From NCBI GenBank assembly GCA_024642525.1, contig JAHEAX010000007.1, positions 1 to 64,000 of the forward strand: a stretch of DNA of 64,000 nt, given 5' to 3'. This document shows positions 1-64,000 of the stretch, piece after piece (the first letter of the stretch is position 1; each line of letters opens with the position of its first letter). Position numbers and translations under genes: made by a program. The notes beneath the pieces are model-generated. The model did no database searches. It had not been told where the DNA came from and saw nothing but the letters and a program-made list of their open reading frames with translations. The stretch is from Erythrobacteraceae bacterium. GTDB taxonomy: Bacteria; Pseudomonadota; Alphaproteobacteria; Sphingomonadales; Sphingomonadaceae.

Positions 1-105
1 GCAGGATTGCAGCCTGACAACAATGGCTGGCTGCGTACGGACCCATCCATGCTGCCCGATGCCGGCGGGCTTGACGGGTTCTTCATCGGGCGCTGGGTCA
101 AGTAG
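1..105 (+). CDS. rsmB: RsmB-type 16S rRNA (cytosine-C5) methyltransferase, C-terminal fragment
   Basis: Only the last 34 codons are inside the window; the reading frame is open from base 1 to a TAG stop. The peptide ends LRTDPSMLPDAGGLDGFFIGRW-VK in two adjoining pieces, a tail typical of the RsmB/Sun family, in which the final strand carries GG-DGFF-AR-W. The family methylates C5 of a cytosine in 16S rRNA using S-adenosylmethionine. The catalytic cysteines and the SAM motif lie outside the window, so the call rests on the tail alone. Too short for the ORF track. Confidence 0.7.
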   Translation, partial: AGLQPDNNGWLRTDPSMLPDAGGLDGFFIGRWVK

Positions 106-122
106 GGCTGCCCGGACAAGCC

Positions 123-137
123 CGTTAGCGGACAGTC
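123..137 (+). repeat. Intergenic repeat copy 1 (CGTTAGCGGACAGTC)
   Basis: A 15-base sequence found again with one mismatch at 761-775, so that the two copies flank the VOC gene. This copy also forms an imperfect dyad with CCGCTA just downstream. It may be a dispersed intergenic repeat of the genome; two copies in one window cannot prove that. Confidence 0.45.
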
Positions 138-254
138 AGGTCTAACCGCTATTAATCTATGGCTCAAAATTCTTCTATTGGGTGGAAAGCGCACATTCGC
201 GGGATCGCATGATCGAGGTCCGCCAGGTTTAGAAGCAGACCCGTGCCGGACGGA

Positions 255-653
255 TCAGGCAGGAAAATGAATTCCGCAAAGTTTGTTGCCGTCGGGATCA
301 CGAAAATAGGCCAGCTCGATGGTGCCCATGGAGGCAGTTTCGCGCGGTCCGGGCGGAGCTTCGATCGAGGTTCCGCCTGCGGCAACGGCGGTATCGTGAA
401 GCTGCTTCACCTGCTCGGGCGAGTCGCAGGAAAAGGCGACTGTGCTGCCGTTGGCGACGCTTGCCGGTTCGTCGTTGATCGGCTGGCTGACGATGAAGTT
501 GGTTCCGTTGCCATTATTGTAGATCAGACGGGTCTGGCCGCTGTCGGCGATGTTCCGCGTCCCTTCCCCTGCACCCAAGGCGCCGAGCACCGTGTCGTAG
601 AAGCGCTTGGATCGTTCAATGTCGTTCGATCCGACCATGGTGTGAAAAAGCAC
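255..653 (-). CDS. VOC family (glyoxalase/bleomycin-resistance fold) protein
   Basis: A small single-domain protein of the vicinal oxygen chelate superfamily, about 132 residues. It starts with LFHTMVGSNDIERSKRFYD and ends DPDGNKLCGIHF, the two halves of the beta-alpha-beta-beta-beta repeat. Members are metal-dependent lyases, isomerases or binding proteins; the substrate cannot be read from the sequence. I chose the GTG at 653 because AGGAG lies 7 bases upstream and because LFHTM is the usual first strand; the longer ORF in the track adds residues unlike the family. It stands alone between related intergenic repeats at 123-137 and 746-775. Confidence 0.8.
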   Translation of the reverse strand: MLFHTMVGSNDIERSKRFYDTVLGALGAGEGTRNIADSGQTRLIYNNGNGTNFIVSQPINDEPASVANGSTVAFSCDSPEQVKQLHDTAVAAGGTSIEAPPGPRETASMGTIELAYFRDPDGNKLCGIHFPA

Positions 654-745
654 GCATACTCTCCTGAAGGCTGATCGACTTCCGATCGCCATTAGCGGTA
701 TCACCTAACAGGCACGTAACGCGCAGTCACCCCCGGCCCTCGGAA

Positions 746-775
746 TGTCCGCTATCGGGTCGTTAGCCGACAGTC
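746..775 (+). repeat. Intergenic repeat copy 2 with imperfect hairpin
   Basis: TGTCCGCTA and TAGCCGACA form a 9-base inverted repeat with one mismatch around a 9-base loop (746-772). Its right arm, CGTTAGCCGACAGTC at 761-775, is the near copy of 123-137. The arrangement resembles a short palindromic intergenic repeat rather than an operator. Confidence 0.45.
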
Positions 776-838
776 CGCCTTTATCTCAGCCATTGGAGCA
801 GCGGGCTGTCTGATTGCCCCCTCACGCCCGGATTCGAT

Positions 839-1381
839 TCACGCTCCCTGCTTCACCTTGTTCTGGAAGCTTTTACGCAGTTTCAGCAGCTTGGGAGGGA
901 TGGTCGCCATGCAATAGGGATTGCGCTGGCCTTCGCCGTCCCAATATTCCTGGTGGTAATCTTCTGCCGGATACCAGGTGGTCGCCTCCTCAATCGTGGT
1001 GACGACCTTGCCATTATGGCTTTCATTGGCGCGCTCGATTGCGGCCTCCGCTTCGGCGCGCTGCGTATCGTCCAGCGGGAAGATGGCCGAACGATATTGT
1101 GTGCCGACATCATTGCCCTGCCTGTTCAGCTGCGTCGGATCATGCGTGCCGAGAAACACATCCAGCATTTCGGCATAGGAAATCACTTCGGGGTCATACG
1201 TCACGCGGATGCCTTCGGCGTGGCCCGTCGCGCCTGAACAAACTTCCTTGTAGGTCGGGTTAGGAGTTGTGCCGCCGATATAGCCGCTTTCCACTTCGCT
1301 CACCCCGATCACATCACGAAAGACGGCTTCTGTGCACCAGAAGCACCCACCTGCGATGATGGCCTGTTCCATGTGTGACAT
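839..1381 (-). CDS. msrA: Peptide-methionine (S)-S-oxide reductase MsrA
   Basis: Reduces methionine-S-sulfoxide in oxidised proteins and free methionine, recycled by thioredoxin. The catalytic motif GCFWCTE is at residues 12-18 with Cys13 as nucleophile, followed by the family stretch GVSEVESGYIGG and TYKEVCSGATGHAEG. It is 180 residues long, normal for the short form, and ends in a basic tail. The ATG at 1381 has AAGGAAA about 8 bases upstream. It diverges from the exported methyltransferase at 1556; the 174 bases between them must hold both promoters, but I could not pick out clear -35 and -10 boxes there. Confidence 0.95.
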   Translation of the reverse strand: MSHMEQAIIAGGCFWCTEAVFRDVIGVSEVESGYIGGTTPNPTYKEVCSGATGHAEGIRVTYDPEVISYAEMLDVFLGTHDPTQLNRQGNDVGTQYRSAIFPLDDTQRAEAEAAIERANESHNGKVVTTIEEATTWYPAEDYHQEYWDGEGQRNPYCMATIPPKLLKLRKSFQNKVKQGA

Positions 1382-1555
1382 AAATGCGCTTTCCTTTTTG
1401 CAAGGTCATAGGGTCGTATTGCGATTGGCTCGTGGTGGCAGATAGGAACGCTGCGGGCACTTGTCATCGGTTCATCTTGCATCTGTGGCTTGTCTTCGCA
1501 TTTTCCAGCCTTACTGTGCGCATTACACGATATTCATATGTTTCGGAGAGAGTTA

Positions 1556-2374
1556 ATGCGTTCAATTCTTGCAGCGACCGCTGCGCTTGCCGCACTTGCC
1601 ATGGCCGCGCCTGCTGTTGCAGACCACCACATGGAAAACACTGCGATGAAGACGGCGCTGGCTGCTTCCCTGCGCGCCGATGATGCCGTGCGCGACCAGT
1701 ATCGCCACCCTGCCGAAACGCTGGAATTCTTCCAGGTGAAGCCGGGCATGACCGTGGTTGACGTGGTGCCCGGCTCTGGCTGGTACACCCGCGTCCTTGC
1801 CCCTTATCTTGGCAAGGATGGTAAATATATCGGCCTCAACCCTGATGTCGCGCACAGCAATTCTACGCGCACCGCGGAAAACTGGGCGGGTCTTGCCAAG
1901 TCATTCCCGAACGATCTGGCGGGCTGGGGCCTTGCTGGCACCAATGCAGTCGGCCTCAACAGCGACGAAGTGACAGAGGCGATGCATGGCACCGTCGACC
2001 GCGTGCTCATCTTCCGCGAAATGCACAATCTGCACCGCTTCGGCTTCCTCCATTATGAACTGGCGACCATGCACAATCTGCTGAAGGATGACGGAATGCT
2101 CGGCATTGTGCAGCACCGCGCAAAGGCGTGGGCACCTGCATCCTATACCGATGGCAGCCGCGGCTATCTGCGGCAGAAAGATGTGATCGGGCTGGTCGAG
2201 GCCCATGGTTTTGAACTGGTCGGCACCAGTGAAATCAATGCCAATGCGAAAGACCCGGCTGACCACCCGCGCGGTGTCTGGGAAATGCCGCCAAGCTGGG
2301 GTTCAAAGCGTCCCGAGCTGAAGGATCTGGGCGAAAGCGACCGGATGACGCTGCTTTTCCGCAAGCGCAAATAA
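1556..2374 (+). CDS. Exported class I SAM-dependent methyltransferase-like protein
   Basis: 272 residues. The N-terminus is a clear Sec signal (MRSILAATAALAALAM then APAVADHH), with cleavage expected after AVA. The mature part carries a SAM-binding glycine loop, VVDVVPGSGWYTRVLAPYLG, and a typical Rossmann methyltransferase pattern. The start at 1556 is preceded by GGAGAGAGTTA; the track start at 1490 would put 22 unrelated residues before the signal peptide. A methyltransferase with a signal peptide is odd because SAM is not expected in the periplasm, yet such proteins recur in sphingomonads (my recollection of the family). Substrate unknown. Confidence 0.8.
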   Translation: MRSILAATAALAALAMAAPAVADHHMENTAMKTALAASLRADDAVRDQYRHPAETLEFFQVKPGMTVVDVVPGSGWYTRVLAPYLGKDGKYIGLNPDVAHSNSTRTAENWAGLAKSFPNDLAGWGLAGTNAVGLNSDEVTEAMHGTVDRVLIFREMHNLHRFGFLHYELATMHNLLKDDGMLGIVQHRAKAWAPASYTDGSRGYLRQKDVIGLVEAHGFELVGTSEINANAKDPADHPRGVWEMPPSWGSKRPELKDLGESDRMTLLFRKRK

Positions 2375-2390
2375 ACTGAAGGATGGTGCA

Positions 2391-2428
2391 AACGGCTGCG
2401 CGGCGCAGTTCGCCGCTGCGCAGCCGTT
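2391..2428 (+). terminator. GC-rich hairpin between methyltransferase and aguB
   Basis: AACGGCTGCGCGGCG pairs with CGCTGCGCAGCCGTT with one mismatch around an 8-base loop. No uninterrupted T-run follows, so it may be a weak terminator or simply a stable hairpin at the 3-prime end of the upstream mRNA. Confidence 0.4.
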
Positions 2429-2469
2429 CCCTTGTGGACTTCACAATCGTCCGCAAATAAACGGGCGGT

Positions 2470-3333
2470 ATGACCAAACTGACTGTCGCCGCCCTCCAGC
2501 TTGCCCTCGGCTCTGACGATGAAGCAAGCAACATTGCTGCTGTTTGCGCGCTGGTAGAAGATGCTGCCGCCAGTGGCGCGCAGGTTATCCTACCGCCCGA
2601 ACTGTTTTCCGGCCCCTATTTCTGCCGTGAAGAGGATGAGGCGCTGTTTGCGCTGGCGCGTCCGACCAGTCAGCATCCTTCGGTGCAGGCAATGCAGCAT
2701 CTTGCAGCGAAGCTGAAAGTGGCGATACCGACCAGTTTCTTCGAACGGGACGGTCACCACTATTACAACACGCTGGCGATGATCGGGCCGGATGGCGAAA
2801 TCATCGGCACCTATCGCAAAAGCCATATTCCTGATGGACCGGGCTACGAGGAAAAATACTATTTTCGGCCCGGCAATGACGGTTTCAAGGTGTGGGATGT
2901 CTTCGGCGCGCGCATCGGCGTGGGTATCTGCTGGGATCAATGGTATCCTGAATGCGCCCGCGTGATGGCGCTGATGGGCGCAGAAGTTCTGCTCTACCCC
3001 ACCGCCATCGGTTCTGAACCTTATGATGTGGATCTCGATACCAGCCGGATGTGGCGGCGCGCCATGCTGGGCCATTCGGTGTCCAATTGCATGCCGGTCA
3101 TTGCTGCCAACCGGATTGGCCACGAAGGGCCGGCAGATCGCGCGCAGAGCTTTTACGGCCACAGCTTCATCAGCGACGAATGGGGCGATTACCTTGCTGA
3201 ATTCGGGGCCCTTGAAACAGGCGTGCTGACCGCCACTCTCGATCTGGCGCAGGCGGCCAGGCACCGCGCAGGGATGGGCTTCTTCCGTGATCGCCGCCCG
3301 CAGCTTTACGGACGTATTTGCGAGGATATCTGA
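2470..3333 (+). CDS. aguB: N-carbamoylputrescine amidase (nitrilase superfamily)
   Basis: Hydrolyses N-carbamoylputrescine to putrescine, CO2 and ammonia in the agmatine route. The Glu-Lys-Cys triad of the carbon-nitrogen hydrolase fold is visible: Glu44 in PPELF, Lys117 in YRKSHIPDGPG and Cys154 in GICWDQWYPE. The YRKSHIPDGPGYEEKYYF block is the signature of the AguB branch. It has 287 residues, the usual length. Agmatine deiminase (aguA) is not in the window. The last codons overlap the start of folK by 16 bases, so the two are probably translationally coupled. Confidence 0.92.
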   Translation: MTKLTVAALQLALGSDDEASNIAAVCALVEDAAASGAQVILPPELFSGPYFCREEDEALFALARPTSQHPSVQAMQHLAAKLKVAIPTSFFERDGHHYYNTLAMIGPDGEIIGTYRKSHIPDGPGYEEKYYFRPGNDGFKVWDVFGARIGVGICWDQWYPECARVMALMGAEVLLYPTAIGSEPYDVDLDTSRMWRRAMLGHSVSNCMPVIAANRIGHEGPADRAQSFYGHSFISDEWGDYLAEFGALETGVLTATLDLAQAARHRAGMGFFRDRRPQLYGRICEDI

Positions 3334-3824
3334 TCCACCAATACCTCATCGCGCTTGGCTCCAACGTTCGCCATCCAGCCATTGGCAGCCCGCCCAAGGT
3401 GCTTGCCGCGGCACTGGACCGGCTCGCTGATGAAGGTATCGAAGTGCTGGCCGCGTCGCCTGTCATGCACAGCGCGCCTGTCGGTCCGTCGATGCGCCAA
3501 TATGCCAATGGTGCCGCCATCATTGCCACCAGCAGTGACCCTGAAGGTCTGTTGGAGACTCTAAAATCCGTCGAACGTGAATTTGGCCGCAGGGCGCGCG
3601 GGCAGCGCTGGCGGGCCCGTGTGCTTGATCTGGATATAATCCTGTGGACAGGCGGCTGCTTTCACAGCGATTCTCTCATAATCCCGCATCCTGCCATGCA
3701 GGAAAGGGACTTTGTGCTGGCCCCGGCAGCCGCGATTTCCCCCGATTGGCGCGACCCGATTACAAGACTTTCCATAAAGCAGCTTCATGGGCGCTTGACC
3801 CGCCCGCGCGCCGCCCCTAGGTGA
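3318..3824 (+). CDS. folK: 2-amino-4-hydroxy-6-hydroxymethyldihydropteridine pyrophosphokinase
   Basis: Transfers pyrophosphate from ATP to 6-hydroxymethyl-dihydropterin in folate synthesis. Visible motifs are the N-terminal ALGSN, the central RGQRWRARVLDLDIILW (family RW-R-LDLDIL) and IPHPAMQERDFVLAPAAAI near the C-terminus. The TTG at 3318 lies inside aguB; there is no ATG before ALGSN, and CTG at 3330 is the other option. The protein is 168 residues or slightly shorter, which fits HPPK. A tRNA-Lys gene begins 13 bases after the stop. Confidence 0.9.
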   Translation: MRGYLIHQYLIALGSNVRHPAIGSPPKVLAAALDRLADEGIEVLAASPVMHSAPVGPSMRQYANGAAIIATSSDPEGLLETLKSVEREFGRRARGQRWRARVLDLDIILWTGGCFHSDSLIIPHPAMQERDFVLAPAAAISPDWRDPITRLSIKQLHGRLTRPRAAPR

Positions 3825-3837
3825 GCCGCCGGTGGTC

Positions 3838-3913
3838 GGGCCCTTAGCTCAGTCGGTAGAGCAACTGACTTTTAATCAGTAGGTCGCTGGTTCGAACCCA
3901 GCAGGGCTCACCA
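3838..3913 (+). tRNA. tRNA-Lys (anticodon TTT)
   Basis: A complete 76-base cloverleaf with an encoded CCA. The acceptor stem GGGCCCT pairs with AGGGCTC with one G-U pair. The D-arm is TAGCTCAGTCGGTAGAGCA, the anticodon stem-loop is CTGACTTTTAATCAG and the T-arm is CTGGTTCGAACCCAG. The anticodon TTT reads lysine codons. Confidence 0.97.
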
Positions 3914-3995
3914 CCATTTTCCTGTCACCGACACTGCCGATGGACCGGCCCCTTCGGGCGGGGCGCAGCCCCCGTGCGCTGTGAAGAGTAGCGGC

Positions 3996-4661
3996 TTAGA
4001 GCGGCTTGGTGTCGAGCTTCTTGGCCCAGCCGACGAACAAGGTGATGAGCACGGGCACCAGCAGGAAGCTCAGCACCACCTTGGCCAGCATCTGGCCGAT
4101 CAGAAGCGGTCCAATCGGAAATTCGCCATAAAAGGCGAGGGTCACGAAGATGAGCGTGTCGATTGCCTGGCTGAGCGCAGAAGCAACTGCCCCGCGCAGC
4201 ATCAGCCCCATGCTGCCCGTTCCATCGGATTTGCCGCGCAGGCGTTCGAAAATCCAGATATTGAGCAGCAGCGATACACCATAGGCGACAGGGCCCGCAG
4301 CCATGATTCGCGGTGTCTGCGACAGCACCTGTTTGAATGCGGCGATATTTTCCGGCGGCATGTTGGCCGAAGGTGGAAGCATCAGCACCAGCAAGACGAG
4401 CAATGCGGACCCTGCAAGCGGCAGGAAGCCCCAGAAAACCAGCCTGTTCGCAATCGCCTGGCCATGCAGCTGCGCCACCGTGCTCGACAGGACGACCAGC
4501 ATCAGAAAGGCAAAGATACCGGCTTCAACGGCAAGCGGCCCCAGAGCCACCTGTTTGAAGCCCAATACGCCCGCGATGACCGTCATCCCGCCATATATCA
4601 GCGCGAAGACGAACAGGGAGCGGGGGATGGCGGGGTGTTTCGCGTGATCTTGGTCGTTCAT
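3996..4661 (-). CDS. yhhQ: Queuosine precursor transporter (VUT family, YhhQ-like)
   Basis: Predicted inner-membrane importer of queuine or preQ0-type precursors for queuosine tRNA modification. It has 221 residues and about six hydrophobic segments, with the family patterns SQAIDTLIFVTLAF and GQMLAKVVLSFLLVPV in the second half. The ATG at 4661 is the first in frame; the upstream ribosome site is not obvious. No queuosine biosynthesis gene lies next to it. The VUT family call is sound; the exact ligand is inferred from the family. Confidence 0.82.
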   Translation of the reverse strand: MNDQDHAKHPAIPRSLFVFALIYGGMTVIAGVLGFKQVALGPLAVEAGIFAFLMLVVLSSTVAQLHGQAIANRLVFWGFLPLAGSALLVLLVLMLPPSANMPPENIAAFKQVLSQTPRIMAAGPVAYGVSLLLNIWIFERLRGKSDGTGSMGLMLRGAVASALSQAIDTLIFVTLAFYGEFPIGPLLIGQMLAKVVLSFLLVPVLITLFVGWAKKLDTKPL

Positions 4662-4789
4662 CGCGCTGTGCCTATTATCTCGCGCAGGAAAAGGGAAGCT
4701 GTCTGTTGGCAGGGGCAGGCGAATATCGCTGCTGGTGATGCATTTGACATGTATGTTTGACCTTAGCCGCGCAAAAGGCGAAGAGCGTG

Positions 4790-4810
4790 TTCGAAATTTG
4801 CTCTTTCGAA
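4790..4810. promoter_or_regulatory. Inverted repeat upstream of the nucleoside transporter
   Basis: TTCGAAA and TTTCGAA form a perfect 7-base inverted repeat with a 7-base centre, ending 7 bases before the transporter start codon. It could be an operator or an mRNA hairpin masking the ribosome site. A TTGACA-like box lies at 4744-4749 without a convincing -10. Confidence 0.35.
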
Positions 4811-4817
4811 AGATCCT

Positions 4818-6131
4818 ATGCCCCCTATCCTCACCAGCCTGTTCGGCATTGCCGCAATCCTTCTGCTCGCATTCCTGCTATCGACCGGGAAACGGCGGAT
4901 AAAGCTGCGGATTGTCGGGGCCGCATTTGCCTTGCAGGTGCTGATGGCATTCCTGGTTCTGAGCACGCCTTGGGGCCGGGTGACCATCCGAACCATGTCG
5001 GACGGCGTGGCGGCGCTACTTTCTTATGCGCATGCAGGCACATCCTTCCTGTTCGGCGCGGAAAACCCGTTGGCCAACACTTTTGCGCTGGGCGCATTGC
5101 CGGTGATCGTCTTCTTCGCCGCGCTGGTATCCATCCTCTACCACCTCGGCATCATGCAGCGCGTGGTGCGCTGGGTGGGCGGTGCGATTGGTTGGGTGAC
5201 TGGCATCAGCAAGGTGGAATCGCTGGGCGCTGCGGCCAATATCTTTGTTGGCCAATCGGAAAGCCCGCTGGTGGTTCGCCCCTATCTGGCTGCACTTTCG
5301 CCATCGCGCCTGTTCACCTTGATGACAGTGGGCATGGCAGGCGTGGCAGGCACCATTCTGGCAGCCTATGCCGGCCTGCTCGGCCCTGATTACCTGCCTT
5401 ATCTCCTGGCGGCGGCCTTCATGTCGGCGCCAGGCGGTATCATGATGGCCAAGATCATCATGCCTGATGACGAAGACGAGCCTGCCACTGCCGATGGCGA
5501 TATTGCCCTGCCCAGCGCGCGGATCAGTTCCGAAGGTCCGGCAGCCCTCACCGAAGGCGGGAAGGCGCATGAAGTCGAAGTGGCCGAGACATTCGAGGAA
5601 GGCCAGAAGCCTGCCAACGTAATCGAAGCTGCCGCACAAGGCGCGCAGACAGGCGTGAAGCTGGCCGTGGCCGTGGGCGCCATGGTGCTGGCATTCGTGG
5701 CGCTGGTGGCGATGGCCAACGGCTTTCTTGGCGCAGCAGGCGGCCTGTTCGGCTATCCTGACCTTTCATTCCAGCAAGTGCTGGGCTGGGTTTTTGCACC
5801 CTTCATGTTCCTGCTTGGCGTGCCATGGCAGGAAGCAGGCGTTGCTGGCGGTCTGTTCGGCACCAAGGTGGTGCTGAACGAATTTGTGGCCTTCATCGAA
5901 CTCGGCCAGCTGACCTCTGAAGTCCTGAGCGACCGGAGCCGCGCCATTGTAACCTTCGCGCTGTGCGGCTTTGCCAATTTCAGTTCCATCGCCATCCAGA
6001 TGGCGGTTACCGGCGGCCTCGCGCCCAATCAGCGGCCTGTCATCGCGCGCCTCGGGCTGCGTGCCCTTGCTGCCGGTTCGCTTGCCAATCTGATGAGCGC
6101 CGCGCTAGCTGGCCTCTTTCTTCCCTACTGA
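4818..6131 (+). CDS. Concentrative nucleoside transporter (CNT/NupC family)
   Basis: Cation-coupled uptake of nucleosides across the inner membrane. The 437-residue protein has many hydrophobic helices and the CNT hallmarks: GAAANIFVGQSESPLVVRPYL (Nucleos_tra2 gate region), FMSAPGGIMMAKIIMPD, a charged cytoplasmic stretch of about residues 215-275, and the C-terminal FALCGFANFSSIAIQMAVTGGLAP. The oxygenase gene at 6140 follows after 8 bases, so they probably form an operon. An inverted repeat sits directly before the start codon. Confidence 0.9.
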   Translation: MPPILTSLFGIAAILLLAFLLSTGKRRIKLRIVGAAFALQVLMAFLVLSTPWGRVTIRTMSDGVAALLSYAHAGTSFLFGAENPLANTFALGALPVIVFFAALVSILYHLGIMQRVVRWVGGAIGWVTGISKVESLGAAANIFVGQSESPLVVRPYLAALSPSRLFTLMTVGMAGVAGTILAAYAGLLGPDYLPYLLAAAFMSAPGGIMMAKIIMPDDEDEPATADGDIALPSARISSEGPAALTEGGKAHEVEVAETFEEGQKPANVIEAAAQGAQTGVKLAVAVGAMVLAFVALVAMANGFLGAAGGLFGYPDLSFQQVLGWVFAPFMFLLGVPWQEAGVAGGLFGTKVVLNEFVAFIELGQLTSEVLSDRSRAIVTFALCGFANFSSIAIQMAVTGGLAPNQRPVIARLGLRALAAGSLANLMSAALAGLFLPY

Positions 6132-6139
6132 GAATCCAC

Positions 6140-7069
6140 ATGACCGATATTGCCTCTGTTTCCCTGTCCCGGCCGCTGGAAGACGTGGCTGACGAACTTG
6201 GCCGCAGTTTTTCCGAATTCGGCTTTGCCATTGTCCGCGATCACGGCATCCCGGCCGATCTCATCGCGCGGGCAGAAGACATGTCCAGGGCGTTCTTCGC
6301 CCTGCCAGACCAGGTGAAGCGCGAATACAAGATCGAAGGCGGCGGCGGCGCGCGCGGCTACACGCCGTTCGGCACGGAAAAAGCCAAGGATGCCAAGGTC
6401 CACGACCTGAAGGAATTCTGGCATGTGGGCCGCGACCTGCCCAAGGGCCACCCCCTGTCGGAATTCATGGCGCCCAACCTGTGGCCGTCGGAAGTGGAAG
6501 GCTTCAGGGAAACTTTTGAGGCACTTTATTCTGCTTTCGAAAAGGCTGGCGACACCATCCTGCGCGCCATCGCGCTGCATCTGGGTCTGGCAGAAGATTT
6601 CTTCGTTCCCACGGTGAAGGACGGCAATTCGGTGATGCGCCTGCTGCATTATCCACCGCTGGAAACCGAAGATGCCGAAGGTGCAATCCGCGCGGCGGCC
6701 CATGGCGACATCAACACCATCACCCTGCTGCTGGGTGCAGAAGAAGCCGGGCTGGAACTTCTGACCAAGCAGGGCGAATGGCTGCCCGTTTCGCCGCCTG
6801 AAGGCGCATTGGCTGTCAATATCGGCGATATGCTGGACCGGCTGACCAATGGAAAACTGCGGTCGACCACCCACCGCGTGGTGAACCCAATGGGCGAAGC
6901 GGCGCACCGATCGCGCTATTCCATGCCGTTTTTCCTGCATTTCCGGCCGGACTACATGATCGAGACCTTGCCGGGCTGCATCGACAGCGAATCGGGTGCC
7001 CTTCCGCCGGAGCCGATTTCGAGTCACGATTTCCTGATGCAGCGCCTGCGCGAGATAAATCTGGCCTGA
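6140..7069 (+). CDS. Isopenicillin N synthase-like 2OG-Fe(II) oxygenase
   Basis: 309-residue non-heme iron dioxygenase. The N-terminal DIOX_N-like region (SEFGFAIVRDHGIP) is followed by the double-stranded beta helix with metal ligands His and Asp in HGDINTITLLLG, the distal His in TTHRVVNP and the cosubstrate-binding Arg-x-Ser in RYSMPFFLHF. Family members oxidise small molecules with 2-oxoglutarate and oxygen; ethylene-forming and GA-oxidase-like enzymes belong here too. The start at 6140 is 8 bases after the transporter stop, which suggests that its substrate could be a nucleoside or derivative; that link is only contextual. Confidence 0.85.
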   Translation: MTDIASVSLSRPLEDVADELGRSFSEFGFAIVRDHGIPADLIARAEDMSRAFFALPDQVKREYKIEGGGGARGYTPFGTEKAKDAKVHDLKEFWHVGRDLPKGHPLSEFMAPNLWPSEVEGFRETFEALYSAFEKAGDTILRAIALHLGLAEDFFVPTVKDGNSVMRLLHYPPLETEDAEGAIRAAAHGDINTITLLLGAEEAGLELLTKQGEWLPVSPPEGALAVNIGDMLDRLTNGKLRSTTHRVVNPMGEAAHRSRYSMPFFLHFRPDYMIETLPGCIDSESGALPPEPISSHDFLMQRLREINLA

Positions 7070-7205
7070 ACAGGGCCATTATTTCTCGCATTTTTCCACT
7101 GCCGAACTTTGTCTGGCATTGTTGCATTGCAGCAACATGCCTGAAACCCGCAGAAATGCGCGGTTTTTGGGCCTGTTGAAAAGTCCGCCGCCAGATTCGC
7201 GTGGA

Positions 7206-7233
7206 TTGTCACAGTCCAGTAACAAAAGATACT
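7206..7233 (+). promoter_or_regulatory. Candidate sigma-70 promoter of the Oar-like receptor
   Basis: TTGTCA at 7206-7211 and GATACT at 7228-7233 are separated by 16 bases, about 80 bases before the receptor start. An inverted repeat TGTTGC-N6-GCAACA lies further upstream near 7117-7136 and might be an operator. Both were read by eye. Confidence 0.45.
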
Positions 7234-7313
7234 TTTTAGCGTCGTCCATCGCCCTTATCGGGGCCAAGTCATTCCTCACTATTTCCGCGAACGTCACGCA
7301 AGGGACTGCTCAA

Positions 7314-10300
7314 ATGAAAATCAAATATCTCCTGGCTGCCAGTGTTGTCAGCCTTTCCGCAGCGGCAATCATGCCGGCGCCTGCCATGGCGCAGCAGATC
7401 ACTTCGGGCATCGAAGGCAGTGTTTCGTCCGCAGACGGCGCGCCGCTTGCTGGCGCAGTGGTTGTCATCACCGACACCCGCACCGGTCAGTCGCGCACGC
7501 TGACCACCGGTTCGGATGGCCAGTTCCGCGTAGACAGCCTGATCACCGGCGGTCCCTACGAAGTGACGGCCACCACGGCTGGCTTCGAAGGTCAGACTGT
7601 CGAAAACATCTACATCAACCTGCAAGGCAACTCGCAGCTGACGTTCCAGCTGGCCGCAACCGCCGGCAGTGAAGATAACGTCATCGTCGTTTCGGGCGCA
7701 CGTGTGCAGCTTTCGCAGCGCGCCATCGGCCCGGGCCAGTCCTTCGGCACCGACACGATCGAAGCCTTCCCTTCGATCAGCCGCGATGTTCGCGACATCA
7801 TCCGTATCGACCCGCGTGTCAGCCTCGACCGTTCGAACGAAGTTGACCGCGTGTCCTGCCTCGGCGGTAACGACCGCACCAACGCCTTCACGGTTGACGG
7901 TATTGCCCAGTCCGACCTTTTCGGCCTGAACGGTACGCCGTTTGCCAGCCGTAACTCGCTGCCGCTTCCTTATGACGCTGTTCGCGAAACCTCTGTCGAA
8001 TTCGCACCGTTTGACGTGCAGTATGGCCAGTTCACCGGCTGCGCCATCAACGTTGTCACCAAGTCTGGCGGCAATGACTTCCACGGTTCGGCATTCTTCA
8101 CCTATGCCAGCGACAGCCTGCAGGGCGACACTGCCGGCGGCGTCGATTTCTCTGGCCAGCCTTACAAGGAAAAGCGCTGGGGCGCGACGCTGAGCGGACC
8201 GATCATCAAGGATCGCCTGTTCTTCTTCGCTGCCTATGAAGAAACCGATCTGGCAGACAGCCAGGAAGAAGGTCCGGCTGGCGAAGGCTACCCGACCGAA
8301 CTCGGCTTCGTCACCACGGACCAGTTCAACCAGTATTCGCAGATCCTCAGCAGCGTTTACGGCTTCGAAGCCGGCGGCCTTGCCCGCAGCCTGCCAGAAA
8401 GCAGCGTTCGCTACTTCGGCCGTCTCGATGCCTACATCACCGAAGATCACCGCCTTGAAGCGACTTATCAGCGCCTTGAGGAAACCAACGTAGAGCCGGA
8501 CGATTTCTCGCGCACCAGCAACGTATTCACCGGCTACAACGCCTTTGAAGACGAAGGCACGGTCAGCGATTACTACTCGCTGCGTCTCTATTCCGACTGG
8601 TCTGACGTATTCTCCACCGAGATCCGCGCATCGCGCGCCGAAGTGCAGGACGTTCAGGGCCCGGTTGGCGGCGGCGAAGCGCAGTCGGGCAACCCGATCC
8701 CGCGTATCGTTGTCGGTGTTTCCAACAATGGTCAAAACGGTTCCATCGTCAGCGGCCCGGGTTTCTCGCGCGGCGCCAACGATCTGAAGACCACGGTTAC
8801 CCAGCTTAAGGCGCTTGGCCGTCTCAATGCAGGCAACCACACCATCACCATCGGCGGTGAATACAACCAGCTGAAGGTCTTTAACCTGTTCGCCCAGAAT
8901 GCGACTGGCACGTTGACCTTCAACAACCTGACCGATTTCGCCAATGGCCTTCTGTCGGGCGGCACCAACACCTTCCCTAGCGGCGATGCCATCGTGGCTG
9001 GCCAGTCTGCTGGTGCATACGGCAACTTCACCGGCAGCGGCGACATCAACGATGCAGCTGCACGTTGGCAGCGCACCACCTGGACTGCCTATGCGCAGGA
9101 CGATTGGCAGGTTTCCGACCAGCTGAACGTGATTGCCGGTATCCGTGCTGAATGGCTTTCGGGCGATGCACCAACGGGCAACCAGAACTTCTTCAACCGT
9201 TACGGCTTCACCAATGCCAACAGCTTCGGCAAGATCGACCCGGTCTTCCTGCCGCGTGTTGGCTTTACCTATGATGTCGATAACTCCGGCTTCTTCCGCA
9301 ACACCCAGATCAAGGGTGGTGTTGGCCGCTTCACCGGCGGCGACCCGGCTGTGTATTTCTCCAACGCCTTTTCCAACAACGGCTTTGCAGTCGGCTTCGG
9401 CCAGACCGGCAATGCCGCTTGCGGTCCGGCTGGCACACAGATCGACGTAACCCCGGGTGGCACCTACAGCGGTATTCCGCAGTGCATCATCGATGCTGGC
9501 GGCGTTCAGTCCTCACGCGGCCTTGCCGACACCCAGTCGACCGATCCGAACTTCGAAATGCCGACCGTGTGGCGTGCCAACTTCGGCCTGTCGACCATGT
9601 TCGGCACCGAAACCGGCTTCTTCAGCGACTGGCGCCTGAATGTCGACTTCATCTACAGCAAGTTCGTCAACCCAGTGGACTTCGTTGACCTTTCGCAGGT
9701 CGTGAACCCGGCTCTGGGCCTCGGTGGTTACACGGTCGATGGTCGCCCCATCTACCGCGCAATCGACCCGACGGTGACTGGCTGTAATGCAGTTCTGCAG
9801 AACCAGGGCGGCTCGCCGCCAACCTACACCGGCGTAACCTCGGCTTGCTTCAGCACCGGCCGTGACGATGAAATCCAGCTGACCAACGGCAAGAGCTTCG
9901 AAAGCAAGATTGCTTCGGTAATCCTGTCCAAGAACTGGAACCGTGGTTTCATCACCGATGGCGGAAGCATCAACTTCAACCTCGGCTATGCCTATACCGA
10001 TGCAGAGAACAACCGTTACTCCAGCAGCTCGACCGCGACTTCCAGCTTCGACATCGTCGCAGCTGCTGATCGCCAGAGCGTTGATGTGGCAACGGCCGAG
10101 TTCCAGACGAAGCACAACTTCACGATGGGCCTCAATGTTCGTGAACAGTTCTTCAGCGACTACGATACAAGCTTCGGCTTCATCTTCGTTGCCCGTTCGG
10201 GCCGTCCATACAGCGTTGTATGGGACAATGGTCCGTCGAGCGTGCTGAACGACAGCGCAAGCGGTGACTTCAACTCGCTGCTCTACGTGCCCACCGGCAT

Positions 10301-10727
10301 CAGCGATCCGAATGTATCGCCTTCCAGCAACGCGGCTGCTCTGGCCGACCTGGATGCGTTCATCTCGAGCAAGTCGTGCATCAACAAGTATCGTGGGATG
10401 ACCCTGCCGCGTAACAGCTGCACCAACCCGTGGTTCTACGACCTCGATCTGCGCTTCAGCCAGGAACTCCCTGGTCCGGCGAGCATCTTCGGTGTCACTG
10501 AAGACAAGCTCAAGCTGTTCGTCGATTTCGACAACTTCCTGAACCTTGTCGACAGCGGCTCGAACCTGTTCAAGCGCTATCGTTACACCGAAGCAGCTGC
10601 CCGGGTTGATGGTATCGATTCAAGCGGTCGCTACATCTACTCGCGTGCACTCGACTATGGTGCACCGGTCATCCAGTCGAGCTCCTCGCTCTGGAAGATC
10701 CAGCTGGGCGTAAGCTACGAATTCTAA
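7314..10727 (+). CDS. Oar-like TonB-dependent receptor with N-terminal carboxypeptidase-regulatory-like domain
   Basis: A 1137-residue outer-membrane protein. A signal peptide (MKIKYLLAASVVSL, ending AMAQ) leads into a CarboxypepD_reg/CNA-B-like beta sandwich at about residues 30-110 (SSADGAPLAGAVVVITD). A plug domain follows (VDGIAQSDLFGLNGTPF, FAPFDVQYGQFTGCAINVVTKSGG), then a long beta barrel ending in the aromatic KIQLGVSYEF. The architecture is that of Oar-type receptors, larger than siderophore receptors; the ligand is unknown. The start at 7314 was preferred over the upstream ORF start because the signal peptide begins there. It is followed by strong hairpins, so it is probably a single-gene transcript. 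Confidence 0.92.
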   Translation: MKIKYLLAASVVSLSAAAIMPAPAMAQQITSGIEGSVSSADGAPLAGAVVVITDTRTGQSRTLTTGSDGQFRVDSLITGGPYEVTATTAGFEGQTVENIYINLQGNSQLTFQLAATAGSEDNVIVVSGARVQLSQRAIGPGQSFGTDTIEAFPSISRDVRDIIRIDPRVSLDRSNEVDRVSCLGGNDRTNAFTVDGIAQSDLFGLNGTPFASRNSLPLPYDAVRETSVEFAPFDVQYGQFTGCAINVVTKSGGNDFHGSAFFTYASDSLQGDTAGGVDFSGQPYKEKRWGATLSGPIIKDRLFFFAAYEETDLADSQEEGPAGEGYPTELGFVTTDQFNQYSQILSSVYGFEAGGLARSLPESSVRYFGRLDAYITEDHRLEATYQRLEETNVEPDDFSRTSNVFTGYNAFEDEGTVSDYYSLRLYSDWSDVFSTEIRASRAEVQDVQGPVGGGEAQSGNPIPRIVVGVSNNGQNGSIVSGPGFSRGANDLKTTVTQLKALGRLNAGNHTITIGGEYNQLKVFNLFAQNATGTLTFNNLTDFANGLLSGGTNTFPSGDAIVAGQSAGAYGNFTGSGDINDAAARWQRTTWTAYAQDDWQVSDQLNVIAGIRAEWLSGDAPTGNQNFFNRYGFTNANSFGKIDPVFLPRVGFTYDVDNSGFFRNTQIKGGVGRFTGGDPAVYFSNAFSNNGFAVGFGQTGNAACGPAGTQIDVTPGGTYSGIPQCIIDAGGVQSSRGLADTQSTDPNFEMPTVWRANFGLSTMFGTETGFFSDWRLNVDFIYSKFVNPVDFVDLSQVVNPALGLGGYTVDGRPIYRAIDPTVTGCNAVLQNQGGSPPTYTGVTSACFSTGRDDEIQLTNGKSFESKIASVILSKNWNRGFITDGGSINFNLGYAYTDAENNRYSSSSTATSSFDIVAAADRQSVDVATAEFQTKHNFTMGLNVREQFFSDYDTSFGFIFVARSGRPYSVVWDNGPSSVLNDSASGDFNSLLYVPTGISDPNVSPSSNAAALADLDAFISSKSCINKYRGMTLPRNSCTNPWFYDLDLRFSQELPGPASIFGVTEDKLKLFVDFDNFLNLVDSGSNLFKRYRYTEAAARVDGIDSSGRYIYSRALDYGAPVIQSSSSLWKIQLGVSYEF

Positions 10728-10753
10728 TCTTCGCGATTAGTCTTAAAACACAG

Positions 10754-10787
10754 ACGGCGGCATCTTCGGATGCCGCCGTTTGCTTTT
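10754..10787 (+). terminator. Rho-independent terminator after the Oar-like receptor
   Basis: ACGGCGGCATC and GATGCCGCCGT form a perfect 11-bp stem closed by a TTCG tetraloop, followed by TTGCTTTT. A smaller hairpin (CTAATC/GATTAG, 10724-10740) spans the receptor stop codon. Confidence 0.9.
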
Positions 10788-10809
10788 GTGCGGCGGATTT
10801 TTGCCCGCG

Positions 10810-13680
10810 TCAGGCTGCGACGAGCAATTCTTCGGCAAGACGCTGGCGATTGCCTGCGGATAATTCATCCTTGAGCGCCCGTTCGAAGGCGAGTGCCTTG
10901 GCGCCAAGCACTGCCTCGCCAAACATCCCGGCAGTGCCGGCCAACTTGTGCACTATGCGGGCAAGTTCCTGCGCGCTTGCGCCTTCCAGCCTGTTCGTCC
11001 GCAATGCATCAGACACCGCATCCAATGCTTCCTGCCGCCGCAGCTGCCATTTGGCGAGCAGGGCAGGCGAATGCTGGCTGGCTGCCGCAGGCGCAGCAGG
11101 ATCGGGCACAGTAGCAGCCATCGCTGGTAAGGTGTTTCTTTCGGGCAGCCACATGCACAGTGCTTCCATCAGTTCATTCAGCACCAGTGGCTTGGACAAA
11201 TGCGCCTGCATCCCCGCTTCGATCACGGCGCGCTTGTCTTCATCGTAAACATTGGCCGTCAGCGCCACGATGGGCAGTTCACTTGGCGTGACACCCGCTG
11301 CGCGGATCTGGCGGGTGGCACTGTAACCATCGCAAAGCGGCATCTGGATATCCATCAGCACAAGCTGGAAAGGCCTGCCTTCATTGTGTGCAGACATGAC
11401 TGCGGCAAAGGCCTCCTCGCCATTTTCAGCCGTTTCAACGCACTGGCCGCATTTTTCCAGCATAGTGGTCACCAATATGCGGTTGATGTCGTGGTCCTCG
11501 GCCAGAAGGATGCGCGCCGAACGGGGCAATTGTGTCGTGACCGGAGCTTGCTTGGGGGCAGCGGCTCGTTCTGTATCGGGCTCTGGCAAGCGGACAGGCA
11601 AACGCAGCATGAAGCAGGAGCCGGTGCCGCTGATGCTGCTGACGCTGAGCGACCCGCCGAGCAATTGCGCCATCTGACGGCTGATCGCCAGCCCGAGTCC
11701 CGTTCCGCCATATTTGCGCGATGTCGCATTATCGGCCTGTTCGAATGGCTTGAATATTCCTTCCACGCGGTTGCTTGGTATGCCGATACCGGTATCTTCC
11801 ACGCCGATCAGGATAGTGTCGCCATTTAACGCGGCGCGCAGCGTGATCGTGCCGCTTTCGGTGAATTTCACGGCATTTCCGGCCAGGTTGAGGATGATCT
11901 GGCGCAGCCTCAGACTGTCGGAAATGATGGTATGCGGCAAAGAAGGATCGAGATCGACTTCCAGCGCCAGCCCCTTCTGGCTGGCATTGGCCGAATGCAG
12001 CATGGCGCAAGACCGGAGCAATTGCGCAAGTTCCACAGGTTCCTGCGTCACTTCGATCTGGCCTGCTTCCACCTTGGAAAGATCGAGGATGTCATTCAGC
12101 AGCCGCATCATGCTCTTGCCGGATTCGTCAATCAGTTCAGCATGATGGCGCTGTTTTGGCGTCAGGTCAGATTGCAGCAGAAGTTCAGTGAAGCCCAATA
12201 CGCCGTTCATCGGTGTGCGGATTTCGTGGCTCATATTGGCGAGGAACTGCGACTTTGCCGTTGCGGCATTTTCCGCGTGTTTGCGGGCGCGCACAAGATT
12301 GCGTTCCAGCTGCACCCGCGCGGTGACATTGCGGCAGGATACGAAGATGGATTGTTCGTCATCCAGATCATCGGGATCGACGCTGCTGCGCACGCAATCG
12401 GCCTCGATATAGACAGCTTCGCCATCTGCATCGTCCAGCAGGCGGCGGTAGGTGAAGCGTTCCTTGGCGCTTTCGCCAGACAGCAGGCGCCGCTGAATTT
12501 CGCTGATGGCTTCCTGCGCTTCCGGGTGGATCTGCGAATCCGCGACCTTGCCGATGAAATGTTCTGGCGGCAGATCCAGTACATTGCGCACGGATGGCGA
12601 TGCATAGGTGCACACGCCGGTCATGTCATATTGCATGACCGCGTCGCTGACATTCTTGGCCAGCATCTTGAACTGCTGCTTGCGCATCCGCAGCTGGCGC
12701 ATGGTCTGGTGCTGGGCAGCCACTGCTGCTGCAACCGGCAGGCTCATGACAAAGCCGCTCACCAGAAAAATCTGGAGGATCATCAGCCGTTCGTTGATCG
12801 GCCCATCCACCAGCGTCACGGGGCCATGGCCCAGTGCCGTCATGATAGTGGCGGTTGTCGCCACCTGCGCCAGCGCCAGCGCCGTGCCAAAGCTGCCGAG
12901 GCGAAACGCATGCAGCACCAGCACAGGTGCCGTCAGGAACAGGATGGGGAAACCATCCTGCCAGAAAATGGCAAAAGTGGCGAAGAAACCGCCTGCCATG
13001 ATGCCCAGCCATTCACCCCAGTGCCGCCTGACGACGGGATACTGGCCGCGCAATGTGCCAATGATGATGAGCAGGGGCGGAGCGATCAGCATGATGCCCA
13101 TTGCATCTGCCACATACCAGCCAAGCCATGCTTCCCAACTGGCCACTCCTGCCAGGACCATGACGCTGATAACCACGATCGAAGACGCCAGCGGAGCGAT
13201 GAGTGCAGCGAGAAATACAAAGCGGGCAAGGTCGCTCACCCGCTCCATATCCGGCGGGATGCGTGCCATCATCCGCAGCAGCAATAGTGCGACGCTTATT
13301 TCCACGACATTCGCGACAGAAAAGGCTGCGCCCATCCACGGGTCCGATCCGGCCAGTACATTGCCAGCAAGGCTGCCTGCAAACAGCACGGAATAAAGAA
13401 GGGTTTCGAATTTGGGCCGGAAATGCAGGAAAAATGCGATGGCAATGGCGTTGGGCATCCACACCGCGGCAAAGCTGCCTTCACCCTTGGTCAGGGCAAC
13501 TCCGCCATAGGCAAGCGCCGTAAAGCCGCCGAATGCGATCAACAGCAGCCAAGGCAATTGCCAGCCGCGCAGCCGCAAACCGGCGGAATTCGGGAACTTC
13601 AAAGCGCTGTTCCGCATTCCCTGAATGGCGGCACGCGCCTTTGCGGCCTGTGCTTCCATGATTTCTTGATTGCCCCCCAT
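10810..13680 (-). CDS. Hybrid sensor histidine kinase: MASE1-PAS-HisKA-HATPase-REC-HPt
   Basis: A 956-residue membrane-bound phosphorelay protein. The order is MASE1 with about eight membrane helices (about residues 40-310), a PAS domain (KNVSDAVMQYDMTGVCTYASPS onward), the dimerisation/phosphoacceptor box ANMSHEIRTPMNGVLGF, an ATPase domain with GVEDTGIGIP and GGTGLGLAIS, a receiver domain (LLAEDHDINR, phosphoacceptor Asp in LVLMDIQMP) and a C-terminal HPt with LARIVHKLAGTAGMFG. All phosphotransfer residues look intact. No response regulator lies next to it, so the output partner is elsewhere. It diverges from the TonB-like gene at 13770. Confidence 0.92.
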   Translation of the reverse strand: MGGNQEIMEAQAAKARAAIQGMRNSALKFPNSAGLRLRGWQLPWLLLIAFGGFTALAYGGVALTKGEGSFAAVWMPNAIAIAFFLHFRPKFETLLYSVLFAGSLAGNVLAGSDPWMGAAFSVANVVEISVALLLLRMMARIPPDMERVSDLARFVFLAALIAPLASSIVVISVMVLAGVASWEAWLGWYVADAMGIMLIAPPLLIIIGTLRGQYPVVRRHWGEWLGIMAGGFFATFAIFWQDGFPILFLTAPVLVLHAFRLGSFGTALALAQVATTATIMTALGHGPVTLVDGPINERLMILQIFLVSGFVMSLPVAAAVAAQHQTMRQLRMRKQQFKMLAKNVSDAVMQYDMTGVCTYASPSVRNVLDLPPEHFIGKVADSQIHPEAQEAISEIQRRLLSGESAKERFTYRRLLDDADGEAVYIEADCVRSSVDPDDLDDEQSIFVSCRNVTARVQLERNLVRARKHAENAATAKSQFLANMSHEIRTPMNGVLGFTELLLQSDLTPKQRHHAELIDESGKSMMRLLNDILDLSKVEAGQIEVTQEPVELAQLLRSCAMLHSANASQKGLALEVDLDPSLPHTIISDSLRLRQIILNLAGNAVKFTESGTITLRAALNGDTILIGVEDTGIGIPSNRVEGIFKPFEQADNATSRKYGGTGLGLAISRQMAQLLGGSLSVSSISGTGSCFMLRLPVRLPEPDTERAAAPKQAPVTTQLPRSARILLAEDHDINRILVTTMLEKCGQCVETAENGEEAFAAVMSAHNEGRPFQLVLMDIQMPLCDGYSATRQIRAAGVTPSELPIVALTANVYDEDKRAVIEAGMQAHLSKPLVLNELMEALCMWLPERNTLPAMAATVPDPAAPAAASQHSPALLAKWQLRRQEALDAVSDALRTNRLEGASAQELARIVHKLAGTAGMFGEAVLGAKALAFERALKDELSAGNRQRLAEELLVAA

Positions 13681-13769
13681 CGCGGACCCCTTTCGGGACT
13701 GTTATAGAGAGAGCGCAGCCAATCCGGGCGCGGCCACATCAGCTTTCGTGAATATTCCAGGCAGATTGC

Positions 13770-14492
13770 ATGACCACAGATACGAGATTTTCAAGCACCT
13801 CGCGCAAGGTCCGGCCAGCGACATTGCTGATGATTGGCCTGTTTCACGTGGCTGCCATCTATGGCCTCGCCAAGGCGTTTGCGCCGGATATGACCGGCAC
13901 CGTTGAACGCACGGTTATTGCTGCTTTCACCGTCACAGTGACAACACCTGAAGAAAAACCCCCCGAAGCAGAGCCTGAACCCGATGAGGGCGCAGCGGGC
14001 GAGGAAGGCAAGGAAGCGGTGCCCAAGCCCGTTACCGCGCCCCCACCCAAAATCCCGGTCAAGAGGGACAAGCCTGCACCCAAGGCATCATCCACCGGCA
14101 CCGCCAACACTTCGGGCGCGAAAGACCAGGGCGATGGCACGGGTGCCGCAGGAAGCGGGCTAGGCACCGGCAGCGGCAATGGCGGCGGCGGGCAGGGCGG
14201 CGGCGCTGTCAGCAAGCCGGTGCATGTTTCGGGCGCAATCAACAATGCGCGGGATTATCCTGTCCCAGAGGGCGGCCGCAAGGCGCGGATCGGGACCGAG
14301 GTGATTGTGAAAGTGACCGTCGGCACGGACGGGCGCGCATCCAATTGCAGTGTTTACAAAGCCAGCCCAGACCCCGAAGCTGATCGCATCACATGCCGAT
14401 TGGTGGTGGAACGTCTGGGCTTCAAGCCTGCGACCGATGCGAGGGGCAATCCGGTGTCGGCTCCGTTCTACTGGCGGCAACGCTGGTTCTGA
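13770..14492 (+). CDS. TonB-like energy transducer
   Basis: 240 residues: a short cytoplasmic head, one membrane helix (TLLMIGLFHVAAIYGLAKAF), a Pro/Glu/Lys-rich periplasmic linker (EEKPPEAEPEPDEG), a Gly/Ser-rich stretch and a C-terminal TonB domain (YPVPEGGRKARIGTEVIVKV, then GFKPATDARGNPV). TonB proteins couple the proton gradient at ExbB-ExbD to outer-membrane receptors; two such receptors are in this window. exbB and exbD are not present here. It is divergent from the MASE1 kinase with 89 bases between the start codons. Confidence 0.85.
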   Translation: MTTDTRFSSTSRKVRPATLLMIGLFHVAAIYGLAKAFAPDMTGTVERTVIAAFTVTVTTPEEKPPEAEPEPDEGAAGEEGKEAVPKPVTAPPPKIPVKRDKPAPKASSTGTANTSGAKDQGDGTGAAGSGLGTGSGNGGGGQGGGAVSKPVHVSGAINNARDYPVPEGGRKARIGTEVIVKVTVGTDGRASNCSVYKASPDPEADRITCRLVVERLGFKPATDARGNPVSAPFYWRQRWF

Positions 14493-14586
14493 TGGACTGG
14501 GAGTTTTAAAATCAACAAGGTAACCAGATAGAAAACCATTTACCCTATTCGCCCTCTCGAATTGGAAATGTTGGACGGGAAGTAGA

Positions 14587-15630
14587 GTGATTCAACCGGT
14601 CATCCTGTGTGGAGGAAGTGGGACGCGCCTTTGGCCGCGCAGCCGCGCATCGCGGCCCAAACCCTTCCTTGCGCTGACTGGCGAAACGTCGCTGTTCGAA
14701 GCGACCCTTGCCCGTGTTTCCGACCGCGAAATGTTTGCCCCACCCATTGTGGTGACTGGGCAGCAGCATGTGGAACTGGTGCTGGCGCAGGCAGGCGATG
14801 TCGATGGCCTCCGCATCGTGGTGGAACCAGTCGGCCGCAATACCGCGCCTGCCATTGCGCTGGCGGCATGTATTCTGCCCGAAGATGCCGTCATGCTGGT
14901 GTGCCCGAGCGACCATCACATTGCCGATATTGCCGAATTCATCCGCTCCGCCCGCGATGGTGCAGTGCTGGCCAGCGATGGCTGGCTGACGGCCATCGGG
15001 GTCAAGGCCAGCAGGCCGGAGACAGGATATGGCTATATTCTTGAGGGCGAGGGGATTGCCGCGCCCTGCAAAAAGTCATGCCACACAATCGAACGCTTCG
15101 TGGAAAAGCCTGACGCAGCGCTGGCTGCAGAATTTCTGGCAGATGGCCGATATTGCTGGAATGCCGGCATCTTCGCTTTTGGCGCAGCAAACTTCCTGGC
15201 CGAACTGGCACGTCACCGCCCCGACATGGCGGAAATGGCACAGCAGGCCATGGCGGCCAGCGCAGCCGACGGCGTTCTGATCAAGCCGGATACGGCCATT
15301 TTTTCCTCGATCGAGCCTGAATCGGTTGATTATGCCGTGATGGAGCAGGCCCGCCGCGCTGCCGTGGTGGCAGCAGACATGGGCTGGTCCGACATTGGCA
15401 ACTGGCGCGCCTTGCGTGATGCACGGGTGCATGATGCCAATGGCAACAGCATAAAAGGCAGCGCGGACCTGGTGGATTGCCATGATGTGATGGTCGACAG
15501 CGACGGGCCGCATGTTTCGGTCATCGGTCTGGATGACGTTATCGTGGTCGTCGACGGGGATGAGATTCTGGTGGTTTCAGCATCGGGCGCGCAAAAGGTC
15601 GGCAAATTGCCGGGCGTGACAGGGGCATGA
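14587..15630 (+). CDS. manC: Mannose-1-phosphate guanylyltransferase
   Basis: Forms GDP-mannose from mannose-1-phosphate and GTP for polysaccharide synthesis. The nucleotide-binding loop is ILCGGSGTRLWPRSRASRPKPF at the N-terminus, cut here to the family pattern GGSGTRLWP. Later motifs are GRNTAPAIALAA, TGYGYIL, FVEKPD and WNAGIFAF. It has 347 residues, without the fused isomerase domain found in longer ManC/AlgA; that activity is encoded by the next gene, whose ATG overlaps this stop (ATGA). The GTG at 14587 has GGACGGGAAG upstream. Confidence 0.93.
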   Translation: MIQPVILCGGSGTRLWPRSRASRPKPFLALTGETSLFEATLARVSDREMFAPPIVVTGQQHVELVLAQAGDVDGLRIVVEPVGRNTAPAIALAACILPEDAVMLVCPSDHHIADIAEFIRSARDGAVLASDGWLTAIGVKASRPETGYGYILEGEGIAAPCKKSCHTIERFVEKPDAALAAEFLADGRYCWNAGIFAFGAANFLAELARHRPDMAEMAQQAMAASAADGVLIKPDTAIFSSIEPESVDYAVMEQARRAAVVAADMGWSDIGNWRALRDARVHDANGNSIKGSADLVDCHDVMVDSDGPHVSVIGLDDVIVVVDGDEILVVSASGAQKVGKLPGVTGA

Positions 15631-16478
15631 GCGCCGTGGTCAGGCTGCGGCCCCGCATGGTCGAAAAAATCTGGGGCCGCACTGTGCTGCCTGCTCCATT
15701 TACGGCGCCAGCAAACAAGCGGATTGGTGAAATCTGGTTCGATGTTCCGCCCGAGATGGACAGTGTGCTGGTGAAATATCTGTTCACTAGCGAAAAATTG
15801 TCGGTCCAAGTGCATCCATCCGACCACCAGGTTCCTCTGGGCCAATGCGGCAAGGAAGAATGCTGGCTGGTGCTGGATGCGGAACCGGGCGCAAAGCTGG
15901 CGCTTGGTTTTAAACACGAAATAAGTCCAGAAGCGATGCGTGCAGCGGCGCTCGACGGATCGATTGAAGACCGGCTCGCATGGCATGATGCAAAGCCGGG
16001 TGACTTCTTCCACCTGCCATCAGGCACAGTTCATGCAATCGGCCCCGGCATCAGCCTGGTTGAGGTGCAGCAGAACTGTGACGTGACATATCGGTTGTTC
16101 GATTACGGGCGGCCGCGCGCGCTTCATCTCGATCAGGCCGTGGAAGTTGCCATCGGCCAGCCGCACGATCCGGCGCTGCGCAAATCCTGCGGGACCAGCG
16201 GCAATGCGGCGCTGATCGAAGGCCCGCATTTCCGGCTCGACCGGCTTGCAGGCCCGCCAAGCGATGACATGCGCTCCCGCTATCCCGGCGCCGTGCTGGC
16301 CGTGCCCTTGCTGGGCACGGTGCGCGTCGGCGGGATTACGGTAAGGGCAGGCGAATGTTGCCTGCTGCCAGACCTCGACAGTGCAGATTTCTCAGCCGCC
16401 CTGACAACGCTGATTACCCAGCCGGTCAGCCAATGCGCTGCTGCGGATTACCCTGCTTTGAAATTGGCCAGTAACTGA
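15627..16478 (+). CDS. manA: Class I mannose-6-phosphate isomerase
   Basis: Interconverts fructose-6-phosphate and mannose-6-phosphate, feeding GDP-mannose synthesis by the upstream manC, with which it overlaps by 4 bases. Visible cupin features are IWGRTVLPAP, IGEIWF, LSVQVHPSD (zinc-binding) and PAGTVHAIGPG-like LPSGTVHAIGPG with a further metal ligand. 283 residues. Its 3-prime end overlaps the oppositely directed bacteriophytochrome gene by 31 bases. Confidence 0.9.
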   Translation: MSAVVRLRPRMVEKIWGRTVLPAPFTAPANKRIGEIWFDVPPEMDSVLVKYLFTSEKLSVQVHPSDHQVPLGQCGKEECWLVLDAEPGAKLALGFKHEISPEAMRAAALDGSIEDRLAWHDAKPGDFFHLPSGTVHAIGPGISLVEVQQNCDVTYRLFDYGRPRALHLDQAVEVAIGQPHDPALRKSCGTSGNAALIEGPHFRLDRLAGPPSDDMRSRYPGAVLAVPLLGTVRVGGITVRAGECCLLPDLDSADFSAALTTLITQPVSQCAAADYPALKLASN

Positions 16479-19018
16479 GCGATATCATCCTTGGTGTAAG
16501 GCTTTTTCAGCACGGCCATTGCACCCTTTTCACCCAGTTCATCCGCCATTTCGCCATAGCCGGTGGCAAATGCAAACGGCACATTCAGGCTCCGCAGCTT
16601 CTGCGCGACAATGTCACTGGTTTCTTCACCCAGATTATAGTCAAGGATGGCCATTTGCGGCACGTCATCTTCGATCAGCCGCATCGCGCTTTTGACCGTG
16701 CTGGCCATGGTGACCGTTTCGATACCCAGCTGGCGCAGGCAATCTTCTGAATCCAGTGCGATGATCATGCTGTCTTCCACCAGCAGCACATGCTTCAGTT
16801 CGCCCGAAATAGTGCCATTGGCGCGTGGCTGCTCGTTATTCATTTTCTTCACCGCATCCGCGTCTACCATCGCCGTGGTGTAATGCGTCAGAAACCGGTT
16901 GGGAATGATGAATTCCGCCTGCACGCCGCCCAGCTTGTAATTGACCTTGGCATCGCCGCCCAATTCATAGGGAATGGACTTTTCGATGATGGTGGAACCA
17001 AAGCCGCGCCGTGTGGGTGGCTTGACCGGTGGCCCGCCCATTTCGTGCCATTCGATGACAAGATCGTCATGGATGTCGCGGCGCAGAATGATCGAAAGGG
17101 TGCCGCTGCTGTCGCATAGGCTGCCATATTTGGCCGAATTGGTCATCATTTCGTGCATGACGAGCGCGATGACGGTGTAGGCTTCCGGCGCGACCAGCAC
17201 ATCATCGCCGTTGACGACTATGCGGTCTTCCTTGCCTGTGAAAAACGCTTCTGCCTCTGCACCGATCAATTCTTTGAGCGGTGCGGGATTCCAGTTTTCA
17301 CGCGTGATATTGTCATGCGCCTTGGCCAGTGCAGAAACACGGCCGCCGATGAGGTCAATGAAACCGTCTACTTCGCTGGCTTCGGTCCGGGACTGGCTGA
17401 TCAACCCGCGGATAAGGTTGAGGATGTTGCGAACCCGGTGATTAAGTTCTGCAATCAGCAGTTCCTGCTGTTCCTTGGCCCGGCCAAGTTCCCGAACGGC
17501 ATCGTCCGTGACGCGCAGGATCACTTCCAGCAACGTGACGCGCAGGGATTCTGCGATCTGCATTTCTGCCTCGGTCCATTCCGCGCTCTGATCGTCGATC
17601 TGCTGCTGCCATGCGGCAAAGCTCTTGCGCGGAGACAGGCGCACTTCGCCGCCTGATTGCTGTTCGACCGGCTTTTCAGGGTTCCCGCCCCAGGTGACGG
17701 TCTGTTTCAGGGGCTTGCGCCACAGGACAAAATAATCTCGCGGACGGCGCGAGACAGGTATGATCAGGGCCCCTGCCACACGGTCTTTGAATGCGGATGC
17801 CGCGTCCAGACTTTTTGCAAGATGGGAATTGCCGATCACCGTGCTGGTGGCAGATGTATTCAGGCCCCGAACCAATGCCTGGAATTCAGCCTCGGTAGGG
17901 GCAACGCCTCGCGCTTGGTAATTGCCATCGACATAGGCGCTGGACCCGTCATGCGGGATGATACCGGCAATGGCCTGGCCCAGTGTAGGCAGGCTGTCGA
18001 CCAGCGAAACACCGCCAGCCAGCCGCGCCATAAGTCGGTCATGCAACTTGCGCCCATCATGCCAGATGGCAGATTTGCGTTCCGAAATTGTCCGGTCGAG
18101 CTGTAGGGAGAATATCTGCGAGAACAGTTCCGCACTGGTGCGTTGGGAATAGGGCAGAACGCGAGGTGTGCGATGATGGCACGCAAACAACCCCCACAGC
18201 TTGCCGCGGATGATGATCGAAATGGACAGTGACGCTGCAATGCCCATGTTTCGCAGATATTCGATATGCGCCGGCGAAACCGCGCGCAGGCTGCTGAGGC
18301 TGAGATCGAGCGGATGACCGTCAAAAGATACGGCAGGCTCGATCGGCACAGGCGTGGCTTCCACATCGCTGATGATGCGGAACAGGTTACGCAGATAGAG
18401 CGCGCGGGCCTGCGCGGGTATGTCGGATTTGGGGTAGCGAAGGTGAAGGAACGGTTCGAGATCGTTCTCGACCGCTTCGGCAATGACTTCGCCAGTGCCG
18501 TCAGTCTGGAATTTATAGACCATCACACGGTCGAAGCCGAGCAGGTCCTTCAGATGCCCGGCTGCCAACTGGCACAGCGTGCCTTCATCGGCCTGGCCTT
18601 CCAGATTGCCGATGAGTGGCCGCAGCGCGCGGGCGCTGTTGGTATATGATGCCTCGTCATGCGGCTCGAATTCGATGATTGTCCGCCCACCGATCGTGTG
18701 CAGGGCAACGTCCAGCAAATTGTCATCGTTGGCGAGTTTGACGCCGAACAGCCGTTCAACATCGTCCGGCCCGCTCAGCCGGCACAATGCCTGCTGCAAG
18801 GTGGCCAGCGCTTCGGGAAGCAAAATTTGGCTGAGCAACATCCCTGATTCAATCGGGGTGCTTGTCTTCAGAATTTCCGCTGCGTTCGCGGAATGATGGC
18901 TCACGATCCAGTCGCTATTGACAGCCAGCAGGCCGCCGAACGGCTGGATGGTGTTCAACTGGTGGATCGGTTCCCTGTCACACTGCGTGAGATCGGGTTT
19001 GGGGTCGTCTAGGCTCAT
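16448..19018 (-). CDS. bphP: Bacteriophytochrome sensor kinase (PAS2-GAF-PHY-HWE kinase-REC)
   Basis: An 856-residue red/far-red photoreceptor. The biliverdin-linking Cys is residue 13 in QCDREPIHQLNTIQPFG. The GAF domain has the DIP motif at 199-201 (YPKSDIPAQAR) and the chromophore-pocket His in VSPAHIEYLRNMG. The PHY tongue carries LSPRKSFAAW (PRxSF). The kinase is of the HWE type (IAELNHRVRNILNLIRGL), and a receiver domain follows at the C-terminus with Asp in AILDYNLG and Lys in LKKPY. The start at 19018 overlaps the heme oxygenase stop as ATGA, so chromophore maker and photoreceptor are translationally coupled. Downstream targets are not visible. Confidence 0.94.
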   Translation of the reverse strand: MSLDDPKPDLTQCDREPIHQLNTIQPFGGLLAVNSDWIVSHHSANAAEILKTSTPIESGMLLSQILLPEALATLQQALCRLSGPDDVERLFGVKLANDDNLLDVALHTIGGRTIIEFEPHDEASYTNSARALRPLIGNLEGQADEGTLCQLAAGHLKDLLGFDRVMVYKFQTDGTGEVIAEAVENDLEPFLHLRYPKSDIPAQARALYLRNLFRIISDVEATPVPIEPAVSFDGHPLDLSLSSLRAVSPAHIEYLRNMGIAASLSISIIIRGKLWGLFACHHRTPRVLPYSQRTSAELFSQIFSLQLDRTISERKSAIWHDGRKLHDRLMARLAGGVSLVDSLPTLGQAIAGIIPHDGSSAYVDGNYQARGVAPTEAEFQALVRGLNTSATSTVIGNSHLAKSLDAASAFKDRVAGALIIPVSRRPRDYFVLWRKPLKQTVTWGGNPEKPVEQQSGGEVRLSPRKSFAAWQQQIDDQSAEWTEAEMQIAESLRVTLLEVILRVTDDAVRELGRAKEQQELLIAELNHRVRNILNLIRGLISQSRTEASEVDGFIDLIGGRVSALAKAHDNITRENWNPAPLKELIGAEAEAFFTGKEDRIVVNGDDVLVAPEAYTVIALVMHEMMTNSAKYGSLCDSSGTLSIILRRDIHDDLVIEWHEMGGPPVKPPTRRGFGSTIIEKSIPYELGGDAKVNYKLGGVQAEFIIPNRFLTHYTTAMVDADAVKKMNNEQPRANGTISGELKHVLLVEDSMIIALDSEDCLRQLGIETVTMASTVKSAMRLIEDDVPQMAILDYNLGEETSDIVAQKLRSLNVPFAFATGYGEMADELGEKGAMAVLKKPYTKDDIAQLLANFKAG

Positions 19019-19578
19019 GCAGCGATTCTCGTCGGATAAATGGTCTTTGCCGCCTCGAAGCATTGGAAAACGGCATTGGCGCCGTTTGCTGCTTTGTCGA
19101 TCAGGGCGTCGGAAACTGGTTGTTCAAGCCGCGGTTTGAGCGCGGCCCAATATTCGGTCATGGCGGCATCTGCCAGAAAGGCGGTGGGCCAGTCGTGTGC
19201 GGAACTTTTGTGCATCCTCGCCAGCATCGCCCGGTTGCCCATGGATGATCCGCCCAGCGCCCAGGCAATGCCCAGCCAACCTGCATTGGCAGGAGGGGTG
19301 AAGGCGGGACAGTGGTCGGGCGATCTCGAACCAAGCGTGGCGAGGTCTGCCGCAATGAGGTCCGACTGTGCCGGCGGGCACATGTCTGCTGGCATATTTG
19401 CTGCGCACCACGCCTCTATCGGGCGGCGTGCAGCATATTGGATTGCAAGGAAATCGGAATATTCTGCCGGATCTGAAAGATCGAGTGTGCCAATAGAGGC
19501 GTCCAACCGGTCGTGCGCGGCTTTTGTCATGGTGCGCAGTGCGGACCGGAGGTTGTGGGTATCTGTAGCCTGCTTCAC
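19015..19578 (-). CDS. bphO: Biliverdin-producing heme oxygenase
   Basis: Opens heme to biliverdin, CO and iron, providing the chromophore for the phytochrome gene that follows with a 4-base overlap. It has 187 residues. The proximal heme ligand is expected at His22 in KAAHDRLD, and the distal-helix region is LGGSSMGNRAML, close to the family GSxLG. The GTG at 19578 has GGAGGGAATGA directly upstream and no better start is present. Sequence plus context make this call strong. Confidence 0.92.
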   Translation of the reverse strand: MKQATDTHNLRSALRTMTKAAHDRLDASIGTLDLSDPAEYSDFLAIQYAARRPIEAWCAANMPADMCPPAQSDLIAADLATLGSRSPDHCPAFTPPANAGWLGIAWALGGSSMGNRAMLARMHKSSAHDWPTAFLADAAMTEYWAALKPRLEQPVSDALIDKAANGANAVFQCFEAAKTIYPTRIAA

Positions 19579-19790
19579 TCATTCCCTCCGGACACAGGAT
19601 GGTCTGGAAAATTCGCTTTCCACACCAAACTGGCGTTCAACGGGGTGAGTGCAGATTGCACGGCACGTCTGGTATCCCGTAACTTCGTCCTCTATCAATC
19701 CACGAAGAGGCAGCTGTGTTCCCGAATATCTGCGGAAGCATCACAAAATCTGTTTCAAAGTCAGATATCTGCAAAAAGGGCGTGATTTTC

Positions 19791-20231
19791 ATGATTGCCG
19801 AAACGATTCAACTGGCGCTCGCGCCGGTCTTTGTACTGGTGGCGATAGGCAATATCATGAACCTGCTTTCCACCCGGCTGGGCCGCGTGGTGGACCGCAG
19901 CCGTCTGATGCAGACCCAGTATGGTTCCACTACCGGCGCGGAACATGATATTGTTGTGCTGGAAATCCGCTCGCTCGATCGGCGGATTTTGCTGATCGGC
20001 CGCGCCATATTGCTCCTGGTTCTCAGCGGCCTCACCATCGGGCTGACCGTTGTATTCCTTTTCGTGGGCGAACTGGTTCACAAGGACTTGCCACAAATGG
20101 CTGCTGCCGCTTTCATTGCGGCAATCGGTTTGCTGATGACGGCGCTGATGCTGTTCCTGCTGGAAACGCGCGAGGCATCTGCATCGCTGCGCATACCGGA
20201 GGATTATCTGGAGCTGCACCGGTCAATCTGA
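19791..20231 (+). CDS. DUF2721 membrane protein
   Basis: 146 residues with three hydrophobic segments (about 8-28, 70-95 and 100-125) and the DUF2721 pattern IQLALAPVFVLVAIGNIMNLLSTRLGRVVDRSR at the N-terminus. Function is unknown; family members are small integral membrane proteins. The ATG at 19791 lies 12-15 bases after an AAAGGG-like site, and the 25 residues added by the track ORF do not resemble the family. It diverges from the heme oxygenase gene with 212 bases between the starts; I see no convincing promoter there. Confidence 0.8.
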   Translation: MIAETIQLALAPVFVLVAIGNIMNLLSTRLGRVVDRSRLMQTQYGSTTGAEHDIVVLEIRSLDRRILLIGRAILLLVLSGLTIGLTVVFLFVGELVHKDLPQMAAAAFIAAIGLLMTALMLFLLETREASASLRIPEDYLELHRSI

Positions 20232-20246
20232 CCTGGGCAATGACGC

Positions 20247-20543
20247 CTATTTGAGCAGTTTCTGGCCCTGCTGCTTGATCGCGCCTGCAATCATCGGCTC
20301 GATAAAGCTCAGTGCCATTGGCAGGGCGATCTGGAAAACCAGCTGGTTCTCTTCAATATCGACCACGCCGTTCAGGTCCTGCCCCATGGCGCGCACTGTC
20401 ATGTTCATACGGTCGTCGCTCGGCCAGTCGGTCACGACTTCGGCCATGCCGCCAGGGATATGGTCTGCGATTTCATGACTGCGGCTGCGCAGGCGTTCGC
20501 GAACAGTATCGCGCGGAATGTCGAATGGCACGGCAACGCGCAT
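20247..20543 (-). CDS. Polyhydroxyalkanoate-granule-system family protein
   Basis: 98 residues. It begins MRVAVPFDIPRDTVRERL and ends ALSFIEPMIAGAIKQQGQKLL, matching the PHA_gran_rgn family, whose members were named for association with polyhydroxyalkanoate granules. No PHA synthase or phasin is nearby. The start overlaps the XpaC-like stop (TGATG), so it is the third gene of a telA-xpaC operon. A GTG three bases upstream could also serve. Confidence 0.75.
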   Translation of the reverse strand: MRVAVPFDIPRDTVRERLRSRSHEIADHIPGGMAEVVTDWPSDDRMNMTVRAMGQDLNGVVDIEENQLVFQIALPMALSFIEPMIAGAIKQQGQKLLK

Positions 20544-21301
20544 CACTTGGTATCCTTGGCAATGTCGGGCGACCCATCGGCGGCATCGCCATATTTATAA
20601 TCGAGGTAGCGGTGCTTGATGGCAAGATCGTCCAGCGCGCCATCGGCCAATTGGCGCGTCACGCTGTCGATTTCTGCGCTGATTTTTCCCAGCCCATCGG
20701 TCAATTGCTGGTCAGGCGTAGCGCCTGCGCGTTTTTCGCCTCGCAATTGGTGCGGCACCTTGCGGTAGGAATCGACCATTTCAGGCAGATGTTCACCCAC
20801 CAGCTTGCGCACTTCACGCGCGGCGGGGTGGCTTTGGTCAATTGCCTGCAATTGCAGGCCCAACGCATCAAGCTGGACGCCGATCTGGTCCACCAGCGTG
20901 ACTGCCGGCGGGGGTAGGGCGGGTCGCTGTGCTTCCAGCCACAATTCAGTGCGGCCCACCATCTGCGCGACATCGCCTTTGACCAGGTCGGCCCGCTTTG
21001 GCACCTTCATCTTGGGGAAGGCCGAAAAGCCCACTGTGGCGGCGATAATGGCCAGCATGGTCACCATCACACCGGTAAAGCCGATGCCGTCGATGATAAG
21101 GCCCGCCACCATCGCGGCAACCACAATGCCGCCGATTGCGAGCACGATCCGCTTCACCTTGCGCACGAAATGCTGCGTCTTGATTTCGGCCGAACCCCTG
21201 CCGATGGAAACACGGCGGTGCCTGCCCCCATCGCGGTTGTCGGCTAGCAAGCGCCTGCCATCGTTAAGCAGACGGTCGCTGTCTCTGGTCAGATCATTCA
21301 T
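20543..21301 (-). CDS. XpaC-like (5-bromo-4-chloroindolyl phosphate hydrolysis) family membrane protein
   Basis: 252 residues: a basic N-terminus, two membrane helices (about residues 55-100) and a soluble helical part with a heptad-like stretch (QIGVQLDALGLQLQAIDQ). The family is named after Bacillus XpaC and is usually encoded beside TelA, as here: telA ends 17 bases before this start. GGGACA lies upstream of the ATG at 21301. The biochemical role is not established; the pair is linked to tolerance of toxic anions and cell-envelope stress. Confidence 0.75.
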   Translation of the reverse strand: MNDLTRDSDRLLNDGRRLLADNRDGGRHRRVSIGRGSAEIKTQHFVRKVKRIVLAIGGIVVAAMVAGLIIDGIGFTGVMVTMLAIIAATVGFSAFPKMKVPKRADLVKGDVAQMVGRTELWLEAQRPALPPPAVTLVDQIGVQLDALGLQLQAIDQSHPAAREVRKLVGEHLPEMVDSYRKVPHQLRGEKRAGATPDQQLTDGLGKISAEIDSVTRQLADGALDDLAIKHRYLDYKYGDAADGSPDIAKDTK

Positions 21302-21317
21302 CAATATTGTCCCGCGA

Positions 21318-22538
21318 TCAGCCTTCAAGGCTCAACAACGGCGATTCCGTCACTTGCTTGGAAGCCTGTGCCTGGCCTTCTGCGCGCGCGATATAGCCCT
21401 TGGATTTCTGGACTTCGTCGGACAGCACGTCGACGGTCTGCTTCATGGACGAAAGGGCTTCCAGCTTGAACCGGTCAACTTCGTCCATCGTGTCGTAGAT
21501 GTTCTGGAAAGCGCGCTGCAATGTTTCCAGCGGAATGGTGGAACTGGCGGCTTGTTGGTGGATCTTGCCGGTCTGGTCACGCAGCATGGTGCTGGTGGAA
21601 TCGATAATGCCCGCGGTCGTTTCATTAAGCGCGGTAATCTGGCCCAAGACCAGCCGCTGGTTGGTCATTGCTTCGGCCACGGTCACGGCGGTGCGCAGTG
21701 CGCCCACAGTGGTGGTGCTGGCGCGGTCGACACCCTTCACCAGTTCGACATTGTTCTTCTTCACAAGGTCCAGCGCGAGATAGCCTTGCACGCTGACAGC
21801 CATCTGGGTCAGCAGGTCCTGCGTGCGCTGGCGGACATAGAACAGGGCGGTTTCACGCACTGCCTTGGCCTTCATCGGATCGGTCGCATCCAGTTCCAGC
21901 GCCTTTTCTTCGAGCTTTTCATCAAGGCTTTTGGAAATGACGATCATCTGTTCCAGGTTGCCCATGGCTTCCCACAGTTTCTGGCGTTCCACGTCGATCG
22001 CGGCATTGTCCATAATCAGCTCGTCCTTGCCCGAAGACAGGTTGCCTAGGATGGACTGGATATGCGTTTGCGCGCTTTGATAGCTGCGGAAATAATTGGT
22101 CAGCTTGTTGCCGAACGGGATGATGCCCAGAATCTTCCTCGGGCCGGACAATTTACCCCGCTTCCCGGGGTCGAGATCTTCGACCACGCGGCGCAGTTCC
22201 GCCAGATCGGCGCCTACACCTTCATCCTTGTCCATTGCGCGTATTGGCCGGTCGAGGAAGCGATTGGACATTTGCGCGGCAGCAGCAATTTCCTTGCGGC
22301 CCATGTTGGTCAACTGATCGACCTTCTGGCCAAATTCGGGGGAATTGGCATCCTGCGCGATCAGGTCTGCAACAAAGGATTCGACCTTTGTCTGCAGCTT
22401 GGACTGGATTTCCTCGGAGACCGGAACAAGCCCTGCGGCCTTTTCTGCGGCAACCTGGGGCACCGGATCGGGCGCAGTCAGCTCCAGATCGATCGCGGTT
22501 GCTGTCCGTGTTTCGCCATTGTTCTGGGGTGCGCTCAT
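21318..22538 (-). CDS. telA: TelA-family toxic anion resistance protein
   Basis: A 406-residue soluble, mostly helical protein. Conserved stretches include GLVPVSEEIQSKLQTKVESF near the N-terminus, FGNKLTNYFRSYQSAQTHIQSIL in the middle and SSTIPLETLQRAFQNIYDTMDEVDRFK near the end. It contains long coiled-coil-like segments. TelA/KlaA proteins are associated with tellurite and other anion tolerance; the mechanism is not known. First gene of a three-gene operon with XpaC-like and PHA-granule-like proteins, behind a good sigma-70 promoter at 22598-22626. Confidence 0.88.
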   Translation of the reverse strand: MSAPQNNGETRTATAIDLELTAPDPVPQVAAEKAAGLVPVSEEIQSKLQTKVESFVADLIAQDANSPEFGQKVDQLTNMGRKEIAAAAQMSNRFLDRPIRAMDKDEGVGADLAELRRVVEDLDPGKRGKLSGPRKILGIIPFGNKLTNYFRSYQSAQTHIQSILGNLSSGKDELIMDNAAIDVERQKLWEAMGNLEQMIVISKSLDEKLEEKALELDATDPMKAKAVRETALFYVRQRTQDLLTQMAVSVQGYLALDLVKKNNVELVKGVDRASTTTVGALRTAVTVAEAMTNQRLVLGQITALNETTAGIIDSTSTMLRDQTGKIHQQAASSTIPLETLQRAFQNIYDTMDEVDRFKLEALSSMKQTVDVLSDEVQKSKGYIARAEGQAQASKQVTESPLLSLEG

Positions 22539-22597
22539 CGATTGTGACCAATTCCTGTTCGCCTGCCTTGATGCAGGTGTGATTGACTATAGCTACT

Positions 22598-22626
22598 GTA
22601 TTAAGGTCATAAGACACGAAGTTCAA
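22598..22626 (-). promoter_or_regulatory. Sigma-70 type promoter of the telA operon
   Basis: On the minus strand TTGAAC (22626-22621) and TAATAC (22603-22598) are separated by 17 bases, about 60 bases before the telA ATG. A CCTGC/GCAGG hairpin follows in the leader near 22560-22577. Confidence 0.6.
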
Positions 22627-22722
22627 GATTTTTGCCTCATGCCATGTACTTCGTCCATCCTTTCATCTGAAAAAGAAGCAGGCTAACAGCGGCACCAAGA
22701 CTGAAACAGGGCAATAGACAAG

Positions 22723-24243
22723 ATGACAGATGACACACCGGTTGTGACCGCACGGCCAGACACCCAATCCTTTGGCTGGGTGGTGCTGAGCTGGCGTAGA
22801 TGGTGGCGCGATGCTGTCATCGGCACGGTCGATCAGGCTGCCGTTATCGAAAAGCGCCACGAAGACGGCGCAATGTCATCCCGTTATATGTTCATGATCG
22901 CCATGTCAGGCGGCATCGCCATTCTTGGCCTGCTGCTGTCGTCCCCTGCCGTGGTCATCGGTGCCATGCTCCTGTCTCCGTTGATGGGGCCGATCATGGG
23001 GCTGGGGTTCGCCATGGCAATTGGCGATTATTCGTGGATGCGCCAGTCGGCAAAATCGCTGGCATATGGGTCGCTGATGGCGGTCGCGCTGTGCGCCTTT
23101 GTCGTATTCATGTCGCCATTGCAGACAGTTACTTCCGAAATTGCCGCGCGCACCCGGCCCAATCTGTTCGATCTGCTGGTGGCGCTGTTTTCCGCTTTGG
23201 CCGGCGCCTATGCGATGATCCGCGGGCGCGAAGGCACCATTGTCGGCGTGGCCATTGCCACCGCCTTGATGCCGCCGCTGGCCGTCGTAGGTTTCGGCAT
23301 CGCCACGTTCAACTGGACCGTGTTTTCAGGCGCGCTGCTGCTGTTTTTCACCAACTTGATGACCATTGCGCTGACCGCAGCAGTCATGGCGCGTATCTAC
23401 GGTTTTCGCACAACCCTGAGCGACCGGCAAACCCAGTTCCAGAACATCGTGATTGTCGTCTCCTTCGTCGCGCTGGCTGTGCCTCTGGGCTATTCGCTGC
23501 GCACCATCGCGTGGGAAGCCAACGCATCGCGGCAGGTGCAGGCACAGTTGATGAACGAATTTGACGGCAGGGCTCGTATTTCGCAGCTCGATATCAATTT
23601 CGATGCCGATCCGATCGAGGTTTCTGCCACGGTTTTGACCCCGGGCCTGATCGATGATGCCGAACAGCGCGGTGCACGCGCAATGGGGAGGATATTGAAA
23701 GAACCGATCAGCCTTACCCTGACGCAGTACCAGGTCGGCACCAGCAAATCCGCTGCCGAAGAAGCGCAGCTTGCGGCAGCTTCCCAGCAGGAAGAAGTGG
23801 CCAATGAACGCGCCAACGAGCTGGCAAGCAGGCTCGCATTGCTGGCCGGGGTGACCGAGGATGAAGTGCTCGTCGACCGTCAGCGGCGCCATGCGCGGGT
23901 CAAGGCAAAGGTTTTGCCAGGTGCCACGCTTGCCGCCTATCGGGATCTGGAAAAGCGTATCACCGTGACAGAGCCTGACTGGCAGATTGAACTGGTCCCG
24001 CCTTCTCTGCCATTGCCATCGCTGCCGATGAACAATGGCGAACCGACCGAAGCAGGGCTTGAGAACATGGCGCTGGTGTCATGGGCGGCAAGCCGCCTCG
24101 ACACCAAGATCAGACTGGCCGGCCCTGCGGATGCTGTCGAGAAAGCGCGCGCCATTATCGTCGGTGATGATGATGATGTTGCGATTGAAACGGAAACACG
24201 CAGCGGTAACCTCACCGTCGGATGGGTAAGGCCGGGCGAATAA
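22723..24243 (+). CDS. DUF389 multi-pass membrane protein
   Basis: 506 residues. The DUF389 core spans about residues 45-260, with helices MFMIAMSGGIAILGLLLSS, AVVIGAMLLSPLMGPIMGLG and TIVGVAIATALMPPLAVVGFG. A soluble C-terminal half follows with a BON-like mix of strands and helices. Function is unknown; some homologues carry the TIGR00341 label. It stands alone, divergent from telA with 184 bases between the starts. Confidence 0.83.
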   Translation: MTDDTPVVTARPDTQSFGWVVLSWRRWWRDAVIGTVDQAAVIEKRHEDGAMSSRYMFMIAMSGGIAILGLLLSSPAVVIGAMLLSPLMGPIMGLGFAMAIGDYSWMRQSAKSLAYGSLMAVALCAFVVFMSPLQTVTSEIAARTRPNLFDLLVALFSALAGAYAMIRGREGTIVGVAIATALMPPLAVVGFGIATFNWTVFSGALLLFFTNLMTIALTAAVMARIYGFRTTLSDRQTQFQNIVIVVSFVALAVPLGYSLRTIAWEANASRQVQAQLMNEFDGRARISQLDINFDADPIEVSATVLTPGLIDDAEQRGARAMGRILKEPISLTLTQYQVGTSKSAAEEAQLAAASQQEEVANERANELASRLALLAGVTEDEVLVDRQRRHARVKAKVLPGATLAAYRDLEKRITVTEPDWQIELVPPSLPLPSLPMNNGEPTEAGLENMALVSWAASRLDTKIRLAGPADAVEKARAIIVGDDDDVAIETETRSGNLTVGWVRPGE

Positions 24244-24298
24244 CCGCGCCGCCTGTGCGGACCGGCTTTGTTTAATTATCGGCGCCTTTAATGGCCTG

Positions 24299-26053
24299 TC
24301 AGGCAGCGACGGGCAGTTCCAGCGGCTGGATGTCACCTGACAAATAAAGGCGCTTTGCCTTCGCGCGGCTGAGCTTGCCGGAACTGGTCCGGGGCAGGCT
24401 GCGCGGCGGAACCAGTTCCACGACGCAGTTCATGCCGGTGATGGAACGAACCTTGTCGCGGATCTGTTCGTGCAGCTTCATGCGTTCTTCAGGGTCCGAT
24501 ACGCGGCAGTGCACCAGCACTGCCGGTGCTTCTTCGCCATTTTCGGTTTCCACACTGAAGGCGGCAATATCGCCGTGGTTGAAGCCGGGCAGCTGTTCCA
24601 CGGCCCATTCGATATCCTGTGGCCAGTGGTTCTTGCCATTGATGATGATCATGTCCTTGGCGCGGCCGACAATGAACAGGTAGCCATCGGCCATATAGCC
24701 CATGTCGCCTGTATCCAGCCAGCCATCGACCAGGCATTCCTCGGTAGCTTCCGGATTGCGGAAATAGGAATGCATGACGCTTGTGCCGCGGCACCAGACC
24801 TTGCCGATCTGATGGTCTTTTTTCACGCTGTCCTTGGGGCCGCGGATGACCACTTCCATGCCGGGGATCGGCTTGCCGCAATTGACAATGGCACGGTAAC
24901 GGGCCGGTCGCGACAGGTCGCGCGGGGTGCCGGACAGCTTTTCTTCTTCCACCAGTTCCACCTTGATGCCTTCACGTGGCGGCATGACGGTGACTGCAAG
25001 GGTTGCCTCGGCAAGGCCGTAGCTGGGGGTAAAAGCGTTGGCCTTGAAACCTGCTTCGGCGAAGGAATTGACGAAATGCTGCATCACGTCGGGCCGGATC
25101 ATGTCGGCACCATTGCCTGCCGTGCGCCAGCGAGAAAGGTCGAAACGTTCGGCCACATGGCTCTGGCTGGAAATGCGGCGGGCGCAAATGTCATAGCCGA
25201 AAGTCGGCGAATAGCTGAGCGTGGTGCCTTCGTTGCGGCTGATAAGATCGAGCCACGCCAGCGGACGGCGGGCGAAATGTTCGGTTTTCAGATAATCAGC
25301 CGAAACCTGGTTGGAAATCAGCGACAGGAAGCAGCCGACCAGTCCCATGTCATGATACCAGGGCAGCCAGCTGACCACGCGGTCGTTGCTGCCGATATCC
25401 ATCGAAATGGCATGGCCTGCCAGATTATCCAGCAGTGCGCGGTGGGTCACGGCCACTCCGGTGGGGAAGCGGGTGGAGCCGCTTGAATATTGGAGATAGC
25501 AGATATCGTCCGGCTCGGGCGGGGTAAGCTCGCATTCCGGCGCATCCAGCGCGGCAAAGCTGACCCAATCCATGCCTTCGCAGCCCTGGCGTGCAGCCGC
25601 TGCTGCCGCCATTTCCGAAATTTCTGCCGGATAGAGCAATAATTTGGGGTCGGAACTTTCCAGCTGGACTGCCAGCTGGTCAATATAGCTGTCCTTTCCG
25701 CCAAAAGTGGTGGGCAGCGGCAATGGCACGGGCCATGCGCCTGCATAGACAGCGCCGCAGAACAGCGCGGCAAATTCGGGGCCGGTTTCGGCCACCAGCG
25801 CAACGCGGTCTTCCCTGCCGATGCCTGCTGCCACCAGCCGCTTTGCCATCGCCAATGCGTCTTCGCGCATTTCCGTGAAGGTATAGGCGCGTTCCAGGGT
25901 GCCACGCATATCGTGGAAATTCAGACCCTTCGCGCTTCTGGCGGCATAATCCACCGCATCGGTAAACGTCGCAAAATCCGACCGGCGGCGCGGCAGGGGG
26001 CAATCGTTTGGCGTTGGTTTCAACGCCTGAGGCGTAACTGTGGCATCGGTCAT
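24299..26053 (-). CDS. Fatty acyl-AMP ligase (FAAL/FadD32-like)
   Basis: 584-residue adenylate-forming enzyme of the ANL superfamily. The A3 core YLQYSSGSTRFPTGVAVTH, written here in part as SSGSTRFPTG, is intact. DTGDMGYMADGYLFIVGRAKD gives the A8 hinge region, and the A10 lysine lies in RTSSGKLSRAKAKRL. The insertion pattern and FGGKDSYIDQLAVQL segment are those of FAALs, which load fatty acids onto carrier proteins through the acyl-AMP, rather than of CoA ligases. No polyketide or peptide synthase gene lies beside it, so the acceptor is unknown. The ribosome site at the chosen ATG is weak. Confidence 0.85.
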   Translation of the reverse strand: MTDATVTPQALKPTPNDCPLPRRRSDFATFTDAVDYAARSAKGLNFHDMRGTLERAYTFTEMREDALAMAKRLVAAGIGREDRVALVAETGPEFAALFCGAVYAGAWPVPLPLPTTFGGKDSYIDQLAVQLESSDPKLLLYPAEISEMAAAAAARQGCEGMDWVSFAALDAPECELTPPEPDDICYLQYSSGSTRFPTGVAVTHRALLDNLAGHAISMDIGSNDRVVSWLPWYHDMGLVGCFLSLISNQVSADYLKTEHFARRPLAWLDLISRNEGTTLSYSPTFGYDICARRISSQSHVAERFDLSRWRTAGNGADMIRPDVMQHFVNSFAEAGFKANAFTPSYGLAEATLAVTVMPPREGIKVELVEEEKLSGTPRDLSRPARYRAIVNCGKPIPGMEVVIRGPKDSVKKDHQIGKVWCRGTSVMHSYFRNPEATEECLVDGWLDTGDMGYMADGYLFIVGRAKDMIIINGKNHWPQDIEWAVEQLPGFNHGDIAAFSVETENGEEAPAVLVHCRVSDPEERMKLHEQIRDKVRSITGMNCVVELVPPRSLPRTSSGKLSRAKAKRLYLSGDIQPLELPVAA

Positions 26054-26180
26054 ATTATTTTACGAAACCCGTCATCTACGCGCTTTCAGGGCGCTTCCAT
26101 ACCATTTGGCAATGCTGAAATGCGACCAGCAGCATTGCAAACTTTCCCATTTCATACAGACTGTGGCACGAATAAGGCCA

Positions 26181-26771
26181 ATGACCGAACGCGATCATCC
26201 ACAATCCCGCAAAAAACGGACCCCGCGCCCGCTCGACAAGGAGCGTTTGCAGGAACTTGCGCTGGCCTATGTAGCACGTTTTGCGACAACTGCATCAAAG
26301 CTGGAAGTCTACCTAAACCGCAAACTGCGTGAACGGGGGTGGAACGGGGATGCAGAAGGCCATCCCGACCCTGCCGCAATTGCCGCGCGATTTGTCGAAT
26401 TGGGATATATTGACGATGCGGCCTACGCCCGGTCGCGGGCAGGCGGGCTGCTGAGGCGCGGATACGGACCAAGGCGGGTGTCGCAGGCGCTGAATGCAGC
26501 CGGTGTGGACGAACAGACCCGCAATTCGGTTGAACACGGCGATCATGCGATTCGGCAGGCCGCGCTGGCGCTGGCACGCAAGCGCCGCTTTGGACCTTTT
26601 GCGCTTGAAACGCCCGATCGCGACAGGCGGGACAAACAAATCGCCGCAATGTTGCGCGCAGGGCATGGATTTGATTGTGTCCGCGCGATAATGGATGCCG
26701 AAAGCGCTGCGGCTGCCATCGAATGGTCGAACGAACTGGCCAGCAGCGGCCATGAAGAGGAATTTTCCTGA
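26181..26771 (+). CDS. recX: Regulatory protein RecX
   Basis: 196 residues. RecX binds RecA filaments and modulates recombination and SOS activity. Tandem three-helix RecX repeats are visible: LAYVARFATTASKLEVYLNRKLRERGW, then FVELGYIDDAAYARSRAGGLLRRGYGPRRVSQAL. The ATG at 26181 has AAGG a few bases before it; the track start at 26040 would add 47 unrelated residues. recA is not in the window. A DUF192 gene follows after 2 bases. Confidence 0.9.
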   Translation: MTERDHPQSRKKRTPRPLDKERLQELALAYVARFATTASKLEVYLNRKLRERGWNGDAEGHPDPAAIAARFVELGYIDDAAYARSRAGGLLRRGYGPRRVSQALNAAGVDEQTRNSVEHGDHAIRQAALALARKRRFGPFALETPDRDRRDKQIAAMLRAGHGFDCVRAIMDAESAAAAIEWSNELASSGHEEEFS

Positions 26772-26773
26772 TT

Positions 26774-27256
26774 ATGCGAACCGTGATCCTGGGTACCCTG
26801 CTGGCTTTGTGTGCCGCTTGCTCTCCGCAGCCTGCTGCCGAAGCCACCCCTGCCGCAGCTGCGCAGGCATCGGTTCATCCTGTTTCCGGCCTCAAGGTGG
26901 TGCCATTGACGGTGATCAATGGCACAAAGCGCCATGTTTTCCGCGTCGAAGTGGCCGCCACGCAAATGGACCAGGCCAAGGGCCTGATGTTCCGCACCCA
27001 GCTTGGCCCCGATGAAGGGATGATTTTCCCTCGCGATCCCTATTCGCAGGCCAGTTTCTGGATGAAGAACACGCCGTTGTCGCTGGATATCATCTTTGTC
27101 GGCACCGATGGCCGCATCAGCAACATTGCGGCCAACACTGTGCCTTATTCGCTGGATTCGGTAACGTCTGACGGAATCGCCAGCCTAGTGCTGGAATTGC
27201 GCGGCGGACGCGCGGCAGAACTGGGTATTGTTGCCGGCAACAAGGTTGAATGGTGA
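26774..27256 (+). CDS. DUF192 family protein with signal peptide or lipoprotein signal
   Basis: 160 residues: an N-terminal export signal with possible lipidation Cys (TLLALCAACS; the lipobox is not canonical), a short Ala/Pro linker, then the DUF192 domain with AKGLMFRTQLGPDEGMIFPR, FWMKNTPLSLDIIFV and ELRGGRAAELGI. The fold is a small beta structure of unknown function. It starts 2 bases after recX and is probably cotranscribed with it. Confidence 0.82.
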   Translation: MRTVILGTLLALCAACSPQPAAEATPAAAAQASVHPVSGLKVVPLTVINGTKRHVFRVEVAATQMDQAKGLMFRTQLGPDEGMIFPRDPYSQASFWMKNTPLSLDIIFVGTDGRISNIAANTVPYSLDSVTSDGIASLVLELRGGRAAELGIVAGNKVEW

Positions 27257-27329
27257 TCGCGCAAGTTGCGCTTCGCGCTTGGCCCATCGGCCGTAATCGG
27301 CTAACCGCGCGCCCCATGAGGTTTATTCC

Positions 27330-27728
27330 ATGAGCATTCTAGGCAAGATTTTCACCTGGTGGGACGGCGCCACGATCGGCACGTTGCTGAACAGTTGGCG
27401 TCACGGCGAACAGGTTGGCACCGACGCGCAGGGCAACGCGTATTTTCGCGCCCGCAAGACGGCGGATGGCGCACGTGAACGTCGCTGGGTCATTTATGAA
27501 GGTGCCAATGATGCAAGCCGCGTGCCTGCCGAATGGCATGGCTGGCTGCACGGTTCAGGCGATGACGTGCCCGAAAGCAACCTGCCGCCTCCACGCATCT
27601 GGGAAGTGGATTACACGCCCAATGCCACTGGCACAGACGCTGCCTATCGCCCGCAAGGCGCGCTGGAACGCGGCGGCCGCCGCGCCAGCGCCACGGGCGA
27701 TTACGAAGCATGGACGCCGGATAGCTGA
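27330..27728 (+). CDS. NDUFA12-family complex I accessory subunit
   Basis: 132 residues related to the mitochondrial NDUFA12/B17.2 subunit, an alphaproteobacterial accessory subunit of NADH:ubiquinone oxidoreductase. Visible are WWDGATIGTLLNSWRHGEQVG at the N-terminus, GNAYFRARK and RRWVIYEGANDASRVPAEWHGWLH, a highly conserved core. The DUF2155 gene follows after 2 bases, a pairing common in alphaproteobacteria. Confidence 0.92.
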   Translation: MSILGKIFTWWDGATIGTLLNSWRHGEQVGTDAQGNAYFRARKTADGARERRWVIYEGANDASRVPAEWHGWLHGSGDDVPESNLPPPRIWEVDYTPNATGTDAAYRPQGALERGGRRASATGDYEAWTPDS

Positions 27729-27730
27729 TC

Positions 27731-28363
27731 ATGCGCAGGATTTTCCCTGCGGCAGGTGTGCTGGCACCGCTGATGCTTGCACTTGCGGCGTGTTCGCAAG
27801 GCGCGCCTGCGCCCGAAGCTGAAGAAACGGACATTCCCGAAGAATTGCAGCAGGCTGCCAAGCCCACTGGTCAGACCGGCCCTGTGGCGGGCGCAACGCC
27901 GATGGAAGACCGCGTGGCCACCATTGGCCTGCTGAACAAGCGCAACAACCTGTCGCAGGACCTGGAAATGAAACCGGGCGAATCGCGCAGGCTGGGGAAT
28001 GTCATCATTCGGCTGGCCGCGTGTGAACGGACCCCGCCATGGGAACTGCCCAAGGAAACAGGTGCATTTGTCCAGGTACTGGTGCGCGATACCGGCGGCG
28101 ATCGCGACTGGCGCAAGGTGTTTTCAGGCTGGCTGTTCAAACAGTCGCCGTCGCTAAATGTGGTCGAACATCCGATTTACGATGTCTGGGTCAAGGACTG
28201 CGCGATGAATTTTCCGGGCGAAGGGGCAGCTGACCCGTCCACTGATGAGACGCCCGATGCAGAGGCTTCGCCTGCGCCATCTGCAGCGCCGGCAGCGCCG
28301 GCAGCGCCGGCACCGGCGACGGAGCCTGCTGCCGAGGCAGAATCAGCCAATAACGCCCAATAG
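27731..28363 (+). CDS. DUF2155 domain lipoprotein-like protein
   Basis: 210 residues. Signal peptide with lipobox-like LALAACS; the DUF2155 domain occupies about residues 75-160 (MKPGESRRLGNVIIRLAACERTPPWE, FSGWLFKQSPSLNVVEHPIYDVWVKDC). The tail is Ala/Pro/Glu-rich, built partly from a 9-base repeat. Function unknown. The last 187 bases lie antisense to the 3-prime end of aat. Confidence 0.82.
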   Translation: MRRIFPAAGVLAPLMLALAACSQGAPAPEAEETDIPEELQQAAKPTGQTGPVAGATPMEDRVATIGLLNKRNNLSQDLEMKPGESRRLGNVIIRLAACERTPPWELPKETGAFVQVLVRDTGGDRDWRKVFSGWLFKQSPSLNVVEHPIYDVWVKDCAMNFPGEGAADPSTDETPDAEASPAPSAAPAAPAAPAPATEPAAEAESANNAQ

Positions 28364-28989
28364 GCTTCGGGCACGGACATATCCGGTGCGCCGCGCGCCT
28401 TTTCAAGCAATTGCAGATAGCGTTCCTGTTGCAGGGCCACAGCGCCCATCGATGCGAGATGTTCGGTCATGAACTGGCAATCGAGCAGACGCGCACCGCT
28501 TTTGCGTAAAATCGCCACCAGCCATGCCAGCGCCACCTTGGATGCGTTGTCCGCACGGCTGAACATGCTTTCCCCGCAAAAAACCTGGTCAAAGCTCACG
28601 CCATAAAGGCCGCCCACCAGATCATCTCCGCGCCATACTTCTATGGAATGGGCATATCCGCGCTTGTGCAGCGCCAGATAGCTTGCCTGGATGCGCGTGC
28701 TTATCCAGCTGCCGTCCTCATCGCCGCGAGGGGCCGCACAGGCGGAAATGACCTTTTCAAAAGCCTCGTCGCAAGTGACGCGGTAAATGTCCTGCCGCAA
28801 CACCTTGCGCAGCGATTTGGAACAGCGAAACCCGTCGAGCGGGATAATCGCGCGTTCACGCGGCTCTACCCAGAAGATTTCTTCATCGTCGCGCCCTTCG
28901 GCCATCGGGAAGATGCCGCTGCGATAGGCCATCAGCAACAGCTCCGGTGGAATGATGGCAGACGGGGCAGATGGCAGCGGCGCAGACAT
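28177..28989 (-). CDS. aat: Leucyl/phenylalanyl-tRNA--protein transferase
   Basis: Adds Leu or Phe from aminoacyl-tRNA to the N-terminus of proteins with basic N-termini, marking them for ClpS-ClpAP. The core is clear: PPELLLMAYRSGIFPMAEGR, WVEPRERAIIPLDGF, YAHSIEVWRGDDLVGGLYGVSFDQVFCGESMF and LLDCQFMTEHLASMGA. At 270 residues it is longer than usual; the last 50 or so form an Ala/Gly/Ser-rich tail translated from the strand opposite DUF2155. The start at 28989 was chosen because family similarity begins just after it. Confidence 0.92.
   Translation of the reverse strand: MSAPLPSAPSAIIPPELLLMAYRSGIFPMAEGRDDEEIFWVEPRERAIIPLDGFRCSKSLRKVLRQDIYRVTCDEAFEKVISACAAPRGDEDGSWISTRIQASYLALHKRGYAHSIEVWRGDDLVGGLYGVSFDQVFCGESMFSRADNASKVALAWLVAILRKSGARLLDCQFMTEHLASMGAVALQQERYLQLLEKARGAPDMSVPEAYWALLADSASAAGSVAGAGAAGAAGAADGAGEASASGVSSVDGSAAPSPGKFIAQSLTQTS
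28283..28309 (+). repeat. Three tandem copies of GCAGCGCCG
   Basis: A 9-base unit repeated three times without change. It encodes Ala-Ala-Pro-type residues in DUF2155 and Gly/Ala residues in the antisense aat tail. Likely a slippage-prone tract; length variation would alter both proteins by multiples of three residues. Confidence 0.85.
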
Positions 28990-29108
28990 TGGCTCCACTG
29001 TTAGCTTGCACGGGCGCGATCGCATAGAGTTTGCGATATTAGTGGCAGCAGCTGCACAAAGTTGCCTTGCCATCCAGCCTTCGCCGCTCTAGAGGCGCGG
29101 CTGCCTGC

Positions 29109-29184
29109 AGGAGCGTAGCTCAGTTGGTAGAGCATCGGTCTCCAAAACCGAGGGCCGTGGGTTCGAGTCCCTCCGCTCCTGCCA
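29109..29184 (+). tRNA. tRNA-Trp (anticodon CCA)
   Basis: A 76-base cloverleaf with encoded CCA. The acceptor stem AGGAGCG pairs with CGCTCCT, with discriminator G. The D-arm is TAGCTCAGTTGGTAGAGCA, the anticodon stem-loop is TCGGTCTCCAAAACCGA and the T-arm GTGGGTTCGAGTCCCTC. In many alphaproteobacteria this gene directly precedes secE; here about 2.2 kb separate them. Confidence 0.97.
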
Positions 29185-29297
29185 GGCAATATCGGCCAAC
29201 CCCGGCCACTTCCCCCAGATCCGCCCGAAACGCCCGCAGCCGGGCCATGACCTGATGTGCGTTTCATCACCTTCAGATGCCATTCACCCGAATTCGG

Positions 29298-29323
29298 GGA
29301 ACCTGCACGACCAACCGAGCATT
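29298..29323 (+). promoter_or_regulatory. EcfG-like promoter candidate before the 49-residue ORF
   Basis: GGAAC at 29298-29302 and CATT at 29320-29323 are 17 bases apart. The alphaproteobacterial general-stress sigma factor EcfG recognises GGAAC-N16/17-CGTT, so this is one base off. It lies about 50 bases before the small ORF start. Confidence 0.3.
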
Positions 29324-29371
29324 TATAGCGCTGGATGGAGAGGCAATGGTAATTCATGGAGGACGTAGATC

Positions 29372-29521
29372 ATGTCTAGCTTGACCTTTCGCAGCAGCCG
29401 TCCCGATGGCTGGATTTCGCCGCGCCCTTACAGCGATGCCAATTTGCGCCACCGCAAGCTTGGCCCCGTTCAGCCGCTTGAGGAACCCGGATTTTTCTCG
29501 CGGTTGTTTTCGCGCATCTAG
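29372..29521 (+). CDS. Small basic protein of 49 residues, function unknown
   Basis: Too short for the ORF track. The ATG is preceded by GGAGGA with 8 bases of spacing, one of the best ribosome sites in the window. The protein starts MSSLTFRSSRPDGWISPRP and ends with PGFFSRLFSRI, rich in Arg, Ser and Pro with no membrane segment. A perfect 17-bp hairpin follows 31 bases after the stop, so ribosome site, ORF and terminator make a complete small gene. I do not recognise the family. Confidence 0.65.
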   Translation: MSSLTFRSSRPDGWISPRPYSDANLRHRKLGPVQPLEEPGFFSRLFSRI

Positions 29522-29552
29522 TTCTTCACCGCGCGGCTTAGGCTGCGCATGA

Positions 29553-29590
29553 AAAAGGGGCCCGGTCGAATTATCGACCGGGCCCCTTTT
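29553..29590. terminator. Bidirectional terminator, perfect 17-bp stem
   Basis: AAAAGGGGCCCGGTCGA pairs perfectly with TCGACCGGGCCCCTTTT around an ATTA loop. With A-runs on one arm and T-runs on the other it can serve both the small ORF and the oppositely directed AGCS gene. Confidence 0.93.
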
Positions 29591-29609
29591 GTTTGGCCTT
29601 GTTGAAGGA

Positions 29610-31127
29610 TCAATATTCTTCAGGCGGTTCCGGTGTATCGACGCGGTAGTCCGGACCGGCGGTCCTGTCGCCGCGCGCCAGCTTGAATACCACGCCGGAC
29701 AACAACGCCAGTGCCAGCAGGTTCGGCAGGGCCATCGCAGCGTTGGAAATATCGCCAAGGCGCCACACCAGTTCAGATGGCTGCGCCGCGCCGATATAGA
29801 TCGCCACGCACCACAGTACGCGCCAGATGTAATGCAGCACCTTCTCGCCCCCCAGCGTGGAGCCGGGAACGCGGTCATAGATAAAGGTGATCGCCCGTTC
29901 GCCGTAATATGACCACGTCAGCAACGTGGTAAAGACGAACAGCAGCAAGGCCACGCTGGCCACCAGCGTGCCGATGGGGATGGTGCCCACTTCCATCGGG
30001 AATGCCGCGGCAAATGCGCCCGATGTCATGGCAAAACCGGTAAGGTCAGATTGCCATGCATGGATCACAGGCTGGCCGCCGCCGGTGAAGTTTCCTTCCA
30101 CCGTCAGGATGACCAGCGCGGTCATGGTGCAGATCACCACCGTGTCGATAAATGTGCCGAGCATGGCCATGCGGCCCTGCTGTTCCGGATCGTTGGTTTG
30201 CGCCACTGCGTGGGCGATCGGGGTGGAACCCTGACCTGCTTCGTTGGAAAACAGGCCGCGCGCCACACCGGCACGAAGTGCGATGATGATGGCTGCACCG
30301 ACAAAGCCGCCGGTGGCTGCCTGCGGATTGAATGCGCCGTAAAAGATGCGGTAGAATGTCTCGCCCAAATCGTTGAAATTGAGGATTAGCGCGATCACGG
30401 CCATCACGATGTAAGCGCCTGCCATGGACGGCACGACCTTTTCCGCGACATTGCCGATCGACTTGATGCCGCCGATGATCACGATAAATACCGCGCCAGC
30501 CACGATCAGCCCGCCAAGCCATTCCTCGATACCGAACAGTTCATTAAGCCCGTCCGCCACTGCGTTGGACTGGATGGCATTGCCGGTAACCAGCGCCGAA
30601 AACAGCGTGCCAATGCAGAAAACCACCGCCAGCCACGTCCATTTGGGGCCAAGGCCCATCATGATGTAGCTCATCGGGCCGCCGCGATAGGTGCCTTCTG
30701 CCGTGGTTTCGCGATATCGGATGGCCAGCGAACCTTCGGCGAATGCCAGCGCCATGCCGAACAGGGCGGTAACCCACATCCAGAAAATGGCCCCCGGCCC
30801 GCCAAGGGCGATGGCTGTGGCCACACCGGCTAGGTTGCCCGTGCCGACCTGGCCGGAAAGCGCGGTGGAAAGTGCCGCAAATGGCGAGATTTCGCCTGCG
30901 CCTGAACCCTTGCGTCCCTTGAACAGCCCCGCGAATGCACTGCCCAGCTTGACGATGGGATAGAATCGCAGGCCGATCATGACCCAGAGCCCGATGCCCA
31001 GCAGGATCAGCGTCATCGGCGGGAAGGGCAGAACCTCCTCGCCATTCCACAAACCTGCCCAGATGAAATCCGATACGTTGGTGATCGGTGTGATCCAGGC
31101 CTCAGCCCCGGATGGATTAGCGGCCAT
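29610..31127 (-). CDS. AGCS family sodium:amino acid symporter
   Basis: 505-residue inner-membrane transporter for alanine, glycine or related amino acids, driven by sodium. Family motifs are GTGNLAGVATAIALGGPGAIFWMW in part (GTGNLAGVATAIALGG), YRGGPMSYIM, and ARGLFSNEAGQGSTPIAHA; about 10-11 hydrophobic helices are visible. The tail (TAGPDYRVDTPEPPEEY) is hydrophilic. It lies alone between tRNA-Trp and secE on the opposite strand, ending at a bidirectional terminator. Confidence 0.92.
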   Translation of the reverse strand: MAANPSGAEAWITPITNVSDFIWAGLWNGEEVLPFPPMTLILLGIGLWVMIGLRFYPIVKLGSAFAGLFKGRKGSGAGEISPFAALSTALSGQVGTGNLAGVATAIALGGPGAIFWMWVTALFGMALAFAEGSLAIRYRETTAEGTYRGGPMSYIMMGLGPKWTWLAVVFCIGTLFSALVTGNAIQSNAVADGLNELFGIEEWLGGLIVAGAVFIVIIGGIKSIGNVAEKVVPSMAGAYIVMAVIALILNFNDLGETFYRIFYGAFNPQAATGGFVGAAIIIALRAGVARGLFSNEAGQGSTPIAHAVAQTNDPEQQGRMAMLGTFIDTVVICTMTALVILTVEGNFTGGGQPVIHAWQSDLTGFAMTSGAFAAAFPMEVGTIPIGTLVASVALLLFVFTTLLTWSYYGERAITFIYDRVPGSTLGGEKVLHYIWRVLWCVAIYIGAAQPSELVWRLGDISNAAMALPNLLALALLSGVVFKLARGDRTAGPDYRVDTPEPPEEY

Positions 31128-31320
31128 GAACGGCTCCCCTTATGCGTCCCGTAAAGCGCGCCACGCTAAAGGCGCATAGCGGACAAGGCCAGCCCCAAGT
31201 TTCTACTGTAACCGGATGATTGGGCAGGCAGCATCCCTGCTGCCATACCATCTCGTTCAGATGGTCTTGCGTTTGGTGGCGGCGCAGCCTAAATGAACGA
31301 CGTCTTCCGACATATGTTGG

Positions 31321-31372
31321 TATTAAAGCCCCTCCCGGACTTGAACCGGGGCGGCGATGACCCCATCCCGGT
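31321..31372. other. T-arm-like palindrome upstream of secE
   Basis: The 283-base gap between the AGCS start and secE contains, on the minus strand, CCCGGTTCAAGTCCGGG, which is exactly a tRNA T-stem and loop. No matching acceptor, D or anticodon arms are present, so it is not a tRNA gene. It could be a remnant, a leader hairpin of secE on the plus strand, or chance. Confidence 0.3.
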
Positions 31373-31410
31373 AGACAGGAATTTTTTTGAAGCAGCGAAA
31401 GCGCGAGTAG

Positions 31411-31605
31411 ATGGCAAAGACCAACCCAAGCCAGTTCTTCAGTCAGGTGAAAACCGAAGCCAGCAAGGTCGTATGGCCTACCCGGCAGGAAACGGTGACC
31501 ACCGCGATTTTCGTGGCGATCATGATGGTCATTCTCTCGGTGTTCTTCCTTGGTGTCGACACCCTGTTTGGCGCCATCGTTCGCTGGCTTCTCACGCTCG
31601 CCTGA
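31411..31605 (+). CDS. secE: Preprotein translocase subunit SecE
   Basis: 64 residues, the short single-helix form. The amphipathic region FFSQVKTEASKVVWPTRQET is the SecE signature, followed by one membrane helix (AIFVAIMMVILSVFFLGVDTLF). It is part of the SecYEG channel. nusG follows 67 bases downstream, the classical order. Confidence 0.95.
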   Translation: MAKTNPSQFFSQVKTEASKVVWPTRQETVTTAIFVAIMMVILSVFFLGVDTLFGAIVRWLLTLA

Positions 31606-31672
31606 CGGCTTCGGCAGCCGGTCGCGCGCTGACGCGATGGGCCGGACACATTTACCAAACACAGGATACACT

Positions 31673-32209
31673 ATGGCTCGCTGGTACATCATCCACGCCT
31701 ATTCCGGCTTCGAGAACAAGGTTCGCGACGCAATCATCTCCGAAGCGGAGCGGCTGGGCCTTTCCGAAGCGGTCGAGGAAGTCGAAGTTCCGACTGAAAC
31801 GATCACCGAGGTAAAGCGCGGCAAGAAGGTTCAGGTCGAACGCAAGTTCATGCCTGGCTACGTGCTGGCAAAGCTGACCATGACCGACGATGTCTATCAC
31901 CTGGTCAAGAATACGCCCAAGGTCACAGGTTTCCTCGGGTCCAATAACAAGCCGCAGCCGATTTCAGAAGCGGAAGCAGCGCGCTATTTCGGCGGTGTCG
32001 AAGAGGCAAAATCGGCTCCCAAGAAGCAGATCAGCGTCGATTACGAAATCGGCGATTCGGTCAAGGTCCTGGACGGCCCCTTCGCCAGCTTCAACGGCGT
32101 CGTCGAAGAACTCGACTTCGACAAGAACAAGGTCAAGGTCTCGGTCTCTATCTTCGGCCGTGCAACGCCGGTGGAACTGGACTTCGAACAGGTCGAACTG
32201 GTCAAGTAA
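31673..32209 (+). CDS. nusG: Transcription termination/antitermination protein NusG
   Basis: 178 residues with an NGN domain ([38 protein letters not shown]) and a C-terminal KOW domain ([20 protein letters not shown]). NusG binds RNA polymerase and links it to Rho or the ribosome. The ATG at 31673 has AGGA upstream; the track start at 31550 adds 41 unrelated residues. A terminator at 32277 ends the secE-nusG transcript. Confidence 0.96.
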
Positions 32210-32276
32210 TACTGCTGCCTGGCTGGCTCTGCTGTTGCTTTGGTAACGCAGCGGCACGCAGTTCCGGAAATTACAG

Positions 32277-32305
32277 AAGGCGCCCCGTTGCGGGCGCCTT
32301 TTTGC
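32277..32305 (+). terminator. Rho-independent terminator after nusG
   Basis: AAGGCGCCC and GGGCGCCTT form a perfect 9-bp stem with a 6-base loop, followed by TTTTT at once. Confidence 0.92.
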
Positions 32306-32340
32306 TTGAGCGGCAGACCTGCCGCTTTCTGAGCGAATCT

Positions 32341-32368
32341 CTTGCATTTCGCGCCGCATCCGCTATTT
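32341..32368 (+). promoter_or_regulatory. Candidate promoter of rplK-rplA
   Basis: CTTGCA at 32341-32346 and CTATTT at 32363-32368 with 16 bases between them. It lies after the nusG terminator and about 135 bases before rplK, leaving a long leader. Confidence 0.45.
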
Positions 32369-32410
32369 GCGCGCCTTCCCAAGCGATAGTTTAGGAAAAC
32401 CCATGCGGGA

Positions 32411-32439
32411 GGGGCCGCTCCAATCCGATTGGACGCCCC
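32411..32439 (+). promoter_or_regulatory. Structured leader of rplK-rplA, possible autoregulatory site
   Basis: GGGGC...GCCCC encloses CCAA-N5-TTGG, giving a two-part stem in the mRNA leader. In many bacteria ribosomal protein L1 represses the L11-L1 operon by binding its leader. Whether this hairpin mimics the L1 site of 23S rRNA was not tested. Confidence 0.35.
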
Positions 32440-32503
32440 GCTTTACCGCTTAACATGAGGCGCCTTCGGAAGAACGTGCCGACAGTGTGATAAGGAGGCC
32501 ATC

Positions 32504-32935
32504 GTGGCCAAGAAAATTGAAGGTTACATCAAGCTGCAGGTGCCAGCCGGCACTGCAAACCCATCCCCGCCGATCGGCCCTGCGCTGGGTCAGCGCGGTG
32601 TGAACATCATGGAATTCTGCAAGGCGTTCAACGCTGCCACGCAGGACATGGAAAAGAGCGCCCCGATCCCGACGGTCATCACCGTCTATGCCGATCGTTC
32701 GTTCACTTTCGTCACCAAGACCCCGCCTGCCAGCTACTTCCTCAAGAAAGCTGCCAAGCTGAAGTCCGGTTCGAAAGAACCTGGCAAGGTTTCTGCCGGA
32801 ACGATCAAGCGTTCGCAGGTCCGCGAAATCGCTGAAGCGAAAATGGCCGATCTCAACGCAAACGATCTCGACCAGGCAACTCTGATCATCGAAGGCTCCG
32901 CGCGTTCGATGGGTCTCGACGTGGTGGAGGGCTGA
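32504..32935 (+). CDS. rplK: 50S ribosomal protein L11
   Basis: 143 residues, full length. It starts with GTG behind AAGGAGGCCATC, an excellent ribosome site. Conserved stretches are [32 protein letters not shown] (shown by its parts [16 protein letters not shown]) and the C-terminal RNA-binding [18 protein letters not shown]-like region. L11 forms the stalk base at the GTPase centre. rplA starts 4 bases after the stop. Confidence 0.98.
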
Positions 32936-32939
32936 GAAC

Positions 32940-33635
32940 ATGGCTAAACTGACCAAGATCCAGAAGCTGCGGACCGAGAAGCTCGATCCGGAAGCAATCT
33001 ATTCGTTCGACGATGCGATGAAGACGCTGCGCGAACACGCCAAGAAGTTTGACGAGACTGTTGAAGTCGCGATGAACCTCGGTGTTGATCCGCGTCATGC
33101 CGACCAGATGGTCCGCGGCATGGTATCGCTGCCTTCGGGCACCGGTAAGGACGTCAAGGTTGCAGTCTTCGCTCGCGGCGACAACGCTGACAAGGCGCTG
33201 GCTGCCGGTGCCGACAAGGTTGGCGCTGAAGACCTGATGGAAGACATGCAGAACGGCAATCTCGATTATGACCGCGTTATTGCAACGCCGGACATGATGG
33301 GTGTTGTTGGCCGTCTCGGTAAGGTTCTGGGCCCCAAGGGCCTGATGCCGAACCCGAAGCTGGGCACTGTTACGCCGAATGTCGAACAGGCAGTGAAGGA
33401 CGCCAAGGGCGGCCAGGTTGAATTCCGTGTTGAAAAGCAGGGAATCATCCACTCCGGCATCGGCAAAATGTCGTTCTCGGACGAGCAGCTGAAGGCCAAC
33501 TTCGACGCTTTCACCAGCGCGATTGCCAAGGCAAAGCCTTCGGGCTCGAAGGGCAAGTACATCCAGAAGGTCTCGCTGACCTCGACGATGGGCCCGGGCC
33601 TCAAGATCGACAATGCCGGGATCGAAGGCGCGTAA
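32940..33635 (+). CDS. rplA: 50S ribosomal protein L1
   Basis: 231 residues, full length. Typical stretches are [38 protein letters not shown] and [15 protein letters not shown]1 forms the mobile stalk at the E site and usually represses its own operon. A terminator lies just after the gene; rplJ and rplL do not follow in this window, so that block is elsewhere. Confidence 0.98.
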
Positions 33636-33662
33636 TCGCCCTTTCCCCATTGCTTGAACAAG

Positions 33663-33700
33663 AAAGGCCGGAGAGGGAAACCTCTCTGGCCTTTTCTTTT
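33663..33700 (+). terminator. Terminator after rplA
   Basis: AAAGGCCGGAGAGG pairs with CCTCTCTGGCCTTT (one G-T pair) around GAAA, followed by TCTTTT. Confidence 0.88.
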
Positions 33701-33730
33701 GTGGTAAGGCGCGGCCTGTTTCGCAGTCTG

Positions 33731-34648
33731 TCAGGCATACCGGGCGGAAAGCCAGGGCGGCTGCGCGTTCCCATCTATTTCGAGCCGGTTGCGGCCCTTT
33801 GCCTTGGCAAAGAACAGCGCAAGTTCGGCCCGCTTCATCGTATCGTCCAGCGAACTTGCTATTCTGGCTATGCCCGTGCTGGCGGTGATGGAAATGCCCT
33901 TTTCGCCAATGGAATCGCGAATTTCCGAAAGCGCGCCGATAATCCTGCGGCATATCGCCTCTGCCTGGTCGGGGGTGGCATGGGGCAGAAGAATGCCCAC
34001 AGATTCCCCCCCGATGCGAGAAATGATGTCTTCTGATCGCATGAATGTGCGCAGGAAATCGGAAAACACCACCAGCACCTTGTCGCCGGTGGTCTGGCCA
34101 TATTGCAGGTTTATCGCGCGGAAATGATCAATGTCGAACAGGGCGACGCAGCCGCCATCTTCCCGCTGGACCAGATGTTCCAGGATGGCGATGAAAGCCT
34201 TGCGGTTGGACAGGCCGGTGAGCGGGTCTGTCATGGATGAAACGCGCAGTTCCTCTCCATTGCCGCCTTCGCCTTCCATGCTGCGCAATATGGCCAATGT
34301 GCCGTAAATTTCGGCATTGTCATCGGACAATGCGCGCATCTGGATCTCAAACCATTTTTGCTGGCCATTATCTGTTCGGCCCAGAAATTCCGACCACTGG
34401 GGCGGCTGCAAACCGCCCAGCACGGCAGTATGCTTCGCCTTTATGGCACCGGCCTGCGACGGATGCACCAGGTCCAGCAGATGCGGTCCGATCAGCATTG
34501 ATGGCAATGCCACGCCGAACCGTTCCAGCGCGGGTGATGCATGAATGATGAACCCGTCCCGGTCGGTTTTCAGGATGATGTCTGTCGTTGTTTCTGCAAG
34601 CAATCCACACAGGACAGATTCTTCCCGTGATGTAAAAATAGCCCCCAT
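33731..34648 (-). CDS. PAS-GGDEF protein with degenerate active site
   Basis: 305 residues: an N-terminal PAS-like sensor (ETTTDIILKTDRDGFIIHASPAL) and a C-terminal GGDEF domain (DPLTGLSNRKAFI, FDIDHFRAINLQYG). The active-site loop reads RIGGESVGILLP where GGDEF or GGEEF is expected, so the fourth and fifth positions are Ser and Val. It is probably not an active diguanylate cyclase and may act as a receptor or allosteric domain. The start at 34648 follows a GGCAGGG site; the longer track ORF adds 33 residues from an AT-rich spacer. Confidence 0.85.
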   Translation of the reverse strand: MGAIFTSREESVLCGLLAETTTDIILKTDRDGFIIHASPALERFGVALPSMLIGPHLLDLVHPSQAGAIKAKHTAVLGGLQPPQWSEFLGRTDNGQQKWFEIQMRALSDDNAEIYGTLAILRSMEGEGGNGEELRVSSMTDPLTGLSNRKAFIAILEHLVQREDGGCVALFDIDHFRAINLQYGQTTGDKVLVVFSDFLRTFMRSEDIISRIGGESVGILLPHATPDQAEAICRRIIGALSEIRDSIGEKGISITASTGIARIASSLDDTMKRAELALFFAKAKGRNRLEIDGNAQPPWLSARYA

Positions 34649-34930
34649 TCGACCCTGCCCCCCGGCTTTTATAGCACGTAAGTCTGATGAACCCGAAAGA
34701 AGACGAGTAAGTAAAAGAAAAGTAAGCTGACCTATATAACCAGACAAGAGAGCGTTCCAATATTTCTCTTATTAATCTACGATTGAGGTTATAGCAGTTA
34801 ACTAACTCTCTTTACTTACGAATCACCCTTCCAATTTGTTTACCATATTATTGGGATTGGGTATTTTTAATTGCGCATTTTCAGTCAGAAGCGCAATTTA
34901 TTCGCAGTCGATATGCGCCAGGTGCGGTAC
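34649..34930. other. AT-rich intergenic spacer
   Basis: 282 bases with visibly lower GC than either neighbour, with runs such as TAAGTAAAAGAAAAGTAAG and TTTACCATATTATTGGG. It must hold the promoter of the GGDEF gene (transcribed leftwards) and the 3-prime end of the PilZ-HTH transcript. I could not select one promoter with confidence. Confidence 0.6.
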
Positions 34931-35620
34931 TTACAGCTCGATCATTATCCTGACCTTGTCCGGTGAAATGCCATAGGCGCTGGCGATCTGTTGCCGGCTG
35001 CTTGCGATGAGGTCGAGCACTGCGGGCGTTCCGCGGCTGGTCTTCAATTCTTCGGTCTGGATGCCGAGGGCTTCGGCCAAGGCGCCCAACCGTTCGTCCA
35101 GCGGGCGGGCCTTGCCCTGTTCCCAGGCCCAGATGGTGGGCTTGCTGACGCCCAGCTGTTCGCCAAGTTGGGCCATGGTCAGGCGGCGTTCCTTGCGCAG
35201 CCGCCTCAGCTTTGAACCGAAAGGTTCTGCTGCTGGTGTCACGCTGTGATCTGGCGCGGCAATGCGTGCGTCAGGGGCGCTGCCGGCGCTGCTTCCGACT
35301 GCACTTCGCAGTTCTGCGGCAGACAGCGTTGCGGATGATATTGGCATTTCAAACTCGCAGCCGAACAGATGGCCGCTTTCCCACACAACCCTGGCACGCA
35401 CGGTTCCGGCGTGGGGCAATTCCACGAGGATAGTTTCACCGGCTGAAAGGCCAATGCGGCATTCCAGCAGCAAACCCCCGGCAGACGCATTGTGGACAAC
35501 CACATTGGTCGCTTCGCCCGTTGCCAGCGCGCCGGATGTTTCCAGCCGCAACCTGCGTCTGCGCGCGCGGTCCGATCCGTCCTTGGTTGGTGCTTCTTCC
35601 AGATGCGCCGGAATGGCCAT
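34931..35620 (-). CDS. PilZ domain fused to XRE-type HTH
   Basis: 229 residues. The N-terminal half is PilZ-like: an RARRRRLRLE basic patch in place of RxxxR, followed by NASAGGLLLEC (family D/N-x-S-x-x-G) and the barrel. The C-terminal half is an XRE/Cro-like HTH: LRRLRKERRLTMAQLGEQLGVSKPTIWAWEQGKARP. This suggests a DNA-binding regulator that responds to cyclic di-GMP, though a few PilZ domains do not bind it. AGGAGG lies 7 bases before the ATG at 35620. The neighbour at 33731 is a GGDEF-family protein. Confidence 0.83.
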   Translation of the reverse strand: MAIPAHLEEAPTKDGSDRARRRRLRLETSGALATGEATNVVVHNASAGGLLLECRIGLSAGETILVELPHAGTVRARVVWESGHLFGCEFEMPISSATLSAAELRSAVGSSAGSAPDARIAAPDHSVTPAAEPFGSKLRRLRKERRLTMAQLGEQLGVSKPTIWAWEQGKARPLDERLGALAEALGIQTEELKTSRGTPAVLDLIASSRQQIASAYGISPDKVRIMIEL

Positions 35621-35725
35621 TATCTGCCTCCTGATGAAGGCAGACAATCGGGCTGCAGCGGTTAAGGCTTCGTTAGCCTGCGGAAGTGAATTTCAGCCAA
35701 TCGGACGAATGGTGGCGCCAAGGCG

Positions 35726-36481
35726 TCAAATGCCGCCGGGCGTGAAATCCCAGCCGCGTTCGCCGAGGCCTTCGCACAAAGTGTCGGCGCAACTTGCCAA
35801 CGCATCGGCACTGGTCGATCGGATGACGAAATTGGCCCCGACCTTGCCTTCTCGGAAGAAGGGATAGCTGCCGATCTGGCACCCTTCGTGGGCCTTTTCC
35901 GCCTCGCGTAGCAAGTCGGCAACTTCGCTTTCGGGCACCCAGCTGCCGATTGTTTCCGACAACAAAGGCGCGCCGCCTTCCAATGTGCCGGTCAGCGCAT
36001 CCAGCATTCCGGCGGTAATATGCGGCACGCCTGCCATCAGGAAGACATTGCCGATCTTGATACCGGGCGCGCCGGACATGCGGTTGGGGATGAGCTGCGC
36101 GCCTTCGGGCACACGCGCCATCCGCAGGCGGCCTTCGTTCAGCCCGCCCTTATCGGTGTAATAGCGTTCCAGTATGGCGCGCGCTTCGGGGTGGACAATA
36201 ACTTCCACGCCCAGTGCCTGGGCGACGGCATCCACCGTAATATCATCATGTGTGGGGCCGATGCCGCCGGTGGTGAACAGGTAATCATAGGATGTGCGCA
36301 GTGCGTTTACCGCATCGACAATCCTGCCTTGGACATCGGCAACCACGCGCACTTCGCCAAGGCGGATGCCTTGCACCTGTAGCCAGGTGGCAATCTGCGC
36401 AATGTTCTTGTCATGCGTGCGGCCGGAAAGAATTTCGTCGCCAATGATGACGAGGCCGGCAGTCCAGATACGTTCGCTCAT
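35726..36481 (-). CDS. CinA-like molybdopterin-binding domain protein
   Basis: 251 residues covering only the MoCF/CinA N-terminal domain: WTAGLVIIGDEILSGRTHDKN and YDYLFTTGGIGPTHDDITVDAVA are the family motifs. The C-terminal nicotinamide-nucleotide amidase domain of full CinA is absent. Homologues are annotated as competence/damage-inducible protein A; some act as pyrophosphatases on nucleotides. Function here is not certain. Confidence 0.87.
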   Translation of the reverse strand: MSERIWTAGLVIIGDEILSGRTHDKNIAQIATWLQVQGIRLGEVRVVADVQGRIVDAVNALRTSYDYLFTTGGIGPTHDDITVDAVAQALGVEVIVHPEARAILERYYTDKGGLNEGRLRMARVPEGAQLIPNRMSGAPGIKIGNVFLMAGVPHITAGMLDALTGTLEGGAPLLSETIGSWVPESEVADLLREAEKAHEGCQIGSYPFFREGKVGANFVIRSTSADALASCADTLCEGLGERGWDFTPGGI

Positions 36482-36542
36482 GACAGGGCGTTAGGCCATC
36501 AATGCGGCAAGGTGAAGGGTGCAAATTGCACTGTTTCCACCG

Positions 36543-38045
36543 TTATTCCGCAGCTTCAAGCCGTTCGTCATCGGCAATGGCATTTGCGCCTGCGCGGCGG
36601 AAATCGAGAATTCCGTCATCCACCGCCTCTTCTGCCATGATCTTGCGATCGCGCACATATTCCTGGTTCAGCCGCCACGGGTAATCGACCGCGCTTTTCG
36701 GCATGATGTGGAGCGATCGCTGGATATACCCGGACGAGAAATCGAAGATATTGTCTTCTTCTAGGCCGTGATCATCCTTCAATACAGGCACCACCACATT
36801 TGTGCCGCTGCGCGTCATTTCATTGAGAACGCGGCAGATATAGTCGGAATTGATGTCCGCCCGCAGGGTCCAGCTTGCGTTGAGGTAGCCGAACACCACT
36901 GCCAGATTGGGCAGGTTCGAGAACATGCAGCCCTTGTAATAGAACCGCTTGCTGAAATCGACCGGCTCTCCATCGAGGCTGACGGCAATTTTGCCCGCCT
37001 GCGCCATCTTGAGGCCGGTGGCCGTCACTATAATGTCGGCTTCGATGATATCGCCGTTTTCCAGTTCCACGCCCTGCTCCACAAAGCGGGCGATGCGGCC
37101 TGTCACGATGCTGGCCTTGCGCGATTTCATCGCTTCGAACAGGTCGGCATCGGGCACCAGACAAAGGCGCTGGTCCCATGGATCGTATGGCGGGGTGAAA
37201 GTCGCTTCGTCATAGTCGGGACCAAGCGCCTTCTGGATGCGGGTCTTCAGCGCAGTCTTGACCTTTTCCGGCCTGTTGCGTGCCTGTTTGAAGGCAAAAT
37301 CCTGCATCTTCACGTTTTTCCAGCGGGTGATCTTGTAGGCCGTCTCTTCTGGCAAAATCTTGCGCAGGAAATTGGCGAGGCCATCCTTTGCCGGGCGCGA
37401 GAACATCCATGTCGGCGTGCGCTGCAGCATCGTCACATGGCCAGCCTTGGCCGCCATGGACGGAACGATGGTAACCGCCGTTGCGCCAGAACCGATGACC
37501 AGCACGCGCTTGCCTGCATAGTCGAGGTCTTCTGGCCAGAATTGCGGGTGGATTACCTGGCCCTTGAAGTCGCCCAGTTCAAAGCCCGGGTCATAGGGCT
37601 GGTCGTAATCGTAATAGCCGGAACCGAGATAGAGGAAATTGGCCGTCAGCAGTTTGCGTTCGCCATCTGCCAGTTCGACCGTGACGCGCCACAGGCATTC
37701 CTGTTCGCGCCAGTCTGCCGAAATGACCTTGTGGCCGGTACGGATGTGGCGGCGGATATCGCGTTCATCCACGATGCGGTTGAGATATTCCAGAATGCTT
37801 GGCGCATCTGCGATGGATTTTTCGTGCTTCCACGGTTCGAACACGAAGCCAAGCGTATGCATATCGCTGTCGGAACGGATGCCGGGATAACGGAACAGGT
37901 CCCATGTGCCGCCAAGATTTTCCCGCCGTTCGACAATGGCATAGGTCAGATCGGGGCACATCATTTCCATATGTGCTGCCATCCCGATGCCGGAAATTCC
38001 GGCTCCGACAATCAGAACATCAACATCAGGTTTATTGGCCGGCAT
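36543..38045 (-). CDS. Flavin-containing (Baeyer-Villiger-type) monooxygenase
   Basis: 500 residues, class B flavoprotein monooxygenase. The FAD Rossmann motif is VLIVGAGISGIGMAAH at about residues 10-25, the BVMO fingerprint F-x-G-x3-H-x3-W appears as FKGQVIHPQFWP, and the NADPH Rossmann motif is VLVIGSGATAVTIVP. It oxidises ketones or other carbon or hetero-atoms with NADPH and O2; substrate unknown. The start at 38045 follows GGAGAGAGACA. A perfect 20-bp palindrome lies just upstream and probably binds a TetR-type repressor, though no such gene is in the window. Confidence 0.9.
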   Translation of the reverse strand: MPANKPDVDVLIVGAGISGIGMAAHMEMMCPDLTYAIVERRENLGGTWDLFRYPGIRSDSDMHTLGFVFEPWKHEKSIADAPSILEYLNRIVDERDIRRHIRTGHKVISADWREQECLWRVTVELADGERKLLTANFLYLGSGYYDYDQPYDPGFELGDFKGQVIHPQFWPEDLDYAGKRVLVIGSGATAVTIVPSMAAKAGHVTMLQRTPTWMFSRPAKDGLANFLRKILPEETAYKITRWKNVKMQDFAFKQARNRPEKVKTALKTRIQKALGPDYDEATFTPPYDPWDQRLCLVPDADLFEAMKSRKASIVTGRIARFVEQGVELENGDIIEADIIVTATGLKMAQAGKIAVSLDGEPVDFSKRFYYKGCMFSNLPNLAVVFGYLNASWTLRADINSDYICRVLNEMTRSGTNVVVPVLKDDHGLEEDNIFDFSSGYIQRSLHIMPKSAVDYPWRLNQEYVRDRKIMAEEAVDDGILDFRRAGANAIADDERLEAAE

Positions 38046-38058
38046 TGTCTCTCTCTCC

Positions 38059-38078
38059 TGCTTACATCGATGTAAGCA
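38059..38078. promoter_or_regulatory. Perfect 20-bp palindrome, TetR-type operator candidate
   Basis: TGCTTACATC followed by its exact reverse complement, centred 23-24 bases upstream of the monooxygenase start codon and between it and the divergent TonB receptor. TTACAT-N4-ATGTAA-like dyads are typical of TetR-family operators. It could control one or both genes. Confidence 0.7.
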
Positions 38079-38150
38079 CATCGCTGGAAGCTTGGCGAGT
38101 CCCGCTTTTTGGTGCTGACGGCGGCCAAAGCGGGCGCTAGGTATTGGTCC

Positions 38151-40172
38151 ATGCAAAAACCAATGTGCCTTACACTCGCTGCAGTGGCGTTCACTGCACC
38201 CGCTTCGCTCGCAGCGCAGGAAACCGCCGATGCTGCCATCGCGGCCGAAATCGTGGTGACGGGCAAGGGCCTGCCCGAAACGCCTGCGGCACCTGCCTAT
38301 GCGGTGACCGAGATAGAGCGGGAAGACATAGTCACCTCGTCATCCGGGCGGATCGAGGATGTGCTGTCGTCCGTGGCAGGTTTCCAGCAGTTCCGCCGTT
38401 CCGACAGCCGGTCGTCCAACCCCAGCGCGCAGGGCATTACCCTTCGCGCGCTGGGCGGCAATGCCAGCAGCCGCGCATTGGTCCTGCTGGACGGCGTGCC
38501 GATGGTTGATCCATTTTTCGGCTATATTCCGCTGAGCGCGATTGCGCCTGATGGACTGGGCAATATACGCGTCACGCGCGGCGGTGGTTCCGGCCCGTTT
38601 GGCGCAGGCGCACTGGCCGGCACGGTGGAACTGACCAGCGCAGACATAGATGCATTGGGGCCGGTCAATGCTTCCATGCTCGTCAATCAACGCGGCGAGA
38701 CAGAAGCAAGCGCCGGCATCGCGCAGCAGCTGGGCAGCGGGTTTGTGGTTGCCAATGGCCGGTGGGACAGGGGGCAGGGTTTCCACACCACGCCGGCATC
38801 CGACCGAGTACCGGCCACGGCGCGCGCTGCTTTTGACAGTTGGTCGGTTGGCCTGCGCGGTGTGGTTCCGCTGAACGACACGGTGGAATTGCAGGCGCGC
38901 GGCCTGTTGTTCGACGATCAACGAACCTTGCGTTTCGAAGGTGCTGACAGTTCCAGCCAGGGGCAGGATGCCAGCATCAGGCTGGTGGGCCGCGGCGATT
39001 GGCAATTCGATGCGCTGGCCTATGTGCAGGCACGCAACTTTTCCAATGTGGTCATCAGTTCGACCCGTTTCGTGCCGGTGCTGGACCAGCGCAACACGCC
39101 ATCAACCGGCATCGGCGGCAAGTTGGAACTGCGCCCGCCAGTGGGGCCGGATAATGTCCTGCGGCTGGGCGCGGATTACCGGCGCGCCAGCGGCGAATTG
39201 CAGGAAGAAGCCTATAGCGCCTTTTCCGGCAATCTGACCGAAGCAAGGCGGGCAGGCGGGCGCAACAGCGATCTTGGCCTGTTCATCGAGAATGATTTCA
39301 GCCTGGGCAGGGTGGTGCTGACAGGCGGGCTTCGGGCTGACCGGACCGTGATCGAAAACGGGTTCTACCGCGCGCGCAACGCAGCAGGCGCGATTGTGTC
39401 TGAAACCATTTCGCCCGACAGGTCCGACTGGACATTGACCTACCGCGCCGGTGCCACTTTCAAAGCAAGTGATGCATTGCGCGTGCGTGCTGCTGCCTAT
39501 AGCGGCTTGCGCCTGCCGACCCTCAATGAACTTTACCGACCCTTCGTGGTGTTCCCCGTGGTGACCGAGGCGAATGCCAGTTTGAAGAACGAACGGCTCG
39601 AAGGTTTCGAGGCGGGTGCGGATTTTACGGCCGCCGAGGGGATTTCCCTGTCAGTCACTGCGTTCGACAACAGGGTGAAGAACGCGATTTCCAACGTGAC
39701 GCTGGCACCCAACATGCGCCAGCGGCAGAACCTTCCCGCGGTGGATGCCCGCGGGCTGGAACTGGCAGCATCGCTAGAGCGCGGAAGTTTCAGCCTGAAC
39801 GGGTCGCTTGCCTATACCGATGCCGCGGTGGACGGGCGCGGATCGTCGATTGATCTTGATGGGAAACGCCCTTCGCAAACGCCAGAATGGGCCGGCAGCA
39901 TGACAGTGGCGTGGCGACCGGCAGATGGCTGGCTGGCATCGGCAACCTTGCGCCATGTCGGCGCGCAGTTTGAAAGTGACCAGGAAACCGATCGCCTGCC
40001 GCCTGCCACCACTCTGGGCGCCTATTTCCAGGCACCGCTGGGCGGCAGATTTTCCCTTGTGCTGCGCGGCGAAAACCTGACTGACGAGACGATTGTCACG
40101 CGCAATTCCGGCGGATCGATCGACCTTGGCGTGCCGCGCACTTTCTGGGGCGGTATTCGGCTGGGATATTGA
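38151..40172 (+). CDS. TonB-dependent outer-membrane receptor (BtuB/FepA-like architecture)
   Basis: 673 residues with signal peptide (MCLTLAAVAFTAPASLAAQ), a plug domain containing IVVTGKGLPETP, the conserved VLLDGVPMVDPFFGYIPLSAI and VTRGGGSGPFGAGALAGTVEL, and a 22-strand-type barrel with SGLRLPTLNELYRPF and a final aromatic residue in FWGGIRLGY. The ligand is not evident. It diverges from the monooxygenase gene across a 105-base region holding the 20-bp palindrome, so uptake and oxidation of one compound may be linked. Confidence 0.9.
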   Translation: MQKPMCLTLAAVAFTAPASLAAQETADAAIAAEIVVTGKGLPETPAAPAYAVTEIEREDIVTSSSGRIEDVLSSVAGFQQFRRSDSRSSNPSAQGITLRALGGNASSRALVLLDGVPMVDPFFGYIPLSAIAPDGLGNIRVTRGGGSGPFGAGALAGTVELTSADIDALGPVNASMLVNQRGETEASAGIAQQLGSGFVVANGRWDRGQGFHTTPASDRVPATARAAFDSWSVGLRGVVPLNDTVELQARGLLFDDQRTLRFEGADSSSQGQDASIRLVGRGDWQFDALAYVQARNFSNVVISSTRFVPVLDQRNTPSTGIGGKLELRPPVGPDNVLRLGADYRRASGELQEEAYSAFSGNLTEARRAGGRNSDLGLFIENDFSLGRVVLTGGLRADRTVIENGFYRARNAAGAIVSETISPDRSDWTLTYRAGATFKASDALRVRAAAYSGLRLPTLNELYRPFVVFPVVTEANASLKNERLEGFEAGADFTAAEGISLSVTAFDNRVKNAISNVTLAPNMRQRQNLPAVDARGLELAASLERGSFSLNGSLAYTDAAVDGRGSSIDLDGKRPSQTPEWAGSMTVAWRPADGWLASATLRHVGAQFESDQETDRLPPATTLGAYFQAPLGGRFSLVLRGENLTDETIVTRNSGGSIDLGVPRTFWGGIRLGY

Positions 40173-40177
40173 GGCGT

Positions 40178-41215
40178 TCAGCCCTGCGCTGTCACTTTTG
40201 CGCGCTGGTCTGGCATACCCATGGATGCCAGCAGACCGCTTGCATCCTGAAATTTGCGGAAATCATCCTTGTTGGCCATCGCGTGCCAGTTGCCGAGGAT
40301 GAGCGATTGCGCCACCGCACCGCCGAGCGTGGTGCCAGGACCAGTTATGATGAAGATGTCCGGCGCAAATTCGCGCGCAGACACTTCGATGGCGCGGGTG
40401 AAATCATAGGTCTGTGTAACCTGGGCGCCCAGCGTATAATCCCACAGGGCCTGCGTATCAGACGCATGGGGCCACCAGATCGCGCCGCGCCCGTCCACCA
40501 TGGGCAGGTCCGGCTGCCTGAATAGCGCAGGCGCAAGGCGCGCGCGGCCTTTGTCCGATACAGGCTGCTGCATCGCTGTGTGGAATGCGGCGTGATTGCC
40601 CAGCCGCATGGGGAAGCGGCCATCCAGCGGTTCTGCCTCCACTTCAAATGCGGCAAGCCCGGCCTCGTTACCGGCCAGCACCAGCATCCCGCCAAGGTTG
40701 ATCGACAGGTGCAAGATATGCCCCTTGCGCGTGCCGATTTCGTCCACCATCGCCAGCAGCCGGGCGCGGCGGGCCGGGTTTGCGGACCAGTCATCGCCCA
40801 GGAACGGATAGACCAGCTGGCCGCCAATGAGGGCTTCCTGCATCAGTGTCCCCATGGTGTTGGCCACGGTGAAACCGTCTTCGGGCGACAAGGCGCCTGC
40901 GCAGGCAAGCGCGGAATACCAGCCCATCGAATTGCCGGTAACCGCCACGACATCAATCGCACTGCGATCAATCGACAGGAAATCACCCAGCGTGGCAGCG
41001 TAGATAAGGCCCGATGCATTGTCACCGCGGGTGTGCTTGGCAAGAGAGAACCGGTCTGCACCATCGAGCGCGGACAGGGTTTCCTGCCCCTGCTTTTTCC
41101 GTTCTGCATCAAACGCGCGGAGCAAAGCTGCATCAGGGAAATTGCGCGCCAGATAGCCCAGCTCTGTCTTGTTATAGGTGCCCCGGCCGGGGCAGATGAC
41201 GACTGCTGTGGTCAT
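40178..41215 (-). CDS. Divergent malonyl-CoA:ACP transacylase-like protein
   Basis: 345 residues of the acyltransferase fold. The nucleophile elbow reads VTGNSMGWYSALACAGAL, with Ser in GNSMG where FabD has GHSLG. An active-site His is plausible in GNHAAFHTAMQQP, and the end carries ITGPGTTLGG. The N-terminal FPGQG of FabD is replaced by CPGRG, so it is a divergent member rather than the housekeeping FabD. It overlaps the preceding E1-fusion gene by 4 bases (ATGA), which suggests joint function with that dehydrogenase. Confidence 0.78.
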   Translation of the reverse strand: MTTAVVICPGRGTYNKTELGYLARNFPDAALLRAFDAERKKQGQETLSALDGADRFSLAKHTRGDNASGLIYAATLGDFLSIDRSAIDVVAVTGNSMGWYSALACAGALSPEDGFTVANTMGTLMQEALIGGQLVYPFLGDDWSANPARRARLLAMVDEIGTRKGHILHLSINLGGMLVLAGNEAGLAAFEVEAEPLDGRFPMRLGNHAAFHTAMQQPVSDKGRARLAPALFRQPDLPMVDGRGAIWWPHASDTQALWDYTLGAQVTQTYDFTRAIEVSAREFAPDIFIITGPGTTLGGAVAQSLILGNWHAMANKDDFRKFQDASGLLASMGMPDQRAKVTAQG

Positions 41216-43413
41216 GATTTGCCCCCCAGCAATGCTGTGGCGGCGGTCATGATTTCATCCACGCTAGGCATGGTCACTGCATAGGCAGGGCCGGTGGGAA
41301 TGAAACTGTCCTGCGCGCTGACGCGGGCTAGGCCGCGCCCTTCAGCCACGGCGTCATTTTCCGTATAAATGGTCATCAAGGCATCGGCCAGGCCGCCGGT
41401 GCGGCGGGTTTCATCCACGATCAAAATGTTGCGGCAGCCGCTGGTTGCATCCAGCATGGCCGCTTCGGGCAAGGGTGACAGCCAGTTCAGGTCAATGACG
41501 CGGGCGTTGATGCCCTGCGCCCCAAGGCGTTTTTGCGCCTGAAGTGACAGATGGATGCCATTGGCAACGCTGACGATGGCAAGGTCTTCGCCGGTCCCAT
41601 GGGTTGTCACTTCGCCAAAGGCGATCCGCTCGCCCGGTTCGGGGTAGGTGCCAATCCAGCCATTATCGCCCGGCTCGTGAAGATCGCGCATCGGGTAAAG
41701 GGCAATGGGTTCGAGGAAGACCACCAGCCGTTGTTCTTCGCGTGCCAGCCGCACACATTCGCGCAGGATCCGCGCAGCATCTGGCCCGTTGGACGGGCAC
41801 GCAAGGATAAGGCCGGGAATATCGCGCAGCACAGCCACAGAATTATCGTTGTGGAAATGCCCGCCAAACCCCTTCTGATAGCCAAGTCCGGCAATCCGCA
41901 GCACCATCGGGTTGGTATATTGCCCGTTGGAAAAGAACGGCAAAGTCGCCCCTTCGCCGCGCAGCTGGTCTTCGGCATTGTGCAGATAGGCGAGAAACTG
42001 GATTTCCGGCATCGGCAGGAAACCGTTCTGCGCCATGCCAAGGCCAAGGCCGAGAATGGATTGTTCGTCCAGCAGCGTGTCGATCACCCGCGCCCTGCCA
42101 AACCGGGCGGACAGCTTCTGCGTCACCCCGTAAACCCCGCCCTTGCGGCCAATATCCTCGCCCATCATGGCGATTTCGGGGTGCGCCAGCATCAGGTCTG
42201 TCAGCGCCCAGTTGATGAGGCGGGACATGATCTGCGGCTGTTCCATCGCCTTCATGTCGCCGCCAAAGGCTGCCGCGCGGCTCTGCTGCGATGGGCCATT
42301 GCTGGGCTGGCATTCCCGCCGCGGCGGAATGATACTGGCCATGACCTGTGATGCTGTTTCCAGCCTCGGGCGGGTGATTGCTTGGCGCGAAATGCGCTGC
42401 ACGCGGTCAAATGTGCGGTTGTATATGTCCAGCGCTTCTTCAGCGGGCAGCGCGCCCGCCTGTTCCAGCAGCCGTACCGAATGCAGCAGCGGATCATGCG
42501 CTTCTTCGGCTTCTACTTCTGCTTTTGAAAGGTAAGTGGTCGGCACATCGGCCCCGGCGTGGCCATAAAGGCGGATGGTCCCGATATGGAGAAAAGCGGG
42601 CTTGCGCCGCCTGCGGACAAATTCTGCCGCTTGGGCAGCGACCTTGTAGGTTTCGTACATATCGAGGCCGTCGCAATGGAAATATTCAAGCCCGGGACGG
42701 CCGGTAAAACTGGCGGCAATCCAGCCGGTAGGTGTCTTGGTGGAAATGCCGATGCCATTGTCTTCGCAGACAAGCAGCAGCGGCATCGGCACCTTCTGAT
42801 AGGCTGTCCAGCAGGCAGTGTTGATTGCGCCCTGGGCCGTGGAATGGTTGGCAGAAGCATCGCCGAAGGAACACATGATGATGGCATCGTCCGGCAGCGC
42901 CTTGTGCTCAGGCGGCTGACGTTTTGCGAGCCCGATGGAATAGGCTGCGCCAACAGCCTTGGGCAGATGGCTGGCGATGGTCGATGTTTGCGGCGGGATA
43001 TTCAGCGCCTTTGACCCAAGCACCTTGTGGCGGCCGCCCGAAATCGGGTCTTCCGAAGAACAGGCGAAAGACAGCAGCATATCCCAAGCGATGGTCTGCC
43101 CTGGAACCTGCTCTGCCCGCTGGATCTGGAATGCGGCATCTCGGTAATGGAGGAAGGCCATGTCTGTCGGCTTCAAGGCCGCCGCGACCGCAGCCATGCC
43201 TTCATGGCCTGACGAACCAATGGTGTAGAAACCCTGTCCGGCAGCCTGCATGGCGCGGCTGGTTCGGTCCAGCGCGCGCGTCAGGCAGGCAGAACGATAG
43301 ATCGAAACCGCTGTTTCGGGCGTCAGCGGGCCGGACGGTGCCTTGCCCGCAGGAAGGTCACCCGATGCCACGCGGCGCAGGAAATTCTCATGTACGATTG
43401 CAGCGCGATCCAT
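41212..43413 (-). CDS. Fused E1 alpha-beta 2-oxoacid dehydrogenase component
   Basis: 733 residues. The N-terminal half is an E1-alpha subunit with a thiamine-diphosphate/Mg site beginning FGDASANHSTAQGAINTA and ending VCEDN. The C-terminal half is E1-beta with MMGEDIGRKGGVYGVTQ, VIDTLLDEQSILGLGLGMA and the transketolase C-domain from about DLAIVSVANG on. Branched-chain and some other 2-oxoacid dehydrogenases have alpha and beta on separate chains; a fusion is less common. No E2 or E3 gene is next to it. The start at 43413 follows AAGGCG. It lies between the SLOG-like gene (66 bases upstream) and the malonyltransferase-like gene (overlapping). Confidence 0.87.
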   Translation of the reverse strand: MDRAAIVHENFLRRVASGDLPAGKAPSGPLTPETAVSIYRSACLTRALDRTSRAMQAAGQGFYTIGSSGHEGMAAVAAALKPTDMAFLHYRDAAFQIQRAEQVPGQTIAWDMLLSFACSSEDPISGGRHKVLGSKALNIPPQTSTIASHLPKAVGAAYSIGLAKRQPPEHKALPDDAIIMCSFGDASANHSTAQGAINTACWTAYQKVPMPLLLVCEDNGIGISTKTPTGWIAASFTGRPGLEYFHCDGLDMYETYKVAAQAAEFVRRRRKPAFLHIGTIRLYGHAGADVPTTYLSKAEVEAEEAHDPLLHSVRLLEQAGALPAEEALDIYNRTFDRVQRISRQAITRPRLETASQVMASIIPPRRECQPSNGPSQQSRAAAFGGDMKAMEQPQIMSRLINWALTDLMLAHPEIAMMGEDIGRKGGVYGVTQKLSARFGRARVIDTLLDEQSILGLGLGMAQNGFLPMPEIQFLAYLHNAEDQLRGEGATLPFFSNGQYTNPMVLRIAGLGYQKGFGGHFHNDNSVAVLRDIPGLILACPSNGPDAARILRECVRLAREEQRLVVFLEPIALYPMRDLHEPGDNGWIGTYPEPGERIAFGEVTTHGTGEDLAIVSVANGIHLSLQAQKRLGAQGINARVIDLNWLSPLPEAAMLDATSGCRNILIVDETRRTGGLADALMTIYTENDAVAEGRGLARVSAQDSFIPTGPAYAVTMPSVDEIMTAATALLGGKS

Positions 43414-43479
43414 GGTTCGCCTTGTAGATTGAATCGAGGAATAAACGTGCTGGCCTGATAGGGCCAACTTCGCGCGATG

Positions 43480-45507
43480 TCAGGCCGGAACGGTAATTCT
43501 TTTGCCGCTGAAAACGGCCTGCCAGTTCTGGATTTCGGAAAACACCACTTCGTCAGAGGCATGGATCAGTTCCGAGACGTGGCGATAGTTGAGGCGGCTT
43601 TCCGGCGCGTTCTGAAGCAGCTTGATCCTGTCTGCCACCACGCCCAGTTTTTCCGCCGCCACTTCGGAGATGGACGCGAAACGTTCAAAATCGCCAAAAT
43701 AGCGGATGCCCGCCAGCGCGCCGCCCAGGGTGGGCAGGGCCACGCCCAGCACGGTGAAAATCTTGGCGGCCTTGGCCACCCAGCCGCCCTCGATCACGCC
43801 GATGGCATCCATCGCCACCAGCGCAAGATAAACTGCCACCGAAAAGACAGCGGCGATGAACAGCAGCCCGGAAAGATGGTCCAGCCCTTCATGCACACGG
43901 TTGAGTTGCAGGGCCTTGCGCCGGTGATAATCGCGCTGGGGCACAACGTGCCTGTCGCGCAAAATGGCCAGCGCATCGCGCAAATAGGGTTTCCCGACCC
44001 TGGCTGCGGGCAGGCCGACTGCACGGACACTGTGGCGGGCATACCATTCAGGCCAGTAACTCTTGGTGCCGCGCGGCCACGATCCCGATGGGCGGGCAAC
44101 GCCCATCGCCAGCAGCAGCGGGCTATGGCGCAGATATTCAGCGGCGCGCCGCGTTTCGAACCACCTGCCATGCAGCCGTTCGCGCGTGCCGTGGATGGTG
44201 ATGAGGATAATCAGCAGCAGCAGAATGAATTCTGCCGTGGCAAACAGCCATTTCTGGTTGGTATCGACCAGCGGCAAATAGAGAATGCCCGCGATGATGG
44301 CGAAGGACCCGAGCAGGAAATTGACCGTCATGCCCGAACGGTATCGGTCTGACAGATGCGCGGATATGCCATCGGCCCATGCAAAGCGGCGCAATACATC
44401 AGTGCCGATGCGGTGCGACAAGTCAGGATCGCCGCCGGGCAGGGCATCAATCGCAGACAGCAGCGGCGCGGCGGAACCTGCGGCAATGGCATCGGGGTGT
44501 TCGTAAGTCTGGGTGATGCGGCCAAACCGCTTTGCCAGCCCTTTGCCGCCGAACAGGGCTTCTACGCGCCGGAATGCATGGGCGGTGCGGCTGCTGTGGT
44601 CGCGCCATGTCGCTGCATTGAGTGCGGCAGGGCCGATGTGGCGACCCGTCATGCGCGAAGGTTCAGGCAAGACAGCATCGCGTACGATGGCATCCAGCCA
44701 TTGAAGGTTTTCTTCCATCTCTGTCAGCCCGCCACATTCGGCGAGGGCTTCGGGTGCCTGCAGGATGCGCCAGTCAGCAGGATCGGCAGGGCGAATCCAC
44801 AGGACCGGCGCCCCGAGTTCCAGCGCAACAGAGATGGTGTGGCCAGTGCCGCCAATGTCTGCTGCCGATTGCCCATCCCATACGGCAATCACCAAGTCGC
44901 TTTGTTCGATCAATATCCGGCCCGCCAATGCGGAGCGTGCGCTGGCATCAAGGGAGAATGTTTTTTGCGCCAGCAAGTCGGTTTCGCGGTCAATCGCGGC
45001 AAGGAAAGCGGCCTCTATCTGGTCGTCCTCGTCCTCCATCTCGAACAGGCGGGCCTTTGCTGCAAGTTTGCTTATGGCGTCGACCCGAGCGGCAACCGCG
45101 CTGTCGGCAGGCGGTGTGCCGGCAAGCACGCAGCGGGCATCGGCCGGGGACATCGGGCGGGCGTTGATGGCGGAATTGAGCGCCTGTCCGAAAGGCAGGG
45201 GGATCACCAGTTCCCAGCCGCGGTCCAGCGCCATATGCGCTGCGGCCTGGTCCGTTCCGTCAGACGCCAGCGTGTGCAGGCGGGTGGTTTCCAGCGCGCA
45301 ATCGGCAAAACCGGCACCGCAGCGGGCAATGGTTGTATCGATCCGGTCGAACAAGACGCGCAGCTGATCCTCTATTTCAGAACTGTCTGCCGGATAGGAC
45401 GGGTGGCCAGCACGGTGGCCTGTCACCCCGATGGAAAAGCGCGGGCGAGGCAGTGGTTCGGCAGCGGGGCGTAATCCGTCGTCTGCGGATTTCTGCGGAT
45501 CGGTCAG
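43480..45507 (-). CDS. SLOG-like nucleotide-sensing domain fused to a multi-TM effector-like region
   Basis: About 675 residues. The N-terminal third follows the SLOG Rossmann pattern: SIGVTGHRAG, LASDGTDQAAAHMALDRGWELVIPLPFG and SDLVIAVWDGQSAADIGGTGHTI. The C-terminal half has two pairs of membrane helices (TVNFLLGSFAIIAGILYLPL with FATAEFILLLLIILITI; LSGLLFIAAVFSVAVYLAL with IFTVLGVALPTLGGALAGI), joined by WFETRRAAEYLRHSPLL and RDYHRRKALQLNRVHEGLDHL. SLOG/2TM combinations are predicted nucleotide-signal-activated membrane effectors. The track starts at GTG 45426, but this would cut off the first strand RFSIG; a CTG at 45507 with AGGGGG 7 bases upstream keeps it. The start is the uncertain part. 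Confidence 0.68.
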   Translation of the reverse strand: MTDPQKSADDGLRPAAEPLPRPRFSIGVTGHRAGHPSYPADSSEIEDQLRVLFDRIDTTIARCGAGFADCALETTRLHTLASDGTDQAAAHMALDRGWELVIPLPFGQALNSAINARPMSPADARCVLAGTPPADSAVAARVDAISKLAAKARLFEMEDEDDQIEAAFLAAIDRETDLLAQKTFSLDASARSALAGRILIEQSDLVIAVWDGQSAADIGGTGHTISVALELGAPVLWIRPADPADWRILQAPEALAECGGLTEMEENLQWLDAIVRDAVLPEPSRMTGRHIGPAALNAATWRDHSSRTAHAFRRVEALFGGKGLAKRFGRITQTYEHPDAIAAGSAAPLLSAIDALPGGDPDLSHRIGTDVLRRFAWADGISAHLSDRYRSGMTVNFLLGSFAIIAGILYLPLVDTNQKWLFATAEFILLLLIILITIHGTRERLHGRWFETRRAAEYLRHSPLLLAMGVARPSGSWPRGTKSYWPEWYARHSVRAVGLPAARVGKPYLRDALAILRDRHVVPQRDYHRRKALQLNRVHEGLDHLSGLLFIAAVFSVAVYLALVAMDAIGVIEGGWVAKAAKIFTVLGVALPTLGGALAGIRYFGDFERFASISEVAAEKLGVVADRIKLLQNAPESRLNYRHVSELIHASDEVVFSEIQNWQAVFSGKRITVPA

Positions 45508-45695
45508 GATAAGGCCCCCTCATACCACTGCATCTGCATTGCGCCCTCCGCCAGGGACGGGCGCTTGCCTTTCCTTTCTAGCGAAGATTTCCGGCTTGGC
45601 GAATGAATATCGGCCAGCGCGCTGCGCAGCCATAAAATACGCCCGAATGACATGGCTGCTTGGGATTTTGCGATTGGGCTGGTAGGCGCGCGCCC

Positions 45696-47561
45696 ATGCT
45701 TGGAATCAACGGAATTACCGTGCGGCTTGGCGGCCGGACCATCCTCGACCGCGCGACTGCGGCGATACCACCTGGCGGGCGCGTCGGCCTGATCGGGCGT
45801 AATGGCGCGGGCAAGTCTACATTGATGAAGGTGATGATCGGCAGCCTCGATCCTGATGAAGGCTCGATCGAAATGCCGCGCCGCACGCGCCTTGGCTATA
45901 TTGCGCAGGATGCGCCAACAGGAACGGCTACCCCTGCCGAAACCGTGCTGGCTGCCGATGTTGAACGGGCCGAGTTGCTGGAAGAATCCGAAACCTGCAC
46001 GGACCCTGACCGGCTGGGCGATATTCACGAGCGGCTGTTGGCAATCGATGCCTATTCCGCGCCATCGCGCGCGGCCCGCATCCTGACCGGCCTCGGCTTT
46101 GACGAAGACATGCAGAACCAGCCGCTCGACAGTTTTTCAGGCGGCTGGAAAATGCGTGTTGCGCTGGCGGCGCTGCTCTATTCCGCGCCCGATGTGCTGC
46201 TGCTTGACGAACCTTCCAACCACCTCGACCTGGAAGCGACATTGTGGCTGGAAAACTTCCTCAAATCCTATCCTGCCACCGTGGTTGTCATCAGCCATGA
46301 ACGCGACCTGCTGAACAATGTGGTCGACAATATCCTGCATCTGCAGGGCGGCAAGCTGACGCTGTATCCCGGCGGTTACGACAGCTTTGAACGCCAGCGC
46401 GCCGAACGTGCCGCACAGCTGGCTGCCGCCAAGGCATCGCAGGATGCACAGCGCGCGCGGTTGCAGGATTATGTTGCCCGCAACAGCGCCCGTGCATCAA
46501 CGGCCAAACAGGCCCAGTCCCGCGCCAAGATGCTGGCCAAGATGCAGCCGATCGCAGCATTGATGGAAGACCCGTCGCTCAGCTTCGACTTTCCCAATCC
46601 GGCTGAACTGAAACCTCCGCTCATCACGCTTGACCTCGCAGCGGTTGGCTATGCCGAAGATACGCCCATCCTCAAGCGGCTCAATCTCAGGATTGACCCG
46701 GATGACCGGATCGCCCTGCTGGGCCGGAACGGCAATGGCAAGACCACGCTGGCGCGCCTGCTGGCGGCGCAATTGACGCCGATGGAAGGCGACATGAATG
46801 CATCGGGCAAGATGCAGGTGGGGTATTTTACGCAGTATCAGGTGGAAGAACTGGCCGGCGATGCCACCCCGCTGGAACATATGTCACGGGTAATGGAAGG
46901 GAAGCCGCAAGGCGCAATCCGCGCGCAGCTTGGCCGGTTCGGCTTTTCCGGCCCGCGCGCCACGCAGCAGGTTACCAAGCTGTCGGGCGGTGAACGTGCG
47001 CGGCTCGCGCTGGCGCTGATCACGCGCGATGCGCCGCATCTGCTGATCCTCGACGAACCGACCAACCACCTCGATGTCGATGCGCGCGAGGCATTGGTGC
47101 AGGCGCTCAATGATTATGAAGGCGCCGTCATCCTGATCAGTCATGACCGGCACATGGTCGAACTGACCGCAGACCGGCTGGTGCTGGTCGATAGCGGCAC
47201 GGCCACCGATTATTCGGGCAGTATGGAAGATTACATCGACTTCGTGCTCGGGCGGAACCAGCCCAAGAGCGAAGGCGCTGCAAAACCGGTCAAGAAAGAC
47301 CGCAAGGCTGCAGCCAAGGCCCGCGAGGAAGCGCGGGCGCACAAGGCACGGATTTCCGCAATCGAAAAGGAAATCGCAAGGTTGGAAGTGCAATGTTCCG
47401 CGATTGACCGCGCAATGTTCGAGCCATCGTCGGCGGCACCGGAATTTTCCAGGATGTCGATGAGCGAATTGTCCCGCCAGCGCGGGCAGCTATCGGCAGG
47501 GCTCGAAAAGCTCGAGGCCGAATGGCTGGAACTGAGCGAGAATATCGCCAGCGACGGATAA
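45696..47561 (+). CDS. ABC-F family ATPase
   Basis: 621 residues with two ATP-binding cassettes and no membrane helices. Walker A motifs are GRNGAGKST and GRNGNGKTT; signature motifs are LDSFSGGWKMRVALAALL and VTKLSGGERARLALAL; Walker B motifs are VLLLDEPSNHLDL and LLILDEPTNHLDV. The linker between the cassettes is the ABC-F P-site tool (about residues 240-290). A C-terminal coiled coil (KAREEARAHKARISAIEKEI) resembles Uup/YheS. ABC-F proteins act on the ribosome E site; resistance or translation-factor roles are possible. Confidence 0.93.
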   Translation: MLGINGITVRLGGRTILDRATAAIPPGGRVGLIGRNGAGKSTLMKVMIGSLDPDEGSIEMPRRTRLGYIAQDAPTGTATPAETVLAADVERAELLEESETCTDPDRLGDIHERLLAIDAYSAPSRAARILTGLGFDEDMQNQPLDSFSGGWKMRVALAALLYSAPDVLLLDEPSNHLDLEATLWLENFLKSYPATVVVISHERDLLNNVVDNILHLQGGKLTLYPGGYDSFERQRAERAAQLAAAKASQDAQRARLQDYVARNSARASTAKQAQSRAKMLAKMQPIAALMEDPSLSFDFPNPAELKPPLITLDLAAVGYAEDTPILKRLNLRIDPDDRIALLGRNGNGKTTLARLLAAQLTPMEGDMNASGKMQVGYFTQYQVEELAGDATPLEHMSRVMEGKPQGAIRAQLGRFGFSGPRATQQVTKLSGGERARLALALITRDAPHLLILDEPTNHLDVDAREALVQALNDYEGAVILISHDRHMVELTADRLVLVDSGTATDYSGSMEDYIDFVLGRNQPKSEGAAKPVKKDRKAAAKAREEARAHKARISAIEKEIARLEVQCSAIDRAMFEPSSAAPEFSRMSMSELSRQRGQLSAGLEKLEAEWLELSENIASDG

Positions 47562-47593
47562 TAAGGCGCGCCTGCCAGGCAAGCCGCCGCAGA

Positions 47594-47857
47594 CTATTGG
47601 GCGGGTGCTTCACTTTCGGCAGGGGCCGGGTTTTCCATCGGCACGTTGGTCATCTGCGTTTCCGGCAGTTTGACATCCACGCCTTCTTCCGGGGCAGTGG
47701 TCCATTCTGTCGAAGGCGGGGTGGCTGCTGCCCGTTCATCGCGCGCAGCCTGCTGCGACTGTGTCCATGACCAGAAAAGGCCCATTCCCACGATCACGGC
47801 AATGGCGATGAGCCAGACGGCTCTTTTGTTGGATGAACTGGACTTCGGGTCTGACAT
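47594..47857 (-). CDS. Small single-helix membrane protein, unknown function
   Basis: 87 residues: a short Ser/Lys-rich N-terminus, one membrane helix (AVWLIAIAVIVGMGLFWSW) and a periplasmic or cytoplasmic Pro/Glu/Ala-rich tail. No recognisable domain. It converges with the ABC-F gene 32 bases away. The 232 bases upstream to the next ORF contain only imperfect hairpins. Confidence 0.65.
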   Translation of the reverse strand: MSDPKSSSSNKRAVWLIAIAVIVGMGLFWSWTQSQQAARDERAAATPPSTEWTTAPEEGVDVKLPETQMTNVPMENPAPAESEAPAQ

Positions 47858-48089
47858 ATCGGCAACCTGGTTGATTACAAAAAGACAATGCCACCAGATG
47901 AACCCGCCTGCGGCAGGTGGTAATATGTAAATCTCCGTAAGGGCTGGGCAGGGCGCCGCCGGGTTTATGTTGGTTTACGTATGGCCAGAAACTGGCTCCG
48001 CGGCGAAATTCTGCCCATCAGGATCAGGAGCGTTTGACCCCTCTGGCGATAATGTGCTCTTGTCCGTTCTTTCAGACGAGCAGGAAGCC

Positions 48090-48272
48090 ATGGCCACCAC
48101 ACCGCCCAATGATCCCAACAGGATAGACCCGCAATCGCCGCCCGAAACACCGGGTTTGCCGAATGAGCCTGTGCCATCCATGCCGCCGGAAATTGACCCT
48201 CCCGCACCCGATTTTGACGAGCCTGACCGCAGCCCTGACGAGGTTCCGCCAGACGAGGGCAGCTTACGTTAA
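48090..48272 (+). CDS. Small Pro/Asp-rich protein, unknown function
   Basis: 60 residues starting MATTPPNDPNRIDPQSPPE, about one quarter proline and strongly acidic, probably disordered. AGGAAG lies just before the ATG at 48090; the longer track ORF includes an unrelated N-terminus. Its stop overlaps the universal stress protein stop region by 4 bases on the opposite strand. No family recognised; the coding call rests on the ribosome site and composition. Confidence 0.55.
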   Translation: MATTPPNDPNRIDPQSPPETPGLPNEPVPSMPPEIDPPAPDFDEPDRSPDEVPPDEGSLR

Positions 48273-49087
48273 TGGCTTAGGAGCAGTGGCAATTCCGGGT
48301 CGCTGAGCATTTCGCGGGTTACCCCGCCAAGCACGCTTTCGCGGAAGCGGGAATGGCCATAGGCCCCCATCACCACATAGCCGCCCTTGCGAATTTTCGC
48401 TGCGTCCACCAATATTTCGGCGATAGAAGCCGGGGCTTCGTGCGGCAGATCCACGATTTCTGCTTCGATGCCGTGCCGCGCAAGATATTTGGCGGCACCG
48501 GTGGAGGGCAGATCATACCGATCTGCATCGCGCTTTTCTTCAACCGTCAGAATATGCACCCGCGTTGCGCGTGAAAGCATGGGCATGGCTGCCCGCAGGG
48601 CATGGGCCCCTTCGCTCGATCCGTTCCATGCCACCATTGCTGGCACGTCGAGCGCAAAGCTGTTGGTCTTCGGCGGAACCACAAGGATTGGCGCCCTTAT
48701 CTGCGATACCAGTTCGGATACCAGCATTGCCGGACGTTTGTATTTGCCGACAGGATTATGCGCGCCCAGCACCAGCAGATCGTTAATCGGGGCATAGCGG
48801 GGCAGCTGGATGGCTGCGGAACCATTGCAATCCACCCATTCCCAGATCACGTCTTCGCCTGCCAGCTGCGCTTCCAGCCGGTCGCGCAATTCCTTGGCGA
48901 TCTTGCGATATTCCGCCGCTACCTGCGCGGCCATGGTGCCGTAGATATCGCCCGGCACGCCGAATTCGAAGGGCACTGCCTGCAGGCAGGTCAGGTGGCC
49001 ATCATATTGCCGGGCAAGATCAAGCGCGACCTGCAGCCGTGCCTCCAGACAATCGTCATCATGAATGTGAAGCAGGATCGAACGCAT
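48269..49087 (-). CDS. Universal stress protein with two UspA domains
   Basis: 272 residues, tandem UspA folds. The first (MRSILLHIHDDD onward) is degenerate; the second has VMGAYGHSRFRESVLGGVTREML, matching the ATP-binding G-x2-G-x9-G-S/T pattern. Such proteins are induced by oxygen limitation and other stress. The ATG at 49087 follows AAAGGAAC. The shared 15-base element sits at 49155-49169, 67 bases upstream in the same orientation, with CTATTG as a possible -10. Confidence 0.9.
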   Translation of the reverse strand: MRSILLHIHDDDCLEARLQVALDLARQYDGHLTCLQAVPFEFGVPGDIYGTMAAQVAAEYRKIAKELRDRLEAQLAGEDVIWEWVDCNGSAAIQLPRYAPINDLLVLGAHNPVGKYKRPAMLVSELVSQIRAPILVVPPKTNSFALDVPAMVAWNGSSEGAHALRAAMPMLSRATRVHILTVEEKRDADRYDLPSTGAAKYLARHGIEAEIVDLPHEAPASIAEILVDAAKIRKGGYVVMGAYGHSRFRESVLGGVTREMLSDPELPLLLSH

Positions 49088-49154
49088 GATAGTTCCTTTC
49101 ATTGACGCAAGCCCGTCAGATGGCTGGAACAATAGGCGCGGCGCATGGCCGGTA

Positions 49155-49169
49155 ATTACGCAAATGTCC
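49155..49169 (-). promoter_or_regulatory. Shared 15-base element before usp (GGACATTTGCGTAAT)
   Basis: Minus-strand copy of the consensus GGACnWTTsCGTAAT, 67 bases before the usp start codon. CTATTG lies 19 bases downstream as a -10 candidate, placing the element near -40. No -35 hexamer is present. Confidence 0.6.
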
Positions 49170-49202
49170 TGATGCTGCCCCCGTGTGCCGCTGTGTGCCC
49201 CC

Positions 49203-49217
49203 GTAGATTTGCGTATT
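49203..49217 (+). promoter_or_regulatory. Shared 15-base element before the 49277 gene (GTAGATTTGCGTATT)
   Basis: Plus-strand copy with weaker left part, 59 bases before the start codon of the gene at 49277. Its core ATTTGCGTA is identical to the usp copy 40 bases away on the other strand. Confidence 0.45.
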
Positions 49218-49276
49218 CGAAGATCGCCAAAATCAGGCGAAGGAACTGGCGAAGACTATGTGCACGGGGAACGCAA

Positions 49277-49642
49277 ATGAGCACTTGGAATATTGTCAAA
49301 CTCGAGCTCGCGCGCACAGATGATTTCCCTTCAGGATCAGCAAGCCGGTCCTACCTCATCAGAGTTCCGCTCGATGATGATTGCCTGATCGACGAGGAAG
49401 CAAGGGCCGAAGACCCCGGCCGGGCGACGGTAAGGCGGTTCTGGCCCAATGAGCCGGATCAGTCCGGATATCTGCTACGCGCCAAAAGTGGCTGGGTCTT
49501 TTCTTACGCCGTCGGGGAAGATGATGATGAAAACCTGTTCCACCTGGAAAACCACCCGGTAAAAGCCGGCGAATATCTGACTGTGACAGAACCAGACGGA
49601 ACACGCCTGCCTTACCGTATCACCTCGGTTGCGCCCATCTAG
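49277..49642 (+). CDS. Hypothetical protein, 121 residues
   Basis: Begins MSTWNIVKLELARTDDFPSG and continues SYLIRVPLDDDCLIDEE, with a beta-rich pattern and no signal or membrane segment. The sequence ends PDGTRLPYRITSVAPI. I do not recognise the family with confidence. GGGGAACGCAA precedes the ATG. It sits between usp (divergent) and fixJ (convergent), and carries a copy of the shared element in its upstream region, so it probably belongs to the same stress regulon. Confidence 0.72.
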   Translation: MSTWNIVKLELARTDDFPSGSASRSYLIRVPLDDDCLIDEEARAEDPGRATVRRFWPNEPDQSGYLLRAKSGWVFSYAVGEDDDENLFHLENHPVKAGEYLTVTEPDGTRLPYRITSVAPI

Positions 49643-49683
49643 GCGGAAGTAGAGCGGAGCCGCGGCCGCCCTGTGACCTGACT

Positions 49684-50301
49684 CTATTCCTTCTCGCCAA
49701 CCCCTGCGGCAAAAGCGATGCGCAACAGGTCGGACAGGTTCTGGACTTCCAACTTGTTCATCAGGTTGGCGCGGTGGATTTCGACCGTGCGCGGGCTGAT
49801 ACCAAGGTCATAGCCGATGGTCTTGTTCGGATATCCTTCGACCAGCCCTTCCAGCACATCATGTTCGCGCGGGGTCAGGCCATTCAGGCGCAATTTCGCC
49901 TCGTCGCGCTTCGTGTGGCGGTGGTTGGCATCTGCCAGCCTGTTACGGCCTTCCTCGATTGCGGCGACCAATACGGCTTTTTCGAACGGCTTCTCGATGA
50001 AATCGACTGCGCCTGCCTTCATGGCCGTCACTGCCAATTCAACATCGCCATGCCCCGTCATGATTATTACCGGATAGGCTATGCCGCGTGCGGTGATTTC
50101 CTGTTGCACTTCCAGCCCGTCCATCCCCGGCATACGGATGTCGAGCAGAATGCAGCCCGGTTCAAGCTTGGCCGTCGCGCGCAGGAATTCGACCCCGTTT
50201 TCAAACGGGTGGACGGTATAGCCTGACGTGCGGAGCATGAAGCCGACCGAACGGCGGACAGAATCATCGTCATCCACCAGATAGATTGGAAAATCAGCCA
50301 T
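49684..50301 (-). CDS. fixJ: FixJ-family response regulator
   Basis: 205 residues. Receiver domain with acidic cluster DDDD at 10-13, phosphoacceptor Asp54 in ILLDIRMPGMDG and Lys in FIEKPF, then a LuxR/FixJ-type HTH: LTPREHDVLEGLVEGYPNKTIGYDLGISPRTVEIHRANLMNKL in consecutive parts. The start at 50301 overlaps the end of fixL by 8 bases. In rhizobia, FixJ activated by FixL under low oxygen turns on fixK and other genes. No fixK is in this window. Confidence 0.93.
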   Translation of the reverse strand: MADFPIYLVDDDDSVRRSVGFMLRTSGYTVHPFENGVEFLRATAKLEPGCILLDIRMPGMDGLEVQQEITARGIAYPVIIMTGHGDVELAVTAMKAGAVDFIEKPFEKAVLVAAIEEGRNRLADANHRHTKRDEAKLRLNGLTPREHDVLEGLVEGYPNKTIGYDLGISPRTVEIHRANLMNKLEVQNLSDLLRIAFAAGVGEKE

Positions 50302-51451
50302 CTTCCTCGTCCACTTCTGCACTGCTCAGGGTAAAGTTGAAAGTTGTCCCGCCCATGTCTGACGGTTCCGCGCCGATCTTGCCGCCATGGGCATTGATGA
50401 TTGTGTGACAGATCGACAGGCCAAGCCCCATTCCGCTGGCCTTTGTGCTGATGAAGGGGTGGAACAATCGCTCGGCAATGTGGGGTTCAAGGCCCGGCCC
50501 GCTGTCGCTGACAGAGACGCACACCTTGCTGCCGTCCACGGGCCGCGATGTGATGGTGATCCGCTTGGTCCGGGAATCGGTCATGGCTTCCAGCGCATTT
50601 CGGATGAGATTGACCAGCACTTGCTGGATTTGCACCGGCACCACCAGTACGCTGTCACACGAAGGATCGAGCCGGCTGGAAAAATCAACATCGCGCCCAT
50701 CGCCATTAACCAGCGCGAGGGCGGTCGCTTCCTTGACGAGGCGCGACATGCTGGCAATTTCACGCACCGTATCGCCGCGCATGATGAATTCGCGCAGGCG
50801 GTAGATTATCTTGCCTGCGCGGATTGCCTCTGCGGCGCATTCCGTCAACGCTTCGCGAACCATGGCGATGTTTTCGGCTGATGGCTGGTCCAGCAGGTCC
50901 TTGGCAGCTTCGACATAGTTGGCAACAGCAGTCAGCGGCTGGTTCAGTTCATGGGCGAGCGAATTTGCCAGCGTGCCCATGGATGTGATGCGCGAGACAT
51001 GGGCAAGTTCGGCCTGGAGAATATGCAGCTGCCGTTCGGTTTCGCGCTGCTCGCTCATATCCCTGATGAAGCCTGTGAACAGGTGGTCATCACCGATTAT
51101 CAGTTCACCCACCGAAAGGTTGATCGGGAAGGTTCCACCATCGCGTCTGCGCGCAGTGGTAACCCGGCCTATGCCGATAACCCGCCGTTCCCCTGTCTCC
51201 AGATAATGCCTGATATATCCGTCATGCGCCTCGCGGTCGGGCGAGGGCATCAGCATGCTGACGTTTTCGCCAACCACTTCGGCCTCGTTATAGCCGAACA
51301 TCTTTTCGGCGCCCTTGCTGAATGAGATGATGGCACCTTTGTTGTCGATCACAACCATCGCATCAGGCACGGTATCGATAAGAGCGTGCAGGTTGTTGAT
51401 GCGCTCGGGCACCAACGCGTTCTCCAGATTCTGATCGGTTCCACCAGCCAT
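50294..51451 (-). CDS. fixL: FixL-like soluble heme-PAS histidine kinase
   Basis: 385 residues, no membrane helices. The PAS domain (about 18-140) aligns with rhizobial FixL: the heme ligand His is conserved at residue 76 in PDREAHDGYI and the ligand-sensing Arg at 96 in VIGIGRV. The kinase His is 167 in ANSLAHELNQPL, with ATPase motifs NLIRNALEAM, VSDSGPGL and GMGLGLSICHTI. It should be an oxygen-responsive kinase acting on the FixJ encoded immediately downstream. The ATG at 51451 has AGG seven bases upstream; 51472 is an alternative. Confidence 0.92.
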   Translation of the reverse strand: MAGGTDQNLENALVPERINNLHALIDTVPDAMVVIDNKGAIISFSKGAEKMFGYNEAEVVGENVSMLMPSPDREAHDGYIRHYLETGERRVIGIGRVTTARRRDGGTFPINLSVGELIIGDDHLFTGFIRDMSEQRETERQLHILQAELAHVSRITSMGTLANSLAHELNQPLTAVANYVEAAKDLLDQPSAENIAMVREALTECAAEAIRAGKIIYRLREFIMRGDTVREIASMSRLVKEATALALVNGDGRDVDFSSRLDPSCDSVLVVPVQIQQVLVNLIRNALEAMTDSRTKRITITSRPVDGSKVCVSVSDSGPGLEPHIAERLFHPFISTKASGMGLGLSICHTIINAHGGKIGAEPSDMGGTTFNFTLSSAEVDEEDG

Positions 51452-51783
51452 CTTGTTACCTGATCCTATCATAGGTCATGGCAACTGAGCCATAGGCGAC
51501 CGTTTTCCTGCGCCGGGCAGCTAGGCACAGCATCAGCAGACAAGGCAGTAAACGGTCTATCAGGGTATTCCCCTAGCTGCTTGGCAGCGGGCGTGCAGAG
51601 TGTGGCCGGATGCGGCAGTTATCCGCCCTGAATCGAGAAAAAATTCCTTGCAATTCTTGTAGGTTGCGGCCGCTTACGGACGTTTCCGTATCGCTGGAAC
51701 TGACCGGCCTGACTACTTTGCGAATCATGGAAATTAGCCCCCGAACCGACCCGAACTGCGGGTTAAGCAATAAGGATTGAGCC
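51452..51783. other. Divergent regulatory region fixL / hsp20
   Basis: 332 bases without a gene. It holds the 15-base element at 51678-51692 facing hsp20, and AGGGTATTCCCCT at 51562-51574, a dyad AGGG-N5-CCCT about 110 bases from fixL that may be an operator for the kinase gene. Near the hsp20 start GGTTAAGCAATAAGGATTGAGCC provides the ribosome site. Confidence 0.55.
51678..51692 (+). promoter_or_regulatory. Shared 15-base element before hsp20 (GGACGTTTCCGTATC)
   Basis: Plus-strand copy, 91 bases before the hsp20 start codon, with CTACTT 20 bases downstream as -10 candidate. Confidence 0.55.
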
Positions 51784-52272
51784 ATGGTCAACCAGGTTAC
51801 CGCAACCCCCAAACCTGCAACCGATCGCGGAATTGCCGAAAGGTTCATGGAGCCATTTGCCCGGATGCGCAGCAACATGGATCATCTTATCGAGGATTTT
51901 CCAGCACGCTGGTCGGCATTCCAGTTTGCCGGTGTGCCCGCGGTTGAAATGACAGAAGCGGATGACAGCTATCTGATCAGCGTTGAAGTGCCCGGCATTC
52001 CGACCGAGGATATCGACCTCCAGATAGACCGCGATATGCTGGTGCTGAAGGGCGAAAAGAAGGAACAGCGCGAGGAAAAGGACGTCGATTACGTCATTTC
52101 CGAACGCAGTTACGGCTCTTTTGAACGGCGTATCGCCCTGCCTGCAGACGCGCAGGTGGATGCAGTGGAAGCCAGGTCGGACAATGGCGTGCTGCGCATT
52201 TCCATCCCGCGCAGCCCCGGTGCGACGTCCAAGCGGCGCAAGATCGAAATCAAATCCGCTTCCACGGAATGA
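51784..52272 (+). CDS. Hsp20/alpha-crystallin family small heat-shock protein
   Basis: 162 residues. A variable N-terminal arm is followed by the alpha-crystallin domain (about 50-150): VEMTEADDSYLISVEVPGI, LVLKGEKKEQREEKD, and the C-terminal signature FERRIALPADAQVDAVEARSDNGVLRISIP in parts. It binds unfolding proteins without ATP. Located in the FixLJ-linked cluster with the shared element upstream and strong terminator downstream, it is probably a one-gene transcript. Confidence 0.92.
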   Translation: MVNQVTATPKPATDRGIAERFMEPFARMRSNMDHLIEDFPARWSAFQFAGVPAVEMTEADDSYLISVEVPGIPTEDIDLQIDRDMLVLKGEKKEQREEKDVDYVISERSYGSFERRIALPADAQVDAVEARSDNGVLRISIPRSPGATSKRRKIEIKSASTE

Positions 52273-52275
52273 GAT

Positions 52276-52320
52276 AGGGCCACCTTCACCACCTCCCACC
52301 GATTGTCCGGAGGTGGCCCT
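52276..52320 (+). terminator. Long-loop inverted repeat after hsp20
   Basis: AGGGCCACCT and AGGTGGCCCT form a perfect 10-bp stem around a 25-base loop, without an adjacent T-run. Possibly an mRNA-stabilising hairpin preceding the main terminator. Confidence 0.5.
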
Positions 52321-52356
52321 TGCTAATCGGCGTTATCTGCGACCCGACGCCGAAAC

Positions 52357-52394
52357 TGCCCCCTGATCCGCCCGGATCGGGGGGCATCTTTTTT
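52357..52394 (+). terminator. Strong Rho-independent terminator after hsp20
   Basis: TGCCCCCTGATCCG pairs with CGGATCGGGGGGCA over 14 positions (one G-T pair) and is followed by TCTTTTTT. Confidence 0.9.
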
Positions 52395-52464
52395 GAGAAT
52401 CGTAAACCGCGAAAGACAAGCTGAACCGCATCGCCCATTCGACCTTTTTAGCCATCCACCTTAA

Positions 52465-52479
52465 GGACTTATCCGTAAT
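52465..52479 (+). promoter_or_regulatory. Shared 15-base element before the MBL gene (GGACTTATCCGTAAT)
   Basis: Plus-strand copy, 66 bases before the start codon at 52546. No good CTA -10 is visible in this copy; GTAAGC lies at the expected distance. Confidence 0.6.
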
Positions 52480-52545
52480 GTGCGGAGCAGGGCGATTTGT
52501 AAGCCTGCGCCAAACCAACTGCTGCGACCCGATCAGGAGCGATGA

Positions 52546-53475
52546 ATGAAAGACGATGCCCATCTCAAAACAGCGCAAGACCAGGTCGAAGCCGTGCTTC
52601 GCGGCGATGGCGCGGCACCGGTAGTAAAGGCGTTTTTTGACGAGCCGACCTTTACAGCAAGCTACGTCGTCCACGACCCAGAGACCAACCAGGCGGCAAT
52701 CGTGGATTCCGTGCTCGATTTCGACCAGCCATCGGGACGCACTTCGACGGCATCTGCCGATGCGATCATCGATTATGTTCGCCGCCATGATCTGACCGTC
52801 GACTGGATCCTGGAAACCCATGCCCATGCCGACCATCTTTCCGCAGCACCGCACCTGCAAGCGGAACTGGGCGGCAAGCTGGTCATCGGCCGCGAAATCC
52901 TGACGGTGCAGAATGTCTTCGGCAAGATTTTCAACGAAGGCACCGAATTTGCTCGCGATGGATCGCAATTCGACCGGCTGCTGGATGACGGGGATTGCCT
53001 GATGCTGGGCAAAATGCCGATCATCTCCCTTCACGTGCCGGGTCATACGCCTGCAGACATGGCCTATGTCATCGGCGATGCAGCCTTTGTCGGCGACACG
53101 ATGTTCATGCCTGATTATGGCACTGCGCGCGCCGATTTTCCCGGCGGGGACGCTGCCACATTATATCGCTCGATCCACCGGCTGAACAGCCTGCCGGGGC
53201 AGACGCGCGTATTCCTGTGCCATGATTACAAGGCTCCCGGTCGCGATCAATTCGCATGGGAAACCACCATTGCGGCTGAGAAGACCGCCAACGTCCATGT
53301 GCATGAAGGGGTAAGCGAGGTTGACTTTGTGGCCATGCGCAATGCCCGTGATGCGACGCTGGATATGCCGCGGCTGATCCTGCCATCGATCCAGGTAAAT
53401 ATCAGGGGCGGCCATTTTCCCGAACCTGAAGCCAACGGCACCCGTTATCTCAAGCTGCCGCTCAACATTCTGTAG
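52546..53475 (+). CDS. MBL-fold metallohydrolase (persulfide dioxygenase/Blh-like)
   Basis: 309 residues. The metal-binding motif is THAHADHLSA at residues 91-100, followed by HVPGHTPADMAYVI and VGDTMFMPDYGTARADFPGG, the pattern of the ETHE1/Blh group, then CHDYKAPGRDQFAWETT with a further ligand. Members oxidise glutathione persulfide or hydrolyse thioesters; Blh proteins act in H2S detoxification. The next gene encodes the DUF442 partner that is fused to the MBL domain in some Blh proteins. Shared regulatory element upstream. Confidence 0.87.
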   Translation: MKDDAHLKTAQDQVEAVLRGDGAAPVVKAFFDEPTFTASYVVHDPETNQAAIVDSVLDFDQPSGRTSTASADAIIDYVRRHDLTVDWILETHAHADHLSAAPHLQAELGGKLVIGREILTVQNVFGKIFNEGTEFARDGSQFDRLLDDGDCLMLGKMPIISLHVPGHTPADMAYVIGDAAFVGDTMFMPDYGTARADFPGGDAATLYRSIHRLNSLPGQTRVFLCHDYKAPGRDQFAWETTIAAEKTANVHVHEGVSEVDFVAMRNARDATLDMPRLILPSIQVNIRGGHFPEPEANGTRYLKLPLNIL

Positions 53476-53578
53476 CGGGCAGATGAGTGCATCGATACAT
53501 GATGCGCGGGCGAAGTCCGGGCTGGAGACGGGTTGTTACGCCAGCTTTGTCCGCATATTGAAGAGCGAGGATTTGATC

Positions 53579-53938
53579 ATGGAACTCAACCGACTTTCAT
53601 CCGATTTTGCAGCCACTGGCCAGCTGGAAGTGCAGGATCTGGAACAGGCCGCGGCCCTCGGCTTCAGGTCAATCGTTGACAACCGGCCCGATGGCGAGGC
53701 GCCCGATCAGCCTGCATCGTCCGAGATGGAGGCAGCCGCCCACAAGCTGGGCCTTGGCTTTGCCTATATCCCCATTGTGCCGGGACAGTTGAGCGATCAC
53801 GAAGCGCTCGAATTGCGGCAGGTTCTCGCCACCATGGAAGGTCCGGTGCTGGGCTATTGCCGCAGCGGCGCGCGCACGGCATCCTTGTGGCAGCGATATT
53901 GCGACCTGCCTGCCGAACCGCCGCTGATCGGTTCGTGA
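53579..53938 (+). CDS. DUF442/TIGR01244 family sulfur transferase or phosphatase-like protein
   Basis: 119 residues. The active-site loop is YCRSGARTA with Cys94 and Arg100, the CX5R signature shared by dual-specificity phosphatases and this sulfur-related family; the N-terminal LEQAAALGFRSIVDNRPDGE is also typical. With the MBL gene it reconstitutes the two domains of Blh-type sulfide-detoxification proteins. AGGA precedes the ATG at 53579; the track start adds 32 residues not in the family. Confidence 0.85.
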   Translation: MELNRLSSDFAATGQLEVQDLEQAAALGFRSIVDNRPDGEAPDQPASSEMEAAAHKLGLGFAYIPIVPGQLSDHEALELRQVLATMEGPVLGYCRSGARTASLWQRYCDLPAEPPLIGS

Positions 53939-53971
53939 CCAGCGCCAGTCAGCCGCGATGTTTCGCAGGGA

Positions 53972-54685
53972 GTGCAGGACTTGAGCCGATTACATGATCA
54001 TCCTGAATTGCACGTTTCCGGCAGGATCGGCTGGCTGCGCGCGGCAGTGCTGGGCGCAAATGACGGCATAGTTTCAACTGGCAGCCTGATTGTCGGGGTC
54101 GCGGCATCCCAGCCTGAAGGCAATGCCGTGATGATCGCCGGTGTCGCTGCCCTGTTTGCAGGCGCAATGTCGATGGCCGCGGGGGAATATGTCTCGGTCA
54201 GCTCGCAAGCTGATACCGAACGCGCAGAATTGACGCGCGAGGCGGCTGAACAGCTGTCTCAGCCCGAATTCGAACGTGAAGAACTGATCCAGATTTATGT
54301 GGGGAGGGGCGTCAACCGCGCTACGGCCGAAGCCGTAGCCGACCAGATGATGGCAAAGGATGCCATTGGCACCCACGCGCGTGACGAACTGGGGCTGACC
54401 CATACAGCAGCGGCGCGGCCGTTACAGGCGGCGCTGACATCGGCGCTGACGTTCACTGCGGGGGCTGCAGCGCCGCTGCTGGTGGCATGGTTTGCCCCGC
54501 CTGCATCTGTCGTTGTGGCCGTGGCGGTTGCATCAATCCTGTGTCTCGCCCTGCTCGGCGCATTGGGCGCACGGGCCGGCGGTGCGCCGCTGGCGCCGTC
54601 CATCGTGCGCGTCACATTCTGGGGCGTCCTTGCCATGCTGGTCACTTACGGCATCGGCAATCTGTTCGGGGCGACCGTGGCATAG
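53972..54685 (+). CDS. VIT1/CCC1 family iron/manganese transporter-like protein
   Basis: 237 residues with about five membrane helices. The signature GRIGWLRAAVLGANDGIVSTGSLIVGVAAS and AGAMSMAAGEYVSVSSQADTE (metal-binding loop) are present, followed by a helical stretch with EFEREELIQIYVGRGV and three more helices. Family members move Fe2+ or Mn2+. GTG at 53972 is the track start; TTG at 53981 is an alternative. The gene follows the DUF442 gene by 33 bases and is likely in the same operon. Confidence 0.87.
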   Translation: MQDLSRLHDHPELHVSGRIGWLRAAVLGANDGIVSTGSLIVGVAASQPEGNAVMIAGVAALFAGAMSMAAGEYVSVSSQADTERAELTREAAEQLSQPEFEREELIQIYVGRGVNRATAEAVADQMMAKDAIGTHARDELGLTHTAAARPLQAALTSALTFTAGAAAPLLVAWFAPPASVVVAVAVASILCLALLGALGARAGGAPLAPSIVRVTFWGVLAMLVTYGIGNLFGATVA

Positions 54686-54737
54686 GCAGCTTCGGGCGTG
54701 GGTGGCTTAACGAAAGCCCTGTGCGCGCTGGCCATCC

Positions 54738-54752
54738 GGATATGTCCCTATA
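54738..54752 (+). promoter_or_regulatory. Weak match to the shared element (GGATATGTCCCTATA)
   Basis: Lies 83 bases before the host-attachment-family gene. It matches the consensus at 8-9 of the constrained positions only. Listed as a possible ninth promoter element. Confidence 0.2.
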
Positions 54753-54835
54753 TTTTGTTCCGGCCTGACGCTGCAAGGATTGGCGCTGGCAGCCATTTTC
54801 GTGGCTTTGGTCAAGATTGAAGGAGCAAGAGAACC

Positions 54836-55273
54836 ATGCAGCTGAAACATGGAACAACCCTGCTGGTGGCAGATGGCTCGCAAATGCTGGTGCTGCGCAA
54901 CACGGGCGACACCGTCTCACCTGAACTTTCCGTGATCCAGCACCGGGCAGTCGATAGTCTGGCCAACCGCGAAATCCTGTCCGATGCGCCAGGTGTCTCG
55001 TTTTCAAGCATGGGCCACGGGCACGATACCCACGGGCAGAACGATGCCCACCAGCAAATGGAAGACAGGTTCATTGCAGAAGCCGTGGGCGCGCTGGCGC
55101 AAACTGCTGCAGGCACCGACGATGACCTGATCATCGTGGCGCCGCCCACTGCGCTGGGCGTGTTGCGCAGCCAGATCGGCCCAGCCTTGCAAAAGCGGGT
55201 GATTGCAGAAATCGCCAAGGACCTGACCAACCATCCGGTCGACGAGATCGCGCGGCTGCTGATGGATTATTGA
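54836..55273 (+). CDS. Host attachment family protein (PF10116-type)
   Basis: 145 residues. The pattern TTLLVADGSQMLVLRNTGD at the N-terminus, SDAPGVSFSSMGHGHDTHGQ and the C-terminal FIAEAVGALAQTAAGTDDDLIIVAPPTALGVLRSQIGPAL, shown here in part, match proteins first linked to Agrobacterium attachment and related to the eRF1-like superfamily. The molecular role is unknown. GAAGGAGCAAGAGAACC gives the ribosome site. Confidence 0.8.
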   Translation: MQLKHGTTLLVADGSQMLVLRNTGDTVSPELSVIQHRAVDSLANREILSDAPGVSFSSMGHGHDTHGQNDAHQQMEDRFIAEAVGALAQTAAGTDDDLIIVAPPTALGVLRSQIGPALQKRVIAEIAKDLTNHPVDEIARLLMDY

Positions 55274-55314
55274 CGGCGGCGGGCTGGCTTGCGCCGCGTC
55301 CTGCCCATCGAGAA

Positions 55315-56082
55315 TTATCTGGCGGTCCAGCCACCATCTACTGCAACGGCCTGTCCGGTAGTGAAGCTTGCCCCCTTGCTGCACAGCCACAGGACCGCTT
55401 CGGCGATTTCCTCGGGCCGGCCAATTCTGCCCATGGGTTCGGTGGCGATCATCTGTTCCCGCCCATTTTCGGCAGTGGACATGAACCGCTGCAGCATGGG
55501 GGTTTCGATTGCGCCCGGGCAGATGGCATTGACCCGGATTTTGCGTGTCGCATATTCCAGCGCGGCAGCTTTGGTCAGTCCGACTACGCCATGCTTGGCC
55601 GCGACATAGGCAGGGATACCGGCAATTCCGACCATGCCTGCGACAGAGGCGCAATTGACAATGACACCGCCTGTTTCTTCATTCAGCATGTAATAAAGTT
55701 CTTCGCGCATACATAGCCAGACTCCGCGCAGGTTGATGTTGATCACACGGTCCCAATTGGCCGATGTGCATTCTCCGGTAATCGCGGTTTCGCCTTCGAT
55801 GCCGGCATTGTTGAATGCAGCGTCGATGTGGCCGAAGCGGGTGATCGCGCGCCTGATCGTGTCGGTGACGGCCCCTTCATCAGAAACATCGCAAGCGAAA
55901 AACGCACAATCGGTGCCGGTCGCCTGCAATTCTTCCACCAATGCATTTCCGCCTGGCTCATCGCGGTCGACAAGCGCCAGGCTGTATCCGTTCTGCGCAA
56001 ACAACCTCGCGGTCGCCCGCCCAATGCCTGAACTGGCGCCCGTTACCAGCGCCACGTGCTTCCTGCCATTCTCTGTCATCAT
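55315..56082 (-). CDS. Classical short-chain dehydrogenase/reductase
   Basis: 255 residues. NAD(P) binding motif TGASSGIGRATA, NNAGIEG, catalytic Ser in VNCASVAGM and YVAAKHG with Tyr-x3-Lys. Asp in LVDRDE after strand 2 suggests NAD preference. Substrate unknown. It is separated by 96 bases from the ACP-E2-E1-acs operon upstream and has its own copy of the shared element. Confidence 0.88.
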   Translation of the reverse strand: MMTENGRKHVALVTGASSGIGRATARLFAQNGYSLALVDRDEPGGNALVEELQATGTDCAFFACDVSDEGAVTDTIRRAITRFGHIDAAFNNAGIEGETAITGECTSANWDRVININLRGVWLCMREELYYMLNEETGGVIVNCASVAGMVGIAGIPAYVAAKHGVVGLTKAAALEYATRKIRVNAICPGAIETPMLQRFMSTAENGREQMIATEPMGRIGRPEEIAEAVLWLCSKGASFTTGQAVAVDGGWTAR

Positions 56083-56156
56083 TTCGGCCTCAACTCGTCT
56101 GGCCGCTTCAGGGGAGCGGCTGTGGCCGATATTAGAGGCGGCATCGCAGGCGTATC

Positions 56157-56171
56157 ATTACGCAATTGTCC
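56157..56171 (-). promoter_or_regulatory. Shared 15-base element before the SDR gene (GGACAATTGCGTAAT)
   Basis: Minus-strand copy, 74 bases before the SDR start codon, with CTAATA about 21 bases downstream as -10 candidate. Confidence 0.6.
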
Positions 56172-56178
56172 CGAAGGG

Positions 56179-56430
56179 TCAGCGCGGGGCTATGCGCCCG
56201 GCCAGGTAATCAACACCGCCGCCAAGTGTGATGAGCCGGGGTGCATCCGCATCGGGAATGTCGAACCCCAGCCGCTGGCTCAACGCAACGACCAGATTGA
56301 ATATGTCCATTGAATCAAGGTCCAGCGCCTCGCGCAGGTCTTCACTGTCATCCACTGCGACGCCGTCGGTTTCGGGCGCAATGGCGCTGATTTCCTCAAG
56401 GATCATCTGACGCAGATCTTCCCTGTTCAT
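56179..56430 (-). CDS. Acyl carrier protein
   Basis: 83 residues. Phosphopantetheine attachment is expected at Ser40 in ALDLDSMDIFNLVVAL (the usual DSL is DSM here). The remaining helices are typical of ACP. The start overlaps the E2 stop by 4 bases (ATGA), so it is the last gene of the acs-E1-E2 operon. This is an unusual place for an ACP; no fatty-acid synthase gene is nearby. Confidence 0.87.
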   Translation of the reverse strand: MNREDLRQMILEEISAIAPETDGVAVDDSEDLREALDLDSMDIFNLVVALSQRLGFDIPDADAPRLITLGGGVDYLAGRIAPR

Positions 56431-57602
56431 AAATCCTCCGGTGTATCCAGCAAACCACCAATCCGGCGCAACAACAATGCCCCGCGGTGTCCGTCGCTGG
56501 CGCGGTGGTCAGCCGCCAGTGTGGCCGTCAGCACGGGCCTGACTGCCACTGCATCTTCAATCGCCCAGGCACGCGGGGCGACCGATCCGAAGCCGATAAT
56601 TGCAACCTGCGGAGGGTAGATGATGGGCAGCAACATATCGACGCCGCGGTCACCCAGGCTGGAAACCGTGATTGTCGGGTCGCTGATTTCGGACGACCGG
56701 AACCCGCCCTTGCGCACCCGTCCAATCAGATCGCGCAGTCGTTCCATCAATTCCGCCAGGGTCAACGTGTCAGTGTTGTGGATTGCAGGGGCTGCAAGCC
56801 CTCCGCCGCGCATCGCAATGGCGGTGCCGATGTGGATAGCAGAAGCGGGGACAAACCCGTCAGGGCCGTAAAAGCCGTTGAATTCGGGAAAATCCTTCAA
56901 CGCAAGGGCCACAGCTTTCAGCGTGAGCGCTCCCAGCAGCAGGCGTTCCTGCGGTGGGTGTGCCGCATTATAGGCATCGAGCCATTGGACAGCTTGCGAA
57001 ACATCGAAACTATGACCGAGATAATAATGCGGTATGTCCCTTTTTGCCCGCGACATGGCAGCCGCGATGGCGCGGCGCATCGGTTCAAGATCTGGCACAG
57101 TCGCGGCGCGCGGTGCTGCTTCCTCGATATCGCGGCGCACGATGGAACCGTCTGGACCGGTTCCTTTGACCAATGCCAGATCTATCCCTCTTTCACTCGC
57201 AAGCAGCCGCGCAGCAGGGGTGGCGCGTGATCCCTCGGCCAACGTCGTCACAGTGGGAGGCTGAATTGCTGCTTCTGCACCCTGTACAGAGGAGACAGTA
57301 GGCATAGGGACAGCAGGTGTGGGGGCAGGAGCGGAAGCGTGTCGCCGTTCCGTGGATGCGGTATCCTTTGGCCCTGTAATTCTGGCGAGGGGAGTTCCGA
57401 CCGGCACTTTCTCGCCCGGTTGCACCAGCAATTCTGCCAGTGTGCCATCTTCGAAGACTTCTACCTCGATCGCGCCCTTGTCTGTTTCCACCACCGCAAT
57501 GATGTCGCCGCGGCTTACCTTCTCACCCTGCTGCTTCATCCACTCGACAAGGATGCCGGCTTCCATGTCGGAACCAAGCGAGGGCATGGCGAAAATCCCC
57601 AT
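56427..57602 (-). CDS. 2-oxoacid dehydrogenase E2 (dihydrolipoyl acyltransferase)
   Basis: 391 residues. One lipoyl domain (1-80) with lipoyl-Lys42 in VETDKGAIEV, an Ala/Pro linker, an E3-binding domain (TPAARLLASERGIDLALVKGTGPDGSIVRRDI) and the catalytic domain ending with the active-site DHRASDGHRGALL. The start at 57602 follows the E1-beta stop directly. The track ORF start at 57710 would be inside E1-beta. No E3 gene lies in the operon, so it must use a shared lipoamide dehydrogenase. Confidence 0.9.
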   Translation of the reverse strand: MGIFAMPSLGSDMEAGILVEWMKQQGEKVSRGDIIAVVETDKGAIEVEVFEDGTLAELLVQPGEKVPVGTPLARITGPKDTASTERRHASAPAPTPAVPMPTVSSVQGAEAAIQPPTVTTLAEGSRATPAARLLASERGIDLALVKGTGPDGSIVRRDIEEAAPRAATVPDLEPMRRAIAAAMSRAKRDIPHYYLGHSFDVSQAVQWLDAYNAAHPPQERLLLGALTLKAVALALKDFPEFNGFYGPDGFVPASAIHIGTAIAMRGGGLAAPAIHNTDTLTLAELMERLRDLIGRVRKGGFRSSEISDPTITVSSLGDRGVDMLLPIIYPPQVAIIGFGSVAPRAWAIEDAVAVRPVLTATLAADHRASDGHRGALLLRRIGGLLDTPEDL

Positions 57603-57604
57603 TG

Positions 57605-58579
57605 TCAGCGGCCCAGAACTGCGCGGCAGGCTTCGACGATGCCCGTGATGCTCGGCAAAGCCGCTTCTTCCAGGTGATGCGCATAGGGTATTGGAACTTC
57701 CTTGCTGCACACACGGGCCAGTGGTGCATCGAGATACCAGAACCCTTTTTCGATGATGCGGGCCATGATTTCAGCCGAAATACTGCCTGACTGCCAACCT
57801 TCATCGACTATGACGCAGCGCCGCGTTCTGGCGACGGTGGCCAGGATTGCGTCTTCATCAAGGGGCCGCAAGACGCGCAAATCCAGCACTTCCGCGCTGA
57901 TGCCCTCTGCCGCCAACTGGTCGGCTGCGGCCAGTGTCTTGCCCAATGATCCGCCATAGGTGATCAGGCTGATGTCAGTCCCTTCCCGGCGCACGGCGGC
58001 ATGGTCAATATCGACGCTGGCCGGCCAATCCACATCGGCGGTATCATTATAGAGCAGGGCGTTTTCGAAGATCAGCACCGGATCAGGATCGTCCAATGCC
58101 GGTGCCAGCATACCGCCTGCATCTGCCACTGTTCCGGGCGCGAGCACGCGTATACCCGGTATATGGGCGTACCATCCTTCCAGACTGTGGGAATGTTGTG
58201 CGCCCAGCTGGCGGCCGCCACCTGTGGCCATGCGAATGACGACAGGCACATTGAACTGCCCGCCCGACATATGCCGGATGGTGGCGGCATTGTTCATGAT
58301 CTGGTCAAGAGCGAGCAGCGAGAAATTGCAGGTCATTATCTCCACGATGGGCCGCAGGCCGCCCATCGCCGCACCTATTCCGGCCCCGGTAAAACCGCTT
58401 TCCGAAAGCGGTGTGTCGCGGATGCGCTCAGGTCCGAATTCTTCCAGCAACCCCTTCGACACAGCATAACATCCGCCATAGTGGCCGACATCCTCTCCCA
58501 TCAGGAATACGCGCGGATCTGATTGCATCGCCTCGCGGATCGCGCCGCGCACGGCATCGCGGTAACTCATTACCGTCAT
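57605..58579 (-). CDS. Pyruvate/2-oxoacid dehydrogenase E1 beta
   Basis: 324 residues. Family features are [47 protein letters not shown] and the transketolase C-terminal domain with [16 protein letters not shown] and [10 protein letters not shown]. The ATG overlaps the E1-alpha stop (ATGA). Pyruvate or acetoin is the likely substrate of the E1 heterotetramer. Confidence 0.92.
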
Positions 58580-59568
58580 GGTCGCCGCTCCGCGCCCACG
58601 TCGCGGGCCAGGTCAGCAACAGGTTCAAATGTCCCTGCCTCGGCAAAGGCGACCGCGCCAGCCACTTCTTCGGCCACCAATTTTTCGATCTCGTCAATGT
58701 CGGCCTGACGAATTTCGCCGGCTTCCAGCGCCCATTCGGTGAAGCGCTTTATCGGCCCGCGTCCTGTCCACCGCTCCACCTCCGCCTTGTCGCGGTAAAG
58801 CTGCGGATCATACATGGAATGGGCGCGGAAACGGTATGTCCGGCATTCCAGAAAATAGGGCGCGCCAGTCTCGCGGATTGCGGCAACTGCCCTTCGCGCC
58901 GCTGCTTCGACTTCAACCACATTCATCCCGTCCACGGCCTCTGCCTGCATGTTATAGGCGGCGGCCTTGGCGCTGATGTCGGTCTGGGATTCGGAAAGCT
59001 CGAGCGCGGTGCCCATCGCGTAAAGGTTGTTTTCGCACACGAAAAGCACAGGCAATCGCCACAGGGCTGCAAGGTTCATGCTTTCGTGAAATTCACCTTC
59101 AGCAGCCGCGCCTTCACCGAAGAAGCACGCTGTGACTTGCTTCCGCGCCATCATCGCATCAGCCAGCGCAAGCCCTGTTGCAACCGGCATACCCCCGCCG
59201 ACAATCGCATTGCCGCCGTAGAACCGCCTTGCTGCATCGAACAGGTGCATGGACCCGCCGCGCCCTCTGCTGCACCCTTCCTGTTTGCCATACATTTCCG
59301 CCATGATGCTGCCGGCGGGAACCCCGCGTACCAGGGCATGGCCATGTTCGCGGTAGGTCGCGACGATAGCATCTTCGGGCAGCAATGCCTGCATCACGCC
59401 GACCGCCACGGCTTCCTCGCCGATATAAAGATGCAGGAAGCCACGAATTTTTTCCTGCGTGTAGAGTTCGGCGCATTTTTCCTCGAACCGGCGGATACGG
59501 ATCATCTGGTGCAGCAATTCCCGGCAATGCTGCCGGTCCAGCCAGACCTTGGGTGAAGCCTGCGTCAT
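58576..59568 (-). CDS. Pyruvate/2-oxoacid dehydrogenase E1 alpha
   Basis: 330 residues. The thiamine-diphosphate motif begins [19 protein letters not shown] (GDG replaced by GEG) and ends [24 protein letters not shown] and [12 protein letters not shown] are characteristic of pyruvate dehydrogenase E1-alpha. The start overlaps the acs stop by 4 bases. Confidence 0.92.
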
Positions 59569-61316
59569 GCCGGCGTCTCCAGGGTCGAAATATCGCCTTC
59601 GGGCAGCCCCAGTTCACGCGCTTTGAGCAGGCGCCGCATGATCTTGCCCGACCGTGTGCGCGGCAGATCATCGACGATTTCGATCTGGCGCGGGGCAATG
59701 GCTGCGCCCAGCAACTTCCTTGCATGGCCCAGCAGTTCCTTTGCCAATGCGTCTGATCCCGCCTGTCCGGCGTGGAGAGTAACAAAAGCCTTCACCACCT
59801 CGCCTGCCCGTTCATCGGGAATGCCGATCACGGCGGCTTCGGCAACGGCGGGATGCTCGATCAAGGCGCTTTCGACTTCGAACGGGCCGATCAGATGTCC
59901 GGCAGACTTGATTACATCATCGGCCCGGCCGACAAACCAGAAATAGCCATCGACATCCCGCATCGCGAGGTCGCCCGATAAATACCAGCCGTCACGAAAG
60001 CAGGCGGCAAAGCGTTTCTCCTCGTTCAAATAGCTGCGGAAAATTGAAGGCCAGCCGCGCCGCAGAGCCAGATGGCCCACAGCCATTGGCTTGTCGATTA
60101 CGCCGGTGCCGGTTTCGCTCACTTCGAGAATGCCTGCCGCCACGCCCGGCAATGGCTTGCCCATGGAACCCGGCTTTACATCCATCGATGCATAGTTGGC
60201 GATCATGATGCCGCCTGTTTCGGTCTGCCACCAATTGTCATGGAACGGTTTGCCGAAAACCGCGTGGCTCCATGTTACGGCTTCAGGGTTTAGCGGCTCT
60301 CCCACGCTTGCCATGAAACGCAGGCTGGACAGGTCACGCGTGCGTGGCAATTCGGCACCCGCCTTCATCAAGAGGCGGATTGCCGTGGGCGCAGTGTACC
60401 AGACCGTAACCTTTTCCCGTTCCAGCGTATCGTACCAGCGGTTCGCTTCGAACTCCGCCTCGTCCACCACCATCGTGGCGCCAACAGTGAGTGGAGCAAT
60501 GATGCCGTAGGATGTGCCCGTTACCCAGCCAGGGTCCGCAGTGCACCAGTAGGTATCGTATGGCCGCAGGTCGAGAGCGATTCGGCCAGTCGCATGATGC
60601 GCAACCACGGCTTCATGCACATGGACAGCGCCCTTGGGCCTGCCGGTGGTGCCGCTGGTGAAATGAAGCAGCGCCATGTCTTCCGGCGCGGTCTGGACCA
60701 GTTCGAATTGCGCCGGTGTTTCTGCAAGCGCAGCCTTTAGGTCGATCGTGCCGGGGATGGTATCTGTGCCGTCCTGCGTCAGCAAAACATGCTTCAGGCT
60801 AGGGATATCGGCGCGATATGCAGCGATCTTTCGCGTGTAGGTTTGCGCATTTGTCACCAGAACGTCTGCCTCGCCAATGGTCATGCGGGCGCGGACCGGT
60901 TCCGGCCCGAATGCGGAGTAAAGCGGACAGAACACCCCGCCCGCCTTCAACGTGCCAAGCGCAGCAATGTAGAGTTCAGGCACCCGGCCGAGCATGGAAA
61001 AAACCCGTGCGCCTTTTCCCAGTCCCAAATTGACGAGCAAGTTGGCAAACCGGTCAGTCTCGGTCTTGAGGTCAGCATAGCTATAGCGTTGCACTTCGCC
61101 TGATTTGCGTATCCAGCGCAGCGCCTCGTGGCTGCCCCTGCCATGCGCCACGTGCCGGTCGATGGCTTCATGGGCAATATTCAATCCGCCGCCCGGAAAA
61201 TAATCCAGCCAGCTGCGAAAAACCTCCCAGTCCAGCTGCGCATAAGCGGCGTCATAGTCAGGCATGTTCGACGCTGTTCGTTCGCTGTCGGTTTTGTGGA
61301 TTACAGGTTCAGTCAA
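59565..61316 (-). CDS. AMP-forming acyl/acetyl-CoA synthetase
   Basis: 583-residue ANL enzyme. Core motif [31 protein letters not shown] and [25 protein letters not shown]-type hinge in parts, and the catalytic Lys558 in [14 protein letters not shown]. The length and motifs fit acetate-CoA ligases of the AcsA kind. First gene of an operon with E1-alpha, E1-beta, E2 and ACP, all overlapping or touching. A copy of the shared element lies 75 bases upstream. Confidence 0.9.
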
Positions 61317-61391
61317 TCGGCATTCCCCGCCAGGCCCCGTCTCGAAAGGGCAGATTCCTGTCTGTTGATGGACGGCTGGGGAGAGCGAGTA

Positions 61392-61406
61392 ATTAGGGGA
61401 TGTTCC
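61392..61406 (-). promoter_or_regulatory. Shared 15-base element before the acs-E1-E2-ACP operon (GGAACATCCCCTAAT)
   Basis: Minus-strand copy, 75 bases before the acs start codon; the most divergent of the seven accepted copies. It is followed by TACTCG, echoing the TACCGG after the usp copy. Confidence 0.45.
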
Positions 61407-61463
61407 GAGGGGGTTCCTGCGATCAGGCTGGCCAGATGGCGCGTTGGCAAGCCCGCGATATGC

Positions 61464-61478
61464 GGTGATTACCGTAAT
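61464..61478 (+). promoter_or_regulatory. Shared 15-base element before the DUF2267 gene (GGTGATTACCGTAAT)
   Basis: Plus-strand copy, 64 bases before the start codon at 61543, with CTAGCC 20 bases downstream as -10 candidate. Confidence 0.55.
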
Positions 61479-61542
61479 GCGGCGCAGGTGCGGCAGGCCT
61501 AGCCTTGTGCTTCAATCAGGAGTTCGAGGGAAAGGAACTGCC

Positions 61543-61983
61543 ATGAGCACCACGGGACTGGATGTCTTCGACAGAACGCTTCACGCCACGCATATCTGGC
61601 TGGACGAGATCATGGACAGTATCGGGCCGGACCGCGCTCTTGCCTGGAAAGTCCTTTCGGCTGTCCTGCACAAGCTGCGCGACCGGTTGCCGCTTGAACT
61701 GGCCGCCCATCTCGGTGCGCAGCTGCCGTTGCTGGTGCGCGGGGTATATTATGACCAGTTCGACCCGGCAAAAATGCCGGCGAATTGGCATACAGCCGAT
61801 GAATTCATGCAGGAGGTTGCAGCGCAACTGACTGATGCGCGGACCGTGGGCGCGCGCGATGCCATTGATGCGGTATTTGGGGTGCTGGACCGCCACATCT
61901 CCACCGGCCAGGTGGACAAGGTCTACAGGGCCTTGCCCAAGGGTATTCGCGCCTTGTGGCTGGAGCCTGCGCCGGGCCAGTGA
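61543..61983 (+). CDS. DUF2267 domain protein
   Basis: 146 residues, all helical. It begins MSTTGLDVFDRTLHATHIWLDEI and has the DUF2267 pattern RLPLELAAHLGAQLPLLVRGVYYDQFDPAKMP, given in pieces LPLELAAHLGAQLP and VRGVYYDQF. Function is unknown; members are frequent in stress-related gene clusters. GAGGGAAAGGAACTGCC provides the ribosome site. Confidence 0.85.
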   Translation: MSTTGLDVFDRTLHATHIWLDEIMDSIGPDRALAWKVLSAVLHKLRDRLPLELAAHLGAQLPLLVRGVYYDQFDPAKMPANWHTADEFMQEVAAQLTDARTVGARDAIDAVFGVLDRHISTGQVDKVYRALPKGIRALWLEPAPGQ

Positions 61984-62046
61984 AAGGCGCATGGCTACAA
62001 ATATCCGACCGCTCCGGCAAAGATACCACGCCTGCCTTGATTACGC

Positions 62047-62838
62047 CTAGGTTTCCGCCCCCAGATACGTGTCTCTCACAGACTGGTCGTGGAGCATGTC
62101 TTCAGGCGCACCGCTGAAAATTATCGCGCCCTTGTCGATGACATAGGCGCGGTCGATCAGTTCCATCATTTCCGGGACATTCTGGTCGGTCAGCAAGACG
62201 CCGATGTTGCGCTTCTTCATTTCAAGGATCAATTCCTTGATGCTGGCAATTGTCATCGGGTCGATCCCTGCGAAAGGTTCGTCCAGCAGGATTATGGCTG
62301 GTTCAAGTGCCAGAGCCCGGGCCACTTCGCACCGCCGCCGTTCCCCGCCAGACAGCGAAGTTGCGCGCATATCGCGCAAATGCGCAATGTTGAGGCCCGC
62401 CAGCAGATCTTCCAGGCGGTGCTGGCGCATCGCCGGGTCGGGTTCGGCAATTTCCAGCATCGCAGAGATGTTCTGCGCCACGGAAAGACCGCGAAAGACA
62501 GACGGCTGTTCAGGCAGATACCCAAGGCCAAGCGTTGCCCGGCGATAGAATGGCAGGCGGGAAATATCCTGCCCGTTCAGTAATATTCGGCCCGAATCCG
62601 GCTTTACCAGGCCGAGAACGCAGTAAAATGCCACCGTCTTGCCCGCACCATCACGGCCGAACAGGCCGACCACTTCCCCCTGGCAGATGTCGAGGGACAG
62701 GCCATTCAGAACCGGCACTTTGCCAAAGGATTTGCGGATATCGACCACTTCAAGGCTGGCATTGCCGGTCTGGCGCAGGGAAGGTCTGCCCTGCGGCAAG
62801 GGTGTTGCCTGCTGAATTTCGCCGTGTTGTTCTTTCAT
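62047..62838 (-). CDS. LptB-like ABC ATPase with altered Q- and H-loops
   Basis: 263 residues. Overall closest to the LPS-export ATPase LptB: Walker A GRDGAGKT, GYLPEQPSVFRGLSVAQNI, signature LSGGERRRCEVARAL, Walker B ILLDEPFAGIDP and LLTDQNVPEMM. In typical LptB the Q-loop is LPQEAS and the H-loop is ITDHNV; here they read LPEQPS and LTDQNV, so the switch His is Gln. lptA and lptC are not adjacent. It is probably an LptB paralogue with altered catalysis, or one whose partner differs. An N-terminal extension of about 25 residues precedes the fold. Confidence 0.8.
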   Translation of the reverse strand: MKEQHGEIQQATPLPQGRPSLRQTGNASLEVVDIRKSFGKVPVLNGLSLDICQGEVVGLFGRDGAGKTVAFYCVLGLVKPDSGRILLNGQDISRLPFYRRATLGLGYLPEQPSVFRGLSVAQNISAMLEIAEPDPAMRQHRLEDLLAGLNIAHLRDMRATSLSGGERRRCEVARALALEPAIILLDEPFAGIDPMTIASIKELILEMKKRNIGVLLTDQNVPEMMELIDRAYVIDKGAIIFSGAPEDMLHDQSVRDTYLGAET

Positions 62839-62990
62839 GGCAGACCCCCGGCAAACTTATCCGGCATCACAGGTAACCGCCTGCACAAAGGACACAAACC
62901 GGAACATTACCTATAGAACCTGCGCCGCTGACACGGTGAATATGGCTGTATCCCGGCTGCCTTGTGGCGGCGTGTTGCAGGAGAATTCAC

Positions 62991-63584
62991 ATGAATGGAC
63001 CCATTCGCAAGGCGATGGTTTGTGCAGCGGCAGCCACGTCGCTTGCACTGGTGGGCTGCGCCCATCGCAGTACGCCTTACCAGCCGATTTCGTCTGCCAA
63101 CCGCGTGGCTGGCGGTTATTCGGATATCAGGCTGGCAGAAGACCGCTACCGCGTGACTTTTGCGGGCAACCGGCTGACTTCGCGCGAAAAGGTCGAGACA
63201 TATCTGCTGTTTCGAGCAGCGGAACTGACGCTGGAAAAGGGCCGCGACTGGTTCGCCATCGAAGACCGCGTGATCGAACGCGAGGTGGAACGACAGGTCC
63301 GGCCAGACCCGCTGTATGACCCGTGGTTCGGGACATATTACGGCAGCTGGCGACCCTATTGGAGCTATTACGGCCCGCGCACGGGATGGCGCAGGTGGTA
63401 TCCCTATTACGGCCATTCGTTCTGGACCGCCCATGTCGACATTCGCAATGTCGAACGGTTCGAGGCGACAGCTGAAATCAGGATCGGGAAGGGGCGGACG
63501 CCCAATGGTTCGATCACGGCATATAGCGCACGTGATGTGATCAGCCGGATTGGCCCACGCGTGGAATATCCCGGCATCAACTGA
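62991..63584 (+). CDS. CC0125/CC1285-type lipoprotein
   Basis: 197 residues. Lipoprotein signal with Cys in SLALVGCAH at about residue 23, then the family core YQPISSANRVAGGYSDIRLAEDRYRVTFAGN, given as its part GGYSDIRLAEDRYRVTFAGN, and a Tyr/Trp-rich region (WRPYWSYYGPRTGWRRWYPYYG). It should sit in the outer or inner membrane facing the periplasm. Function unknown. CAGGAGAATTCAC precedes the ATG at 62991. Confidence 0.82.
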   Translation: MNGPIRKAMVCAAAATSLALVGCAHRSTPYQPISSANRVAGGYSDIRLAEDRYRVTFAGNRLTSREKVETYLLFRAAELTLEKGRDWFAIEDRVIEREVERQVRPDPLYDPWFGTYYGSWRPYWSYYGPRTGWRRWYPYYGHSFWTAHVDIRNVERFEATAEIRIGKGRTPNGSITAYSARDVISRIGPRVEYPGIN

Positions 63585-63618
63585 CGGGCGGCACAGGCGC
63601 GACTGATGACGCGCGGTG

Positions 63619-64000
63619 CTAGTCACGTTGCCGCGTCCGCGAGCCGTCTTCGATGGCGCCGGGCGGGTTGAGAATAACCCTCATGCCCGCCGAAAGCCCG
63701 CTCAGGACTTCGCCGTATTCATCATTGAGATGGCCGATGGTAACGCGGTGCAGGCGGGCGCGGTCGCCGTCTTGCACAAAGACATTCCATGCACCGTCAT
63801 CGCCGCGAAACAGCGCGCCAACCGGCACGCGCAAAGCCTTGGGGTCGCGCCACAGGATGACGGTGGCATCGACCTGGTATCCATGGCCCAGCCGCGCAAT
63901 CCGCCGCGCGGCATCGGGCGCAAAATCGATGATGACATTGACCCGTTGTTCCTCGATGCCCAATGCGGAAACCTTGAGCTTCCCGAAAGGTTCAACCGTG
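63619..64000 (-). CDS. RND-type efflux periplasmic adaptor, C-terminal part (runs off the window)
   Basis: The reading frame stays open to base 64000, past the Met proposed in the track at 63963. The visible C-terminal 126 codons contain VEPFGKLKVSALGIEEQRVNVIIDF and then VPVGALFRGDDGAWNVFVQDGDRARLHRVTIG and GLSAGMRVILNPPGAIEDG in parts, which is the end of an HlyD/RND membrane-fusion protein. The lipoyl and hairpin domains lie outside the window. Confidence 0.82.
   Translation of the reverse strand, partial: TVEPFGKLKVSALGIEEQRVNVIIDFAPDAARRIARLGHGYQVDATVILWRDPKALRVPVGALFRGDDGAWNVFVQDGDRARLHRVTIGHLNDEYGEVLSGLSAGMRVILNPPGAIEDGSRTRQRD

Follow-up and report, generated by a model that had tools for sequence, protein, structure and literature searches.

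Long overlaps between convergent bacterial genes have been surveyed previously, with 54 of 178 considered possibly real and most of them conserved just in very close species (PMC2478687). Conserved convergent overlaps are also examined in Rogozin 2002, as cited in that survey. Such overlaps generally occur in all three phases (PMC2174442), and conservation in frame -2 may be a mere effect of selection on the other gene, as PMC4182739 warns. The pair described here, aat and a gene for a DUF2155 protein, lies in a stretch of 64,000 nucleotides from an Erythrobacteraceae bacterium (hereafter, the window). It resembles the long overlaps of PMC2478687 and PMC2174442 in that the genes are on opposite strands, the 3' ends overlap (here by more than 60 bp), and the stop lies inside the neighbor. 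Unlike the overlaps of PMC2478687, it is present, always in one phase and with one stop, in 57 of the 82 family codes sampled from the class. As in the frame -2 overlaps of PMC4182739, positions 1 and 2 face each other, wobble is set against wobble, and selection on one protein shields the other frame, although that study models alternative frames of one gene, whereas here two established genes overlap at their ends alone. Going by its shared 3' coding ends, its conservation in relatives and its frame -2 arrangement, all read from sequence, aat/DUF2155 is a convergent overlap, and it is an unusually widespread case of the known frame -2 type. We did not find the pair in the literature searched, of which the coverage is incomplete.

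Table 1. Coordinates of the features at the aat/DUF2155 locus (positions in the window).
Feature	Position	Strand	Description
aat, leucyl/phenylalanyl-tRNA--protein transferase	28177..28989	(-)	Probable coding region, 270 aa; PF03588 and TIGR00667
DUF2155 protein, 210 aa	27731..28363	(+)	PF09923, 7e-27; sequence
aat/DUF2155 antisense overlap, 187 bp	28177..28363	both strands	Frame -2, phase 123:213
aat stop codon, complement TTA at 28177-28179	28177..28180		Wobble base of DUF2155 Ile149 plus TA of Tyr150 codon (28178-28180)
Conserved end of DUF2155 domain, YDVWVKDC, Tyr150-Cys157	28178..28201	(+)	Antisense reading is QSLTQTS, the Aat end
Predicted Aat C-terminal helix, residues 258-267, GKFIAQSLTQ	28189..28218	(-)	AlphaFold2
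9-bp tandem repeat GCAGCGCCG x3.3	28283..28312	overlap	Ala-Ala-Pro units in DUF2155, Ala-Gly-Ala units in Aat
Fast-evolving part	28202..28360	DUF2155 (+), Aat (-)	DUF2155 tail past the conserved Cys, opposite disordered Aat linker; relatives' alignment

Both genes are readily assigned to their families. Aat matches PF03588 (Leu_Phe_trans) in a Pfam profile search at 1e-69 and scores 202.3 bits against the TIGR00667 (NCBIfam aat equivalog) cut-off of 143.55. The Leu_Phe_trans fold is matched too, and E. coli Aat (PDB 2z3k, 2cxa, and 2dps) shows the same enzyme fold at 41-43% identity across some 190-199 aligned columns. In the upstream direction, the aat ORF extends to ATG 29073. Because the matches of relatives begin mostly at about ORF residues 29-41 and a GGAG stands five bases before ATG 28989 (Met29 of the ORF), the latter is the likely start, giving a predicted protein of about 270 residues. 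The DUF2155 protein passes the PF09923 gathering cut-off (93.8 versus 27 bits), with profile positions 1-89 covered by residues 63-157; it carries a signal/lipobox-like sequence at the N-terminus and a low-complexity tail at the C-terminus. A fold search of the PDB with its predicted structure returned no significant match. Directly upstream of DUF2155 is an NDUFA12 homologue (PF05071; 27330-27728, plus strand), and aat is separated from a sodium:alanine symporter gene by a tRNA-Trp (CCA; 29109-29184, plus strand). The order aat, DUF2155, NDUFA12, with aat facing the other two, recurs in Sinorhizobium meliloti (locus L292), where accC precedes aat. In Sphingomonas parapaucimobilis (locus L293, 2025-2714), the DUF2155 frame is intact, yet it is missing between aat and NDUFA12 in the PLSDB gene table, which is incomplete.

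The first-pass annotation had described a 187-bp antisense overlap, and both stop positions bear this out (aat, 28177-28179, minus strand; DUF2155, 28361-28363, plus strand). It had also stated that Aat reads through the complement of a tandem repeat and of part of the DUF2155 domain. This is likewise correct, since the domain ends at residue 157, placing residues 150-157 inside the overlap together with the repeat. According to PMC2478687, the majority of the long overlaps in annotated genomes have been put down to misannotation, and a missed aat stop or a frameshift would be the equivalent error here. However, independent genomes from many families share this frame and stop and both proteins match their families, and we give such an artifact next to no credence. 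When the aat stops of relatives are compared, the same frame is read to the same stop, and no earlier stop or frameshift is indicated. The comparison does not support one earlier statement, that Aat continues about 50 residues past its usual end: the same stop inside DUF2155 is the usual end in most sampled linked Alphaproteobacteria. Aat here extends 84 residues beyond the end of the Pfam domain, and 70 residues follow the conserved core versus about 27 in other Alphaproteobacteria, making it about 43 residues longer. The match to E. coli Aat is limited to ORF residues 41-228, leaving the linker and the antisense-encoded tail without a counterpart in that enzyme.

Codon positions in the overlap pair 1:2, 2:1, and 3:3 (DUF2155 codons run from 28178, those of aat occupy 28177-28179, 28180-28182, and so on), an arrangement named phase 123:213 in PMC2174442 and frame -2 in PMC4182739. 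Within DUF2155, Cys98, Trp134, and Cys157 are invariant and Tyr150 and Trp153 nearly so. By the genetic code, an aat stop can arise in this frame only where a DUF2155 Tyr codon is preceded by a codon with C or T as its third base, or where a His or Gln codon is preceded by one with T there. In every sampled overlap the aat stop is antisense to the conserved Tyr codon of the DUF2155 motif HPxYDVW...C, which is the first conserved Tyr that the aat frame meets, and each of the 201 overlaps that end at the Tyr has a length leaving a remainder of 1 on division by 3. Read antisense, the same motif gives the terminal QSxTQTS of Aat, and the Aat end tracks it residue by residue, as VWVKDC yields SLTQTS, VWVIDC yields SITQTS, and VWLLDC yields SSSQTS. 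Most residues of the Aat tail cannot vary unless DUF2155 varies. In unlinked or separated pairs (loci L253-L271, L292, and L295), aat ends without the TQTS motif, in some cases 2-8 residues past the core. Because TQTS is missing where the genes are apart, these Aat residues look imposed by DUF2155.

When the DUF2155 tail is randomized among synonymous codons, 88% of trials leave the aat frame open, and in 79% the Tyr provides its first stop. For this locus alone, so long an open antisense frame is unsurprising, and chance is enough. Chance fails to account for the recurrence of the frame across the class, which is the non-chance part of the observation.

That recurrence was measured in genomes with matches listed in both searches, a sample that leans to well-conserved copies. 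Among 136 distinct DUF2155 loci of the class, 80 overlap aat at the Tyr stop, 28 have a nearby aat ending elsewhere, and 28 have none nearby; the pair thus shares stop and phase in 80 of 108 linked loci. Of the family codes in which no sampled genome has the overlap, 14 show linked pairs that never overlap, and in 11 the two genes are always unlinked. Class overlaps measure 31-157 bp (median 64), as in Pseudorhodobacter turbinis with 37 bp, and the gaps of separated pairs range widely (Tistrella, 6 bp; Sinorhizobium meliloti, 94 bp; Shinella, 221 bp; Methylobacterium bullatum, 674 bp). Among the sampled pairs, overlaps in any other phase never exceed 4 bp. Of the non-overlapping linked pairs, 17 of 25 are in the same phase, a raw figure in which five are 4-bp stop-on-stop contacts, in that phase by necessity, and one is locus L090, discussed below. 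Among the gap-separated linked pairs, 7 of 15 are in the phase of the overlap versus 5 expected by chance, with no clear excess, so that phase lends no support to the decay of these pairs from an overlap. DUF2155 itself is found in 215 of 240 sampled Alphaproteobacteria and aat in 174, so that DUF2155 often persists without aat.

The Sphingomonadales set, comprising GTDB code f1 (the family of the window) and named Sphingomonadales, agrees with the present locus in convergent pair, phase, and aat stop at 122 of 123 distinct loci. This count is biased, as many of the loci were retrieved as best matches or with a pattern in which the tail is included. In a bias-reduced subset, in which the alignment mostly stops short of the tail, 19 of 20 are overlapped. 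Locus L090 is counted as overlapped on the strength of its tail; it had first been scored as an exception since the motif search mislocated the Tyr, a Phe being in place of the Trp. Overlap length in Sphingomonadaceae varies from 52 to 223 bp (190 bp in Sphingomonas parapaucimobilis), and the DUF2155 tail is fast-evolving there, differing in length and sequence among relatives and always in frame for both genes.

It is in this variable part that the tandem repeat is found. The array, 30 perfect bases, is the top-scoring tandem array of the 64-kb window and the longest perfect array among the 201 overlaps, and it was proposed to have grown in one gene and imposed the tail on the other. Part of this proposal is supported, in that a conserved DUF2155 motif read antisense gives the conserved Aat end and Ala codons lie opposite Ala codons, but the repeat is not the cause. 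Two copies of GCAGCGCCG (unit GCAGCGCCG; three copies likewise) are restricted to this species among the fetched loci. A sister locus (L002) has a 163-bp overlap without the repeat, the overlap is present in repeat-less relatives and throughout the class, and no more than about 30 of the 187 bp can come from the repeat. The repeat is a late addition, and recent repeat growth as the origin of the overlap in this lineage is very improbable, despite the perfect array inside it. Both tails are Ala-rich, as had been noted, with 19 Ala in 61 residues in each protein, because GCN faces GCN in this frame.

A harder question is whether the Aat tail is itself under selection. The wobble base before the Tyr codon is C or T in 103 of 103 overlapped Val-Tyr cases, compared with about 80% of other Val-Tyr pairs and 34 of 38 cases at the same site without overlap. 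By these figures, the aat stop is nearly a default, and it is also retained. At the two Val wobble sites that can change Aat residues, the C/T fraction in the class is 0.86 in overlapped versus 0.76 in free loci, and 0.36 versus 0.35; overlapped loci are no different from controls, which gives no support to selection at these sites in the class. The same sites in the family have C or T at 0.81-0.84, a skew that could hint at selection on Aat, with a non-overlapped Val site equally skewed (0.84).

The other signal in this search for Aat selection beyond that of DUF2155 is a depletion of Tyr, His, and Gln, the codons of which are read in the Aat frame as stop, Trp, or Cys (or Tyr). In the family, these residues make up 0.7% of overlapped DUF2155 tails versus 4.5% of the N-terminal linker of the same proteins, and in the class 2.0% versus 4.9%. 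The controls lack the depletion (linked non-overlapped, 6.2% versus 6.1%; aat-free, 6.6% versus 3.7%). The effect is stronger by genus in the family (39 versus 8) and modest by family code in the class (30 versus 15, p = 0.036), and it rests partly on related sequences, such that shared ancestry and low-complexity drift may contribute. Stop avoidance alone is too small a cause, because just 11% (family) and 17% (class) of the His and Gln codons upstream of the overlap follow a T. Avoidance of Trp and Cys in Aat is a possible addition. Tail composition, together with the open frame and the retained stop, hints indirectly that both overlapping ends may be translated.

Such data bear on the idea of true dual coding, under which the terminal Aat residues GKFIAQSLTQTS would be a working C-terminal helix that packs against the core, with the overlap kept by selection acting on both proteins. 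One stretch of DNA would then encode the last beta strand of DUF2155, with its invariant Cys, and a functional Aat helix, both selected since early Alphaproteobacteria. The AlphaFold2 model of Aat (mean pLDDT 90.3) does place the predicted helix behind a disordered linker, with linker blocks at 48-65 followed by 77 and 87 in the last two 10-residue blocks, while the DUF2155 model forms strand 150-158 from the same DNA (block pLDDT 84-94). The frame is open and largely free of Trp and Cys across variable DUF2155 tails, and several non-overlapping Aat tails end in hydrophobic, helix-like sequence (L133, L170, L185, and L269). However, the segment is wholly missing from many Aat proteins (L259, L260, L271, L278, L292, and L295), the Aat-altering wobble sites are alike in overlapped and free DUF2155 of the class, and Foldseek alignments to E. 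coli Aat span just the columns noted above. AlphaFold confidence may also mirror conservation imposed by DUF2155, and the modeled helix may accordingly be real or a product of that conservation. We consider both the working helix and its joint selection with the strand unlikely.

Our preferred explanation, which we hold to be probable, is an old inherited tail-to-tail overlap in which DUF2155 mostly dictates the end of Aat and the repeat is the latest insertion. An aat gene without its own stop after the enzyme core would enter the opposite strand of DUF2155, wobble facing wobble, and would halt where DUF2155 must first encode Tyr with C or T as the preceding base, which is the near-invariant Tyr of HPxYDVW. 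Purifying selection on DUF2155 would then mostly dictate the last Aat residues. In Sphingomonadaceae, in-frame insertions in the variable Ala/Pro/Ser-rich DUF2155 tail would also lengthen the Aat linker, the triplicated 9-mer being the newest such insertion in this species. Aat would constrain DUF2155 in return, by retention of the stop and of a stop-free, perhaps Trp/Cys-free, frame. The common pair, phase, and stop are found class-wide, the motif is absent when the genes are apart, and the stop-forming wobble base is retained.

For the origin, we infer and favor a single early or ancestral event with repeated losses, because every sampled overlap longer than 4 bp uses this one phase, whereas long convergent overlaps generally use three. 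Several independent gains are the alternative, and they are compatible with the fixed stop because loss of the stop from any aat lying in this phase would move its end to that Tyr. On a tree of Aat cores, overlap state changes 26 times versus a shuffled mean of 35.8, with gain and loss not distinguishable. Weak matches to DUF2155 also occur beyond the class, in G443 and further genomes of family code f162 (E values of about 1e-9 to 1e-4), and their placement relative to aat could provide a root for the overlap's history. A regulatory basis, in which convergent transcripts share 3' ends and each mRNA is antisense to the other, would preserve the overlap as well. A search of 27300-29250 for intrinsic terminator-like sites found 0 versus 2.0 expected, making overlapping transcripts plausible. 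Nevertheless, the genes are separated in many relatives, and a role at the RNA level alone requires neither a fixed frame nor an open aat frame, so that we regard this explanation as improbable.

When established bacterial genes overlap antisense over a long stretch, the overlap is usually put down to misannotation or regarded as short-lived. Taken as an inherited overlap, aat/DUF2155 offers about 200 natural replicates, with free pairs for control, that show how a conserved protein sets the stop and the tail of the gene antisense to it and is constrained in return. It also advises caution, in that a strongly conserved motif, such as the TQTS ending many alphaproteobacterial Aat proteins, may be the mere shadow of another gene.
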